Part shown: piece by piece, positions 1 to 38,985 of the stretch | Numbering within the stretch: the stretch's first letter is position 1 | How the letters are laid out: each line of letters starts with the position of its first letter | From: Planctomycetota bacterium | Lineage (GTDB): Bacteria; Planctomycetota; Phycisphaerae; Tepidisphaerales; Tepidisphaeraceae | Reading direction: 5' to 3' | NCBI GenBank assembly: GCA_039182125.1 | Contig: JBCDCH010000037.1 | Span: 1-38,985 of the forward strand | Length of the DNA stretch: 38,985 nt | Translations under genes and position numbers: made by a program | Notes under the pieces: generated by a model | What the model was told of the DNA's origin: nothing | Seen by the model: the letters and a program-made list of their open reading frames with translations, nothing else | Databases searched by the model: none

Positions 1-254
1 GTAGCCAGCCTTCGAATAAGACGGTCTTGAGCGCTTTGCACAGCTCCGACTCGTCGATCTCCACCTTGCTGGAGTACACCCGCGGCGGCAAGCCTACACG
101 ACGGGGCTTCAAGAAGGGCATTTTCACCACGCTGAGCTACTTCATGGCCCACGAGACCCACCACCGCGGCCGGGTGCTTCTTACGCTCAAGGTCAGCGGC
201 AACACGCTCGACAAGAAGACCCAAATGGCGATCTGGGGATGGGATCAGATCTGA
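1..254 (+). CDS. DinB-family protein, C-terminal fragment
   Basis: The reading frame is open from the window edge (codons from base 3) to TGA at 254, so this is the last 83 or so residues of a gene that starts outside the window. The segment FMAHETHHRGRVLLTLKVSG is the classic end of the DinB/YfiT four-helix bundle, in which the HExxHRG histidines contribute to the metal site; the following AIWGWD also fits the family ending. DinB-fold proteins are often metal-dependent thiol transferases or stress proteins, but the substrate here cannot be told. A TTG at 27 is only an internal codon and not needed as a start. Confidence 0.8.
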   Translation, partial: SQPSNKTVLSALHSSDSSISTLLEYTRGGKPTRRGFKKGIFTTLSYFMAHETHHRGRVLLTLKVSGNTLDKKTQMAIWGWDQI

Positions 255-304
255 AGGCGATGGCCGGGCTGCGGGGTGAGTGTTGCCTCGCGGGTCAACA
301 CCCA

Positions 305-1159
305 TCACCGCTTCTCGCGGAACTCGTACGGCGTGGCGTGCTCGACGTGTTCGAGGAAGTCAGCTTTGTAAGCCGCGGCGATTGCCGGCTTGCCCTTGAT
401 GACCAGCAGGTTCTCCGCGTTGTCTTTCTCGGCGGCTTCGCTGAAGTTGAAGCTCCCGGTGATGACCGTCGCATCATCGACGATGATGACCTTGTTGTGC
501 TGGATCTTGTGGGCCGTGTCTACCAGCGTCGTGATGCCCGCGTTGTCGAAGTACCTCGCGTCCGAGTACCCGGCTTGCGCTCCGTCGACGTCGACAACGA
601 TTGTCACGGTGACGCCCCGCTCGTGCGCGTTGCTGAGTGCCGCGGCAATGGGCTTGCTAGTTAGGCGATAGGCCAGCACGTCGACACTTTCGGCCGCGCC
701 GTTGATCTCTTTCACGATTGCGGCCGTGCAGCCGCCGTGTGGCGAAAAGAGCACGGCTACCCCGTCCTCGGTGGCCGACTTCTCTGCGGCCCGCATCTCG
801 GCTTGCCGCTGCTCAATGAACTCTTTCATCCGCCGATCGCGTTCTCGCTTCTCGGCTTCCTCGCGTTTGCGTTGCTCCTCCGCCTGCCGGCGCTCCTCCG
901 CACGTTGACGGTCTCGCTCAGCCTGGCCGTCCGATCGCTGGCCGAAGCTGTTGCCCGGCGTCCGCGGCGGACTGGCGGTACCCGGCCGGCACACGCTACA
1001 GGTGCCGCCTTGCTTCGCGCAGTGCTTGCACCCAGTGCAGTTCTTACACGCCGAGCACGCACCACCGTTGCACCCACGGGCGGCGGCGGTCGGCTCAAGC
1101 GGTGCGGGAGCCGCGGCGAACAGCAACAATGTCAGCACGACGATGAGGTGCCTTCCCAT
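305..1159 (-). CDS. secreted phospholipase D-like nuclease with Cys-rich and coiled-coil N-terminus
   Basis: 284 residues from the ATG at 1159, chosen because it begins directly with a signal peptide (MGRHLIVVLTLLLFAAAPA); the frame stays open upstream but that part reads like noise. Order of parts: signal peptide about 1-27; eight cysteines at 30, 35, 38, 41, 44, 47, 54 and 57, mostly CxxC-spaced, which could bind metal or form disulfides; a Glu/Arg/Gln-rich coiled coil about 76-128; then a single PLD domain about 133-275. The HKD motif is complete (H221, K223, D228) and is followed by GSFNFS at 235-240, as in Nuc-type PLD endonucleases, which work as dimers. Likely an exported phosphodiesterase acting on nucleic acid or phospholipid. 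It is the last gene of a minus-strand group of small membrane proteins. The PLD fold is clear; substrate and location are inference. Confidence 0.85.
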   Translation of the reverse strand: MGRHLIVVLTLLLFAAAPAPLEPTAAARGCNGGACSACKNCTGCKHCAKQGGTCSVCRPGTASPPRTPGNSFGQRSDGQAERDRQRAEERRQAEEQRKREEAEKRERDRRMKEFIEQRQAEMRAAEKSATEDGVAVLFSPHGGCTAAIVKEINGAAESVDVLAYRLTSKPIAAALSNAHERGVTVTIVVDVDGAQAGYSDARYFDNAGITTLVDTAHKIQHNKVIIVDDATVITGSFNFSEAAEKDNAENLLVIKGKPAIAAAYKADFLEHVEHATPYEFREKR

Positions 1160-1224
1160 TCGGAAAAGTGTCGACGCCGACCCCTCCCGGTGCAAGTGCC
1201 TGAAAAGGCGATAGCCCGCCGTGG

Positions 1225-1323
1225 TCACAGTCGATCCAGCAAGCCATGCAACAACTGGCCGGCGATGCCGCCAACCGTGGCGATGACGAACGCGATCAAG
1301 ATGGCCTGTTGCAGCGTGTCCAT
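1225..1323 (-). CDS. possible 32-residue membrane peptide
   Basis: A short frame starting MDTLQQAILIAFVIATVGG that is one hydrophobic helix with a charged, Leu-rich end. It lies 65 bases upstream of the PLD-like gene on the same strand. The ribosome site is weak (GGGAT about 8 bases before ATG). It could be a real single-span small protein, a toxin-like peptide, or chance. The frame is open further upstream but that part is Arg/Cys-rich and does not look coding. Confidence 0.3.
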   Translation of the reverse strand: MDTLQQAILIAFVIATVGGIAGQLLHGLLDRL

Positions 1324-1436
1324 GACTGCGGTTATCCCGCATGACCGTCGTCGTTGCAAACGTCTGCACCGACCCGCGCAGCAAAACGCCCCGGCAAGCC
1401 GCAGGGTGCGACCGGCCGGGGCGGGAACCAAGGGTA

Positions 1437-1682
1437 CTAGGAGCTCGACGTCGGGATTCCCGAATCGTCGGTCACCAAGTGTGCGACGTCAGGCTTTTTG
1501 CCGTAGCGATCGATGTAAGTAGGCGCAGCCGCCGCGGCACCTACCACACATGCAACGAGACCGAGAGCTGCAACCTCAAAAAGCACAGCGGAGGCAGCCA
1601 AGACTAAAGCAACCGCCAGCGCAGGGATTCCTAACGCTCGGAGGAGCTTTGTGGTGCTCTTCTTGATCATCATAACCGTCAT
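1437..1682 (-). CDS. small membrane protein, unknown function
   Basis: 81 residues from the ATG at 1682, chosen because AGGA lies 8 bases before it; an ATG three codons earlier (1691) abuts the AGG directly. After a basic N-terminus (MIKKSTTKLLR) there is one long hydrophobic stretch rich in Ala, Val and Leu, which could form one long or two short helices, and then a polar tail of about 27 residues. No family recognised. It lies between a four-span membrane protein and the PLD-like gene, all on the minus strand, so the genes may be co-expressed. Codon use is less GC-extreme than in the window's housekeeping genes. Confidence 0.5.
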   Translation of the reverse strand: MTVMMIKKSTTKLLRALGIPALAVALVLAASAVLFEVAALGLVACVVGAAAAAPTYIDRYGKKPDVAHLVTDDSGIPTSSS

Positions 1683-1777
1683 ATCGCACATCCTAGCGTG
1701 CTCTTGAGTGAAAAATCGAGGGGAAAATCAAAAAATCCGCCGAAATTCGCTTGACAAATTTCGTGTTATTATTTTGT

Positions 1778-2215
1778 TCACTGCCTACACAGGTAGCTCA
1801 TCCAAATAAGCAATGAAAGTCCAAGCAACGTCCCTAGGACGAGACGCTTTGAAAGCTTTTGCTCTGGCTCGCAAAGCTCCTTTCGGTCCTGAACGTCTGA
1901 CAAGAGGACAAAATAGAACACGAGGCAGAGGAAGCATGCCACGAACACTGATGTACCGGACGGGCCAGCAGGGGCAACTGCACCAGCAGCCGGCGCCGGA
2001 GAAGAAACAGCCCGAAAAAGGCTGGGCAGACCCAGCCCGAGACTGGCAATGCACAAATCTGGGCCGGCATAGAAATAGCATGGGTACCAATGCCGGACAC
2101 CGGAAAGCAATTTCCTGACGATGGTGGTAATGACCAAAATGCCTGCAGGGATCCCGCATGTCGCGACGTATGGCCGCCAATCAATGCTGTTGAAGAGTGT
2201 AATCCAGTCGCCCAT
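1778..2215 (-). CDS. four-span membrane protein, unknown function
   Basis: 145 residues with about four hydrophobic segments: near residues 16-36, 53-70, 88-106 and 126-143. Charged loops separate the last two (DVQDRKELCEPEQKLSKR), as expected of a real membrane protein. No family recognised. Base composition is visibly lower in GC than the flanking genes, and the gene is first in a minus-strand run towards the PLD-like nuclease. Low GC, an orphan sequence and closeness to the 3' end of tRNA-Ala suggest horizontally acquired DNA. The 95 bases between it and the next gene are AT-rich. The start is supported only weakly by a GC-rich purine stretch. Confidence 0.55.
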   Translation of the reverse strand: MGDWITLFNSIDWRPYVATCGIPAGILVITTIVRKLLSGVRHWYPCYFYAGPDLCIASLGLGLPSLFRAVSSPAPAAGAVAPAGPSGTSVFVACFLCLVFYFVLLSDVQDRKELCEPEQKLSKRLVLGTLLGLSLLIWMSYLCRQ

Positions 2216-2351
2216 CCCGGCTCATGGTGTGTACGCAATATCTGGTGTCAAGCGGGGAAATCTTCCATTTCAGCCCCTAAATGGGGGTTTTTGCCGCAAA
2301 ATGCCCCCGCACTGAGAGCTAGGGTGGACACCCTATTTGACACCCAAACCG

Positions 2352-2471
2352 TGCGCAACAGTGCGCAGCTATGCGCGGCGGTGCCGAGTAACCCCGACGC
2401 CCGAACACACATAAACCCCAGCGTGTGCTGGGGTTTATGCGCCGCAATGCGCGACAATGCGTTTCGGTGCC
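2352..2471. repeat. two blocks of three phased TGCGC repeats around a hairpin
   Basis: TGCGC occurs at 2352, 2362 and 2372, exactly 10 bases apart, followed by CGGTGCC ending at 2385. The same layout returns at 2438, 2448 and 2458 (the last as TGCGT), followed by CGGTGCC ending at 2471. Each block is 34 bases, and by eye they match at about 25 of 34 positions. The perfect hairpin 2410-2439 lies between them and shares its last two bases with the second block. One-helical-turn spacing is typical of protein-binding arrays. The block lies 16 bases from the tRNA-Ala 3' end. No gene is credible in 2216-2486. Confidence 0.6.
2410..2439. terminator. perfect 13-bp inverted repeat beside tRNA-Ala
   Basis: CATAAACCCCAGC and its exact complement are separated by GTGT. 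It lies 48 bases beyond the 3' end of tRNA-Ala in the direction of its transcription, so it may end that transcript. There is no clear T-tract on the minus-strand side (TGTGTTCGGG follows), so it may instead be part of the surrounding repeat element. Confidence 0.45.
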
Positions 2472-2486
2472 GGTTAGGCGTTTGCA

Positions 2487-2557
2487 TGGAGCTACCGGGA
2501 TTTGAACCCGGAATACCACCATGCCATGGTGGCGTGATCCCATTTCACTATAGCCCC
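2487..2557 (-). tRNA. tRNA-Ala (anticodon GGC)
   Basis: Full cloverleaf on the minus strand: acceptor GGGGCTA with TAGCTCC including the G3-U70 wobble pair that marks alanine tRNAs, D-stem GTGA/TCAC, anticodon stem CCACC/GGTGG around loop ATGGCAT (anticodon GGC), T-arm CCGGG-TTCAAAT-CCCGG, and discriminator A. CCA is not encoded. The downstream side carries the phased repeat block and accessory genes, a common layout at tRNA integration sites. Confidence 0.95.
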
Positions 2558-2596
2558 GGTGGGGATTTCGTCGCAGCAGCACTGCGGCGGGTCAGG

Positions 2597-2624
2597 ATCA
2601 TAGGTCGGCTCTCGACGGCGTCAA
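2597..2624 (-). promoter_or_regulatory. sigma-70-type promoter of tRNA-Ala
   Basis: On the minus strand TTGACG (2624-2619) and TATGAT (2602-2597) are separated by 16 bases; each box differs from consensus at one position. Transcription would start near 2590, about 33 bases before the mature tRNA 5' end. Confidence 0.65.
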
Positions 2625-2641
2625 TGGCCAGTTTTCCCGGC

Positions 2642-4534
2642 TCACACGGCCGCGGCTTCCATCGGGGGATGGGCGGCGTCGTTGGGGCGACGGCCGGGAA
2701 GGCGGATGGCCACCAGGGTCAGGTCGTCTTCGTGCTCGACACTACCCGCGAAGCGGTCCACCGCCGCCACCGCCCCGTCGGCCAGGGCACGTGGATCGTC
2801 GACATCGATGGGCAGATCCCTGACGAACTTGTCCAGATCGTACCGCTCACCGGCGTCGTTGGCCGCCTCGATGACGCCGTCGGTGTAGATGATCATCGAC
2901 CGACAATCGTTGGACAGGTCATGCACGGTCGTGGGGAAGTCCAAGTCGTCATCGACACCGAGAACGAGCTGCGCGTCGATTTCGAGTTCGTGGTAGCGGC
3001 GGGTGCCGGTGGCGTTGTCGCCTGCCCCGTCCAAATCGCAGACCAGCGGCGCGTGGTGGCCGGCGGAGGCGATCTCGATGGTCTCGGCCTGCGTGTCGAT
3101 CGCGCACAGGAGCATCGTGACGAACTGACCGCCGTAGACCTGGGTGCAGAGTTGCGTGTTGACCTCGGCCATGCATTTGCCGACGTCGCCGCCGATGTCG
3201 GGGCGGGCCATGGTGGTGCGGACGAGCAACTGCGTGGTGGCCATGAGGAACGCCGCCGCCATGCCGTGGCCGGTGACGTCGCCGATGACGATGATCACGC
3301 GGCCGTCACCCAATTCGAACCAGTTGTAGAAGTCGCCGGAGATGTGGCTGGCCGGCGTGTTGACGGCGGCGATTTCGATGCCGGCGATCTCGGCGTCGGC
3401 TTGGGGAAGCCATTTGAGTTGGATGCCGCGAGCCTGGTCGAGCTCTTCCTCGACGCGCTGCAGTTCGCGGTCGAGCATCTCGGTGCGCAGGCGTTCGAGC
3501 TTGCCCCGGCCGCGGATGGCCGTCACCGCCGTCGAAAGCAGGATCGCCACCATCGCCACAACGACGAACAGCGCCCAGAGGACGGTCCCGCCGAAGGTCT
3601 CGCGCACCACCGAGTCGACCCCCGCCAAGTCGCGGGTCATTGCCAGCGACCACACCTGATCCCCCACGCGGACCGGGTAAATCGTGATCATCGCCCCGGG
3701 CATGGTTTCGCCGCCAAGGCTCACCGGCTCGCGGACGACCGAGCCGAAGATCGCCCCGCCCTGGCGCGCCTGAGCGAAGAGTCGTTCGACCTCGCCGCTC
3801 TTGGTCGCCGAGAGGAAGTTCATCCCCTTGAGCTCGGGGTCGGCCGCATCGAGGATGATGCCCTGATCGTTGATCAGCGACGCACCGATCGCACCGTCAG
3901 CGCTGATGGGCTGGAGGAACCGCTGTCGCAACTCCGCGAGACGCACCAGCGAGATCAGGTGGTAGCGTTGATCGCTGCCGGCCGGGACGGCGACGAGCGA
4001 GAACGTTTCTTCAGTGCCGGGCAAGCGCAACGGCGAGGTCACGCGCGGCTCGTCGATCCCTTCGAGCTGCGGGGCCGCCCTGTCGATCAGGCCGCGGATC
4101 TGTGCCGAGCGCCCGAACCGTTCGGGAAACACGCGCAGAAACCGGTCGGTCACCGTGTCCATCACGATCAGGCCGGAGGTGCGGTCCTGTAACTGCAACC
4201 ACATCGGGCTGCTCAGTGCAAAGACCTCGGCCCGGTCGGTGGCGGCCTGGGGAGCGCGATCACGCAGCCGCCCGGGGATCACCGGCCGGCCCTCCTCTTC
4301 GGCACGCCGGAGCAGATTCAGGTTTTCGGAAATGCCAGCGAAGAAATCTTCGAGCCCGGCGGCGGTCTGGCGGGCGATGAGGTTTTGCCGCGTGAGCGTG
4401 TCCTCCTCGGCCTGGAGGCGCGCGGTCAGATACACCTGCCGAGCGCCCAGCGTCACCACGCCCACCACGACGATCAACAAGATCACGTGAAGTGCGAGGA
4501 TGCGGCGGACATAGCGGCGGGTGTCTTGGTCCAT
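2642..4534 (-). CDS. membrane-anchored sensor PP2C/SpoIIE-type serine/threonine phosphatase
   Basis: 630 residues. One membrane span at about 12-32, an extracytoplasmic sensor region at about 35-310 of the kind seen in dCACHE-type receptors, a second span at about 317-340, a short coiled linker (350-375), and a SpoIIE/RsbU phosphatase domain from about 378 to the end. Metal-binding motifs are intact: SGDFY at 399-403, GDVTGHGMAAAF from 418, YTDGVIEA, and the late HEDDLTLV. Such proteins dephosphorylate anti-sigma-factor antagonists in partner-switching pathways; no antagonist or anti-sigma gene is visible nearby, so the target is unknown. The upstream 120 bases show no strong ribosome site. 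Confidence 0.9.
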   Translation of the reverse strand: MDQDTRRYVRRILALHVILLIVVVGVVTLGARQVYLTARLQAEEDTLTRQNLIARQTAAGLEDFFAGISENLNLLRRAEEEGRPVIPGRLRDRAPQAATDRAEVFALSSPMWLQLQDRTSGLIVMDTVTDRFLRVFPERFGRSAQIRGLIDRAAPQLEGIDEPRVTSPLRLPGTEETFSLVAVPAGSDQRYHLISLVRLAELRQRFLQPISADGAIGASLINDQGIILDAADPELKGMNFLSATKSGEVERLFAQARQGGAIFGSVVREPVSLGGETMPGAMITIYPVRVGDQVWSLAMTRDLAGVDSVVRETFGGTVLWALFVVVAMVAILLSTAVTAIRGRGKLERLRTEMLDRELQRVEEELDQARGIQLKWLPQADAEIAGIEIAAVNTPASHISGDFYNWFELGDGRVIIVIGDVTGHGMAAAFLMATTQLLVRTTMARPDIGGDVGKCMAEVNTQLCTQVYGGQFVTMLLCAIDTQAETIEIASAGHHAPLVCDLDGAGDNATGTRRYHELEIDAQLVLGVDDDLDFPTTVHDLSNDCRSMIIYTDGVIEAANDAGERYDLDKFVRDLPIDVDDPRALADGAVAAVDRFAGSVEHEDDLTLVAIRLPGRRPNDAAHPPMEAAAV

Positions 4535-4654
4535 CGAAATACGGCTCGTCGCCTAAGATGCTAACGGAAGCGACACCGTTCCGCAGCGGCAGGCCCGCCC
4601 GGGGTTTCAGGAATATGGCCGACTAGCCCGTCTGGTCGCTTTTCTGCCCGGCAG

Positions 4655-5026
4655 TTACGCCGCGAGGGCACGGGTGGAAACTTTCCGCACCCCGCTCATT
4701 TGCTCCATGTCGGTCCGCTCCACGCCGATCGCGTATCCGCCGTGGTCCTCGATCTGCATCCGCCAAGCCACCCGGACCGGTCGCATGTCCACCCGTTGGG
4801 TCACGCCGGATTTTCCGTCGGCGACGTGCAGGAAGAGCTCCGCTCCGGGTTTGGCCGAGAACGTCGGCGGTACGACGAGCCGGAAACCACCCGACGACAC
4901 ATCGCGTACCCGGCACGGGTAGAACCGGGCCGATCGCTCATCGCAGAGCTTGGCCGGCAGGTCGGCCGCGTGCCGCGCACCGCCATCTCGACGGTCGCTC
5001 ACCGGGGACGATGGGAAGAGGTCCAT
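4655..5026 (-). CDS. PilZ-like domain protein
   Basis: 123 residues from ATG 5026. The core reads RSARFYPCRVRDVSSGGFRL: an Arg pair followed by DxSxxG (D42, S44, G47), the second half of the PilZ c-di-GMP-binding signature, then alternating beta strands ending GYAIGVERTDM as in PilZ barrels. The first signature half is reduced (RxxR rather than RxxxR), so c-di-GMP binding is likely but not certain. It is divergent from leuS with 75 bases between the starts. The frame is open far upstream as an artefact of overlap with leuS; the start was placed before leuS. Confidence 0.7.
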   Translation of the reverse strand: MDLFPSSPVSDRRDGGARHAADLPAKLCDERSARFYPCRVRDVSSGGFRLVVPPTFSAKPGAELFLHVADGKSGVTQRVDMRPVRVAWRMQIEDHGGYAIGVERTDMEQMSGVRKVSTRALAA

Positions 5027-5101
5027 GGACACGCACTGGGAGTATCGGCAAGCGAGCCGGGGGACTTTCATTCCGCGTGTCGCGGCTACGATCCCCGACC
5101 C

Positions 5102-7951
5102 ATGGCCTACAACCACACGACGGTCGAGCAGAAATGGCAAGCCTACTGGGACGAGCACGGCACCGACGCCGCCCTTGATCCCGAGCAGGCCAACGGTGCG
5201 CCCGGCGTGTATGTCCTGGACATGTTTCCCTACCCGTCCGGGGCGGGCCTGCACGTGGGCCATGTCGAGAACTACGCGGCCACCGACATCTACAGCCGCT
5301 ACCTCCGCATGCGCGGCTACAACGTCATGCACCCCACCGGCTTCGACGCCTTCGGCCTGCCCGCCGAGCAATACGCCATCAAGACCGGCAACCACCCCGC
5401 CGAGTTCACCCAGAAAAACATCCAGCACTTCATCGCCCAGACCAAACGCGTGGGCTTTTCCTACGACTGGGACCGCGTGGTCGACACGACCGAACCGAAG
5501 TACTTCAAGTGGACGCAGTGGATGTTCCTGCAGCTCTACAACAGCTACTTCGACCCGATCGACAACAAGGCAAAGCCGATCGAGGAACTGCGCAACGCCC
5601 TGCTCGCGGACAACCTCGTGATCGCGCCCGACGGGTCGCTCGTGGAGAACCCGACGCAGGAAGGCATGGAAGCGATCAGCGGCGTGGGGCATCTGTTCAC
5701 GCGTTTCACCGAACTGCCCGAGGACCAACAGCGGACCGTCATCGACGACCATCGCCTGGCGTACATCGCCGAGGTCCCGGTGAACTGGTGCCCGAAGCTC
5801 GGCACGGTGCTGGCCAACGAGGAAGTCATCGACGGCAAGAGCGAAGTGGGTGGCTTCCCCGTCGAACGCCGGCCGCTCAAGCAGTGGATGCTGCGCATCA
5901 CCGCCTACGCCGACCGGCTGCTTTCGGACCTGGACACGCTCGAATGGAGCGAGTCGCTCAAAACGATGCAGCGCGAGTGGATCGGCCGCAGCGAAGGCGC
6001 GGTCGTCGACTTCGACGTCGCCGGCGAACGGCCCGACGGAGCGACGATCAGCGTGTTCACCACCCGCCCGGACACGCTCTTCGGCGCGACCTACATGGTG
6101 CTCGCCCCCGAGCATCCACTGGTGGATCGGATCACCACGCCCGAGCAGAAAGCCGCCGTCGACGCGTACGTCAAGGAAGCCGCCGGCAAGAGCGAACGCG
6201 ACCGCCAGACCGAGACCAAAACCAAGACCGGCGTCTTCACCGGCGTCCACGCGGTCAACCCCGTCAACGGCCACGAGATCCCGATCTACGTCGCCGACTA
6301 CGTACTCATGGGCTACGGCACCGGCGCGATCATGGCTGTGCCCGCCCACGACCAGCGCGACTTCGAGTTCGCCACGCAGTTCGAGTTGCCGATCGTGCAG
6401 GTCGTCAAAGCGCCCGACAACTTCGACGCCGCCACGGCCGCCTACACCGGCGACGGCGTCGCGATCAACTCGCAGTTCCTCAACGGCAAGACCGTCGATG
6501 CCGCGAAGTCTGCGATGATCGACTGGCTGGAAGAGAACGATCACGGCCGACGGCGGGTGCAGTACAAGCTGCGTGATTGGCTCTTCTCACGTCAACGCTA
6601 CTGGGGCGAGCCGTTCCCGATCGTGTACGACGAACTCGGCAACCACCACGCCCTGCCCGAGTCGCACCTGCCCGTCGAGCTGCCGACACTGGAGGACTTC
6701 GAGCCCACCGGCGACCCGGCCGGCCCGCTGGTCAAAGCGAAGGACTGGCTCGACGTCGAGATCGACGGCAAGACCTATCGCCGCGAGACCAACACGATGC
6801 CGCAGTGGGCGGGCTCGTGCTGGTACTACCTGCGCTTCCTCGACCCGCACAACGACGAGACGTTCGCGACCAAGGAGAAGCAGGACTACTGGATGCCCGT
6901 CGACCTCTACGTCGGCGGCGTCGAGCACGCGGTCCTGCACCTGCTCTACGCGCGGTTCTGGCACAAAGTCCTCTTCGACCTCGGCCACGTCACCACCGCC
7001 GAGCCGTTCAAGCGGCTGGTCAACCAGGGGCTGATCCTCGGCGAGATGGAGTACCACCGCTTCGACGTGAGCGTCGATGAACTCAAGGACGTCAAGGAAG
7101 AAGCCTCCGACGGCGGCAAGCAGTTCGTCGGCTACCGCAAGGACAACGGCGAGCGCATGATCGCAACGCGCATCGACGCCGACGACGTCGACAAGGTCGG
7201 CAGCGACCACGTGCTCAAGTCCGACCCGAACCACAAGATCGACGCACGCAGCTTCAAGATGTCCAAGTCGCGCGGCAACGTCGCCGACCCCGACGTCATC
7301 ATCCGTGAGTACGGTGCCGACGCCCTGCGGCTTTACGTCATGTACCTCGGCCCGCTCGAACAGCAGAAGCCGTGGAACACCCGCGACATCATCGGAATGA
7401 CGCGCTTCCTCCGCAGCGTCCACCGCAATCTCGTCGGCGACGAGGAGAACAACGTCACCGCGACGATCGAGAAGACCGACGTCCCCGACGAACTCGACCG
7501 GCAACTCCACAAGGCGACCGCGAAAGTTCAGGACGACCTGGAGCATCTCCGCTTCAACACCGCCATCGCGGAGTTGATCAAACTCAACAACGCTTTCGGC
7601 AAGCTGGATGTCATTCCCCACGCCGCGGCGGAGCGGTTCGTGAAGCTGCTCGCCCCCTTCGCGCCCCACCTGGCCGAGGAGCTTTACCGTGCGCTGGGCT
7701 TCACCGAGACCGTCACCCGCGCGCCGTGGCCGAGCTACGACAAAGCCAAACTCAAGGACGCGAGCATCGAGATCCCGGTGCAGGTGCTGGGCAAACTGCG
7801 GGACAAGATCACCATCGACGCCGAAGCCGGCAAGGATGCGACACTCGCTGCCGCCCGCGGGGCCGAGAAGGTCGCCCCGCTGCTCGAAGGCAAGACGGTC
7901 GTGAAGGAGATCTACGTCCCGGGGCGGCTGGTGAATTTTGTGGTGAAGTGA
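5102..7951 (+). CDS. leuS: leucyl-tRNA synthetase
   Basis: 949 residues. Charges tRNA-Leu with leucine in the cytoplasm. The class I motifs are complete: MFPYPSGAGLHVGH with the HIGH-type box at 51-54, and KMSKS at 719-723. The editing (CP1) domain is present with TTRPDTLFGATY and the downstream GYGTGAIMAVPAHDQRD loop that holds the conserved Asp. The tRNA-binding anticodon domain follows KMSKS. A charged insert of about 50 residues (including VKEEASDGGKQFVGYRKDNG) lies just before KMSKS, as in other large bacterial LeuRS. The ATG at 5102 gives the usual MAYNHTTVEQKWQ beginning; the longer open frame upstream overlaps the divergent PilZ-like gene and is not coding. Confidence 0.98.
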   Translation: MAYNHTTVEQKWQAYWDEHGTDAALDPEQANGAPGVYVLDMFPYPSGAGLHVGHVENYAATDIYSRYLRMRGYNVMHPTGFDAFGLPAEQYAIKTGNHPAEFTQKNIQHFIAQTKRVGFSYDWDRVVDTTEPKYFKWTQWMFLQLYNSYFDPIDNKAKPIEELRNALLADNLVIAPDGSLVENPTQEGMEAISGVGHLFTRFTELPEDQQRTVIDDHRLAYIAEVPVNWCPKLGTVLANEEVIDGKSEVGGFPVERRPLKQWMLRITAYADRLLSDLDTLEWSESLKTMQREWIGRSEGAVVDFDVAGERPDGATISVFTTRPDTLFGATYMVLAPEHPLVDRITTPEQKAAVDAYVKEAAGKSERDRQTETKTKTGVFTGVHAVNPVNGHEIPIYVADYVLMGYGTGAIMAVPAHDQRDFEFATQFELPIVQVVKAPDNFDAATAAYTGDGVAINSQFLNGKTVDAAKSAMIDWLEENDHGRRRVQYKLRDWLFSRQRYWGEPFPIVYDELGNHHALPESHLPVELPTLEDFEPTGDPAGPLVKAKDWLDVEIDGKTYRRETNTMPQWAGSCWYYLRFLDPHNDETFATKEKQDYWMPVDLYVGGVEHAVLHLLYARFWHKVLFDLGHVTTAEPFKRLVNQGLILGEMEYHRFDVSVDELKDVKEEASDGGKQFVGYRKDNGERMIATRIDADDVDKVGSDHVLKSDPNHKIDARSFKMSKSRGNVADPDVIIREYGADALRLYVMYLGPLEQQKPWNTRDIIGMTRFLRSVHRNLVGDEENNVTATIEKTDVPDELDRQLHKATAKVQDDLEHLRFNTAIAELIKLNNAFGKLDVIPHAAAERFVKLLAPFAPHLAEELYRALGFTETVTRAPWPSYDKAKLKDASIEIPVQVLGKLRDKITIDAEAGKDATLAAARGAEKVAPLLEGKTVVKEIYVPGRLVNFVVK

Positions 7952-8025
7952 TCCCCCTCGACGGCGTAGTGGCCGGGCTACTGTCTCCACTTCACCCATC
8001 AGCACTCCCACTTCAACTCCCCAAT

Positions 8026-8589
8026 ATGCCCGTAGAAATCGAAGCCAAGATGCGTGCCCCGGACCTCGACGCGGCCCGCGGCAAACTCCGGGACGCCGGC
8101 GCGACCCGCCTCGGCGAGGTCATGGAGACCAACATGTTCTTCGACACCGAGGACCGTGAACTCACCGCCGGCGACAACGGCCTGCGCCTGCGCCGCAAGA
8201 AGACCGAGAACGGCACCGAGAAGTTCGTCGTCACCTTCAAGGGGCCACGCATCAACAGCGAGATCAAGCAGCGCGAGGAGTTGGAGTTTGGCGTCACCGA
8301 CGGCCCGGCCTCGCGAAAGCTCTTCGAAAAGCTCGGGTTCAAGATGATGCTCTGCTTCGAGAAGCTCCGCGAATCGTGGACCTTCGCCGGCTGCACCGTC
8401 GAACTCGACACCCTCCCGCACATCGGCACCTTCGTCGAGATCGAGGGACCCGACGAGCAAACCGTGCTCGACACCCGCAGCAAACTTGGCTTCGACGACC
8501 TGCCCCTGGTCAACGTCGCCTACAGCGCGATGGTCCACGACCACCTGCGGGAAACCGAGCCCGGCAAAAGAGAACTCGTCTTCGAATAG
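8026..8589 (+). CDS. CYTH-domain protein (class IV adenylate cyclase / triphosphatase type)
   Basis: 187 residues. It starts MPVEIEAKMR, which carries the diagnostic ExExK motif (E4, E6, K8). Further tunnel residues fit the family: GLRLRRKK, a VVTFKGPR strand, KQREELEFGV and the late FVEIEGPDE. CYTH enzymes form a beta-tunnel that binds triphosphates with divalent metal; members make cAMP, or cleave thiamine triphosphate or tripolyphosphate. The sequence is closest in look to the CyaB group, but activity cannot be predicted. It lies 74 bases after leuS in the same direction and converges with the next gene, with 11 bases between stops. Confidence 0.88.
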   Translation: MPVEIEAKMRAPDLDAARGKLRDAGATRLGEVMETNMFFDTEDRELTAGDNGLRLRRKKTENGTEKFVVTFKGPRINSEIKQREELEFGVTDGPASRKLFEKLGFKMMLCFEKLRESWTFAGCTVELDTLPHIGTFVEIEGPDEQTVLDTRSKLGFDDLPLVNVAYSAMVHDHLRETEPGKRELVFE

Positions 8590-8600
8590 CTTGTCTCGGT

Positions 8601-9479
8601 TCAGGACTTTTGCTGGTGGACCCACACGGCACGGTCGTGGATCTTGTCGGTCGGCGGGCGATCGAAGATGAAATCGTCGAGTTTGATCACGCCGGACTGA
8701 CCGCCCACCTCGTACGCCATCCGGCTCACGCCCTTCTTTTCCCAACGCTCGTCGTCGATGTCCGTGATCGCCGAGAGGGGCACGGGCGGATGGCCGGCGA
8801 CGTGCAAGGTGTCGTTCTCGTCGAGCCGAACCTCACTGCGGGCGGCCCACAACGTCCAGCCGATCAGCGCCAACCCACCGACCGGGAGTAGGAAGCCGAG
8901 CAGGATCTGCGCCCGGATGCTCGTGTCGGAGTGGCGGTCGCCCAGCTCGCGCAGTTCCAGGCGATATGCATCCTCCGCGTCCGTGTCCAAGTCAAGCTTC
9001 GCCTGATCAGCCAGCTCGTTGAGTTCGTCGATGCGCTCGTTCTCGGCCGGGTAGCCGATGAACCCGTCATAAGCGAACCAACCCCCGCCGGCGATGAGCA
9101 GCAGGCCGAAGACGATCCACTTCCCGTTGAAGAACCTGTTGGGCTTGGCCGTGATCGGGCCGCCTTCGGGGATGACGTTTTCCTCCTCGGTAGCCTCGCC
9201 CTCGTCGGACGGTTCGGCCGGCGCTTGTTCGGGCGCTTGATCCCGTGGCTCGTCCGTCGTGGCGTCGGTCTTGGCTGCGTCCGTGTCCTGGTCGGTCATG
9301 TCACTACCCGGGGTTGCCCGGTCGGTACCGGGAGGCTGAAGTCTGTGGGCCACATCCCGCAGCGATGCCACGACGGCGTCCGCGAGCGGATCACCGGCAT
9401 CGCCCAGCCGGCGGGCCATGTCCGACGCCGTCCGAATCGCCCGTTGCACCTCTGCATCGGTCAAATCGTCGGCCGGCAT
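8601..9479 (-). CDS. two-span membrane protein, unknown function
   Basis: 292 residues. The first 60 are helical and polar, followed by an acidic, disordered region rich in Asp, Glu, Ala and Pro (about 60-110). Two membrane spans follow (WIVFGLLLIAGGGWFAYDG near 120-140 and ILLGFLLPVGGLALIGWTLW near 195-215) separated by a charged, helical segment. The C-terminal 75 residues alternate in a beta-like pattern (VRLDENDTLHVAGHPPVPLS) and look like a small PH-like barrel, which is inference. An alternative start at 9299 (MTDQDTDAAKTD) would remove the N-terminal 60 residues. No family recognised. Confidence 0.7.
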   Translation of the reverse strand: MPADDLTDAEVQRAIRTASDMARRLGDAGDPLADAVVASLRDVAHRLQPPGTDRATPGSDMTDQDTDAAKTDATTDEPRDQAPEQAPAEPSDEGEATEEENVIPEGGPITAKPNRFFNGKWIVFGLLLIAGGGWFAYDGFIGYPAENERIDELNELADQAKLDLDTDAEDAYRLELRELGDRHSDTSIRAQILLGFLLPVGGLALIGWTLWAARSEVRLDENDTLHVAGHPPVPLSAITDIDDERWEKKGVSRMAYEVGGQSGVIKLDDFIFDRPPTDKIHDRAVWVHQQKS

Positions 9480-9556
9480 CGCACCGCAAAGCTACCCCAA
9501 CTTCCGCCGATCGGCCACCATCGCATCCCGGAATCCCCGACCATCGAGCGTCCGTC

Positions 9557-9586
9557 TTGAATCCGCCGCCGATGCCCTCCTATCCT
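9557..9586 (+). promoter_or_regulatory. possible promoter of the CAT-anticodon tRNA
   Basis: TTGAAT (9557-9562) and TATCCT (9581-9586) with an 18-base spacer, each matching four of six consensus bases. The start would fall about 7 bases before the mature tRNA 5' end, which is short but possible. Confidence 0.35.
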
Positions 9587-9599
9587 GCCCTTCCCACAC

Positions 9600-9674
9600 G
9601 GCTCCGTAGCTCAGCCCGGTTAGAGCGGGGGATTCATAAGCCCTAGGTCACTGGTTCAAATCCAGTCGGAGCCA
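9600..9674 (+). tRNA. tRNA with anticodon CAT (elongator Met, or Ile2)
   Basis: Cloverleaf: acceptor GGCTCCG/CGGAGCC, D-stem GCTC/GAGC, anticodon loop TTCATAA (CAT), T-arm CTGG-TTCAAAT-CCAG, discriminator A, no encoded CCA. The anticodon stem GGGGA/GCCCT has a G-U pair at its base and an A-G mismatch next to the loop. It lacks the unpaired first base expected of initiator tRNA. The T-arm resembles some tRNA-Ile2 (lysidine-modified) sequences, so identity between elongator Met and Ile2 is open. The oppositely oriented FAD gene ends 4 bases away. Confidence 0.88.
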
Positions 9675-9677
9675 CTT

Positions 9678-11102
9678 TCAGCCGGACATCTTTTCGAGCC
9701 AATCGCTGCGTACGCCGCCATCGGCCGAGGCAAGGTGTTGTCGCAGACCGGGGTAAGCGGCATCGACCTGTGATCCGGCCGCGAAAGTATGGTGGGCGAG
9801 GTAAAACGTCCCGCCTAGCTCCAGCACCGCATCAAGTATGTCGCGGAACGTGTCCCGGGCTAAAGCGATACTCATTAGCGTTTGATCGATGTGCTGGTTG
9901 AACACGACGCACGCGTATCGACCCCGCGCCCACGGCAAGCGCGTCACGGTATCGGGCTCGATGAGGCGGACGTTGCCATAGATGATGTTCGCCCCGCGCC
10001 GACGCACGATCGCCGCCATCACGCCGAGCAAAACCGACAACGACTCACGCGGCACGAACATCTCCGAGAGTACTTCAGACCCAGGCGGCGCTCCGATCGC
10101 CGACTCGACATGACGGTGGTAGTGCTCGTCATACTCGGCGACCTGCCAGGCGTCGTTCCAGTTCACCGCCCCCGACGCGGTCAACATCTGTTGGCGGTAA
10201 AGCGCCCACGCTCTGGGCTTGTCGACGTGCGCCAGGGTCGCCAACTGGGTGAAGTTCCCCGCACCGACTGATCGAACCGGGTCGGCATCGTCAGCCGCCT
10301 CATAGGTCACGAGCAGACCTCGCTTCAAGAAGTCGGCGGAGGTGTCGTCGACATTGTACTGAAAATCGCCGTGGGTCGCACCGCGCGCCGCAGCTTCGTC
10401 GAGGCGTGCGACCGCTTCATCGATCGGCACGACTTCCACACGCAGCATCTGCTTCACCCGCGGCACCAGCTTGAGCGTCACCGCGGTCATAACACCAAAG
10501 AGCCCGTAACCACCGATCACGCGCGCGAAACGATCGGCGTTTTCAATGCGCGAGCAGCGCACGAGCTTGCCATCGATCAGAACGTCGATCGACTCGATGT
10601 CGTCAACGATCGGTGGTGCGGTGAGGCACCGACCGTGAGCGTTGACCGCGAGCGTGCCGCCCAACGTCACGCGTTGCGCACCGCTTTGTTTCTGCCGAAT
10701 CGCCCAGCCAGGCGCGTCGGCGTTAATCGCCTCCATCAGCGCGGTCCAACGGATGCCGGCCTGGACGGTGATCGTGCCGCGTTCTGGATTGACGACGACA
10801 ACGTCGTCGAGCTTGCGCGTATCGAGCAAGCGCCCCATTGTGAGAAAGGGCTGCCCACCCGCGCAGTAGCGCCCGCCGCCGACGCTGACGTTGCCTTTCG
10901 ACAACACATCGGCCACCGCGTCGACCGTGGCCGGCTCGACCACCTCGCGCATTGCCGTTCGGCTGATCTGCGCGTGAACGTCGTTGACGACCACACCGGC
11001 GGAAGTTCGACGGCGATCCGTTTCGACACGCGAGCAACCGCAAACCGTAAACGCCGCCGCAGCAACCATCGCGTCACGTCGACTGATAGGTTTGCCCGCC
11101 AT
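9678..11102 (-). CDS. FAD-linked oxidoreductase (FAD_binding_4 / GlcD-like), exported
   Basis: 474 residues from ATG 11102, giving MAGKPISRRDAMVAAAAFTVCGC: a twin-arginine-type signal ending in a possible lipobox Cys. The PCMH-type FAD-binding domain covers about 47-225, with the SVGGGRYCAGGQ phosphate-binding loop near 73-84 and the LGGTLAVNAHGR segment at 148-158. The rest is a substrate cap of the type found in aldonolactone and sugar-alcohol oxidases. A likely role is oxidation of a sugar-derived hydroxyl or lactone outside the cytoplasm; the substrate is not known. The ATG at 11126 would overlap the divergent gene. The gap to the divergent aminotransferase is 22 bases, so the two probably share a control region. 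Confidence 0.85.
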   Translation of the reverse strand: MAGKPISRRDAMVAAAAFTVCGCSRVETDRRRTSAGVVVNDVHAQISRTAMREVVEPATVDAVADVLSKGNVSVGGGRYCAGGQPFLTMGRLLDTRKLDDVVVVNPERGTITVQAGIRWTALMEAINADAPGWAIRQKQSGAQRVTLGGTLAVNAHGRCLTAPPIVDDIESIDVLIDGKLVRCSRIENADRFARVIGGYGLFGVMTAVTLKLVPRVKQMLRVEVVPIDEAVARLDEAAARGATHGDFQYNVDDTSADFLKRGLLVTYEAADDADPVRSVGAGNFTQLATLAHVDKPRAWALYRQQMLTASGAVNWNDAWQVAEYDEHYHRHVESAIGAPPGSEVLSEMFVPRESLSVLLGVMAAIVRRRGANIIYGNVRLIEPDTVTRLPWARGRYACVVFNQHIDQTLMSIALARDTFRDILDAVLELGGTFYLAHHTFAAGSQVDAAYPGLRQHLASADGGVRSDWLEKMSG

Positions 11103-11124
11103 CACGGCGAGGGTACCGTCGGGC

Positions 11125-12303
11125 ATGCCCACCGTCACGCTTCCACACGACGACGCCGAACGTTGGCCCGTTCTCACCGATGAAGACGAGTCCGCGGTGC
11201 TCGAAATCCTGCGTGATGGCGACCTCACCACCCACCCGGTCACCCAGGCGCTCGAAGCCGATTACCGAAACTACTTTGGAACCACCCACGCACTCGCGCA
11301 CTGCAACGGCACCACCGCGCTGATGGCGGCGTTCTTTGCATTGGACTTGCAGTCCGGCGACGAGGTGATCGTCCCAAGCGCGACGTGGTGGTCCAGCGCG
11401 CTGCCGATGCTCTGGCTCGGGGCGCTGCCCATCTTTACCGATTGCGAATCCGATCGGCTGGGGCTTTGCCCGAGCGACGTCGAAGCAAAGATCACACCAC
11501 GCACCAAGGCAATCGTCGTCGTGCACCTATGGGGCATGCCCGCACGGATGACGGAACTGCTCGATATCGCCAAACGCCACGGACTGGCCGTCATCGAGGA
11601 CGCGTCACACGCTCATGGCGCTCGCTGGAACGATCGGCCCGTCGGCACGCTCGGCGACATCGGCGTCTTCAGCCTTCACGGCCACAAACTCGCGCCCGCC
11701 GGCGAAGGCGGCATGTTGCTGACCGACAACAACGCGTTCTTCGAACGGGCCACACTCTTGGGCGACGTCAACCGCGTCTACCAACTCGACAGCCCCGCCA
11801 AACGCTTCGCCGCGACCGGCTTCGGGATCAAGACCCGCATGGCACCGCTCTGTGCCGCGGTCGGACGCGTCCAGTTGAAACACCTCGACACCCGCAACGC
11901 CGAGCGTAACGCCAACATCATGTATCTCGCCCAACGCCTCGAACCGCTGGGCATTCATACGTTCCAGTCACCGTCACACGTTGAGCGGGTTTACTTCGAG
12001 TTCCTCACGCTCAACAACACGTCAATTCAAACGCAAACGCTCATCGAGCGTCTGCAGGAAGAAGGCTGTCACGTCCGCACGGGGCGCTATCCGCTGTTGC
12101 ACCAACAACCGTTCTTCACCGAGGGCCACTGGGCGCACATCGCCCGGCTCCCCCAAAGCATCACGCCACCGGATTACACGCAAATCCGGCTTCCGAAAAT
12201 CGAAGGTCTCATCGACAAGGGCCTTGCGCTCCCGAGCTTCCACCGCTGCGAAAAAGGGCTGCTCGACCAGTATGCCACAGCGTTCGAGAAGGTGATTGAA
12301 TAG
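11125..12303 (+). CDS. DegT/DnrJ/EryC1/StrS-family aminotransferase
   Basis: 392 residues, a full-length PLP enzyme of the sugar aminotransferase family. Visible features: HCNGTTALMAAFFAL (cofactor phosphate loop, about 59-73), VIEDASHAHGA with D159 for the pyridine nitrogen, and FSLHGHKLAPAGEGG with the Schiff-base lysine at K188. These enzymes aminate keto-sugars or ketocyclitols, usually with glutamate or glutamine as donor. The divergent neighbour is an exported FAD oxidoreductase, which could belong to the same carbohydrate pathway, though its predicted location differs. No other sugar nucleotide genes flank the pair. A strong hairpin follows the stop. Confidence 0.93.
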   Translation: MPTVTLPHDDAERWPVLTDEDESAVLEILRDGDLTTHPVTQALEADYRNYFGTTHALAHCNGTTALMAAFFALDLQSGDEVIVPSATWWSSALPMLWLGALPIFTDCESDRLGLCPSDVEAKITPRTKAIVVVHLWGMPARMTELLDIAKRHGLAVIEDASHAHGARWNDRPVGTLGDIGVFSLHGHKLAPAGEGGMLLTDNNAFFERATLLGDVNRVYQLDSPAKRFAATGFGIKTRMAPLCAAVGRVQLKHLDTRNAERNANIMYLAQRLEPLGIHTFQSPSHVERVYFEFLTLNNTSIQTQTLIERLQEEGCHVRTGRYPLLHQQPFFTEGHWAHIARLPQSITPPDYTQIRLPKIEGLIDKGLALPSFHRCEKGLLDQYATAFEKVIE

Positions 12304-12322
12304 CTGCGGTTCTCAAAACAAA

Positions 12323-12356
12323 AGCGGCCGACGTTTGCTCTGAAACGTCGGCCGCT
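12323..12356. terminator. intrinsic terminator between convergent genes
   Basis: A perfect 14-bp stem (AGCGGCCGACGTTT with its complement) and a six-base loop. On the minus strand it is followed by a T-rich run (TTTGTTTTGAGA), fitting the end of the PEP-CTERM gene; it may also serve the aminotransferase. Confidence 0.8.
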
Positions 12357-12375
12357 CGGTTGTTGGGTGCAAGCT

Positions 12376-13206
12376 TTACTTGCGGCGACGCATCAGACCC
12401 AGGCCCGCGAGGCCGAGCAGGCCAAGGCTGGCCGGCTCGGGGATGGTCGCCTCGACCAGCGCGACGGCCGCGTCGAGGTCGGCATCTTCGAAGTCGATGC
12501 CTTCCTCGCCAACACCGAACACGACGAACGTCGGTTCGCTATCAAGGACCGACGGGTCGGTGGTGATGACGTCGAACTCAAGCACGTAGACGCCGCCGGC
12601 CGGGGCCAACAGATCGCCGCTGGTGTCGTCGATGCCACCGAAGATGCTGATGACGTAGTGACGGTGCCAGCGACCCGGGCCCGTCTCATCGCTGGGGCTG
12701 CTGCCGTCGAAGACGGGCAGAAGCAGGTCCGTGCTGGCAACCGGCTCGGTGGTGCGAGCCAAAGCGGACGGGCTGGAGAAGAAGAACTGGACGCCGGTCC
12801 CATCCGGCACGGTGGTGAACGCGTCAGCGATGGGGTCGTAGCCGACGAAGTTATCGCTCAGCACGCTCGGCGTGAAGATGTCGAGCCCGACCTCGCTGCC
12901 GATGGCGAACGTGTTGTCGGGCGAGTCGAAGCCGGGAGTGTTGCCGGTGGGAACAGACACACCGGGGGGCAGCGGGCTGAAGACGGGATCGAACTCGCCG
13001 AGTCCTTCGGTCTCCAGTTCGGAGACGAAAACCCGCTCGGTCGGGCCGGTAAAGTCACCCGAACCTTCGGCGGTCAGGGTCGTTTCGATCTGGCCGGCGG
13101 AGTTGAGCCGCAGGCCGATATCGCCTTCCTCGCCAGCGAAAGCGATGGCGGGAAGTGCCACGGCACCAGCCGCGACGAAAAGGAAAGATTTCTTGGAAGA
13201 TAGCAT
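12376..13206 (-). CDS. PEP-CTERM sorting-signal protein
   Basis: 276 residues from ATG 13206, supported by GGAG six bases before it. N-terminal signal peptide MLSSKKSFLFVAAGAVALPA ending IAFA. The mature part is acidic and beta-rich with no recognised domain. The C-terminus reads IPEPASLGLLGLAGLGLM followed by RRRK: the PEP motif, a hydrophobic span and a basic tail, which in PEP-CTERM systems directs export and sorting by an exosortase. No exosortase gene lies in the window. It is 167 bases downstream of the prepilin-like gene on the same strand. Surface or matrix function is inference. Confidence 0.85.
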   Translation of the reverse strand: MLSSKKSFLFVAAGAVALPAIAFAGEEGDIGLRLNSAGQIETTLTAEGSGDFTGPTERVFVSELETEGLGEFDPVFSPLPPGVSVPTGNTPGFDSPDNTFAIGSEVGLDIFTPSVLSDNFVGYDPIADAFTTVPDGTGVQFFFSSPSALARTTEPVASTDLLLPVFDGSSPSDETGPGRWHRHYVISIFGGIDDTSGDLLAPAGGVYVLEFDVITTDPSVLDSEPTFVVFGVGEEGIDFEDADLDAAVALVEATIPEPASLGLLGLAGLGLMRRRK

Positions 13207-13373
13207 TTTGGTCTCCGGAAGAGAGAGTTGGTCGGCACTACACCCGGGCCACATCGGCCTTGGGCAACGCAGACGCCGATCGAATCGGCTCATGCACGAC
13301 GAAACTTGGACTCATCCGTGCTGGTCGAGCATGAGCGCTTGAACAGAAGTCGGCACGGATGCGTCGAACGGAA

Positions 13374-14240
13374 TCAGCGTGCGGTCGCCGGATTGAAGTT
13401 GTTGATGAACTTGTACCGATCCGCCAGCGAAGGTGCCGAGGGATCGAACTCGGTCCCGATCCAAAGATCACGGAAGGTGGTGACCTCGGCGTGGCCGTCG
13501 ACGAAGCTGTAGGCACTTCGGGCCTGCCAGTCGCCGACTTCGCCGCCGTGGGCGTTCATCTGGATCTCTTTGCTCGCATTGAACGGTGCACCGTCCTCGA
13601 AGCCGGGCACGCCCCACGATTCACTATGCGGGTGGTCCGCCGCGGCGAAAGCACCCGTGTAGGCCATGATGAGGAAATGCACCGTGGCCGAGCTTTGCTT
13701 GACCTGTGTAATGCGACGGTAGAGCGGCGCGCCCGACTCATCGGTCACCAGACCGGTGAGGTAGGTGTTGATGCCGTAGCTCGTGCGACGCCAGACCGGC
13801 TCACCATCATCCTCGCGAACGGGAAGACCTTCGCCTTCCCAGTGCGGACTGAAGTCCAGCGGCGAGCGAAGCAACACCGTGGTCGTGAAGTACGGACGCA
13901 TGGTGTTGATCCATGCCCCCTGCTCGTCGGCATGGCCGGTGCCGTCGTCAGGGACGGTCGACTGTGCCGGGTCGAACAGTGTGGGCGCGGCAGTGGATGC
14001 ACCACTATGCCCCAAGCCTGGTTGCACGAAGTAGCCGCCATTCTCACTGACATACATGGTGTGAGCGATCGCGAGTTGCCGCATGTTCGACAAACACTTG
14101 ACCGACTTGCTGGCATTCCTGGCCGCTTGCAGCGACGGCAACAAAATCGCGATGAGTAGTGCGATGATGCCGATGACAACAAGAAGCTCCACGAGCGTGA
14201 AGGCTTGGCGCCCTCGCTGGTTACCTGCGTAAAAATTCAT
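13374..14240 (-). CDS. type II secretion/prepilin-like protein with H-X9-DG-type C-terminus
   Basis: 288 residues from ATG 14240, with AGGA about 9 bases upstream. The N-terminus has the prepilin signature: short basic leader, then AFTLVELLVVIGIIALLIAI; the glutamate at position +5 is present, while the residue before Phe is Ala instead of Gly. The rest is a secreted beta domain ending in AYSFVDGHAEV, the DGH motif common in the large planctomycete family of such proteins. Probably a minor pseudopilin of a type II secretion or type IV pilus-like fibre. It lies between the Cys/His-rich secreted protein and the PEP-CTERM gene. Confidence 0.88.
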   Translation of the reverse strand: MNFYAGNQRGRQAFTLVELLVVIGIIALLIAILLPSLQAARNASKSVKCLSNMRQLAIAHTMYVSENGGYFVQPGLGHSGASTAAPTLFDPAQSTVPDDGTGHADEQGAWINTMRPYFTTTVLLRSPLDFSPHWEGEGLPVREDDGEPVWRRTSYGINTYLTGLVTDESGAPLYRRITQVKQSSATVHFLIMAYTGAFAAADHPHSESWGVPGFEDGAPFNASKEIQMNAHGGEVGDWQARSAYSFVDGHAEVTTFRDLWIGTEFDPSAPSLADRYKFINNFNPATAR

Positions 14241-14324
14241 AGAACGATCCTGACGGATGCAAAGTGGTGAGTGACACCACGTGCGGGGATTGCTTGAGAA
14301 AAAGAAAAACAAAAGCGACCGCCG

Positions 14325-14720
14325 TCAGGACATCGGCGGGCCGCGAGCATCCGCAGGAATGGGCGCGGCGGCAGAGAAGACAAGGCGACCATCGCGAGCA
14401 ACCCGCTCGGGCGATCGATCAAGCACGGCCACCTGTACGGGAGCCGGCGGGAGTTCCGCATGCATGCCCACCGCGATCAAATGGCACGTCGGGCAATCTT
14501 CCTCGTGCTGATCATCGTCTTGACGTTCCCGTTGGGTGCAGTCGCGTTCAGAGTGAACGTCGCTGGTGCAGCCAGCATGTTGAGCCGCATGGAGAGTACT
14601 GACCCCGCCGCTGGATGTAAGCACGGTCACCGCGAACAACGCGGAAACCACGAGTAGATACCGGAATGTGCGGGACACACGCACTGCCCAAACATAGCAC
14701 CACCGCGCCAGTTCGGGCAA
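14325..14720 (-). CDS. small secreted Cys/His-rich protein, DUF2946-like
   Basis: Up to 131 residues. After a basic segment comes a hydrophobic export signal (TFRYLLVVSALFAVTVLTSS). The mature part is short and rich in His, Asp and Cys (HAAQHAGCTSDVH, then HEEDCPTCHLIA). The DCPTCH motif resembles the DUF2946 group of small proteins often found near metal-transport genes. GTG codons at 14684 and 14678 could be the true start and would give a cleaner signal peptide. Metal binding is inferred from residue content only. First gene of a minus-strand trio. Confidence 0.6.
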   Translation of the reverse strand: MPELARWCYVWAVRVSRTFRYLLVVSALFAVTVLTSSGGVSTLHAAQHAGCTSDVHSERDCTQRERQDDDQHEEDCPTCHLIAVGMHAELPPAPVQVAVLDRSPERVARDGRLVFSAAAPIPADARGPPMS

Positions 14721-14828
14721 CCCAAAGAATGGCTACGCCCCAAGGTGTGCGGGGATGGTTCGGTGGCAACGTTGGATATGGGAATACAGGTCGCAATTTT
14801 CACGCCGGGATTATCGAAAATTGGAAAC

Positions 14829-14856
14829 TTGAGCACCCACGAGGGTTGGCTAGCGT
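14829..14856 (+). promoter_or_regulatory. possible promoter of the metalloprotease gene
   Basis: TTGAGC (14829-14834) and TAGCGT (14851-14856) with a 16-base spacer, in the relatively AT-rich 198-base region between divergent genes. The -10 match is poor (three of six). The leader would be about 55 bases. Confidence 0.25.
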
Positions 14857-14918
14857 ATCCCTGTCAACACCGTCTCCTAACACCCCTGCATGCGGCCCGA
14901 CGCGGGCGCAAACCGACC

Positions 14919-17900
14919 ATGACCCACGCCAAAATCTCCCGTGCGTGCCGCGCAGTACTTGCTGCGACGGCCCTACTTGCCGTCACCGCCCCGATGTCGA
15001 TGCCGGCCAGCGCACAGGAAGCGCCCGCCGACGCAACGACCGAGGGCGAACTGGAACTGACCGCCGCCGAAGTGCAGGCCCTGATGGCCGCCCGCCGCGG
15101 CGCGACCACTTCGTCAAGCAGCGGCTACACAGCCTTCGAAAAGGTCATCGAAGGCCTCAAGCTCGTCGAAGCGCCCGAAGGCACGCGCGGTTTGTTCAAG
15201 CTCTACCGCCCCGCCGGCAACGACGCGAAAAGCCCGTCCAAGCTCATCGCCGCCATCCCACCGTCGCTGTTCGGCAAGGACCTACTGCTTGCCGCGAGCG
15301 TCTCGGCAGGACCGTTGGCCGGGTACCAGTGGAACGACTACCTCGTCCGTTTCGAACGGCGTGGCCGCAACGTCGTGCTCGTCGTTCCTGACCTCTCGCA
15401 GGTCTCCGACGACAAGCGCAAGCCCGTCGCCGAGTCGGTCGAGCGCACCTACACGCCACGCATCCTCGCGAGCATGCCGATCCAGAGCGTGACCGGCTCG
15501 GGCGAGTTGGCCGTCGATCTTTCGGCCCTGACCGGCGCGATCCCCGTCCCCGGCGCGACCGGCCCGCTCCGCAAGGACCTCTCGCGCTACACGACGGTCA
15601 AGGTCTTCCCCGAGAACGTGCTCATCACCGCCGAACTCGCCTACGGCCGCGGTGCCGGCGCGACGACCACCGGCATGAGCTACGCCTTCCGCCAGCTCCC
15701 GAACCTCAACACCCGCGACCGCTACCGCCCACGTCTCGCCGATGAACGCGTCGGCTACTTCCTGACCGTCAAGCAGGACTGGTCCAGCGGCTACGACGAC
15801 CGCGACCTCACCGATCGCTACATCAACCGCTGGCGTCTCGAGAAGCTCGACCCGAGCCTCGAGATGAGCCCGCCCAAGGAACCGATCGTCTTCTACATCG
15901 AGAACACCGTCCCGGTGCAGTGGCGCCGGTACGTCCGTGACGGCGTAGAGGAGTGGAACAAGGCGTTCGAGAAGGTCGGCATCGTCGGCGCGATCGAAGT
16001 CCGCCAGCAAACCGACACCGCCTACGCCGACATCGACCCCGAGGACGCCCGGTACAACTTCATCCGCTGGATCGTGACCGGCCGTGCCTTCGCGATGGGA
16101 CCGAGTCGGGTTGACCCGCGGACCGGGCAGATTCTCGACGCCGACATCATCTTCGACGATTCGATGCTCCGCTACTTCAGCGAAGACCTCGACCTGCTCG
16201 GCCCCAAGACGATGCTCGCGGACATGGGCCCGGAGTTCCTCACGTTCCTCGACGAGAACCCGGCCTTCATGCCCCAGGGCGTGACCGAGGCGGATGTCCA
16301 CGCCGCGATGCGTTCGACCAACCTCAAATGGCAAACGACGGCCGGCAGCAACTTCGCCACCAACGTCGACCCCAACGCGCAGCGTGAAGCGCTGAACCAA
16401 GTTCACGACATGCTCGGCACCAGCGGTTGCGATCACGGCTGTTCACATCCCGTCGTCGCCAGCCGCAACCACGCCGACCACGCCGGCTGCAACTATGCCA
16501 CCGGCGTCCGCCAGCAGCTTGCGATGACCCACTGGCTGAACCTGTCGAGCCGATTCGCGGCCGTCACGCCGCCGATGCCCAAGGGCGCCCCGACGACCAA
16601 GCCCGGTGCCGCGACCGCCAAGGACTCCGGCGATGCCGGTGATGGTGGCGCGATCGTCAGCGACCCGGTCGCCGAGGTCGAGGAAGAAGTGACCCAGGCC
16701 AGCGCGTCCGCCGAGACGACGATGGAAGAAGTCACCCAAGAAAAGGCCGAAGCCAAGACGGCCGAAGTTGTCAAGCGTGAGAAGGTCAAGCTGCCCGAGA
16801 AGTTCTTGGGCTTGGTGCTCAAGGATGTCGTCGCCCACGAGGTCGGTCACACCATCGGCCTGCGGCACAACTTCAAGGCCTCGGCCTGGCTAAGCCTCGA
16901 CGAGATCAAGGAGCGCCGCGGCGACGCCGACAAGCCACTGGTCGCGTCCGTCATGGACTACAACCCGATGGTCTTCTTCGCCGGCGATGATCCGAGCGAC
17001 CTGGAAACCTTCTCGACGTCCGTGATCGGCCCCTACGACTACTGGGCCGTCGAGTACGGTTACACCATCGCCAACCCGCGTCAGGAGAAGCAGGTCACCG
17101 CGCAGATCGCCGCCAAGAGTGGCAAGCGTGAGCTGGCCTACGCGACCGACGAGGACACGACCGGCCTCGCCAGCCCCGACCCGTTCGTCAACCGCTACGA
17201 CCTCGGCGACGACCCGATCGCCTTCGCCAAGGCCCGTGCCGAGTTGGCCGACTACCTCATGGAGGACCTGCGTGAGTGGGCCCTCGAAAAGAATTCGACC
17301 AACGACGAGCTGCGTGACGTGTTCCGCTCGCTGTTCTTCGAGAAGATCCGCAACGCCAACTTCGTCGCCCGCATGGTGGGTGGCCAGAAGTTCAGCCGCA
17401 CCCGCTTCGGCGAGACCCTCGACGGCGGCGACGAGCCGGGCCTGACGCTGATCGACCCCGATGCCCAGCGCGAGGCGATCGCTTACCTCGACGAGACGCT
17501 GTTCAACGACGAGTTCTTCGCGGTCGAGACCGAGCTGTGGAACGACCTGGTACCGAGCCGACAGCCGACCGTCGGCAGCTGGGCCGGCAGCCGGATCGAC
17601 TTCCCGGTCCACCAGACGATCCTCAACGCCCAGAACCGCGCACTGTCGACGCTCGTCAACCCGACGATCCTGCAGCGGGTCTACGACGCGGAACTCAAAA
17701 CGACCGAGGACGACAAGTTCACCGCGGCCGAGTTGATCACTTCCGTGACCGAGGCGGTCTGGGGCGAGATCGGCAGCGAAGAACTGTCGAGCATCGACCG
17801 CAACCTCCAGAGCCAGCACCTGGACTACCTCACGGCCATGGCCATGAGCGAGCCGGGCCGGCTGATGGCGGCCGACCTCCGCAACATGGTCCGCTACCAA

Positions 17901-18080
17901 CTCCGCATGCTCGCCAAGGACATGGATGAGGCCATCGCTGAAGGCGACCTCGACATGGCCACCGCTGCGCACTACGCCGAGAGCAAGTCCACTATCGAAC
18001 GTGCCCTCGAGGCCCCGATGGTCGACGTCGCCGGCGGCGGTCAGACCATCATCATGATGGGCCGCGAAGCGTCGAAGTAA
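14919..18080 (+). CDS. large secreted zinc-dependent metalloprotease (DUF5117/DUF4953 type)
   Basis: 1053 residues from ATG 14919, which begins a signal peptide of about 33 residues ending PMSMPASAQ. The zinc site is AHEVGHTIGLRHNF: H640, E641, H644 and H650 (HExxHxxGxxH), followed by a met-turn candidate SVMDYNP. The region before it (EKLDPSLEMSPPKEPIVFYI, VQWRRYVRDGVEEWNKAFEKVG) matches the large DUF5117/DUF4953 proteases seen in Bacteroidetes and Planctomycetes. Two unusual inserts precede the zinc helix: a Cys/His cluster at 504-524 (C504, H506, C508, H510, H518, H521, C524) and a low-complexity Ala/Thr/Glu stretch at about 550-630. Probably digests proteins outside the cytoplasm. A terminator follows directly. 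Confidence 0.9.
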   Translation: MTHAKISRACRAVLAATALLAVTAPMSMPASAQEAPADATTEGELELTAAEVQALMAARRGATTSSSSGYTAFEKVIEGLKLVEAPEGTRGLFKLYRPAGNDAKSPSKLIAAIPPSLFGKDLLLAASVSAGPLAGYQWNDYLVRFERRGRNVVLVVPDLSQVSDDKRKPVAESVERTYTPRILASMPIQSVTGSGELAVDLSALTGAIPVPGATGPLRKDLSRYTTVKVFPENVLITAELAYGRGAGATTTGMSYAFRQLPNLNTRDRYRPRLADERVGYFLTVKQDWSSGYDDRDLTDRYINRWRLEKLDPSLEMSPPKEPIVFYIENTVPVQWRRYVRDGVEEWNKAFEKVGIVGAIEVRQQTDTAYADIDPEDARYNFIRWIVTGRAFAMGPSRVDPRTGQILDADIIFDDSMLRYFSEDLDLLGPKTMLADMGPEFLTFLDENPAFMPQGVTEADVHAAMRSTNLKWQTTAGSNFATNVDPNAQREALNQVHDMLGTSGCDHGCSHPVVASRNHADHAGCNYATGVRQQLAMTHWLNLSSRFAAVTPPMPKGAPTTKPGAATAKDSGDAGDGGAIVSDPVAEVEEEVTQASASAETTMEEVTQEKAEAKTAEVVKREKVKLPEKFLGLVLKDVVAHEVGHTIGLRHNFKASAWLSLDEIKERRGDADKPLVASVMDYNPMVFFAGDDPSDLETFSTSVIGPYDYWAVEYGYTIANPRQEKQVTAQIAAKSGKRELAYATDEDTTGLASPDPFVNRYDLGDDPIAFAKARAELADYLMEDLREWALEKNSTNDELRDVFRSLFFEKIRNANFVARMVGGQKFSRTRFGETLDGGDEPGLTLIDPDAQREAIAYLDETLFNDEFFAVETELWNDLVPSRQPTVGSWAGSRIDFPVHQTILNAQNRALSTLVNPTILQRVYDAELKTTEDDKFTAAELITSVTEAVWGEIGSEELSSIDRNLQSQHLDYLTAMAMSEPGRLMAADLRNMVRYQLRMLAKDMDEAIAEGDLDMATAAHYAESKSTIERALEAPMVDVAGGGQTIIMMGREASK

Positions 18081-18103
18081 TCACGCCAACTCCCTAAACA
18101 AGG

Positions 18104-18135
18104 GGCGGGGAGCCCGGTCGGTTCACCGCCTTTTT
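18104..18135 (+). terminator. rho-independent terminator after the metalloprotease
   Basis: GGCGGGGAGCC pairs with GGTTCACCGCC (one mismatch and one G-U) around a five-base loop, followed by TTTTT at 18131-18135. Confidence 0.8.
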
Positions 18136-18212
18136 GCGTGGACGGGCATTACGTGTCGGCGGGCAAGCTCGCGCATGTTCTGAACCACCCCACCGTTGGT
18201 CCCCTAAACTAA

Positions 18213-18389
18213 CGCATCGTCTCCGGCACCGAACATCCCAGCGTCCAACCCGAACCCGCCATACGTCCACGCCGACGCTCCGGCGAACGGTTCGACGAGT
18301 ACCGCAGGAAGGCTCACGAACGCTCGAAGGACAAGGACGCTTCGAAAGACGCCGACGGGAAAAAAGGTGCCCCGCCGCCCGGCGATGCG
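18213..18389 (+). other. open, coding-like extension upstream of the ABC exporter start
   Basis: After an in-frame TAA (18210-18212) the exporter frame stays open for 59 codons before ATG 18390. The translation is strongly charged and protein-like (GERFDEYRRKAHERSKDKDA) but has no ATG, GTG or TTG. It could be translated from a non-standard start, be a decayed N-terminus, or be noncoding. Otherwise 18136-18389 shows no gene. Confidence 0.4.
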
Positions 18390-20249
18390 ATGCACCGGGA
18401 CCGGTCCAAGGAACGCACCCGACCGTTCCCCACGCTCTTCCGCCACTTCATCGGATTTCTCCGCGGCCAGCGGCTTCGGCTCGGACTGGCGCTCGTCGTT
18501 CTCGCGGTCACGACCCTGCTCAACCTCGCACCGCTTGCCGCGCCCAAGCCGATCCTCGACGTGGTCATCGGCGATGCGCCGATCCCGCCGGCGTTTCTCC
18601 GCTGGGCACCGTGGCTCGAATTCATGAGCAAGGAGAACCTGCTCTTACTCATCGCGCTCGGCTCGGCGGCAGCGGCACTGTTCGCGGTACTGTTGCAGAC
18701 CGTCGGCCGATGGACCGCGACCAAGGTCGCCACGCGCACCAAGATCACCGTCCGGCGCAAGCTCTACGACCACGTCGTGCAACTCCCACTGCACCGCGTC
18801 TACGCCATCAAGTCCGGGGGCATCTCCTCGATCCTCCGCGATGACGCCAACGGTGTCGGTGATCTGGTTTTCCAGATGATCTACAACCCGTTCCAAGCGA
18901 TCGTCCAACTCTCGGCAACGCTGGTGGTGCTGTTGCTCGTCGACTGGCGGCTGTTGATCGGGGCGGTCGCACTGCTGCCGATGGTGTGGGTGAGCAACCG
19001 CATGTGGGTGACGCGCATCCGCCCGCACTGGCGCGACATCCGCAAAACCCGCCAAGGCATCGACGCGCGGACCACCGAAACCTTCGGCGGCATGCGGGTC
19101 GTCCGGGCGTTCGGCCGACGCCGCTCGGAAACCGCCGGCTACACCACCGACTCCAACTTCATGGCCCGCCAGGAGCTGCACAACTGGTGGTGGATGCGGT
19201 CCATCGAAGCGATGTGGTCCATCCTCATCCCGATGGCCACGTCGCTACTGCTGTACTTCGGCGGCTGGCTAGTGCTCGATGGTCAGCTCTCGGTCGGCGA
19301 CCTCGTGCTCTTCATCGCATTCCTCGCCGCGATGCTCGGACCGATCGCGACGCTCGCCAACTCCGCCACCGGCTTCCAGACCTCACTCGCGGGGCTGGAT
19401 CGGACGCTCGACCTTCTGGGCGAAGACGCCGAGTTCCACGACACACCCAGCACGAAGTGCCTGCAACGCGAGAATGTTGCCGGGCATGTCGTGATTGACG
19501 ACTTGCACTTCCGCTACCCCGCCGACTTCGGCGAGGATGCGAACAAGGAGGTGCTCAAGGGCATCAACCTCGACATCGCCGCCGGCGAGACCGTTGCCTT
19601 CGTCGGCCCGTCGGGCGCGGGCAAGACCACGCTCTGCAACCTGATTGCGCGGTTCTACGACCCGACCGGCGGATGCATCACGCTTGATGGCCATGACCTG
19701 CGCGAGATCAACGTCGAGAGCTTCCGCAACCTGCTTGCGATCGTCGAACAGGACACTTTCCTCTTCGACGGCACCATCGCCGAGAACATCGCCTATGCCA
19801 ACCGTGACGCCACCCTCGAGCAGATCCAGGAAGCCGCCCGCCAAGCCAACGCCGACAGGTTCATCGAGGAACTGCCCTACGGCTACCGCACCTACGTCGG
19901 TGAACGTGGCGTCAAACTTTCCGGCGGTCAACGTCAGCGACTCACCATCGCTCGTGCCATCCTCGCCGATCCGAAACTACTCATCCTTGACGAAGCCACG
20001 AGCAACCTCGACACGCAAAGCGAACGCCTCATTCAGCAATCGCTCACCAAGCTCATGGAGGGCCGCACCAGCTTCGTCATCGCCCACCGCCTGAGCACCA
20101 TCCGCGACGCCGACCGCATCGTCGTGATCGACAACGGCGAGATCATCGAGCAAGGCTGCCACGACGAGCTCATGCAACGATCCGGCCACTACCAGAAAAT
20201 GGTCACACTCCAAACCGCCCCGGCGGTCGAGTTGACGCAGAAACGCTGA
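18390..20249 (+). CDS. ABC exporter, fused membrane and ATPase domains (MsbA/LmrA-like)
   Basis: 619 residues. Six membrane spans lie within about 28-330, then a nucleotide-binding domain: Walker A GPSGAGKT at 406-413, Q-loop VEQDTF, signature LSGGQ at 510-514, Walker B LLILDE at 530-535, D-loop SNLD and switch His at H566. This is the half-transporter layout that works as a homodimer and exports lipids, lipid-linked sugars, peptides or drugs; the substrate is not known. The ATG at 18390 has no good ribosome site, and the frame is open and coding-like for 59 codons upstream. It converges with a lipoprotein gene, with 10 bases between stops. Confidence 0.94.
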   Translation: MHRDRSKERTRPFPTLFRHFIGFLRGQRLRLGLALVVLAVTTLLNLAPLAAPKPILDVVIGDAPIPPAFLRWAPWLEFMSKENLLLLIALGSAAAALFAVLLQTVGRWTATKVATRTKITVRRKLYDHVVQLPLHRVYAIKSGGISSILRDDANGVGDLVFQMIYNPFQAIVQLSATLVVLLLVDWRLLIGAVALLPMVWVSNRMWVTRIRPHWRDIRKTRQGIDARTTETFGGMRVVRAFGRRRSETAGYTTDSNFMARQELHNWWWMRSIEAMWSILIPMATSLLLYFGGWLVLDGQLSVGDLVLFIAFLAAMLGPIATLANSATGFQTSLAGLDRTLDLLGEDAEFHDTPSTKCLQRENVAGHVVIDDLHFRYPADFGEDANKEVLKGINLDIAAGETVAFVGPSGAGKTTLCNLIARFYDPTGGCITLDGHDLREINVESFRNLLAIVEQDTFLFDGTIAENIAYANRDATLEQIQEAARQANADRFIEELPYGYRTYVGERGVKLSGGQRQRLTIARAILADPKLLILDEATSNLDTQSERLIQQSLTKLMEGRTSFVIAHRLSTIRDADRIVVIDNGEIIEQGCHDELMQRSGHYQKMVTLQTAPAVELTQKR

Positions 20250-20259
20250 CCGTCGGCAA

Positions 20260-20712
20260 TCAGTCCGCGATATCGACCGGCACGTCGAGGAGTTCGCCGT
20301 CGACAAGCACTTGGACCTTGCGCACCGAAATGACCCGGTTGTTGGTCGGGAAGTGGATCGCGTCCTGATCGTACAACGCGCGGAACGGAATCTTCACGAT
20401 CGTCGGCTTGTTCGGAAACTCTGGCAGGAACACAACGAACCGCTCGTTGACCCAAACCTCGACGTCCGCCATCGGCTCTTCGGTGAGGTTGAGAAGGTGG
20501 AGGTGGTCAAACGTGTAGTCTGCCTCACCGCGGATGAGGTTCGTCTTGGCCGCAGGGACGTCCGCCGGGTAGGTCCGCTTGGCGGCGTCGGCGGCGAACT
20601 GGGCCGGCTTGCGGTTGAGCGAATCGAGGCGGTTCGGCGTGACGGTGGTCCAACCGCCTTGGCAACCGGCCAAAGCGAACACGAGCACGGCGAGTGTCAG
20701 GCGAGCGAGCAT
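20260..20712 (-). CDS. small lipoprotein, unknown function
   Basis: 150 residues from ATG 20712. Signal peptide MLARLTLAVLVFALAGC with a canonical LAGC lipobox, so it is probably lipid-anchored. The mature domain is beta-rich (FDHLHLLNLTEEPMADVEVW, then FVVFLPEFPNKPTIVKIPF) and may form a small immunoglobulin-like sandwich, which is inference. No known family recognised. It is divergent from the next gene with 28 bases between starts. Confidence 0.75.
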   Translation of the reverse strand: MLARLTLAVLVFALAGCQGGWTTVTPNRLDSLNRKPAQFAADAAKRTYPADVPAAKTNLIRGEADYTFDHLHLLNLTEEPMADVEVWVNERFVVFLPEFPNKPTIVKIPFRALYDQDAIHFPTNNRVISVRKVQVLVDGELLDVPVDIAD

Positions 20713-20740
20713 GCCGGCACGATAGCGGAAGGAAACCGCC

Positions 20741-21367
20741 GTGGATAGGCACCACCTACGCTCTGCCATGATGCCAGACGAAGCCGCGCTCAAACTGCAA
20801 ACGCCGCATCTCACCGACGCGGGACGTGCGGTGTTGATGATCAATCCGGCTCGGGCATATCGAACGCTCGTACCGAGTGAGTCGGGCTCGGCCGAAGCAC
20901 GGGCGGCGCTCGAACCGCTCGACGCTTACAAGCTCACGCCGACGTTCCCGGCCGCCCCCGAAGCAGCCAACGCGGCGCTCGCCGGGCTTTGGCTTTGGCA
21001 CGACTTCCTCCACGAGTCGCACCAAATCAGCCAGTCGATCGACAACCCGACCGGCTCGTTTTGGCACATGATCATGCACCGCCGCGAGGGCGACTTTTCC
21101 AACGCGAAGTACTGGGTTCGCCAGACCGGTCGGCACCCGCTGTTCCCGTCGATCGCGGCCAAGGCCGACGACCTGGTTCGGCCGATGCTCGCGGACAAAC
21201 GCTTCCTCCGGCTCACCGCCAACGGCTGGGACGCGTCGGCGTTTGTCGATCTGGTCGAGTCGGTGGCGGACACGCCCGACGACCCGGCCCACCGCGTCAC
21301 CGTCGGCCTGCAACAACTCGAGTGGCGCGTGCTCTTCGACGAATGCATGGGGCAGGCCGTTGGCTGA
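20741..21367 (+). CDS. conserved-looking protein of unknown function
   Basis: 208 residues if translation begins at GTG 20741, which has GGAAGG eight bases before it; ATG 20768 or 20771 are alternatives without such a site. Soluble, helical, with no signal peptide. A dense motif, FWHMIMHRREGDFSNAKYW followed by RQTGRHP, stands out by its His, Arg, Glu, Asp and Trp content and looks like an active or ligand site. I recall proteins with this motif in several bacterial phyla without an assigned function. It converges with the permease gene, 27 bases between stops. Confidence 0.75.
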   Translation: MDRHHLRSAMMPDEAALKLQTPHLTDAGRAVLMINPARAYRTLVPSESGSAEARAALEPLDAYKLTPTFPAAPEAANAALAGLWLWHDFLHESHQISQSIDNPTGSFWHMIMHRREGDFSNAKYWVRQTGRHPLFPSIAAKADDLVRPMLADKRFLRLTANGWDASAFVDLVESVADTPDDPAHRVTVGLQQLEWRVLFDECMGQAVG

Positions 21368-21394
21368 ACAAACCGGCCCGAGCGATGCGCATCG

Positions 21395-23653
21395 TTACGA
21401 CTTGTCCTGTGGGTCCGCGGCGGGAACGTCCTCGGACTTGCCGGCCCCCGCATCACCGTTCTTACTTGAGGCCGGGTCACCGTTGCTGCCGGCCTTGGCG
21501 AAGAACCGCTTGCTGGTTTTGCGGATGCCTTCGAGGTCGCCGATGATGGTGAGGCGGTCCTGGTCGCGGAGGACGGTCTTGCCGCGAGGAACAAAGACGT
21601 TGTCCTTGCGTCGGACCATGGCCACCAGCGTGCCCTCGGGCAGGTTCGCATTCATGAGCGGCTGGTTGATCAGGTCGCCGGCGGGCGTTCCGGGCTCGAG
21701 GTGGATCGCGAGGAACTGCTCCTCGCGTAGCAGGACTTCCTTGATCTCCAACACATCCTTGGCCTTGAGCCAACGCTCGAGGAAGGTCTCATCCTCGATC
21801 TTCGCGGCGAGTTGCCCGAGGACTCGCAGGTGCTGGGCGGGCTTGTCATCGGGGCTCACGAGGAAGAAGGCAGCGTGGATCTGTCGGCCGTTGATCTGGA
21901 TGCCCGTGCGACTTCGAGCCAGGACGAGCCTCGTCCGCTCGATCTCGGGCAATCGGAAGTGCGGGAGCATCGCACCGTGCTCGATGACCGCCGGCCCGCG
22001 ATGGGCCGAGTCCTCGAACTCCTCGATGATCCTTTCGCGGCTGATCGGCAGCAGCGGCGCGAGCGCGTCGGCGGACTTCTCGATCCAAACATCGAGTTCG
22101 TCGTCGGGTTCGAGCTCGACCACCTTCGCCCGAGCCACGGTCGCGTCGAACGGGTCGGTGGCGCGGGCACCTTTCTCCTTGAGGATCTCGCGGAACTCGG
22201 TCTCGATATCGTCATAACGCCGCTGCCCGAGTCGCTCGAACCAGTGGTAGATGGCCCCGTCGCGCTCGACACGCTTCTGGGCGTAGTAGTAGTACCAGAG
22301 CGCCGACGCGATCACGACGCCGAGCGTGATGATGATCGCCGCCCCGCCGATCTGGTAGACGAGCCAGCCGCAGATGAGCGTGCCGAGGATTTGCGTCCAC
22401 GGGTACAGCGGCGAGCGGAAGCCCGGGTCGTAGCCGGTGATGTGGCTCTCGCGCATCACGATGACCGCGAGGTTGATGAGCATGAACACCAGCAAGTTAA
22501 ACACGCTCGCGGCCTTGGCCACGCCCTCAGCGTCAAGGACGATGATGAAGAAGATCATCGCCCCGCTTGTGACCAGGATCGCCGGCACCGGCGTCTTGAA
22601 TCGGCCCAGCTTCTCGAACACCGGCGGGATCAGCCGGTCACGCGACATGGCAAACGGGTACCGGCTCGCGGCCATGATGCCGGCGTTGCCCGTCGACGCG
22701 AACGCCGCCAACGCCGCAAGCACAATCAGGATCAATCCGGCCGGGTACGGCAGCCAGTCAAAGAACGCGTCGGCCGCGGTCGCCACCGGTGTCAGGTCGC
22801 TACGCAACTCGTCGGGGTTGAGCACCGCGACCATGATGAACACGCCCAGCACGTAGACACTCGTCGCCGTGATGAGCGAGAGGATCATGCCCAAAGGCAG
22901 ATTGCGATCGGGGCGTTTCACCTCCTCACTGACGCTCGCCACTTTCGTCAGACCCGCGTACGAGACAAAGACCAAGCCGATCGTGCTGAACATCCCGCCG
23001 AGCCCGTACTCCTGGTGGAAGAACGGTGTGTTTTGCTCACGCAACTGACCTTCGGGCAGTTCGAAGAAGACGTGCAGCAAGCCCTGCGCGACGAAAAATG
23101 CGAGTACGCCCAACAGCACGATGACGAGGATGCCCTGCAGCTTGGCCGACTCCTTGGCACCGAAAATGTTGAGCCCGGTGAAGACCACCGTGAGCGCCAC
23201 GGCGAGCGCCTTAATGGCGATGAGCCGGTCGGCCTCATCACCTGGAATGAACTCCTTGATGTATGGCGTGATCGCGAGATACGCGCCCATGCCGAGCAGG
23301 GCGAAGCCGGACTTGAGCACAAGTGCCAGCCAGGTGCCGATGCCGCCGATCGTGCCGACCGCCGGCCCGAGCGCGCGGTCGAGGAAGTAATACGAACCGC
23401 CGGCCCTCGGCAACGCCGTGGAAAGTTCCGCGATGCTCAACAACGCCGGGATCATCAACAGGCCGGCGAGGAAGTACGACAGGTAGGTGCTGGGCCCGGA
23501 GTACGCGGTGGCCAGGCCGGGCAGCAGGAAGAAGCCGGCACTGAACATCGCGCCGGTGCTGATCGCATAGACATCCCACAAGCCAAGCGTCTTGGCCATC
23601 TTGGATTTCTTGGCCCCTGTCGTGTTGGCGTCGGGCGAGGCAGCTTCAGTCAT
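21395..23653 (-). CDS. APC-superfamily permease fused to EIIA-like and RCK_C-like domains
   Basis: 752 residues. About 12 membrane spans within 22-457 form an APC amino-acid/cation permease, with the helix-1 glycine motif (ISTGAMFSAGFFLLPG) and SVSEEVKRPDRNLP in the cytoplasmic loop. A linker leads to a domain at about 520-640 resembling PTS EIIA of the fructose/nitrogen type, with the expected histidine context GAMLPHFRLPE (H565). The next segment (about 645-712, IHLEPGTPAGDLINQPL to DRLTIIGDLEGI) is a TrkA-C/RCK_C-type domain, which in other transporters binds nucleotides such as c-di-AMP. The C-terminus is a disordered polar tail. Transport of an amino acid or potassium gated by phosphorylation and ligand is a reasonable inference; the substrate is not determinable. 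Confidence 0.9.
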   Translation of the reverse strand: MTEAASPDANTTGAKKSKMAKTLGLWDVYAISTGAMFSAGFFLLPGLATAYSGPSTYLSYFLAGLLMIPALLSIAELSTALPRAGGSYYFLDRALGPAVGTIGGIGTWLALVLKSGFALLGMGAYLAITPYIKEFIPGDEADRLIAIKALAVALTVVFTGLNIFGAKESAKLQGILVIVLLGVLAFFVAQGLLHVFFELPEGQLREQNTPFFHQEYGLGGMFSTIGLVFVSYAGLTKVASVSEEVKRPDRNLPLGMILSLITATSVYVLGVFIMVAVLNPDELRSDLTPVATAADAFFDWLPYPAGLILIVLAALAAFASTGNAGIMAASRYPFAMSRDRLIPPVFEKLGRFKTPVPAILVTSGAMIFFIIVLDAEGVAKAASVFNLLVFMLINLAVIVMRESHITGYDPGFRSPLYPWTQILGTLICGWLVYQIGGAAIIITLGVVIASALWYYYYAQKRVERDGAIYHWFERLGQRRYDDIETEFREILKEKGARATDPFDATVARAKVVELEPDDELDVWIEKSADALAPLLPISRERIIEEFEDSAHRGPAVIEHGAMLPHFRLPEIERTRLVLARSRTGIQINGRQIHAAFFLVSPDDKPAQHLRVLGQLAAKIEDETFLERWLKAKDVLEIKEVLLREEQFLAIHLEPGTPAGDLINQPLMNANLPEGTLVAMVRRKDNVFVPRGKTVLRDQDRLTIIGDLEGIRKTSKRFFAKAGSNGDPASSKNGDAGAGKSEDVPAADPQDKS

Positions 23654-23706
23654 GGCCGGCGACTATAGCGAAGCGTGGCACATTGCCATCGCCCAATCAC
23701 GGCCGG

Positions 23707-26313
23707 TCACATTCGGACCAGATGAAACCACACCGACTCGAGTCCCGCAGTGTTCAACACGCTCTGCCCGTCATCAGCGGTGTCATCGGCAACAACGACG
23801 TCCATCGGCCGCCCGCTGCCGTCGAGCGGCACGAGCGCCCAACCGTCGCCGGGCAGCGTCAGCGTAACCGCCGTCGGTTCGACACGCATCGGCCCAGGCC
23901 CCATGCGAACGGTCGTCAGTTCCTCATCGACAAACTCCCAACCCGCCCCGTACGCGGTGGACACCACCGTCAACAGCAGCGAGTCGCTCCGATCGACCGG
24001 CGTGTCGTCGAGCGCGACAAGGGTGACGTTGGCGTAGGTGTCGTTACGTCCGCCGGCCCGATCCACGGTCAGGCCAACGTTACCCCAGTCGATCTCGGCA
24101 CCGAGCGTGTGGCCGATCGCGAGTTTCGCCTGCGGGGTGTTGACGACCATGCGTTCGCGTCCGGGGATAGTGCGGTCGAGCCGGATCTCGCCGGTGTCGC
24201 TGACGATGATCTGCTCGCCGCCAGGAACGGGCGTGCCGTCGACGGTCGGTGCCCCGCTACCGGGCACGAGTTCGAGAAGGAGTTTCTGCCGAAAGCCTTG
24301 GTCGTGCCCGAAGCCTTGCGCTTGCCACATCGCGTCGAGCGGCGTCCAGCCGAGGTCGGCTTCGAGCATGTCTTGTTCGTGCACGGTCAGTGTGGCGGAT
24401 GACTGCGCCTCGCGGACAAGCCCGTTGCGGTACAGCAGCGCCGCAGTCGGCATGAACGCGACTTGGTGCGTTACGCCCGACGTGTGGAACGGGTGGGCGC
24501 TGGCGGTCGGCTCGTAAGTGGTTTGAAAGTTGAGCCAGGCGTATTCGCCGATCGCGTCCCAGCCCTGATAGGCACTCATCACCGCGAGCATCGGGTAGAT
24601 CTCCGCCGAGTAAGGCGACGGGGGATTCATGTCGAACTCGGTCAGAAACAACGGCCGGTCGGGTGCTTGCCATCGTGCGATGCCCGGCAGGTTTTCGAAC
24701 GCCTCGCCGACGAACGACTTGTGCTCGACCCGCCAGGTGCGCACGCCGTCCGGCCCGGTCACGTCTTGCGGGTGGGTCGGGTAGCCATGCAGATCGTCGA
24801 TGTCGGTGAGCGTACGTTCGCGGACCAGCCCGACACCGCCGCCGTAGTTGACCTGCGTATCGAGAAGCATCGCCTGTGCGCCCAGGTCTTCGCGCAGGAA
24901 GCGCACCATCTCTGCCGTGTATTCGAGTTCGAGCTCCATGCAGAAACGTCGGAAGTCGGCCAGTGCATTACCGTTGCCGCTCACGCCCGGCATCGGGATG
25001 TTCCGAGCTTCGAGCGATTCGCCCTCGCGCAGCCCGGGCAACGCCCCCGGAGCCAGCGATATCTCCGCGAGTTCGACCGTCATCGGCTGGTTCAAAAGGT
25101 CAAAACTCAATCGCACCGGCGTGCCGCTCGGGTTATCGATCCGCCAACTCAACTCGAACGTCTGCCACGCTCGCGTCAGTCGCAACGGGACCGACGACGA
25201 CACGCTGTTCCACGGCGCCTGCTGGTGCATCAACCGGACCCTGGGATCGCCATCACCGGCAACACGACGCGCACGGAAACGCAGAACGTAGTCCTTACCG
25301 TGTTCGACGGGCAGGCTCGTCTGGTGCAACTGGTGAGACCACTCGTTCGCGCCCGGCTGAGTCGCGGCCCAGGTAAGCACGCCGTCCGCGACGTCGGCGG
25401 TCGCGACCGCTCCACCACCCGCCTCAAGATCCCAGCCGTCCATGCCGGCAACAAGATCACCGTTACGCAACACGTTCGCGCCCCGCGGCGTCAAGCCCGT
25501 GTTCCAAGCCATCCGCAGCGCTTCGGTGCCGTCGTACCGCCGGGCAATCCAATCGTTCCACCGCACCCGCAAAGGCTCGCCGACCTCCGCGGGCAATCCG
25601 CCGAGCATGGTCCACCAGCCGGCCATCAGCGAGTTTTCGTTGTTGATCTCGATCACCGCGACGGCGGGGTCGGCGATGAGCGCGAGGCCGGTGTACGGAT
25701 TGACCGGCAGCAGCACCGACTCGGCAAACCGCTTCTGGTCCTCGATCAGCGCCGGGACGACACGGTCGATGCCTTTGGACATCGCGTTCGGCCAGGACTC
25801 GGGCGTGCCCGGGATGCGACGAGCGACGTGGAGGTTGATGTCGACGTAAATGCCGGCCCACTTGAGTTCGGCGACGAGCTTGTGAAGTTGGTCGAGCTTC
25901 CCGGGATCGGCGGTGGTGCCGTCCTTGGCGAGGATGCCTTCGGGTGCGAAAGTCCAGTCGTAGTAGTGCAGGCGAATGAAGTTGACGCCGAGTTGAGCCA
26001 GTCGATCGGCGATACGAGGCGCGAGTTCCTTGGGCGGCATCGCGTGCCAGTCGCAGATGTTGGTGCCGAAGAGCCGCACGACGTTGCCCGCGCCGTCAAC
26101 GATCCGGCCCTGATCATCGGACCGAAGAAACCCGTTGCCGCCCGCCGGCTTGGTGTTCAGCACGGACAGGTCGATCGGCGTGCCGGTCGTACCCGCGTCC
26201 GCCAATGTCGGAATGACAAACTCGAACCAGTCTTCCTCGACCGGCGAGTGCTGGGCATAGACCGGCACCACGAGCAGCACGGCGACAACGAACAACTTGG
26301 AACGTAAGTGCAT
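23707..26313 (-). CDS. secreted GH-A clan glycoside hydrolase with internal carbohydrate-binding module
   Basis: 868 residues from ATG 26313, preferred over the adjacent ATG 26316 because AGG then lies 6 bases upstream. A signal peptide ending VYAQ is followed by NGFLRSDDQGRIVDGAGNVV and LFGTNICDWHA, typical of GH5-like barrels. Counting from 26316, the acid/base is E227 in IEINNEN and the nucleophile is E560 in LFLTEFDMN. They are 333 residues apart because a beta-sandwich of the CBM4/9 type (about 281-422, NVLRNGDLVAGMDGWDL) is inserted in the barrel. The C-terminal part is a beta domain. Probably hydrolyses an extracellular polysaccharide. The next gene upstream on the same strand ends 7 bases before this start, so the two are co-transcribed. 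Confidence 0.87.
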   Translation of the reverse strand: MHLRSKLFVVAVLLVVPVYAQHSPVEEDWFEFVIPTLADAGTTGTPIDLSVLNTKPAGGNGFLRSDDQGRIVDGAGNVVRLFGTNICDWHAMPPKELAPRIADRLAQLGVNFIRLHYYDWTFAPEGILAKDGTTADPGKLDQLHKLVAELKWAGIYVDINLHVARRIPGTPESWPNAMSKGIDRVVPALIEDQKRFAESVLLPVNPYTGLALIADPAVAVIEINNENSLMAGWWTMLGGLPAEVGEPLRVRWNDWIARRYDGTEALRMAWNTGLTPRGANVLRNGDLVAGMDGWDLEAGGGAVATADVADGVLTWAATQPGANEWSHQLHQTSLPVEHGKDYVLRFRARRVAGDGDPRVRLMHQQAPWNSVSSSVPLRLTRAWQTFELSWRIDNPSGTPVRLSFDLLNQPMTVELAEISLAPGALPGLREGESLEARNIPMPGVSGNGNALADFRRFCMELELEYTAEMVRFLREDLGAQAMLLDTQVNYGGGVGLVRERTLTDIDDLHGYPTHPQDVTGPDGVRTWRVEHKSFVGEAFENLPGIARWQAPDRPLFLTEFDMNPPSPYSAEIYPMLAVMSAYQGWDAIGEYAWLNFQTTYEPTASAHPFHTSGVTHQVAFMPTAALLYRNGLVREAQSSATLTVHEQDMLEADLGWTPLDAMWQAQGFGHDQGFRQKLLLELVPGSGAPTVDGTPVPGGEQIIVSDTGEIRLDRTIPGRERMVVNTPQAKLAIGHTLGAEIDWGNVGLTVDRAGGRNDTYANVTLVALDDTPVDRSDSLLLTVVSTAYGAGWEFVDEELTTVRMGPGPMRVEPTAVTLTLPGDGWALVPLDGSGRPMDVVVADDTADDGQSVLNTAGLESVWFHLVRM

Positions 26314-26320
26314 CATCGAC

Positions 26321-27163
26321 CTACTCGTCGTCCGAAGGTTGGGTCGCGGGCGGTGCTACCTCATCGGGCATACCGGTCGGGTGCAACAACGGGTCGTCCC
26401 CGTACTCGACGTACCTCGCGTGCTCATCGCTCCCGATCGTCGCGGCAAGCGCCGCGGCGACCATCTCGGCGACATCCACATCAGTGTTGGTCAGCTCGTC
26501 GGTGAGCTCAAAGTATCGGCGGTTGGTTTCGAGCCGGCGGTCGGTGATGATCAACTCCAGCTCGGCATCGGCGATGGCGTTGAGCCGTTTGGTGGCATCG
26601 TCGACCGCCTCCTCCTCCGTCGCGCCGTAGCCGACGATCCGCCGACCCACCACCTTCTCACGGAGCACCCGGCCGATCGCGTCGTCGAAGATGTCGTAGT
26701 ACGCCAGCGCGATGTCGTGATAGCCCCGCTCCAAAGCGATCTGGGGCTCCTTAGTTTCCGGGAGCACGTAGTAGTCGGTGTGCAGCCGAACCTCGGCGTG
26801 AAGGTGAGTCACGACAACGTACGCCTCGAACAACCCCGGCTCCTTCTCATAGTTCCACACCGTCTCATCCCACCACCACCATTCGTAGTTGAGCCGACAG
26901 ATGGAGTTGGTCCCGACACGGTCGGCACCGGTGCGGACGTTCTCGGGCATCTCCGAGAGACGCATGCGTTGGAGCGTCCAGCTCGGCGGATGAACCACAA
27001 GTTCGATGCCGTCTTCGGTGTCGGGCTTCCCGGGCTCTTCCGGCGGCCAAGTCGCCTGCGGCGTCTCCGACGTCACCACCCGCTCCCCCGGAAACGCATC
27101 CGCATCGGGCTGCGGCGGCGGGACGAGACACAGCCCGACAACAACGATCGCGGTAGTCAGCAT
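26321..27163 (-). CDS. secreted protein of unknown function, co-transcribed with the glycoside hydrolase
   Basis: 280 residues. A short hydrophobic start (MLTTAIVVVGLCLVPPP) looks like a signal peptide. The mature protein has a central Trp-rich segment (LNYEWWWWDETVWNYEKEPG) and then a long mixed alpha/beta region with no recognised motif, ending in a Pro/Asp-rich tail. It lies directly upstream of the glycoside hydrolase with only 7 bases between, so it may help in the same process. No function assigned. Confidence 0.7.
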   Translation of the reverse strand: MLTTAIVVVGLCLVPPPQPDADAFPGERVVTSETPQATWPPEEPGKPDTEDGIELVVHPPSWTLQRMRLSEMPENVRTGADRVGTNSICRLNYEWWWWDETVWNYEKEPGLFEAYVVVTHLHAEVRLHTDYYVLPETKEPQIALERGYHDIALAYYDIFDDAIGRVLREKVVGRRIVGYGATEEEAVDDATKRLNAIADAELELIITDRRLETNRRYFELTDELTNTDVDVAEMVAAALAATIGSDEHARYVEYGDDPLLHPTGMPDEVAPPATQPSDDE

Positions 27164-27219
27164 GCCGAGGAGCGTAACACACGTTCGCCCAGCATTCAGC
27201 GGTCAAGCCCCAGCGCAAC

Positions 27220-27254
27220 CGAACGCCCGCGCTGCCGGGCAGCACGGGCGTTCG
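27220..27254 (-). terminator. hairpin at the end of the rplKAJL transcript
   Basis: CGAACGCCCG pairs perfectly with CGGGCGTTCG, and the inside continues with GCTGC/GCAGC after a single C-A mismatch. It lies 40 bases after the rplL stop. There is no T-tract, so it may be a processing or rho-linked stop. The rest of the 131 bases between rplL and the next gene shows nothing else. Confidence 0.6.
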
Positions 27255-27294
27255 GGGGTCTTGGGTGTGGGTCGACGGAGGAACGTGGTCGGGC

Positions 27295-27699
27295 TTACTT
27301 GAGCTCGACTTCGGCGCCGGCTTCCTTGAGCTCTTCGGCGAGCTTGTCGGCGTCTTCCTTGGAAGCGGCTTCCTTGATGGTCTTGGGCGCGCCTTCGACC
27401 ATCTCCTTGGCTTCCTTGAGGCCCAGGCCCGTCGCGGTGCGAACGACCTTGATGACGGCGATCTTGTTGCCGCCGGCGGCCTTGAGGACGACGTCGAACT
27501 CGGTCTTCTCTTCGGCGGCTTCGCCGCCACCATCGGCCGGGGCGGCCATCATCACGCCACCACCGGCGGCGGGCTCGATGCCGTGCTCCTGCTTGAGGTA
27601 GTCCGCGAGATCCACGGCCTGCTTGAGGGTCAGACCGACGATCTTCTCGCCGAGGTCCTTGATGTCTTGATCAAACTCTTTGGTGGCTTCTTCGGCCAT
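27295..27699 (-). CDS. rplL: ribosomal protein L7/L12
   Basis: 134 residues. N-terminal dimerisation helices, an Ala/Gly-rich hinge ([18 protein letters not shown]) and a C-terminal factor-binding domain with KTEFDVVL and [16 protein letters not shown]. It forms the L12 stalk that recruits translation GTPases. AAGGAAAA precedes the ATG. The 127 bases between rplJ and rplL are longer than usual and hold a small perfect hairpin (GTCGCA/TGCGAC), a possible internal control point for the higher L12 dosage. rpoB does not follow: the next gene downstream is the unknown secreted protein. Confidence 0.98.
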
Positions 27700-27826
27700 G
27701 ATTATTTTCCTTCGTCCGTGACGTGGACGGTGCGTGTCGAAGACTTCGCCGGAGAGCTTGTCGCACGGTGCGACGCTTTAACCCGTTCGGGACAGTCCAG
27801 GCGAGGAGTCAGTGAATCGTTTGGGG

Positions 27827-28354
27827 TTACTCGCCTTTGTCCTCGATGGTCTTGAGGATGCCGGCGACATTGCTACCCGGTGCGGCGATGGCGCCGACGA
27901 GGTTGCGGGCAGGGCTCAGCGCGGCGGTGACGACGTTCCCGATGGCTTCCTCGCGGGTCGGCAGCTTGCTGACCTGCGTCATGCCGGCGTCGCCCTCGAA
28001 GATCGCGCCGTCGAAGAAGACGCCGCGAAACTCGAGCGTGCCGATCTCTTTCTTGGCATCGACCAGGGCCCGGGCGACGGCCGAGATGGCGACGTTCGGA
28101 TCGGTCGGGTAGACCAACGCCGACGGCCCGTCGAGGAGGGTGTCGAAGCCGTCGAGACTGGTTTCGCTGGCGGCCCGGCGGGCGAGAGTGTTCTTGACCA
28201 CCCGCATCTTGACGCCGGCTTCGCTGAGCTTGCCGCGGAGCTTGTTGGTGTCGTTGGCGGGGATGCCGCGGGGGTTGACGACGGCGACCGAGTCGATGCC
28301 CGTGAACTCGTCGTGGTATTCGCTTTCGATGAGTGCTTTGATGCGCTTGCTCAT
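27827..28354 (-). CDS. rplJ: ribosomal protein L10
   Basis: 175 residues. It binds 23S rRNA and holds the L12 dimers. The N-terminal domain carries LRGKLSEAGVKMRVVKNTLA, the standard L10 signature, and the C-terminal helix (ALSPARNLVGAIAAPGSNVA) is the L12-binding part. It starts only 24 bases after rplA, so the long L10-binding leader seen before rplJ in Escherichia coli is missing here. Confidence 0.97.
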   Translation of the reverse strand: MSKRIKALIESEYHDEFTGIDSVAVVNPRGIPANDTNKLRGKLSEAGVKMRVVKNTLARRAASETSLDGFDTLLDGPSALVYPTDPNVAISAVARALVDAKKEIGTLEFRGVFFDGAIFEGDAGMTQVSKLPTREEAIGNVVTAALSPARNLVGAIAAPGSNVAGILKTIEDKGE

Positions 28355-28378
28355 GGTCTTGTCCTTTACGAAAACGAG

Positions 28379-29104
28379 TTACGAAACCTGGAGTTCCACG
28401 GCGGGGGTCATCGTCGCTTTCACGACGGCCTTCTTCATGTACACGCCCTTGCTGCTCTCGGGCTTGAGACGCTTGACTTCAGCGATCAAGGCCTCGGCGT
28501 TTTCGACGAGCTTGGGCGTATCGAAGCTGGCCTTGCCAATGAGCGTGTGAACGTTTCCGCCGGCGTCGGCACGGAACTCCTGCTTACCGGCGGCATATTC
28601 CTTGATCGCGGTGACCGGGTCAGCCGTGACGGTACCGGCCTTGGGGCTGGGCATCAGACCCTTGGGGCCAAGGACTTTACCGAGCTTGCCGACGTGCCGC
28701 ATCATGCTCGGCTCGGCGACGGCGACGTCGAAGTCGGTGAAGTTCGCCTTCTCCATCTCGCCGACCATGTCCTCACCGCCGGCCATGATGGCACCAGCTT
28801 CGAGGGCGGCCTGCTTGTTGGACTCGTCGACGAACGCAACGACACGGTTGCTCTTGCCGATGCCGTGGGGCAGCGAGATGCTCGAACGCACCATCTGGTC
28901 CGCCTGCTTGACGTCGACGCCGAGGTTGAAGATCAGTTCCACACTCTGGTCGAACTTCGGGCCTTGGAAGCCCTTGACGAGTTCGATGGCCGCGGCGAGG
29001 GGAACGGGCTGATCCGGAACGTTGGCCCGGGCGGCCTTGGTACGTTTGCCCGGGCGGCGTTGGCTGCTCCGGGCCCGTTTCTTGGTTGTTGTTTCTTCAG
29101 ACAT
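28379..29104 (-). CDS. rplA: ribosomal protein L1
   Basis: 241 residues. It builds the L1 stalk of the 50S subunit and in many bacteria represses its own operon by binding mRNA. Signature segments: FDQSVELIFNLGVDVKQADQ, the LGPKGLMPSPKAGTVT RNA-binding loop and GNVHTLIGKASFD. It has a basic N-terminal extension of about 25 residues (TKKRARSSQRRPGKRTKAAR). It is separated from rplK by 85 bases that contain a hairpin. Confidence 0.98.
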   Translation of the reverse strand: MSEETTTKKRARSSQRRPGKRTKAARANVPDQPVPLAAAIELVKGFQGPKFDQSVELIFNLGVDVKQADQMVRSSISLPHGIGKSNRVVAFVDESNKQAALEAGAIMAGGEDMVGEMEKANFTDFDVAVAEPSMMRHVGKLGKVLGPKGLMPSPKAGTVTADPVTAIKEYAAGKQEFRADAGGNVHTLIGKASFDTPKLVENAEALIAEVKRLKPESSKGVYMKKAVVKATMTPAVELQVS

Positions 29105-29155
29105 GTCTTTCGCTCGTTGGGAGCTTCCACTGTTCTACGCCCGTGGTTTGGCGAA

Positions 29156-29175
29156 CCCACGCCTGAAGGCGTGGG
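29156..29175 (-). repeat. palindromic hairpin between rplK and rplA (REP-like)
   Basis: CCCACGCC and its exact complement flank a TGAA loop; on the transcribed strand it reads AAGCCCACGCC, TTCA, then GGCGTGGGTT. It is the only notable structure in the 85-base gap. It resembles dispersed palindromes seen in planctomycete genomes and may act as an attenuator, a processing site or an L1 target. Confidence 0.5.
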
Positions 29176-29189
29176 CTTTCATAGTTTGG

Positions 29190-29618
29190 TTACCCCTCCA
29201 CGTCCACGCCCATGCTGCGGGCGGTGCCGGCGATTTGGAGGGCGGCCTTGTCGACATCGAAGGCGTTCATGTCGGCGAACTTCTCCTGGGCGATCGCACG
29301 GCAGTCGTCCATGGTGATCTTGCCGACCTTCTCGGTGTGGGGGACGCCGCTGCCCTTTTTGATCTTGGCCTTTTCCATGATCAATGTGCTGGCTGGGCTG
29401 GACTTGACCTCGAACTCAAACGAACGGTCCTTGAAGGTCGTGATCACGACGCCGACCATCTTGCCCTTGAGTTGGGCGGTGGCGGCGTTGAACTGCGTGA
29501 TGAACTGGCCGGGGTTCACGCCGTACTGGCCGAGCGCGGGGCCGATCGGGGGCGCGGGGGTCGCGGTGCCGCCTGGGGCCATGATCTTGAACTGGTTGAC
29601 GACTTCTTTCTTGGCCAT
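29190..29618 (-). CDS. rplK: ribosomal protein L11
   Basis: 142 residues. N-terminal proline-rich signature (GGTATPAPPIGPALGQYGVN) and C-terminal RNA-binding domain with VGKITMDDCRAIAQEKFADM and the final GTARSMGVDVEG. It binds the GTPase-associated 23S rRNA region. It starts 14 bases after the stop of the small membrane protein gene, so it belongs to the same transcript. Confidence 0.98.
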   Translation of the reverse strand: MAKKEVVNQFKIMAPGGTATPAPPIGPALGQYGVNPGQFITQFNAATAQLKGKMVGVVITTFKDRSFEFEVKSSPASTLIMEKAKIKKGSGVPHTEKVGKITMDDCRAIAQEKFADMNAFDVDKAALQIAGTARSMGVDVEG

Positions 29619-29632
29619 CTGAGTATCGCTTT

Positions 29633-29938
29633 CTATTCCGAATCCAACACCGTGACGTCGACGCGTTTGCTATGGGGTCGGCGCGTGTCCCGAGTTTCTC
29701 CACCGCCGGCGAACAGACCGTTGACCTTCATCACCAGCCAGAACGCCACGCCCGCCGTGAGCAACAGCACCAGCAAGGCGAGCAGCCCGATCACGATCGC
29801 GAAGGCGAGCAACGCCAAGCCGGGCAACGCCGCGAGCGTGACGATGAACCTTCCCCAAGCGGGCAAACCCGTAACGCCGCCCCGAACATTCCGGTGCACG
29901 TCGCCGATGCGCGTGCCATAGACGTTGAAACGGGTCAT
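29633..29938 (-). CDS. small membrane protein inserted between nusG and rplK
   Basis: 101 residues, with GGGGAG ending six bases before the ATG, one of the best ribosome sites in the window. After a polar N-terminus (MTRFNVYGTRIGDVHRNVRG) a long hydrophobic region (about 30-72, LALLAFAIVIGLLALLVLLL) forms two membrane spans, followed by a short basic tail. No family recognised. Its place inside the secE-nusG-rplK gene string and its strong translation signal suggest expression with the ribosomal genes. Role unknown. Confidence 0.8.
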   Translation of the reverse strand: MTRFNVYGTRIGDVHRNVRGGVTGLPAWGRFIVTLAALPGLALLAFAIVIGLLALLVLLLTAGVAFWLVMKVNGLFAGGGETRDTRRPHSKRVDVTVLDSE

Positions 29939-30046
29939 GGGTGTCTCCCCACTGTCTCAAGCGGGTCGGCACGATAGGCGCGATCGCGGGCGACGGCGCG
30001 GGTGATCACGGAAGTTTTTGTAAAGAAGGCGTGCTTACAGCACGGA

Positions 30047-30733
30047 TCACACCCGTTCGATCTGCCAGTACTCCAGCTCCAGCGGCGTCGGGCGGCCGAA
30101 GATCGTGGTGATGATGCGGACCACGCCCTTGTCGGGGACGATCTCGTCGACCTCGCCCTCGAAGTTCTCGAACGCACCATCGGTGACCTTGATGCGGTCG
30201 CCCTTCTTGTATTCGGTCTTGAGATTGGCCTGCTCCTCGGGCTTCTTCTCGGCGACTTCGAGCATCTTGTCGCGGTCGACCCGGCTCATCGGCTGGGGCT
30301 TGCCACTGGCCTGGATGAAGTCGCCCACGCCCTCGGTCTCCTTGACCATGAACCAGACGTCCTGAGGAATCATACCATTCTCGTCGGGCTCGAGCTCGAT
30401 GAAGACGTAGCCGGGGTAGAGCTTCTGGTCGTATTCCTTGCGGACGCCGGCTTTCATCTTGCGAACACGCTCGGTGGGAACCAGAACGCGGCCGACTTTC
30501 TCTTCGACGCCCTCGATCTTGACCTTGCGGTCGATGGCATTCTTCACGCGGTCTTCTTTGTTGGACGCCACGCGGAGGACGTAGAACTTGAACCGGGGAT
30601 TGACAGCCGAATCGGGTTGGGGCGTCGGTGCCGGCTGACGGGTCTCGGCGGCAGCGGGCTCGGTGGCAGCTTGATCGACCGGATCGATGGGATCGGCGAG
30701 CAAGGGGGAATCGTTGGCGTCTTGGTCGGACAT
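30047..30733 (-). CDS. nusG: transcription elongation/antitermination factor NusG
   Basis: 228 residues. An acidic, disordered N-terminal extension of about 45 residues precedes the NGN domain (FYVLRVASNKEDRVKNAI, then YDQKLYPGYVFIELE). The C-terminal KOW domain is intact (YKKGDRIKVTDGAFENFEGE, then IFGRPTPLELEYWQIERV). It links RNA polymerase to ribosomes and Rho. It starts 50 bases after secE. Confidence 0.98.
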   Translation of the reverse strand: MSDQDANDSPLLADPIDPVDQAATEPAAAETRQPAPTPQPDSAVNPRFKFYVLRVASNKEDRVKNAIDRKVKIEGVEEKVGRVLVPTERVRKMKAGVRKEYDQKLYPGYVFIELEPDENGMIPQDVWFMVKETEGVGDFIQASGKPQPMSRVDRDKMLEVAEKKPEEQANLKTEYKKGDRIKVTDGAFENFEGEVDEIVPDKGVVRIITTIFGRPTPLELEYWQIERV

Positions 30734-30783
30734 AGTGAGGTGCCCTCTCGAGCTACTGCGTGACGGCCGGAGAATATCGGTGC

Positions 30784-31248
30784 TTAGTCGAACGTGAATG
30801 GCGGCGCCTCGAGGATGCCGATCCAGTGGAACAAGAAGCCGAAGAAGATATCAAAAAAGAACAGGATGATCGCGATGAAGAACATGAAGATCACCACGAC
30901 CTGCGTGGAGCCGACCAGTTCCTTGCGGCTGGTCCAGTTCACCTTCTTCATCTCGCCATCGGTCTCGATGAGAAACTCGGCGTTCTTCGGGCGATTGATG
31001 AACCACCAAGTGACCAACGCCAACAAGGCAGCGACCGCCCCGAGGACACCATAGCGAACGGCGTTGTTGGTGCGGAAGTACTCGAAGCGGTTGAGTTCGA
31101 GATTGAGGAACCAGAACGAGAACAGGACGATGACCAAGGCGGCACCGAGCCCAGTACACAGGCGGGTCCAGTACCCACGGCCGGGCTTGTAGACGCGGAG
31201 CAGTCCGCCGCCGTCTTCGTTCTTCTTGATGGGTTCGGCAGAGGCCAT
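30784..31248 (-). CDS. secE: preprotein translocase subunit SecE, enlarged form
   Basis: 154 residues, longer than the 60-130 usual in bacteria. Two extra membrane spans (about 29-50 and 66-85) precede the conserved amphipathic SecE helix EMKKVNWTSRKELVGSTQVV and its membrane span (VIFMFFIAIILFFFDIFFGF). It clamps SecY in the translocon. It lies 38 bases after tRNA-Trp on the same strand. Confidence 0.95.
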   Translation of the reverse strand: MASAEPIKKNEDGGGLLRVYKPGRGYWTRLCTGLGAALVIVLFSFWFLNLELNRFEYFRTNNAVRYGVLGAVAALLALVTWWFINRPKNAEFLIETDGEMKKVNWTSRKELVGSTQVVVIFMFFIAIILFFFDIFFGFLFHWIGILEAPPFTFD

Positions 31249-31286
31249 GCTGTGGGTTCCAAGTCTCGGATTACCAGTCGGTTCAG

Positions 31287-31359
31287 CACGCCAGGAGGGA
31301 ATCGAACCCCCAACCTACGGTTTTGGAGACCGTCGCTCTGCCAATTGAGCTACTGGCGT
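31287..31359 (-). tRNA. tRNA-Trp (anticodon CCA)
   Basis: Acceptor ACGCCAG/CTGGCGT, D-stem GCTC/GAGC, anticodon stem ACGGT/ACCGT around loop CTCCAAA (CCA), T-arm GGGGG-TTCGATT-CCCTC (one G-U pair), discriminator G as expected for tryptophan. CCA tail not encoded. It lies between rpmG and secE, as in many bacteria. Confidence 0.96.
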
Positions 31360-31375
31360 GGCGGGCAAGTCGTGC

Positions 31376-31546
31376 TTACTTGCGCTTGATCTTGTGCATC
31401 GTGTGCTTGCGAAGCTTGGGGCAGTACTTCTTGACCTCAAGCTTGGTCTGACTGTCCTGACCGACGACCTTGATGTTGGTGCGGTAGTTCAGCTCGCCGG
31501 TTTCCTTGCACTGCCACCAGACGTTTTCGCGATTGTCTTTAGCCAT
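31376..31546 (-). CDS. rpmG: ribosomal protein L33
   Basis: 56 residues: MAKDNRENVWWQCKETGELN at the start, then YRTNIKVVGQDSQTKLEVKK and the family ending YCPKLRKHTMHKIKRK. It binds near the E-site of the 50S subunit. Zinc-type L33 has two CxxC pairs; here only one cysteine of each remains (WWQC and YCPKL), so zinc binding is unlikely. AAAGGAAA precedes the ATG. It lies between tuf and tRNA-Trp, the usual bacterial place. Confidence 0.95.
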   Translation of the reverse strand: MAKDNRENVWWQCKETGELNYRTNIKVVGQDSQTKLEVKKYCPKLRKHTMHKIKRK

Positions 31547-31614
31547 CTCGGGTTTCCTTTAAGGCCGGCGACGCGGGATCAACCACATCGCCGGGGGTTT
31601 GGGTGGGCCAACGA

Positions 31615-32808
<1,194 letters not shown>

Positions 32809-32993
32809 CGGATGATCCTTCTAAGAGTGGGATGAAGTTGCGAATCGTTAGTTAACGGACCGGCAAACCGGTCGCGCCGCCAACCCTCGTCGACGGCGAA
32901 GCGAACCATAGGACCGCGGCGACCATCGGCAACCGCGCCGAACGGTTTACGTCCGTGGCCAGCACCGAATCCCGACGCGCCCCCGCACCAACA

Positions 32994-33065
<72 letters not shown>

Positions 33066-33149
33066 GAACACGAGTTCGGACGTGGTTTGCACCCAATTCC
33101 ACGACCTTCGCCGCTTGACAATTGCACACCCACGCCCGAGGGGTCGGGG

Positions 33150-33177
33150 ATACTAAGCACGGGTCGCAACATGTCAA
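33150..33177 (-). promoter_or_regulatory. promoter of the tRNA-Thr/tuf/secE/nusG/rpl transcript
   Basis: On the minus strand a consensus TTGACA (33177-33172), 16-base spacer and TAGTAT (33155-33150). Transcription would begin near 33143, about 78 bases before tRNA-Thr. No other strong promoter was seen within the cluster. Confidence 0.65.
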
Positions 33178-33241
33178 TCGTCGCAGAAGACGGTTTGGTT
33201 CGTCGTTGAAGATGTGTTGCGAGGCCGCTACACCATCGACC

Positions 33242-34237
33242 ATGCCGAGCGAATCGTCAGGTCCATCGCTGCGTGTCTGGGTCGGCCAGTTGTTCGATGC
33301 CGAGGGCGAGAAACGGCTCAAGGCCGGTCTCGACGGACACGAGCTACTCCGCCCCGACGGGGGCACCGAAAGCAACCTGACACTGGCCTCGCCGTGCGAA
33401 AAATGCCGGTCGGCGGACGTTGTGTTCGGCCAGCCGGTGGTCAGCGACCTGCTCGACAACGATCGGCTTCGATGGGCCGCGCTCTCCACGGCCGGCTACA
33501 CCCGCTACGACAACGACGAAGTTCGCAACCATTTCACCGACCGGCGGATTCCACTAACCAACGCCAGCGGGGTGTACGACGAGCCGTGCGCCCAACACGT
33601 TCTGGCCCAAATCCTCGCCGGTCGGCGCGCACTGCCCGAATCCGCCGATGCCGCCGCCCGGCACAAGTGGGAGTACGACAAGGTCCGCGGCATCACCCAC
33701 CTGCTGACCGGCACCGTCGCGATCTTCGGTTACGGCGCGATCGCGATCGGGCTCGTGCAACTTCTCGCACCGTTCAACGTCGAGATCGTCGGCGTCCGGC
33801 GCCGGGCACGGGGCGATGAAGCCATCCCGATCATCGAAACCGACGACGAGTCGGCCGTGAACGACCTGCTCGCCCGGGCGGACCATGTGGTCAACATCCT
33901 GCCGGCCCACCCGGGGACGACCCACTATTTCAACGCGGAGCGGCTCGGCTTGATCCGACCCTCGGCGTGCTACTACTCGATCGGCCGCGGCAGCACGACC
34001 GATCAGCAGGCGCTGATCGCGGCGTTGCAGGCGGGTCGGTTGCAGCAAGCTTGGCTCGATGTGACCGACCCGGAGCCGTTGCCGGCGTCAGACCCGCTGT
34101 GGGACGCACCGCGGTGCTACATCACGCCCCACGTCGCAGGCGGACTGCAACGCGAGGATTCGGTGCTCGTGGGGCACTTCCTGGCCAACTTCGAGCGCCT
34201 TCTGGCCGGGGAACCGCTGACCGATCGGATCGTCTGA
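33242..34237 (+). CDS. D-isomer-specific 2-hydroxyacid dehydrogenase-like protein
   Basis: 331 residues from ATG 33242 (33212 also possible). Rossmann NAD-binding core with VAIFGYGAIAIG (dinucleotide loop 163-168), and the catalytic trio of the family: R249 in SIGRGSTTD, E278 in DVTDPEPLPASDPLW and H297 in YITPHVAGG. Its place near a flippase may be chance. The substrate cannot be read from sequence; relatives include phosphoglycerate, formate and glyoxylate dehydrogenases. The catalytic-domain start (RVWVGQLFDAEGEKRL) is typical but divergent, and the dinucleotide loop has Ala in place of the third Gly. Confidence 0.85.
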   Translation: MPSESSGPSLRVWVGQLFDAEGEKRLKAGLDGHELLRPDGGTESNLTLASPCEKCRSADVVFGQPVVSDLLDNDRLRWAALSTAGYTRYDNDEVRNHFTDRRIPLTNASGVYDEPCAQHVLAQILAGRRALPESADAAARHKWEYDKVRGITHLLTGTVAIFGYGAIAIGLVQLLAPFNVEIVGVRRRARGDEAIPIIETDDESAVNDLLARADHVVNILPAHPGTTHYFNAERLGLIRPSACYYSIGRGSTTDQQALIAALQAGRLQQAWLDVTDPEPLPASDPLWDAPRCYITPHVAGGLQREDSVLVGHFLANFERLLAGEPLTDRIV

Positions 34238-34398
34238 CCGGCGATCGGCACCCCCGGCAATCGCGGCATGTTGCGGAACGTGGGCGAAATGCCCCCGCCA
34301 TTGGTGGATCGACCCCGGCAGATCGTCCGATAGACAACATGGAGACGATCCCGGTTTCCGGTGCGCTGTCGTTGCGCCGCGGGCCGGGCTGTTGGACC

Positions 34399-36030
34399 AT
34401 GTCCGAGCACGCCGACGACATCCCGAACACGCCCGACGACCCGGCAGGCGATCCGCCGCGCCGGCGTGCGTCGGACCGGCAGGAACCGCCTACTCCGGAC
34501 TACGCATCACCGGAGTTTGCCGCACCGAACATCGGCGATGAAGACGAGGGCGGCCTCGACGGGCTGCGAAGCCGGGCCATCAACTCCGGCATCTGGAGCT
34601 TCGCCGGCTACCTCACGCAACAAGGCCTGCGGTTCGGCGGCAATGTCGCCCTCTTCTGGATTTTCGCTCACAACCTCAGGGGCACCGACAACGACCCGGC
34701 CGCCATCTTCGGCATCATGGCCCTGGTCAATATCGCCGTTCAGGGTCTGCAGATGTTCTCCGACGTCGGCATCGGGCCGGCGATCATCCAGAACCCACGC
34801 GGCGACGACAAAGCCTTCCTCAACACCGCGTGGACCATCCAGGTCTTGCGCGGCATCGCGCTCTGGCTCATCGGTTGCGCGATCGCCTACCCGGCCGCCT
34901 GGATCTACGACACCCCGGAACTGATTTACCTCGTCCCCGTCGTCGCGATCAACGCCCTGTTTCGCGGCTTTGACCACACCGCGATCTTCCAGCTCAACCG
35001 CAAGCTCCAGCTCGGCAAGGTCGTTGCCCTCCAAACCCTCCAACAAATCATCAGCGTCATCCTGATGATCGTCTGGGCACAGTTCATCAGCTCCGACGTG
35101 TGGGCGCTGGCCGTTCCGGTGGTCGCGTCGACGCTGATCTACACCGTGCTGACGCACACATTCCTCGGCAAGGGCGACGGACGGAAACTGCAATGGGACC
35201 AATCCGCCGCGCAGGAACTTCTGAAGTTCGGCAAGTGGATCTTCGTGAGCACCACGCTCACTTTCCTTGCGTTGCAGACCGACCGGCTGGTCTTCGGCGC
35301 CCAAGTCAGCAAGGCCGAACTCGGCGTGTACACGATCGCACTCATGTTCGCGTCCCTGCCGGTGATGATCATCCAGAAACTCGGCGGCCAGGTGTTGTTC
35401 CCCGGCTACGCCCGACTTCAGCACGATCGGCCGCGATTCGATCAGGTGTACCACAAGGTTCACAAGGCCGTGCTGATGGCCGGCGCACTGACGGTCGCGG
35501 GCCTGTTCGCCGCGGGTCGACCGATGATCGAGCTGATCTACCCGCCCGAGGCCCACGAGGCCGGCTGGATGCTGCAACTGCTCGCCATCATGGCGTGGTT
35601 CCAGGTCATCGGCGAACCCATCCGCTCGGCCATCCTCGCATTGGGCAAACCGATGTGGCTCGCGGTCGCCAACGCCGGCAAGGTCATCTCGCTTTTCGCC
35701 GGCGTGCTCATGGGCTTCCAGGTCGGCAGCCAGATCGACTACATCACGCCGATTCAGGGCGCGATCCTCGGCGTCGTGCTCTCGGAGTTGGTCCGCTACG
35801 CACTCATGGCCATCGCAGCCCACCTCGAAAACCTTCCCGGGCTCTGGCTCGACGCGTGGTTCACGGTGCTTCTCATGATCACCGCCATCGGCTCGGCATT
35901 GGCGGCATTTCACATCGAACGATCCACCGGCAGCGCGTTGCTCGCGATGGCCGTCGCGATCGTGCTGGTCGTCGCCACCTGGGCACCACTCGCGGCCCGT
36001 AGCGTCCAGAAAGCCCGAAAACGGGAATGA
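34399..36030 (+). CDS. polysaccharide flippase, Wzx-like (MOP superfamily)
   Basis: 543 residues from ATG 34399; ATG 34339 in the same frame would add 20 residues. A polar, Pro/Asp-rich N-terminus of about 50 residues precedes some 12-14 membrane spans. Family features: INSGIWSFAGYLTQQGLRFG as the first helix, FSDVGIGPAIIQN in the second span region, and FGAQVSKAELGVYTIA in the middle. It probably moves lipid-linked oligosaccharide across the inner membrane. No glycosyltransferase or polymerase genes are adjacent. A terminator follows. Confidence 0.9.
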   Translation: MSEHADDIPNTPDDPAGDPPRRRASDRQEPPTPDYASPEFAAPNIGDEDEGGLDGLRSRAINSGIWSFAGYLTQQGLRFGGNVALFWIFAHNLRGTDNDPAAIFGIMALVNIAVQGLQMFSDVGIGPAIIQNPRGDDKAFLNTAWTIQVLRGIALWLIGCAIAYPAAWIYDTPELIYLVPVVAINALFRGFDHTAIFQLNRKLQLGKVVALQTLQQIISVILMIVWAQFISSDVWALAVPVVASTLIYTVLTHTFLGKGDGRKLQWDQSAAQELLKFGKWIFVSTTLTFLALQTDRLVFGAQVSKAELGVYTIALMFASLPVMIIQKLGGQVLFPGYARLQHDRPRFDQVYHKVHKAVLMAGALTVAGLFAAGRPMIELIYPPEAHEAGWMLQLLAIMAWFQVIGEPIRSAILALGKPMWLAVANAGKVISLFAGVLMGFQVGSQIDYITPIQGAILGVVLSELVRYALMAIAAHLENLPGLWLDAWFTVLLMITAIGSALAAFHIERSTGSALLAMAVAIVLVVATWAPLAARSVQKARKRE

Positions 36031-36060
36031 AAACGCCAGATTGGATCGGATAAACGAAAA

Positions 36061-36099
36061 GGGCCGACGAACACGCGATGGCGTTCATCGGCCCATTTT
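36061..36099. terminator. bidirectional terminator between convergent genes
   Basis: GGGCCGA-CGAA pairs with TTC-A-TCGGCCC in a long imperfect stem (36061-36094). Plus-strand transcripts then meet ATTTTC, and minus-strand transcripts meet TTTTCGTTT. Confidence 0.75.
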
Positions 36100-36124
36100 C
36101 ATGGCCACACGTGCGGAACGTTGG

Positions 36125-37897
36125 TTAGAGACCGCCGCCGGCACCACGACCGCCGCCCTGCATCTGCATGAATGTCTGCATGCCTTGGGCGACCAGCGCC
36201 TGGAGCGTGTCGCTCGGCAGGAAGCCATCGATGATCAACGCGCTGTCATCGCTGGACACCGCGACACCCAGCGGAGCCAGATCGGGCGGCATGTTGACCT
36301 GCACGGGCATGCCGAACTGCTGGGCCGTGTCGCCGACCGTACGGACCAACTCGTCGAGCCGGAAGTACATCACCGCGACACGCTCGTCGGGGAGTTGGTC
36401 ACTGACGCCGGCAACGCCGGGCGCGTCAACCAGCGGATCGCCGCCGGCCTTGACCGCGTTGATGAACGTCTCGGCATCCGCGTCGGACAGGCCGCTGAAC
36501 TGAATCATGCTGCCATCGGCGACGCCGAAGTACTGAACCATGCCGTCGGGGCCGAAGATCATGGTCTCCGGGCCACCGGGGGTCGGGGCCTGCGTGATGC
36601 TGTCGAGCTGGACACCCGCGATGGTTTTGGCGTTTTGCTTGTAGGTGATCTCGGGCATCTGTGCGTTGCCGCCGGCGATCACGCCGATTTGCTGCATGAG
36701 ATCCTGACCGATCGACTGCATCTTGGTCGTGGCAGCCATGATCTTCTCGCCGTCGCCGTAGCTGATCGAGACGTACTGAACCAACGGATCGACGCCGAGA
36801 TCGCCCTGCGGGACGATCACGCCGAACGAGCTGCCCTCGGTCGCGGCGACGATGTCAACCAGGCCGCTGTAGTAGTCGAGGCCGATCTTGGTCCACTCGT
36901 CCTGCTCGACGCCCTCGGTCGCTTCGACGATCGGCCCGAAGATGTCTTCCATCACCTCGAGACCGACCTCCGGGTCACCGATGCCGCCGCCGAACATGAA
37001 ATAGTTCATCTCCGGCAGGCCCGCGAGCAATGAGGCGTCACTGCCACCCATGCTGCCCACGGTGTCACCGATGTAGGAATCTTCCTCGAAGTCGGCGATG
37101 ACCTGGAAGTTGATGCCGGTCTCGCCGAAGGACACGCCGAGCGTCGTCGCATTGGTTTCACTCAGGAAAGTCTCGGCAAGCGTGAAGAACTGGTTGATCG
37201 CGGCCTCGGCGATCGGCTCGTACTTGGCCTCGTCGCTGTCGCGCAGCTCGTCCTGCATCTCCTGCATGATCTCGGCCTTGCCTTCCTCAAGCTCGGGCAG
37301 AACCAGTTCGCCGATCTTGCTGAAGTTGGCGTAGAGGATGGCGTCTTGGCCGTTGAAGGCCTCGCCGGAGAGCCCGCCCGACTCGAAGCCGCCGAACTCG
37401 ACGTCTTCCAGAACGCCTTCCGCGCCGGTGAGTGCCGCGTAATCGTCGTTGACCTTCATGACCCAAAGCCGACCGCCCTGCTCGGGGCGAACCTCGGCGA
37501 TGCCATCGACCTCGTCGGAACCGAAGTTACCGAGGAATGCCGCGTAGTCCGTGACGGGCATGAGGATGAACGCGCTGTCTTCCGGTGAGCGGTCGAACGG
37601 CAGCACCACGAAGGCCGCATCGCCCTCGCCGTCGAGGCCATCGTTCACACCCATTTGCTGCTGCATCGCACCAAGAGGGTCTTCAAGCTGCGGGTCGAAA
37701 CCGGTGATGCCCAAATCTTGGAAAAGTTTGCCGAGCTTGGCACTGGTTTCGGTCAGGTCGTTGAAACGGACGACCATGACGGCGTCCTCGGGGATGTGCT
37801 CCTCGATCTCGGCCAAAGCCGGTGCCGTGATAAACGCGGCAGTCACGCCGGCGGCAAGAGTGAGCAGAGACTTTTTCGGTGTCAGGGTCAATGACAT
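36125..37897 (-). CDS. large secreted protein, unknown function (DUF3352-like appearance)
   Basis: 590 residues from ATG 37897, which has a perfect AAGGAG six bases upstream; the open frame beyond it is not used. Signal peptide about 1-29 (LLTLAAGVTAAFITAPALAE). The mature protein is acidic, with repeating alpha/beta units such as IPEDAVMVVRFNDLTETSAK and FILMPVTDYAAFLGNFGSDE that recall DUF3352-type proteins. The C-terminus is a short Gly-rich tail (MQGGGRGAGGGL). The good ribosome site suggests strong expression. No enzymatic motif seen. Confidence 0.82.
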   Translation of the reverse strand: MSLTLTPKKSLLTLAAGVTAAFITAPALAEIEEHIPEDAVMVVRFNDLTETSAKLGKLFQDLGITGFDPQLEDPLGAMQQQMGVNDGLDGEGDAAFVVLPFDRSPEDSAFILMPVTDYAAFLGNFGSDEVDGIAEVRPEQGGRLWVMKVNDDYAALTGAEGVLEDVEFGGFESGGLSGEAFNGQDAILYANFSKIGELVLPELEEGKAEIMQEMQDELRDSDEAKYEPIAEAAINQFFTLAETFLSETNATTLGVSFGETGINFQVIADFEEDSYIGDTVGSMGGSDASLLAGLPEMNYFMFGGGIGDPEVGLEVMEDIFGPIVEATEGVEQDEWTKIGLDYYSGLVDIVAATEGSSFGVIVPQGDLGVDPLVQYVSISYGDGEKIMAATTKMQSIGQDLMQQIGVIAGGNAQMPEITYKQNAKTIAGVQLDSITQAPTPGGPETMIFGPDGMVQYFGVADGSMIQFSGLSDADAETFINAVKAGGDPLVDAPGVAGVSDQLPDERVAVMYFRLDELVRTVGDTAQQFGMPVQVNMPPDLAPLGVAVSSDDSALIIDGFLPSDTLQALVAQGMQTFMQMQGGGRGAGGGL

Positions 37898-38015
37898 TGG
37901 TGACTCCTTCGGGGTCGTTGTGTGGGGTTGATATTCAGTTGACGGGAGCGGCGACCGAGGTGGTCGGCGGAACCGGAACAGGTCGCTCGCCGGGCGGGAA
38001 TCCTCCCGGAATGCG

Positions 38016-38045
38016 ATCCTATTGCCAGTGAGGTATACGTCACAA
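38016..38045 (-). promoter_or_regulatory. possible promoter of the large secreted protein gene
   Basis: TTGTGA (38045-38040) and TAGGAT (38021-38016) on the minus strand, 18-base spacer, each box matching four of six consensus bases. The leader would be about 110 bases. Confidence 0.35.
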
Positions 38046-38142
38046 GCGGGAAAGTTTCGGTTACAGAATGTCTCGCAGTTTGGAGCGGCCACCCTTGCGC
38101 CACGGGGCGAAACTTCCCGAGACGACATGACACGATATTTAC

Positions 38143-38169
38143 TTGCGGCAGCTACGACCGTGCTACCAT
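38143..38169 (+). promoter_or_regulatory. possible extended -10 promoter of the RNA-binding protein gene
   Basis: TGCTACCAT (38161-38169) forms an extended -10, with a poor TTGCGG 15 bases upstream. It would give a leader of about 370 bases. Confidence 0.3.
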
Positions 38170-38548
38170 GTCCGCAGATGCGAGCGGAGTTCGACGCACG
38201 GGTCGAACGCTCGCAACACTTCGGGGCCTGCAACGGGTTCTCGGAGTCGACCCAGGACTGACCGCGGCTCGGACGCCGCAGATCGGATTGACCTTCGGAC
38301 AACTCGCCGTCACCCCGGCATCACAGCTTGTCCGGACCTTTCGTTTTTGGATTTCGCCTTTCGCTTCCCCTTCGACCCCCCTTTTGATCTAGGTGCCTTG
38401 CAGGTGCACTCCGGTCTGGTTGACCGGCCTTTTGCCCAAAGCGCTTCCGTGCTCAGCCCCGGAGCGTGTCGGCAACTTCAGTGCTGCGGCGATCGAGGAA
38501 ACAGTTTGGCTCAAACCCGGACCCACGTGGTCCATTCAGGAGCTCAGA

Positions 38549-38962
38549 ATGAGCAAGCGCCTTTACGTAGGAAACATTCCCTTCACCACGACCGAAGAAG
38601 GCCTGCGTGCCATCTTCGAAGAGTTCGGCGAAGTCGAAGACCTCGCCATGATGTACGACCGTGAGACCGGTCGCCCGCGCGGCTTCGCGTTCGTCACCAT
38701 GCCCGACGACGCGGCCAACAAAGCCACCGAAGAGCTTGACGGTGCCGACTTCGAAGGTCGCCCGCTCAAGGTCAACGAAGCCAAGCCCCGCGAAGATCGC
38801 GGCGGTGGTGGCGGCTACCGCGGTGGCGGTGGCGGCGGCCGTGGCGGTTACGGCGGTGGCGGCGGCGGTGGTGGCTACGGCGGCGGTGGCGGCGGTGGCC
38901 GTCGCGGCGGCGGTGGCGGTGGCGGCGGCCGCGGCGGTCGCGGCGGCGGCGACCGCTGGTAA
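38549..38962 (+). CDS. RRM-domain RNA-binding protein with Gly/Arg-rich tail
   Basis: 137 residues, with AGGAG six bases before the ATG. One RRM covers about 4-80: RNP2 LYVGNI at 5-10 and RNP1 RGFAFVTM at 44-51, so the aromatic RNA contacts (Y6, F46, F48) are all present. From about 85 to the end it is an RGG/GGY-rich low-complexity tail. The layout matches the Gly-rich RRM proteins of cyanobacteria and planctomycetes, which bind RNA and often rise in the cold. The long leader fits mRNA-level control, which is inference. A longer frame upstream is noncoding. Confidence 0.95.
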   Translation: MSKRLYVGNIPFTTTEEGLRAIFEEFGEVEDLAMMYDRETGRPRGFAFVTMPDDAANKATEELDGADFEGRPLKVNEAKPREDRGGGGGYRGGGGGGRGGYGGGGGGGGYGGGGGGGRRGGGGGGGGRGGRGGGDRW

Positions 38963-38985
38963 GCCTCTCGCTTCAACCTTCAAAC

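What the first reader, a model, noticed from the sequence alone, without database searches (positions are those of the whole stretch)
305..1159. Exported PLD-type nuclease with an eight-cysteine cluster and coiled coil
The HKD motif is complete, but it is joined to a signal peptide, eight closely spaced cysteines (30-57) and a long charged coiled coil. I do not recall this architecture among known Nuc-type PLD enzymes. The Cys cluster could bind metal or cross-link subunits, giving an extracytoplasmic phosphodiesterase held in an assembly. Export would let it act on incoming or extracellular DNA.
Basis: partly seen in the sequence, partly recalled or inferred. Interest (0 to 1): 0.62.

Follow-up and report, generated by a model that had tools for sequence, protein, structure and literature searches.

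The report
Exported nuclease fused to cysteine module
A planctomycete bacterium carries a normal-looking secreted DNA/RNA-cutting enzyme to which a small, eight-cysteine module has been added; the module exists elsewhere as tiny secreted proteins or on SH3-domain proteins, matched no Pfam or NCBIfam model, and was found fused to a nuclease only here.

Summary
The gene is real: minus strand, ATG at 1159, stop at 305, 284 aa. Residues 131-284 are a Nuc-type PLD nuclease domain (Pfam PLDc_2 3e-23; 1byr Nuc Z 24.3, rmsd 1.6) with a complete HKD motif and the downstream Glu. Export is ordinary: by a crude hydrophobic-leader screen, 166 of 176 family frames have one. What is unusual is the N-terminus. 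The Cys cluster (30-57) is not a one-off: it is a recurring exported module, CxGxxxCxACKNCxxCKHCAKxGGxCGVC, found as standalone small secreted or lipoproteins, on SH3b proteins in Bacteroidota, and in IMG/VR contigs. A profile built without the window protein finds it at E = 1e-11, and shuffling its non-Cys residues destroys the score. No Pfam or NCBIfam model matched. None of 175 PLD relatives carries it; 13/296 Bacteroidota, 1/145 Verrucomicrobiota, 0/299 Pseudomonadota and only this one of 343 Planctomycetota genomes have it. The 'coiled coil' is better read as a charged ER/K single helix. Most likely: an exported, dimeric, non-specific nuclease held by a rigid stalk away from a disulfide- or metal-stabilised envelope module. 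The module's job is inferred, not shown. New domain combination of a known enzyme.

The parts
305..1159 (-). whole gene, 284 aa plus stop
   Evidence: intact frame, codon GC3 0.75-0.83 along its length
1082..1159 (-). Sec-type signal peptide, residues 1-26 (cleavage site inferred, AxA)
   Evidence: sequence reading; AF2 helix 3-16
989..1072 (-). eight-cysteine module, residues 30-57
   Evidence: leave-one-out profile 39.7 bits, E 9.8e-12 in the window's six frames; 0 of 200 Cys-preserving shuffles reach the real score
764..928 (-). charged ER/K helix, residues 78-132, probable rigid stalk
   Evidence: AF2 pLDDT 91-98 for most of the helix, 77 at its end; salt-bridge excess p 0.006, heptads not significant
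308..769 (-). PLD domain of Nuc type, residues 131-284
   Evidence: PLDc_2 3e-23; 1byr 91.5 bits; Foldseek 3.6e-17; VIA-align Z 24.3
446..499 (-). HKD catalytic motif H221-K223-D228-G235-S236-N238
   Evidence: invariant columns over 65 sequences
413..415 (-). Glu249, invariant in the family, 28 residues after the catalytic His
   Evidence: invariant column

Best explanation
An exported, homodimeric, metal-independent Nuc-type PLD endonuclease that cuts nucleic acids outside the cytoplasm (scavenging and/or trimming DNA at the envelope), attached through a rigid ER/K helix to an exported eight-cysteine module. The module most likely folds through disulfides (second choice: bound metal) and acts as an envelope anchoring, binding or oligomerising unit that positions the nuclease. 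Shown: domain identities, completeness of the active site, module homology. Inferred: dimerisation, nuclease activity, location, and the module's role.
For: PLD fold and active site. Nuc and NucT are nucleases of this fold; NucT is dimeric, periplasmic and membrane-associated (PMC5714352). Export as a family trait. Module found right after the signal peptide in standalone proteins, in lipoproteins by their lipobox (L231, L239, L357, L358), in SH3b or SH3b-like proteins (L324 and L351 by Pfam; L353, L356-L358, L360 by resemblance; Hymenobacter plasmid L221) and in proteins with a likely C-terminal membrane helix (L355, L361); these settings all point to the cell envelope. Even, invariant number of Cys in 31 of 31 sequences (the first two Cys were not fixed by the search pattern). 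ComEC is present in the genome, so DNA uptake is possible.
Against: No experiment. No PLD relative has the module, so the fusion rests on one draft genome. Module fold not predictable here. Positively charged groove and dimer contact not modelled. Disulfide versus metal is undecided.
Confidence: 0.55

Rival explanations
1. The module is a metal-binding (metallothionein- or zinc-like) unit that switches or senses, e.g. metal or redox state controlling the nuclease.
For: Eight Cys with CxxC spacing plus a frequently conserved His (C-K-H-C).
Against: Exported through Sec into an oxidising compartment; also found where no enzyme is attached; no structural support.
Confidence: 0.25
2. The enzyme is a phospholipase/cardiolipin hydrolase, not a nuclease.
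For: PLD superfamily includes lipases; Zucchini/mitoPLD proteins are among the nearest by sequence and fold.
Against: Closest by sequence and structure is the nuclease Nuc (91.5 bits, Z 24.3), and by fold NucT is next (Z 23.5), ahead of Zucchini.
Confidence: 0.08
3. The fusion is an accident (chimeric assembly or a decaying gene) without joint function.
For: One genome only; a draft assembly whose gene lies near a contig end; long PLD branch in the tree (1.21).
Against: One intact frame with steady coding composition, signal peptide in front, all catalytic residues kept.
Confidence: 0.12
4. Anti-phage or competitor nuclease: an exported or defence-linked PLD (DrmC-like).
For: Sub-threshold DrmC hits; in Bacteroidota the module gene often sits beside an HSDR_N gene and once near a PLD gene.
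Against: DrmC scores far under cut-off (43 of 133 bits); neighbours in the window are a SpoIIE phosphatase gene and a leuS-like ORF; DrmC is cytoplasmic (own knowledge).
Confidence: 0.1

Closest known systems
Nuc endonuclease (Salmonella / IncN plasmid pKM101; PDB 1byr)
   Same: Single PLD domain, HKD and Glu, exported (own knowledge), 36-38% identity over the domain
   Different: Nuc has no Cys module and no charged helical stalk
NucT of Helicobacter pylori (PDB 6ehi)
   Same: Same fold (Z 23.5), periplasmic nuclease, single PLD domain forming a dimer
   Different: About 25% identity; has a basic extra loop; no Cys module (PMC5714352 for the loop)
Small exported eight-Cys proteins of Bacteroidota and IMG/VR contigs (no Pfam or NCBIfam model found)
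   Same: Cys module, 41-66% identity, position right after the signal peptide
   Different: No PLD domain; alone or followed by SH3b or a membrane helix
DrmC of DISARM
   Same: PLD domain
   Different: Scores under cut-off; no DISARM genes recognised in the neighbourhood looked at; no export

Membership tests
Nuc-type PLD endonuclease | HxK(x)4D(x)6GSxN motif and downstream Glu | tested here: met
   H221, K223, D228, G235, S236, N238, E249; all invariant over 65 sequences
Nuc-type PLD endonuclease | One PLD domain per chain with the Nuc fold | tested here: met
   Z 24.3, rmsd 1.6 A over 149 residues with 1byr
Nuc-type PLD endonuclease | Homodimer sharing one active site | not testable with these tools
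   no complex prediction available
Nuc-type PLD endonuclease | Nuclease activity | not testable with these tools
   needs bench assay
Nuc-type PLD endonuclease | N-terminal export signal | tested here: met
   hydrophobic leader by crude screen, as in 166 of 176 family frames; no dedicated predictor
exported eight-Cys module family | Eight Cys: a first Cys, then C-x2-C-x2-C-x2-C-x2-C-x5/6-C-x2-C, with A, GG and V around them | tested here: met
   leave-one-out profile E 9.8e-12; Cys-preserving shuffles 0/200
DISARM DrmC | Score above the curated cut-off | tested here: not met
   43.4 bits against 133
coiled-coil protein | Hydrophobic heptad core in the helix | tested here: not met
   3 strong hydrophobics in 16 a/d positions, p 0.09 with Ala counted

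The most novel reading that the evidence does not exclude
The eight-Cys module is an uncatalogued, horizontally moving envelope-targeting or metal/redox domain that bacteria and their phages use to place different proteins at the cell surface, here a nuclease, giving a tethered or redox-switched extracellular DNase.
Probability: 0.25. Interest if true: 0.65.

Novelty: new variant of a known kind. Interest (0 to 1): 0.42.

Why it matters
It gives a first handle on an exported Cys module for which no model was found: the fusion to an enzyme with a simple assay (nuclease) makes the module's role directly testable, and the seeds listed here are enough to build a family model. For the Nuc family it shows a new way of positioning the enzyme.

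Tried and rejected
Phage origin: no close relative in phages, and none in viral contigs with the single protein. L061 match to residues 81-283 looked like a second copy of the helix but is compositional: a glycerol-kinase-like gene upstream and a stop codon in the PLD frame. Chance Cys motif hits: most exact-spacing hits in 294 genomes are low-complexity repeat DNA; only translations in plausible exported ORFs were kept. L049 (Planctomycetota lipoprotein-like ORF with similar Cys spacing, no PLD) not assigned to the module. Pseudomonadota and the 36 genomes of PLD relatives: no module (the tool notes that an empty answer without a positive control shows little). Integration at tRNA-Ala: no direct repeats of the tRNA end found in 1-4000. 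ARAGORN tmRNA at 2157-2579 not supported by Rfam. Module-alone structure: pLDDT 54, uninformative. Papers: none mention the module sequences; topic searches gave nothing relevant. Tree of the PLD domain: the window's place is not resolved.

Full report
What is there. The interval 305-1159 holds a 284-aa gene on the minus strand. It begins with a hydrophobic leader, then eight Cys at residues 30-57, a proline/serine-rich linker, a charged helix (78-132) and a PLD domain (131-284). The frame is intact and its codon composition is steady.

The enzyme part is ordinary. Pfam PLDc_2 matches residues 148-270 at 3e-23; the nearest solved chain by sequence is Nuc of Salmonella (91.5 bits). An AF2 model made with 64 relatives is confident over most of the domain and lies on 1byr with Z 24.3 and rmsd 1.6 A, ahead of NucT (23.5) and Zucchini (20.6). 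His221, Lys223, Asp228, Ser236, Asn238 and Glu249 are invariant in 65 sequences. Relatives occur in many phyla and on plasmids. By a crude screen, 166 of 176 frames carry a hydrophobic leader and 31 a lipobox-like motif, so export is a family trait.

The N-terminus is not ordinary for the family. Of 175 relatives' frames, none matches the Cys module profile and none has a comparable charged helix. A PLD frame in L163 has a different Cys-rich insert.

The Cys cluster is a module. A tblastn of the cluster alone met an unannotated Hymenobacter plasmid ORF that goes on into an SH3 protein. A DNA pattern for the Cys spacing plus GG in viral contigs then gave many small exported proteins, and a profile search of genomes gave 13 of 296 Bacteroidota, 1 of 145 Verrucomicrobiota, 0 of 299 Pseudomonadota and 1 of 343 Planctomycetota, the last being this genome. 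Because the search pattern fixed some Cys and GG, the homology was tested separately: a profile without the window sequence finds the window protein with 39.7 bits, E 9.8e-12, while 200 shuffles of its non-Cys residues (Cys kept) scored 11.9 on average and 33.0 at most against 44.2. No Pfam or NCBIfam model covers it. Partners elsewhere: nothing, SH3b, lipobox, or a likely membrane helix.

The helix. Opposite charges four apart are in excess (p 0.006) and a heptad core is not (p 0.09). This points to an ER/K single helix acting as a spacer.

How it most likely works. Exported enzyme, probably dimeric as in this nuclease subfamily (NucT: PMC5714352), cleaving nucleic acid outside the cytoplasm; the module, disulfide- or metal-stabilised, places or assembles it. 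The genome has ComEC and a second, lipobox-bearing Nuc at C15. None of the function steps has been tested.

Limits. The fusion is seen in one draft genome. The module's fold could not be predicted. The tree does not resolve the origin of the PLD domain. The genome sample of each phylum is partial.

Noticed in passing
L351, L352, L356, L357, L358 (Bacteroidota genome loci): Same-strand gene next to the Cys-module gene (directly upstream in four; directly downstream in L356) encodes a ~355-aa HSDR_N (PD-(D/E)XK) protein (Pfam run on L351 and L352, others by sequence resemblance); L360 has a PLDc_2 gene nearby. May be plain gene-order conservation.
   Followed up: partly
L322, L323, L325, L327, L337 (IMG/VR contigs): Standalone Cys-module gene followed at once by a secreted ~180-190 aa protein; the two tested (L322, L327) have no Pfam or PHROG match.
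   Followed up: partly
L329:3375-3767: Exported OB-fold protein (sub-threshold Pfam match) encoded next to a Cys-module gene.
   Followed up: no
L163: Another exported PLD with a different Cys-rich stretch between leader and domain.
   Followed up: no
L017: Exported PLD with a C-terminal Cys/His tail (YHRSECQHL...CKVCKPPE).
   Followed up: no
window 1225-2215, minus strand: Three small ORFs upstream of the gene, beside tRNA-Ala (2487-2557), none with a Pfam match above cut-off; the 145-aa one (1778-2215) has no relative in 25 other genomes of the order.
   Followed up: partly
window 2157-2579, minus strand: ARAGORN tmRNA call, not supported by Rfam, which finds only the tRNA inside it.
   Followed up: yes

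Follow-up and report, generated by a model that had tools for sequence, protein, structure and literature searches.

A candidate P′ arm of an integrated element beside tRNA-Ala in a planctomycete, and the arm plan it shares with integrase relatives across Planctomycetota

In phage lambda, attP and attL carry arm-type sites for the integrase Int, designated P1, P2 and P′1-3. In mycobacteriophage BPs, the part of a protein altered on integration is reportedly the C-terminus of the repressor. The account of integration-dependent immunity in this phage, as far as its available text goes, has the att site within a gene, so that integration alters the encoded protein (PMC4557955). Closer in setting is attL of KplE1/HK620, with its integrase IntS and the factor TorI, which the accessible portions of two reports describe as formed by insertion in the tRNA gene argW and as carrying an array of sites for an accessory factor (PMC2951348, PMC3509656). 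Recombinases that disrupt their own gene were held to be exclusively archaeal in a 2021 review, to judge from the part of it that is available (PMC8371274).

The locus considered here is near the left end of the window, the whole stretch of 38,985 nucleotides that was analysed (contig C37 of a Planctomycetota genome, G000). Its best explanation, to which we give a probability of roughly 0.88, is that it is the P′ arm of attL of an element integrated at the 3′ end of a tRNA-Ala(GGC) gene by a lambda-like three-domain tyrosine integrase. The tRNA gene, called by ARAGORN and by Rfam RF00005, occupies 2487..2557 on the minus strand with its 3′ end at 2487. Along that strand, in the direction of tRNA transcription, it is followed by 15 bases, an inner array of 10-bp repeats (2438..2471), a perfect 13-bp hairpin with a 4-nt loop (2410..2439), an outer array of 10-bp repeats (2352..2385) that is 86 bp from the inner one, and a pair of 12-bp-spaced GGTGTC repeats (about 2321..2344, minus strand). 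Each 34-base array consists of four minus-strand sites, GCAYN6, at 10-bp spacing. In the whole genome (4.13 Mb) the pattern (GCAYN6)x4 has four matches, the reversed pattern used as a control having two, and all four are at two att sites, two in the window and two at tRNA-Ala(CGC) on contig C16, with both pairs offset by 86 bp. Triples of a 5-mer at 10-bp spacing number two in the window and average 0.05 in 20 dinucleotide shuffles. The original prediction had described two 34-base blocks, each with three phased TGCGC words and then CGGTGCC, around a hairpin 16 bases from tRNA-Ala. Both blocks and the hairpin are real; the second block reads TGCGC, TGCGC, TGCGT, the CGGTGCC contains a fourth site, the gap to the tRNA is 15 bases, and the GGTGTC pair had been missed altogether. 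Two other calls over this stretch were discarded, a permuted tmRNA from ARAGORN (2157-2579, over the tRNA-Ala and the block) that overlaps the tRNA and was taken as spurious, and a long plus-strand ORF through the block (2090-4192) that is antisense to a SpoIIE-type gene.

A DNA search of the same genome reveals related arms beside the tRNA-Ala(CGC) gene on C16 and beside tmRNA on contig C22, and these two and the window arm align through the core edge, the arrays and the hairpin. The C16 copy belongs to a complete element: the 3′ end of tRNA-Ala(CGC) recurs as a 29-bp direct repeat, at 47017-47045 and 63934-63962 on a single contig, and bounds 16.9 kb (C16:47046-63933). Among its genes are those for RecT, an AAA helicase/primase-like protein, a capsid protein, a tape-measure-like protein and, at the right end, a tyrosine integrase that exceeds the Pfam cut-off and ends just before attR. 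No terminase was seen among the ORFs of this element that were scanned, and the element is perhaps a satellite or a worn prophage. Just beyond its attR is a worn fourth arm (C16:63946-64093, locus L044 10947-11094; E 1.3e-6 with R1, a covariance model built from three sequences), as if an older element had left a remnant in the same tRNA. The P′ arm beside tmRNA (C22:12389-12514, L029) has one 10-bp unit fewer, with phase kept, and a worn outer array; a second copy of its core was not found in the 39 kb read. Further copies of the block, which had been suggested as something to look for beside other tRNA genes, are thus present at the second tRNA-Ala and, as the shortened arm, at tmRNA.

In other genomes the arm is missing where the tRNA is present. 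A DNA search of 41 genomes with block plus tRNA returned, outside its own genome, only tRNA matches and short low-scoring ones, and the arm is absent from all 19 tRNA-Ala(GGC) loci of other genomes that it returned, three of which have the same SpoIIE neighbor as the window; conservation of the block in relatives that lack the element, which would have pointed to a tRNA processing role, was not encountered. Several of these arm-free loci have, by eye, terminator-like hairpins of their own. The complete second element at tRNA-Ala(CGC), the further core copy on contig C55 described below and the 19 arm-free loci together point to the window block being a P′ arm, and so part of attL. The earlier view that the phased words resemble protein sites at a recombination site beside a tRNA is also upheld.

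The hairpin invites another explanation, in which the block would act as a structured RNA or in tRNA processing or termination and have no role in mobility. Three copies retain the hairpin, one pair being altered at both of its positions, and the other copies also adjoin structural RNA genes, tmRNA and tRNA-Ala(CGC); but the paired change is within what shuffles give (180/500), the block is absent at the equivalent tRNA in every one of the 19 loci, and the array plan accompanies att repeats and integrases. This reading is accordingly held to be very improbable. The consensus terminator scan did not call the hairpin 2410-2439, and a terminator-like hairpin occurs within the first 130 nt in 11 of 50 relatives compared with 1.55 in shuffles. 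That the hairpin of the P′ arm is a terminator, possibly a two-way one for the tRNA, that travels with the element is moderately supported.

The 3′ end of the window tRNA supplies the att core, a 20-bp exact direct repeat at 2487..2506 (minus strand), whose other copy is on a separate contig of the same genome, at C55:25811-25830; with the stretch extended, 24 of 25 bases agree. On C55 this 20 bp of the tRNA-Ala(GGC) 3′ end comes just past a terminal integrase that is 60 and 69% identical, in two pieces, to the C16 integrase and is split over two frames, through decay or an assembly error at the contig end. C37 starts inside the element and none of the contigs spans C37 to C55, and the repeat and the homology suggest that the missing far end of the window element is probably C55. 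There is some overlap at C55:25760-25844 with the end of another contig, C6:89556-89640 (85 bases, 91%), and the mismatches resemble the read errors of contig ends. C55 also encodes a D5-type primase and, at 1050-8765 (L042), an ORF of 2571 codons that is Rhs-like by eye. A tyrosine recombinase had been suggested as something to look for further left; a suitable integrase does exist, not on the window contig and probably at the far end of the element on C55. What the window would hold is then the left part of the element, 1..2486, cut by the contig start and including the P′ arm, with a putative membership of two minus-strand genes, one PLD-like (305-1327) and the other a small ORF with no Pfam match (1778-2215). 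On the other side of the tRNA is the host SpoIIE-type phosphatase gene (2642..4534, minus strand). Direct repeats in helical phase could also be plasmid-type iterons of a replication origin, as had been floated for these blocks, yet the arm abuts a tRNA core, its neighbors are the PLD-like gene, the small ORF, the tRNA and SpoIIE, with no initiator gene adjacent, and an equivalent plan adjoins integrases at many different tRNAs; the iteron reading is unsupported and, of those considered, the one given least credence.

Beyond this genome it is arrangement rather than sequence that persists. The R1 model, scanned against 61 genomes, gives matches at E 1 or better in 14, mostly of the hairpin only and resembling ordinary terminators; its only strong full-length match outside its own genome is in G010 (C293, E 4.3e-8), on a partial tmRNA that falls within the frame of an integrase. 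In 29 integrase loci it finds one good arm (L085, E 4e-5), and similarity at the level of letters is low; what is conserved is the plan and not the sequence. Relatives of the C16 integrase are present in 79 of 150 genomes of the class (E 1e-15). In 54 of the 69 relative loci that were read the integrase gene converges on the 3′ end of a tRNA or tmRNA, and nine have neither arrangement within the limits set. The remaining six (L094, L112, L135, L138, L141 and L142) have a whole tRNA downstream in the same sense, which may reflect another target position or a tRNA that is carried along.

With distances measured from the tRNA end, 50 non-redundant loci of the class show enrichment of lag-10 repeats at 0-60 bp (z 5.5, 6.1) and again at 80-120 bp (z 16.4, 10.7), none in the intervening 60-80 bp (z 0.3), and enrichment of lag-12 repeats at 120-180 bp (z 44.8, 18.8), where lag 11 is likewise raised (z 4.5, 11.3); these z values and those below are upper bounds because related sequences are counted separately. 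The window conforms, its arrays covering roughly 16-49 and 102-135 bp and its 12-bp repeats roughly 143-166 bp. A search of the phylum yielded 29 further loci, 22 of them outside the class, of which 17 with a convergent tRNA were used and five lacking one were dropped. The plan is replicated in these 17 (z 5.2, 7.0, 25.5), with lags 8, 9, 11, 13 and 14 near zero. The neighboring coding DNA and the DNA beyond the tRNA of the same loci have no 10-bp signal (z 0.9, 0.5). Element by element the signals are not universal: the inner 10-bp repeat is present in 38, the outer 10-bp repeat in 39 and the 12-bp repeat in 53 of 67; the named relatives are metagenome-assembled genomes of Phycisphaerales and Planctomycetota.

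Which protein binds which repeat bears directly on how such an arm would work. The predicted structure of the integrase (pLDDT 91.5) has an N-terminal domain, residues 2-60, of three strands plus a helix, and its top match among solved structures by Foldseek is lambda Int, 1z1b; no Pfam arm-binding domain matches it. The 12-bp unit is in both arms of three of the five elements examined (the C16 sibling, G059 and G074_1), the P-arm copies being about 60-77 bp from the core, and the C16 sibling has it twice in the P arm and three times in the P′ arm. It is weak in the P arm of C55, and G074_2 has no shared 12-bp word. In G074 a tRNA-Ser 3′ end occurs three times, always in the same orientation (C1:3872357, 3913118 and 3937953; L189-L191), probably from two elements in tandem. 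Similarity of repeat units was compared with that of the N-terminal domain, given the catalytic domain, by a Mantel procedure in which kinship is controlled only through the catalytic domain. For the 12-bp unit, with 53 elements past the repeat-quality cut of 69 offered, the partial r is 0.22 and is reached in 0 of 500 permutations. For the outer 10-bp unit (49 elements) it is 0.03 (93/500), which is no covariation, and for the inner (52 elements) 0.06 (64/500), which is hardly any; the absence of covariation may be noise, these units being degenerate. Since they covary with the N-terminal domain and recur in both arms, the 12-bp repeats are better candidates for arm-type sites than the 10-bp words, and we think it reasonably probable that they are the arm-type sites and that the 10-bp arrays are sites for another factor.

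The reverse allocation, in which the 10-bp arrays are the integrase arm-type sites and the 12-bp repeats serve another purpose, is what the original prediction favored. It has in its support that each block sets its four sites exactly in phase with the helix, and that arm-type sites are about 10 bp in known systems, such as the TGKTGGTATC consensus given in the accessible text on ICEMlSymR7A (PMC11963761). It is nevertheless probably wrong and is rated as rather unlikely, as recurrence in both arms (in three of five elements) and N-terminal domain covariation belong to the 12-bp and not to the 10-bp repeats. A stronger contender, though one put at somewhat below even chances, is that the arrays are cooperative excisionase sites on attL. 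The available text on KplE1 attL, with its five cooperative TorI sites, offers a precedent (PMC3509656), and the arrays are between the core and the 12-bp repeats with one site per turn. Against it, an excisionase gene was not recognized in the C16 or C55 elements by a scan with one motif and a Pfam search of eight ORFs. With the P′ arm of attL as the reading retained, the catalytic domains of the integrase would hold the core and its N-terminal domains the 12-bp repeats in both arms, with the 10-bp arrays seating, at each helical turn, an accessory protein that is either an excisionase or a factor that bends DNA. This protein may fold the arm back onto the core. The hairpin would serve to end transcription of the tRNA once insertion has displaced the native downstream DNA.

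Convergent relatives present a different situation with respect to coding. The integrase frame is open through the arm in 48 of the 52 loci with a whole tRNA, compared with eight and six for the other frames, and it enters the tRNA antisense in 50 of 54 loci of the class and 16 of 17 outside it, the catalytic domain being whole. Direct repeats were obtained for 15 of 22 integrases, namely 13 of 20 in one convergent set (for the other seven none was found within the stretch examined), plus G059 (tRNA-Asn, 28-bp repeat, 39.3 kb) and G074 (tRNA-Ser, 63-bp repeat, 24.8 kb). Across the predicted circle junction, the integrase frame continues past the core into the P-arm side, and in 11 of the 15 elements the frame so read ends in a shared module, W..LP..[VIA][RK]. 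G115 has a look-alike that would be a twelfth, and the module was not seen in G087, G176 and G198. As to specificity, in the 13 elements of the convergent set the motif is in nine of 78 frames, and all nine are integrase frames. Pfam does not match the module in the three tails checked.

A profile of the eleven tails picks out four loci (L115, L139, L155 and L236, a viral contig) where a natural, uncut ORF encodes the integrase together with the module. In L139 the module precedes its tRNA and L115 and L155 have no tRNA arm, so these three are no proof of an embedded attP; a frame running through a core that resembles a tRNA 3′ end, between integrase and module, was seen only in L236 (3001-4465). 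A scan of viral contigs with the G036 integrase gave no match, and plasmid and phage records yielded only distant integrases of <60% identity. In the convergent relatives (L080-L148 and L160-L188) attP thus appears to be inside the integrase gene, with integration swapping its tail. In the window and C16 type, the integrase gene occupies the opposite arm and ends short of the core; the arrays have been retained there despite being non-coding, an argument for their acting as DNA.

On balance we favor, with modest confidence, a broader proposal for a large family of Planctomycetota integrases. The whole attP, comprising 12-bp sites, 10-bp arrays and core, would be coding, and integration would remove a conserved C-terminal module, W..LPE.VR..I..LV, and leave the host tRNA, read antisense, to provide a short tail and a stop. 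The free and integrated forms would then constitute a built-in switch between integration and excision, and the window would be a variant whose integrase has moved to the other arm, with a non-coding P′ arm in which arrays and hairpin are kept as DNA signals. Should activity differ between the two C-terminal forms, gene structure itself could set directionality. From two short repeats one is led to a fixed, phylum-wide layout of att arms, in bacteria where mobile elements seem to have received little attention, and that layout leads in turn to bacterial integrases with the attachment site in their own gene, at odds with the archaea-only view in the available part of the 2021 review (PMC8371274).

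In the literature searched, which left most subscription papers outside, no account was found of the arm plan or of an attP embedded in an integrase gene in bacteria. The attL arm is of a new design, and the system to which it belongs is of a known kind. The likeness to lambda is in the three-domain tyrosine integrase and, for the C16 sibling, in a core plus repeats in both arms; what differs here is the presence of extra 10-bp P′ arrays flanking a hairpin, cores from tRNA 3′ ends, and an arm that is coding in most relatives. With KplE1/HK620 the window element shares insertion in a tRNA gene and a putative array of accessory sites on attL, whereas KplE1 attL overlaps the integrase promoter. 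In BPs it is the repressor gene that has the att site, and in the convergent relatives it is the integrase gene. In this last respect the convergent relatives resemble the suicidal integrases of archaea (SSV1, pTN3 and pT26-2), which, as far as the available text goes, have attP in the integrase gene and have that gene cut by integration (PMC8371274), but the hosts here are bacterial, the catalytic domain is intact, and only a C-terminal module is lost.
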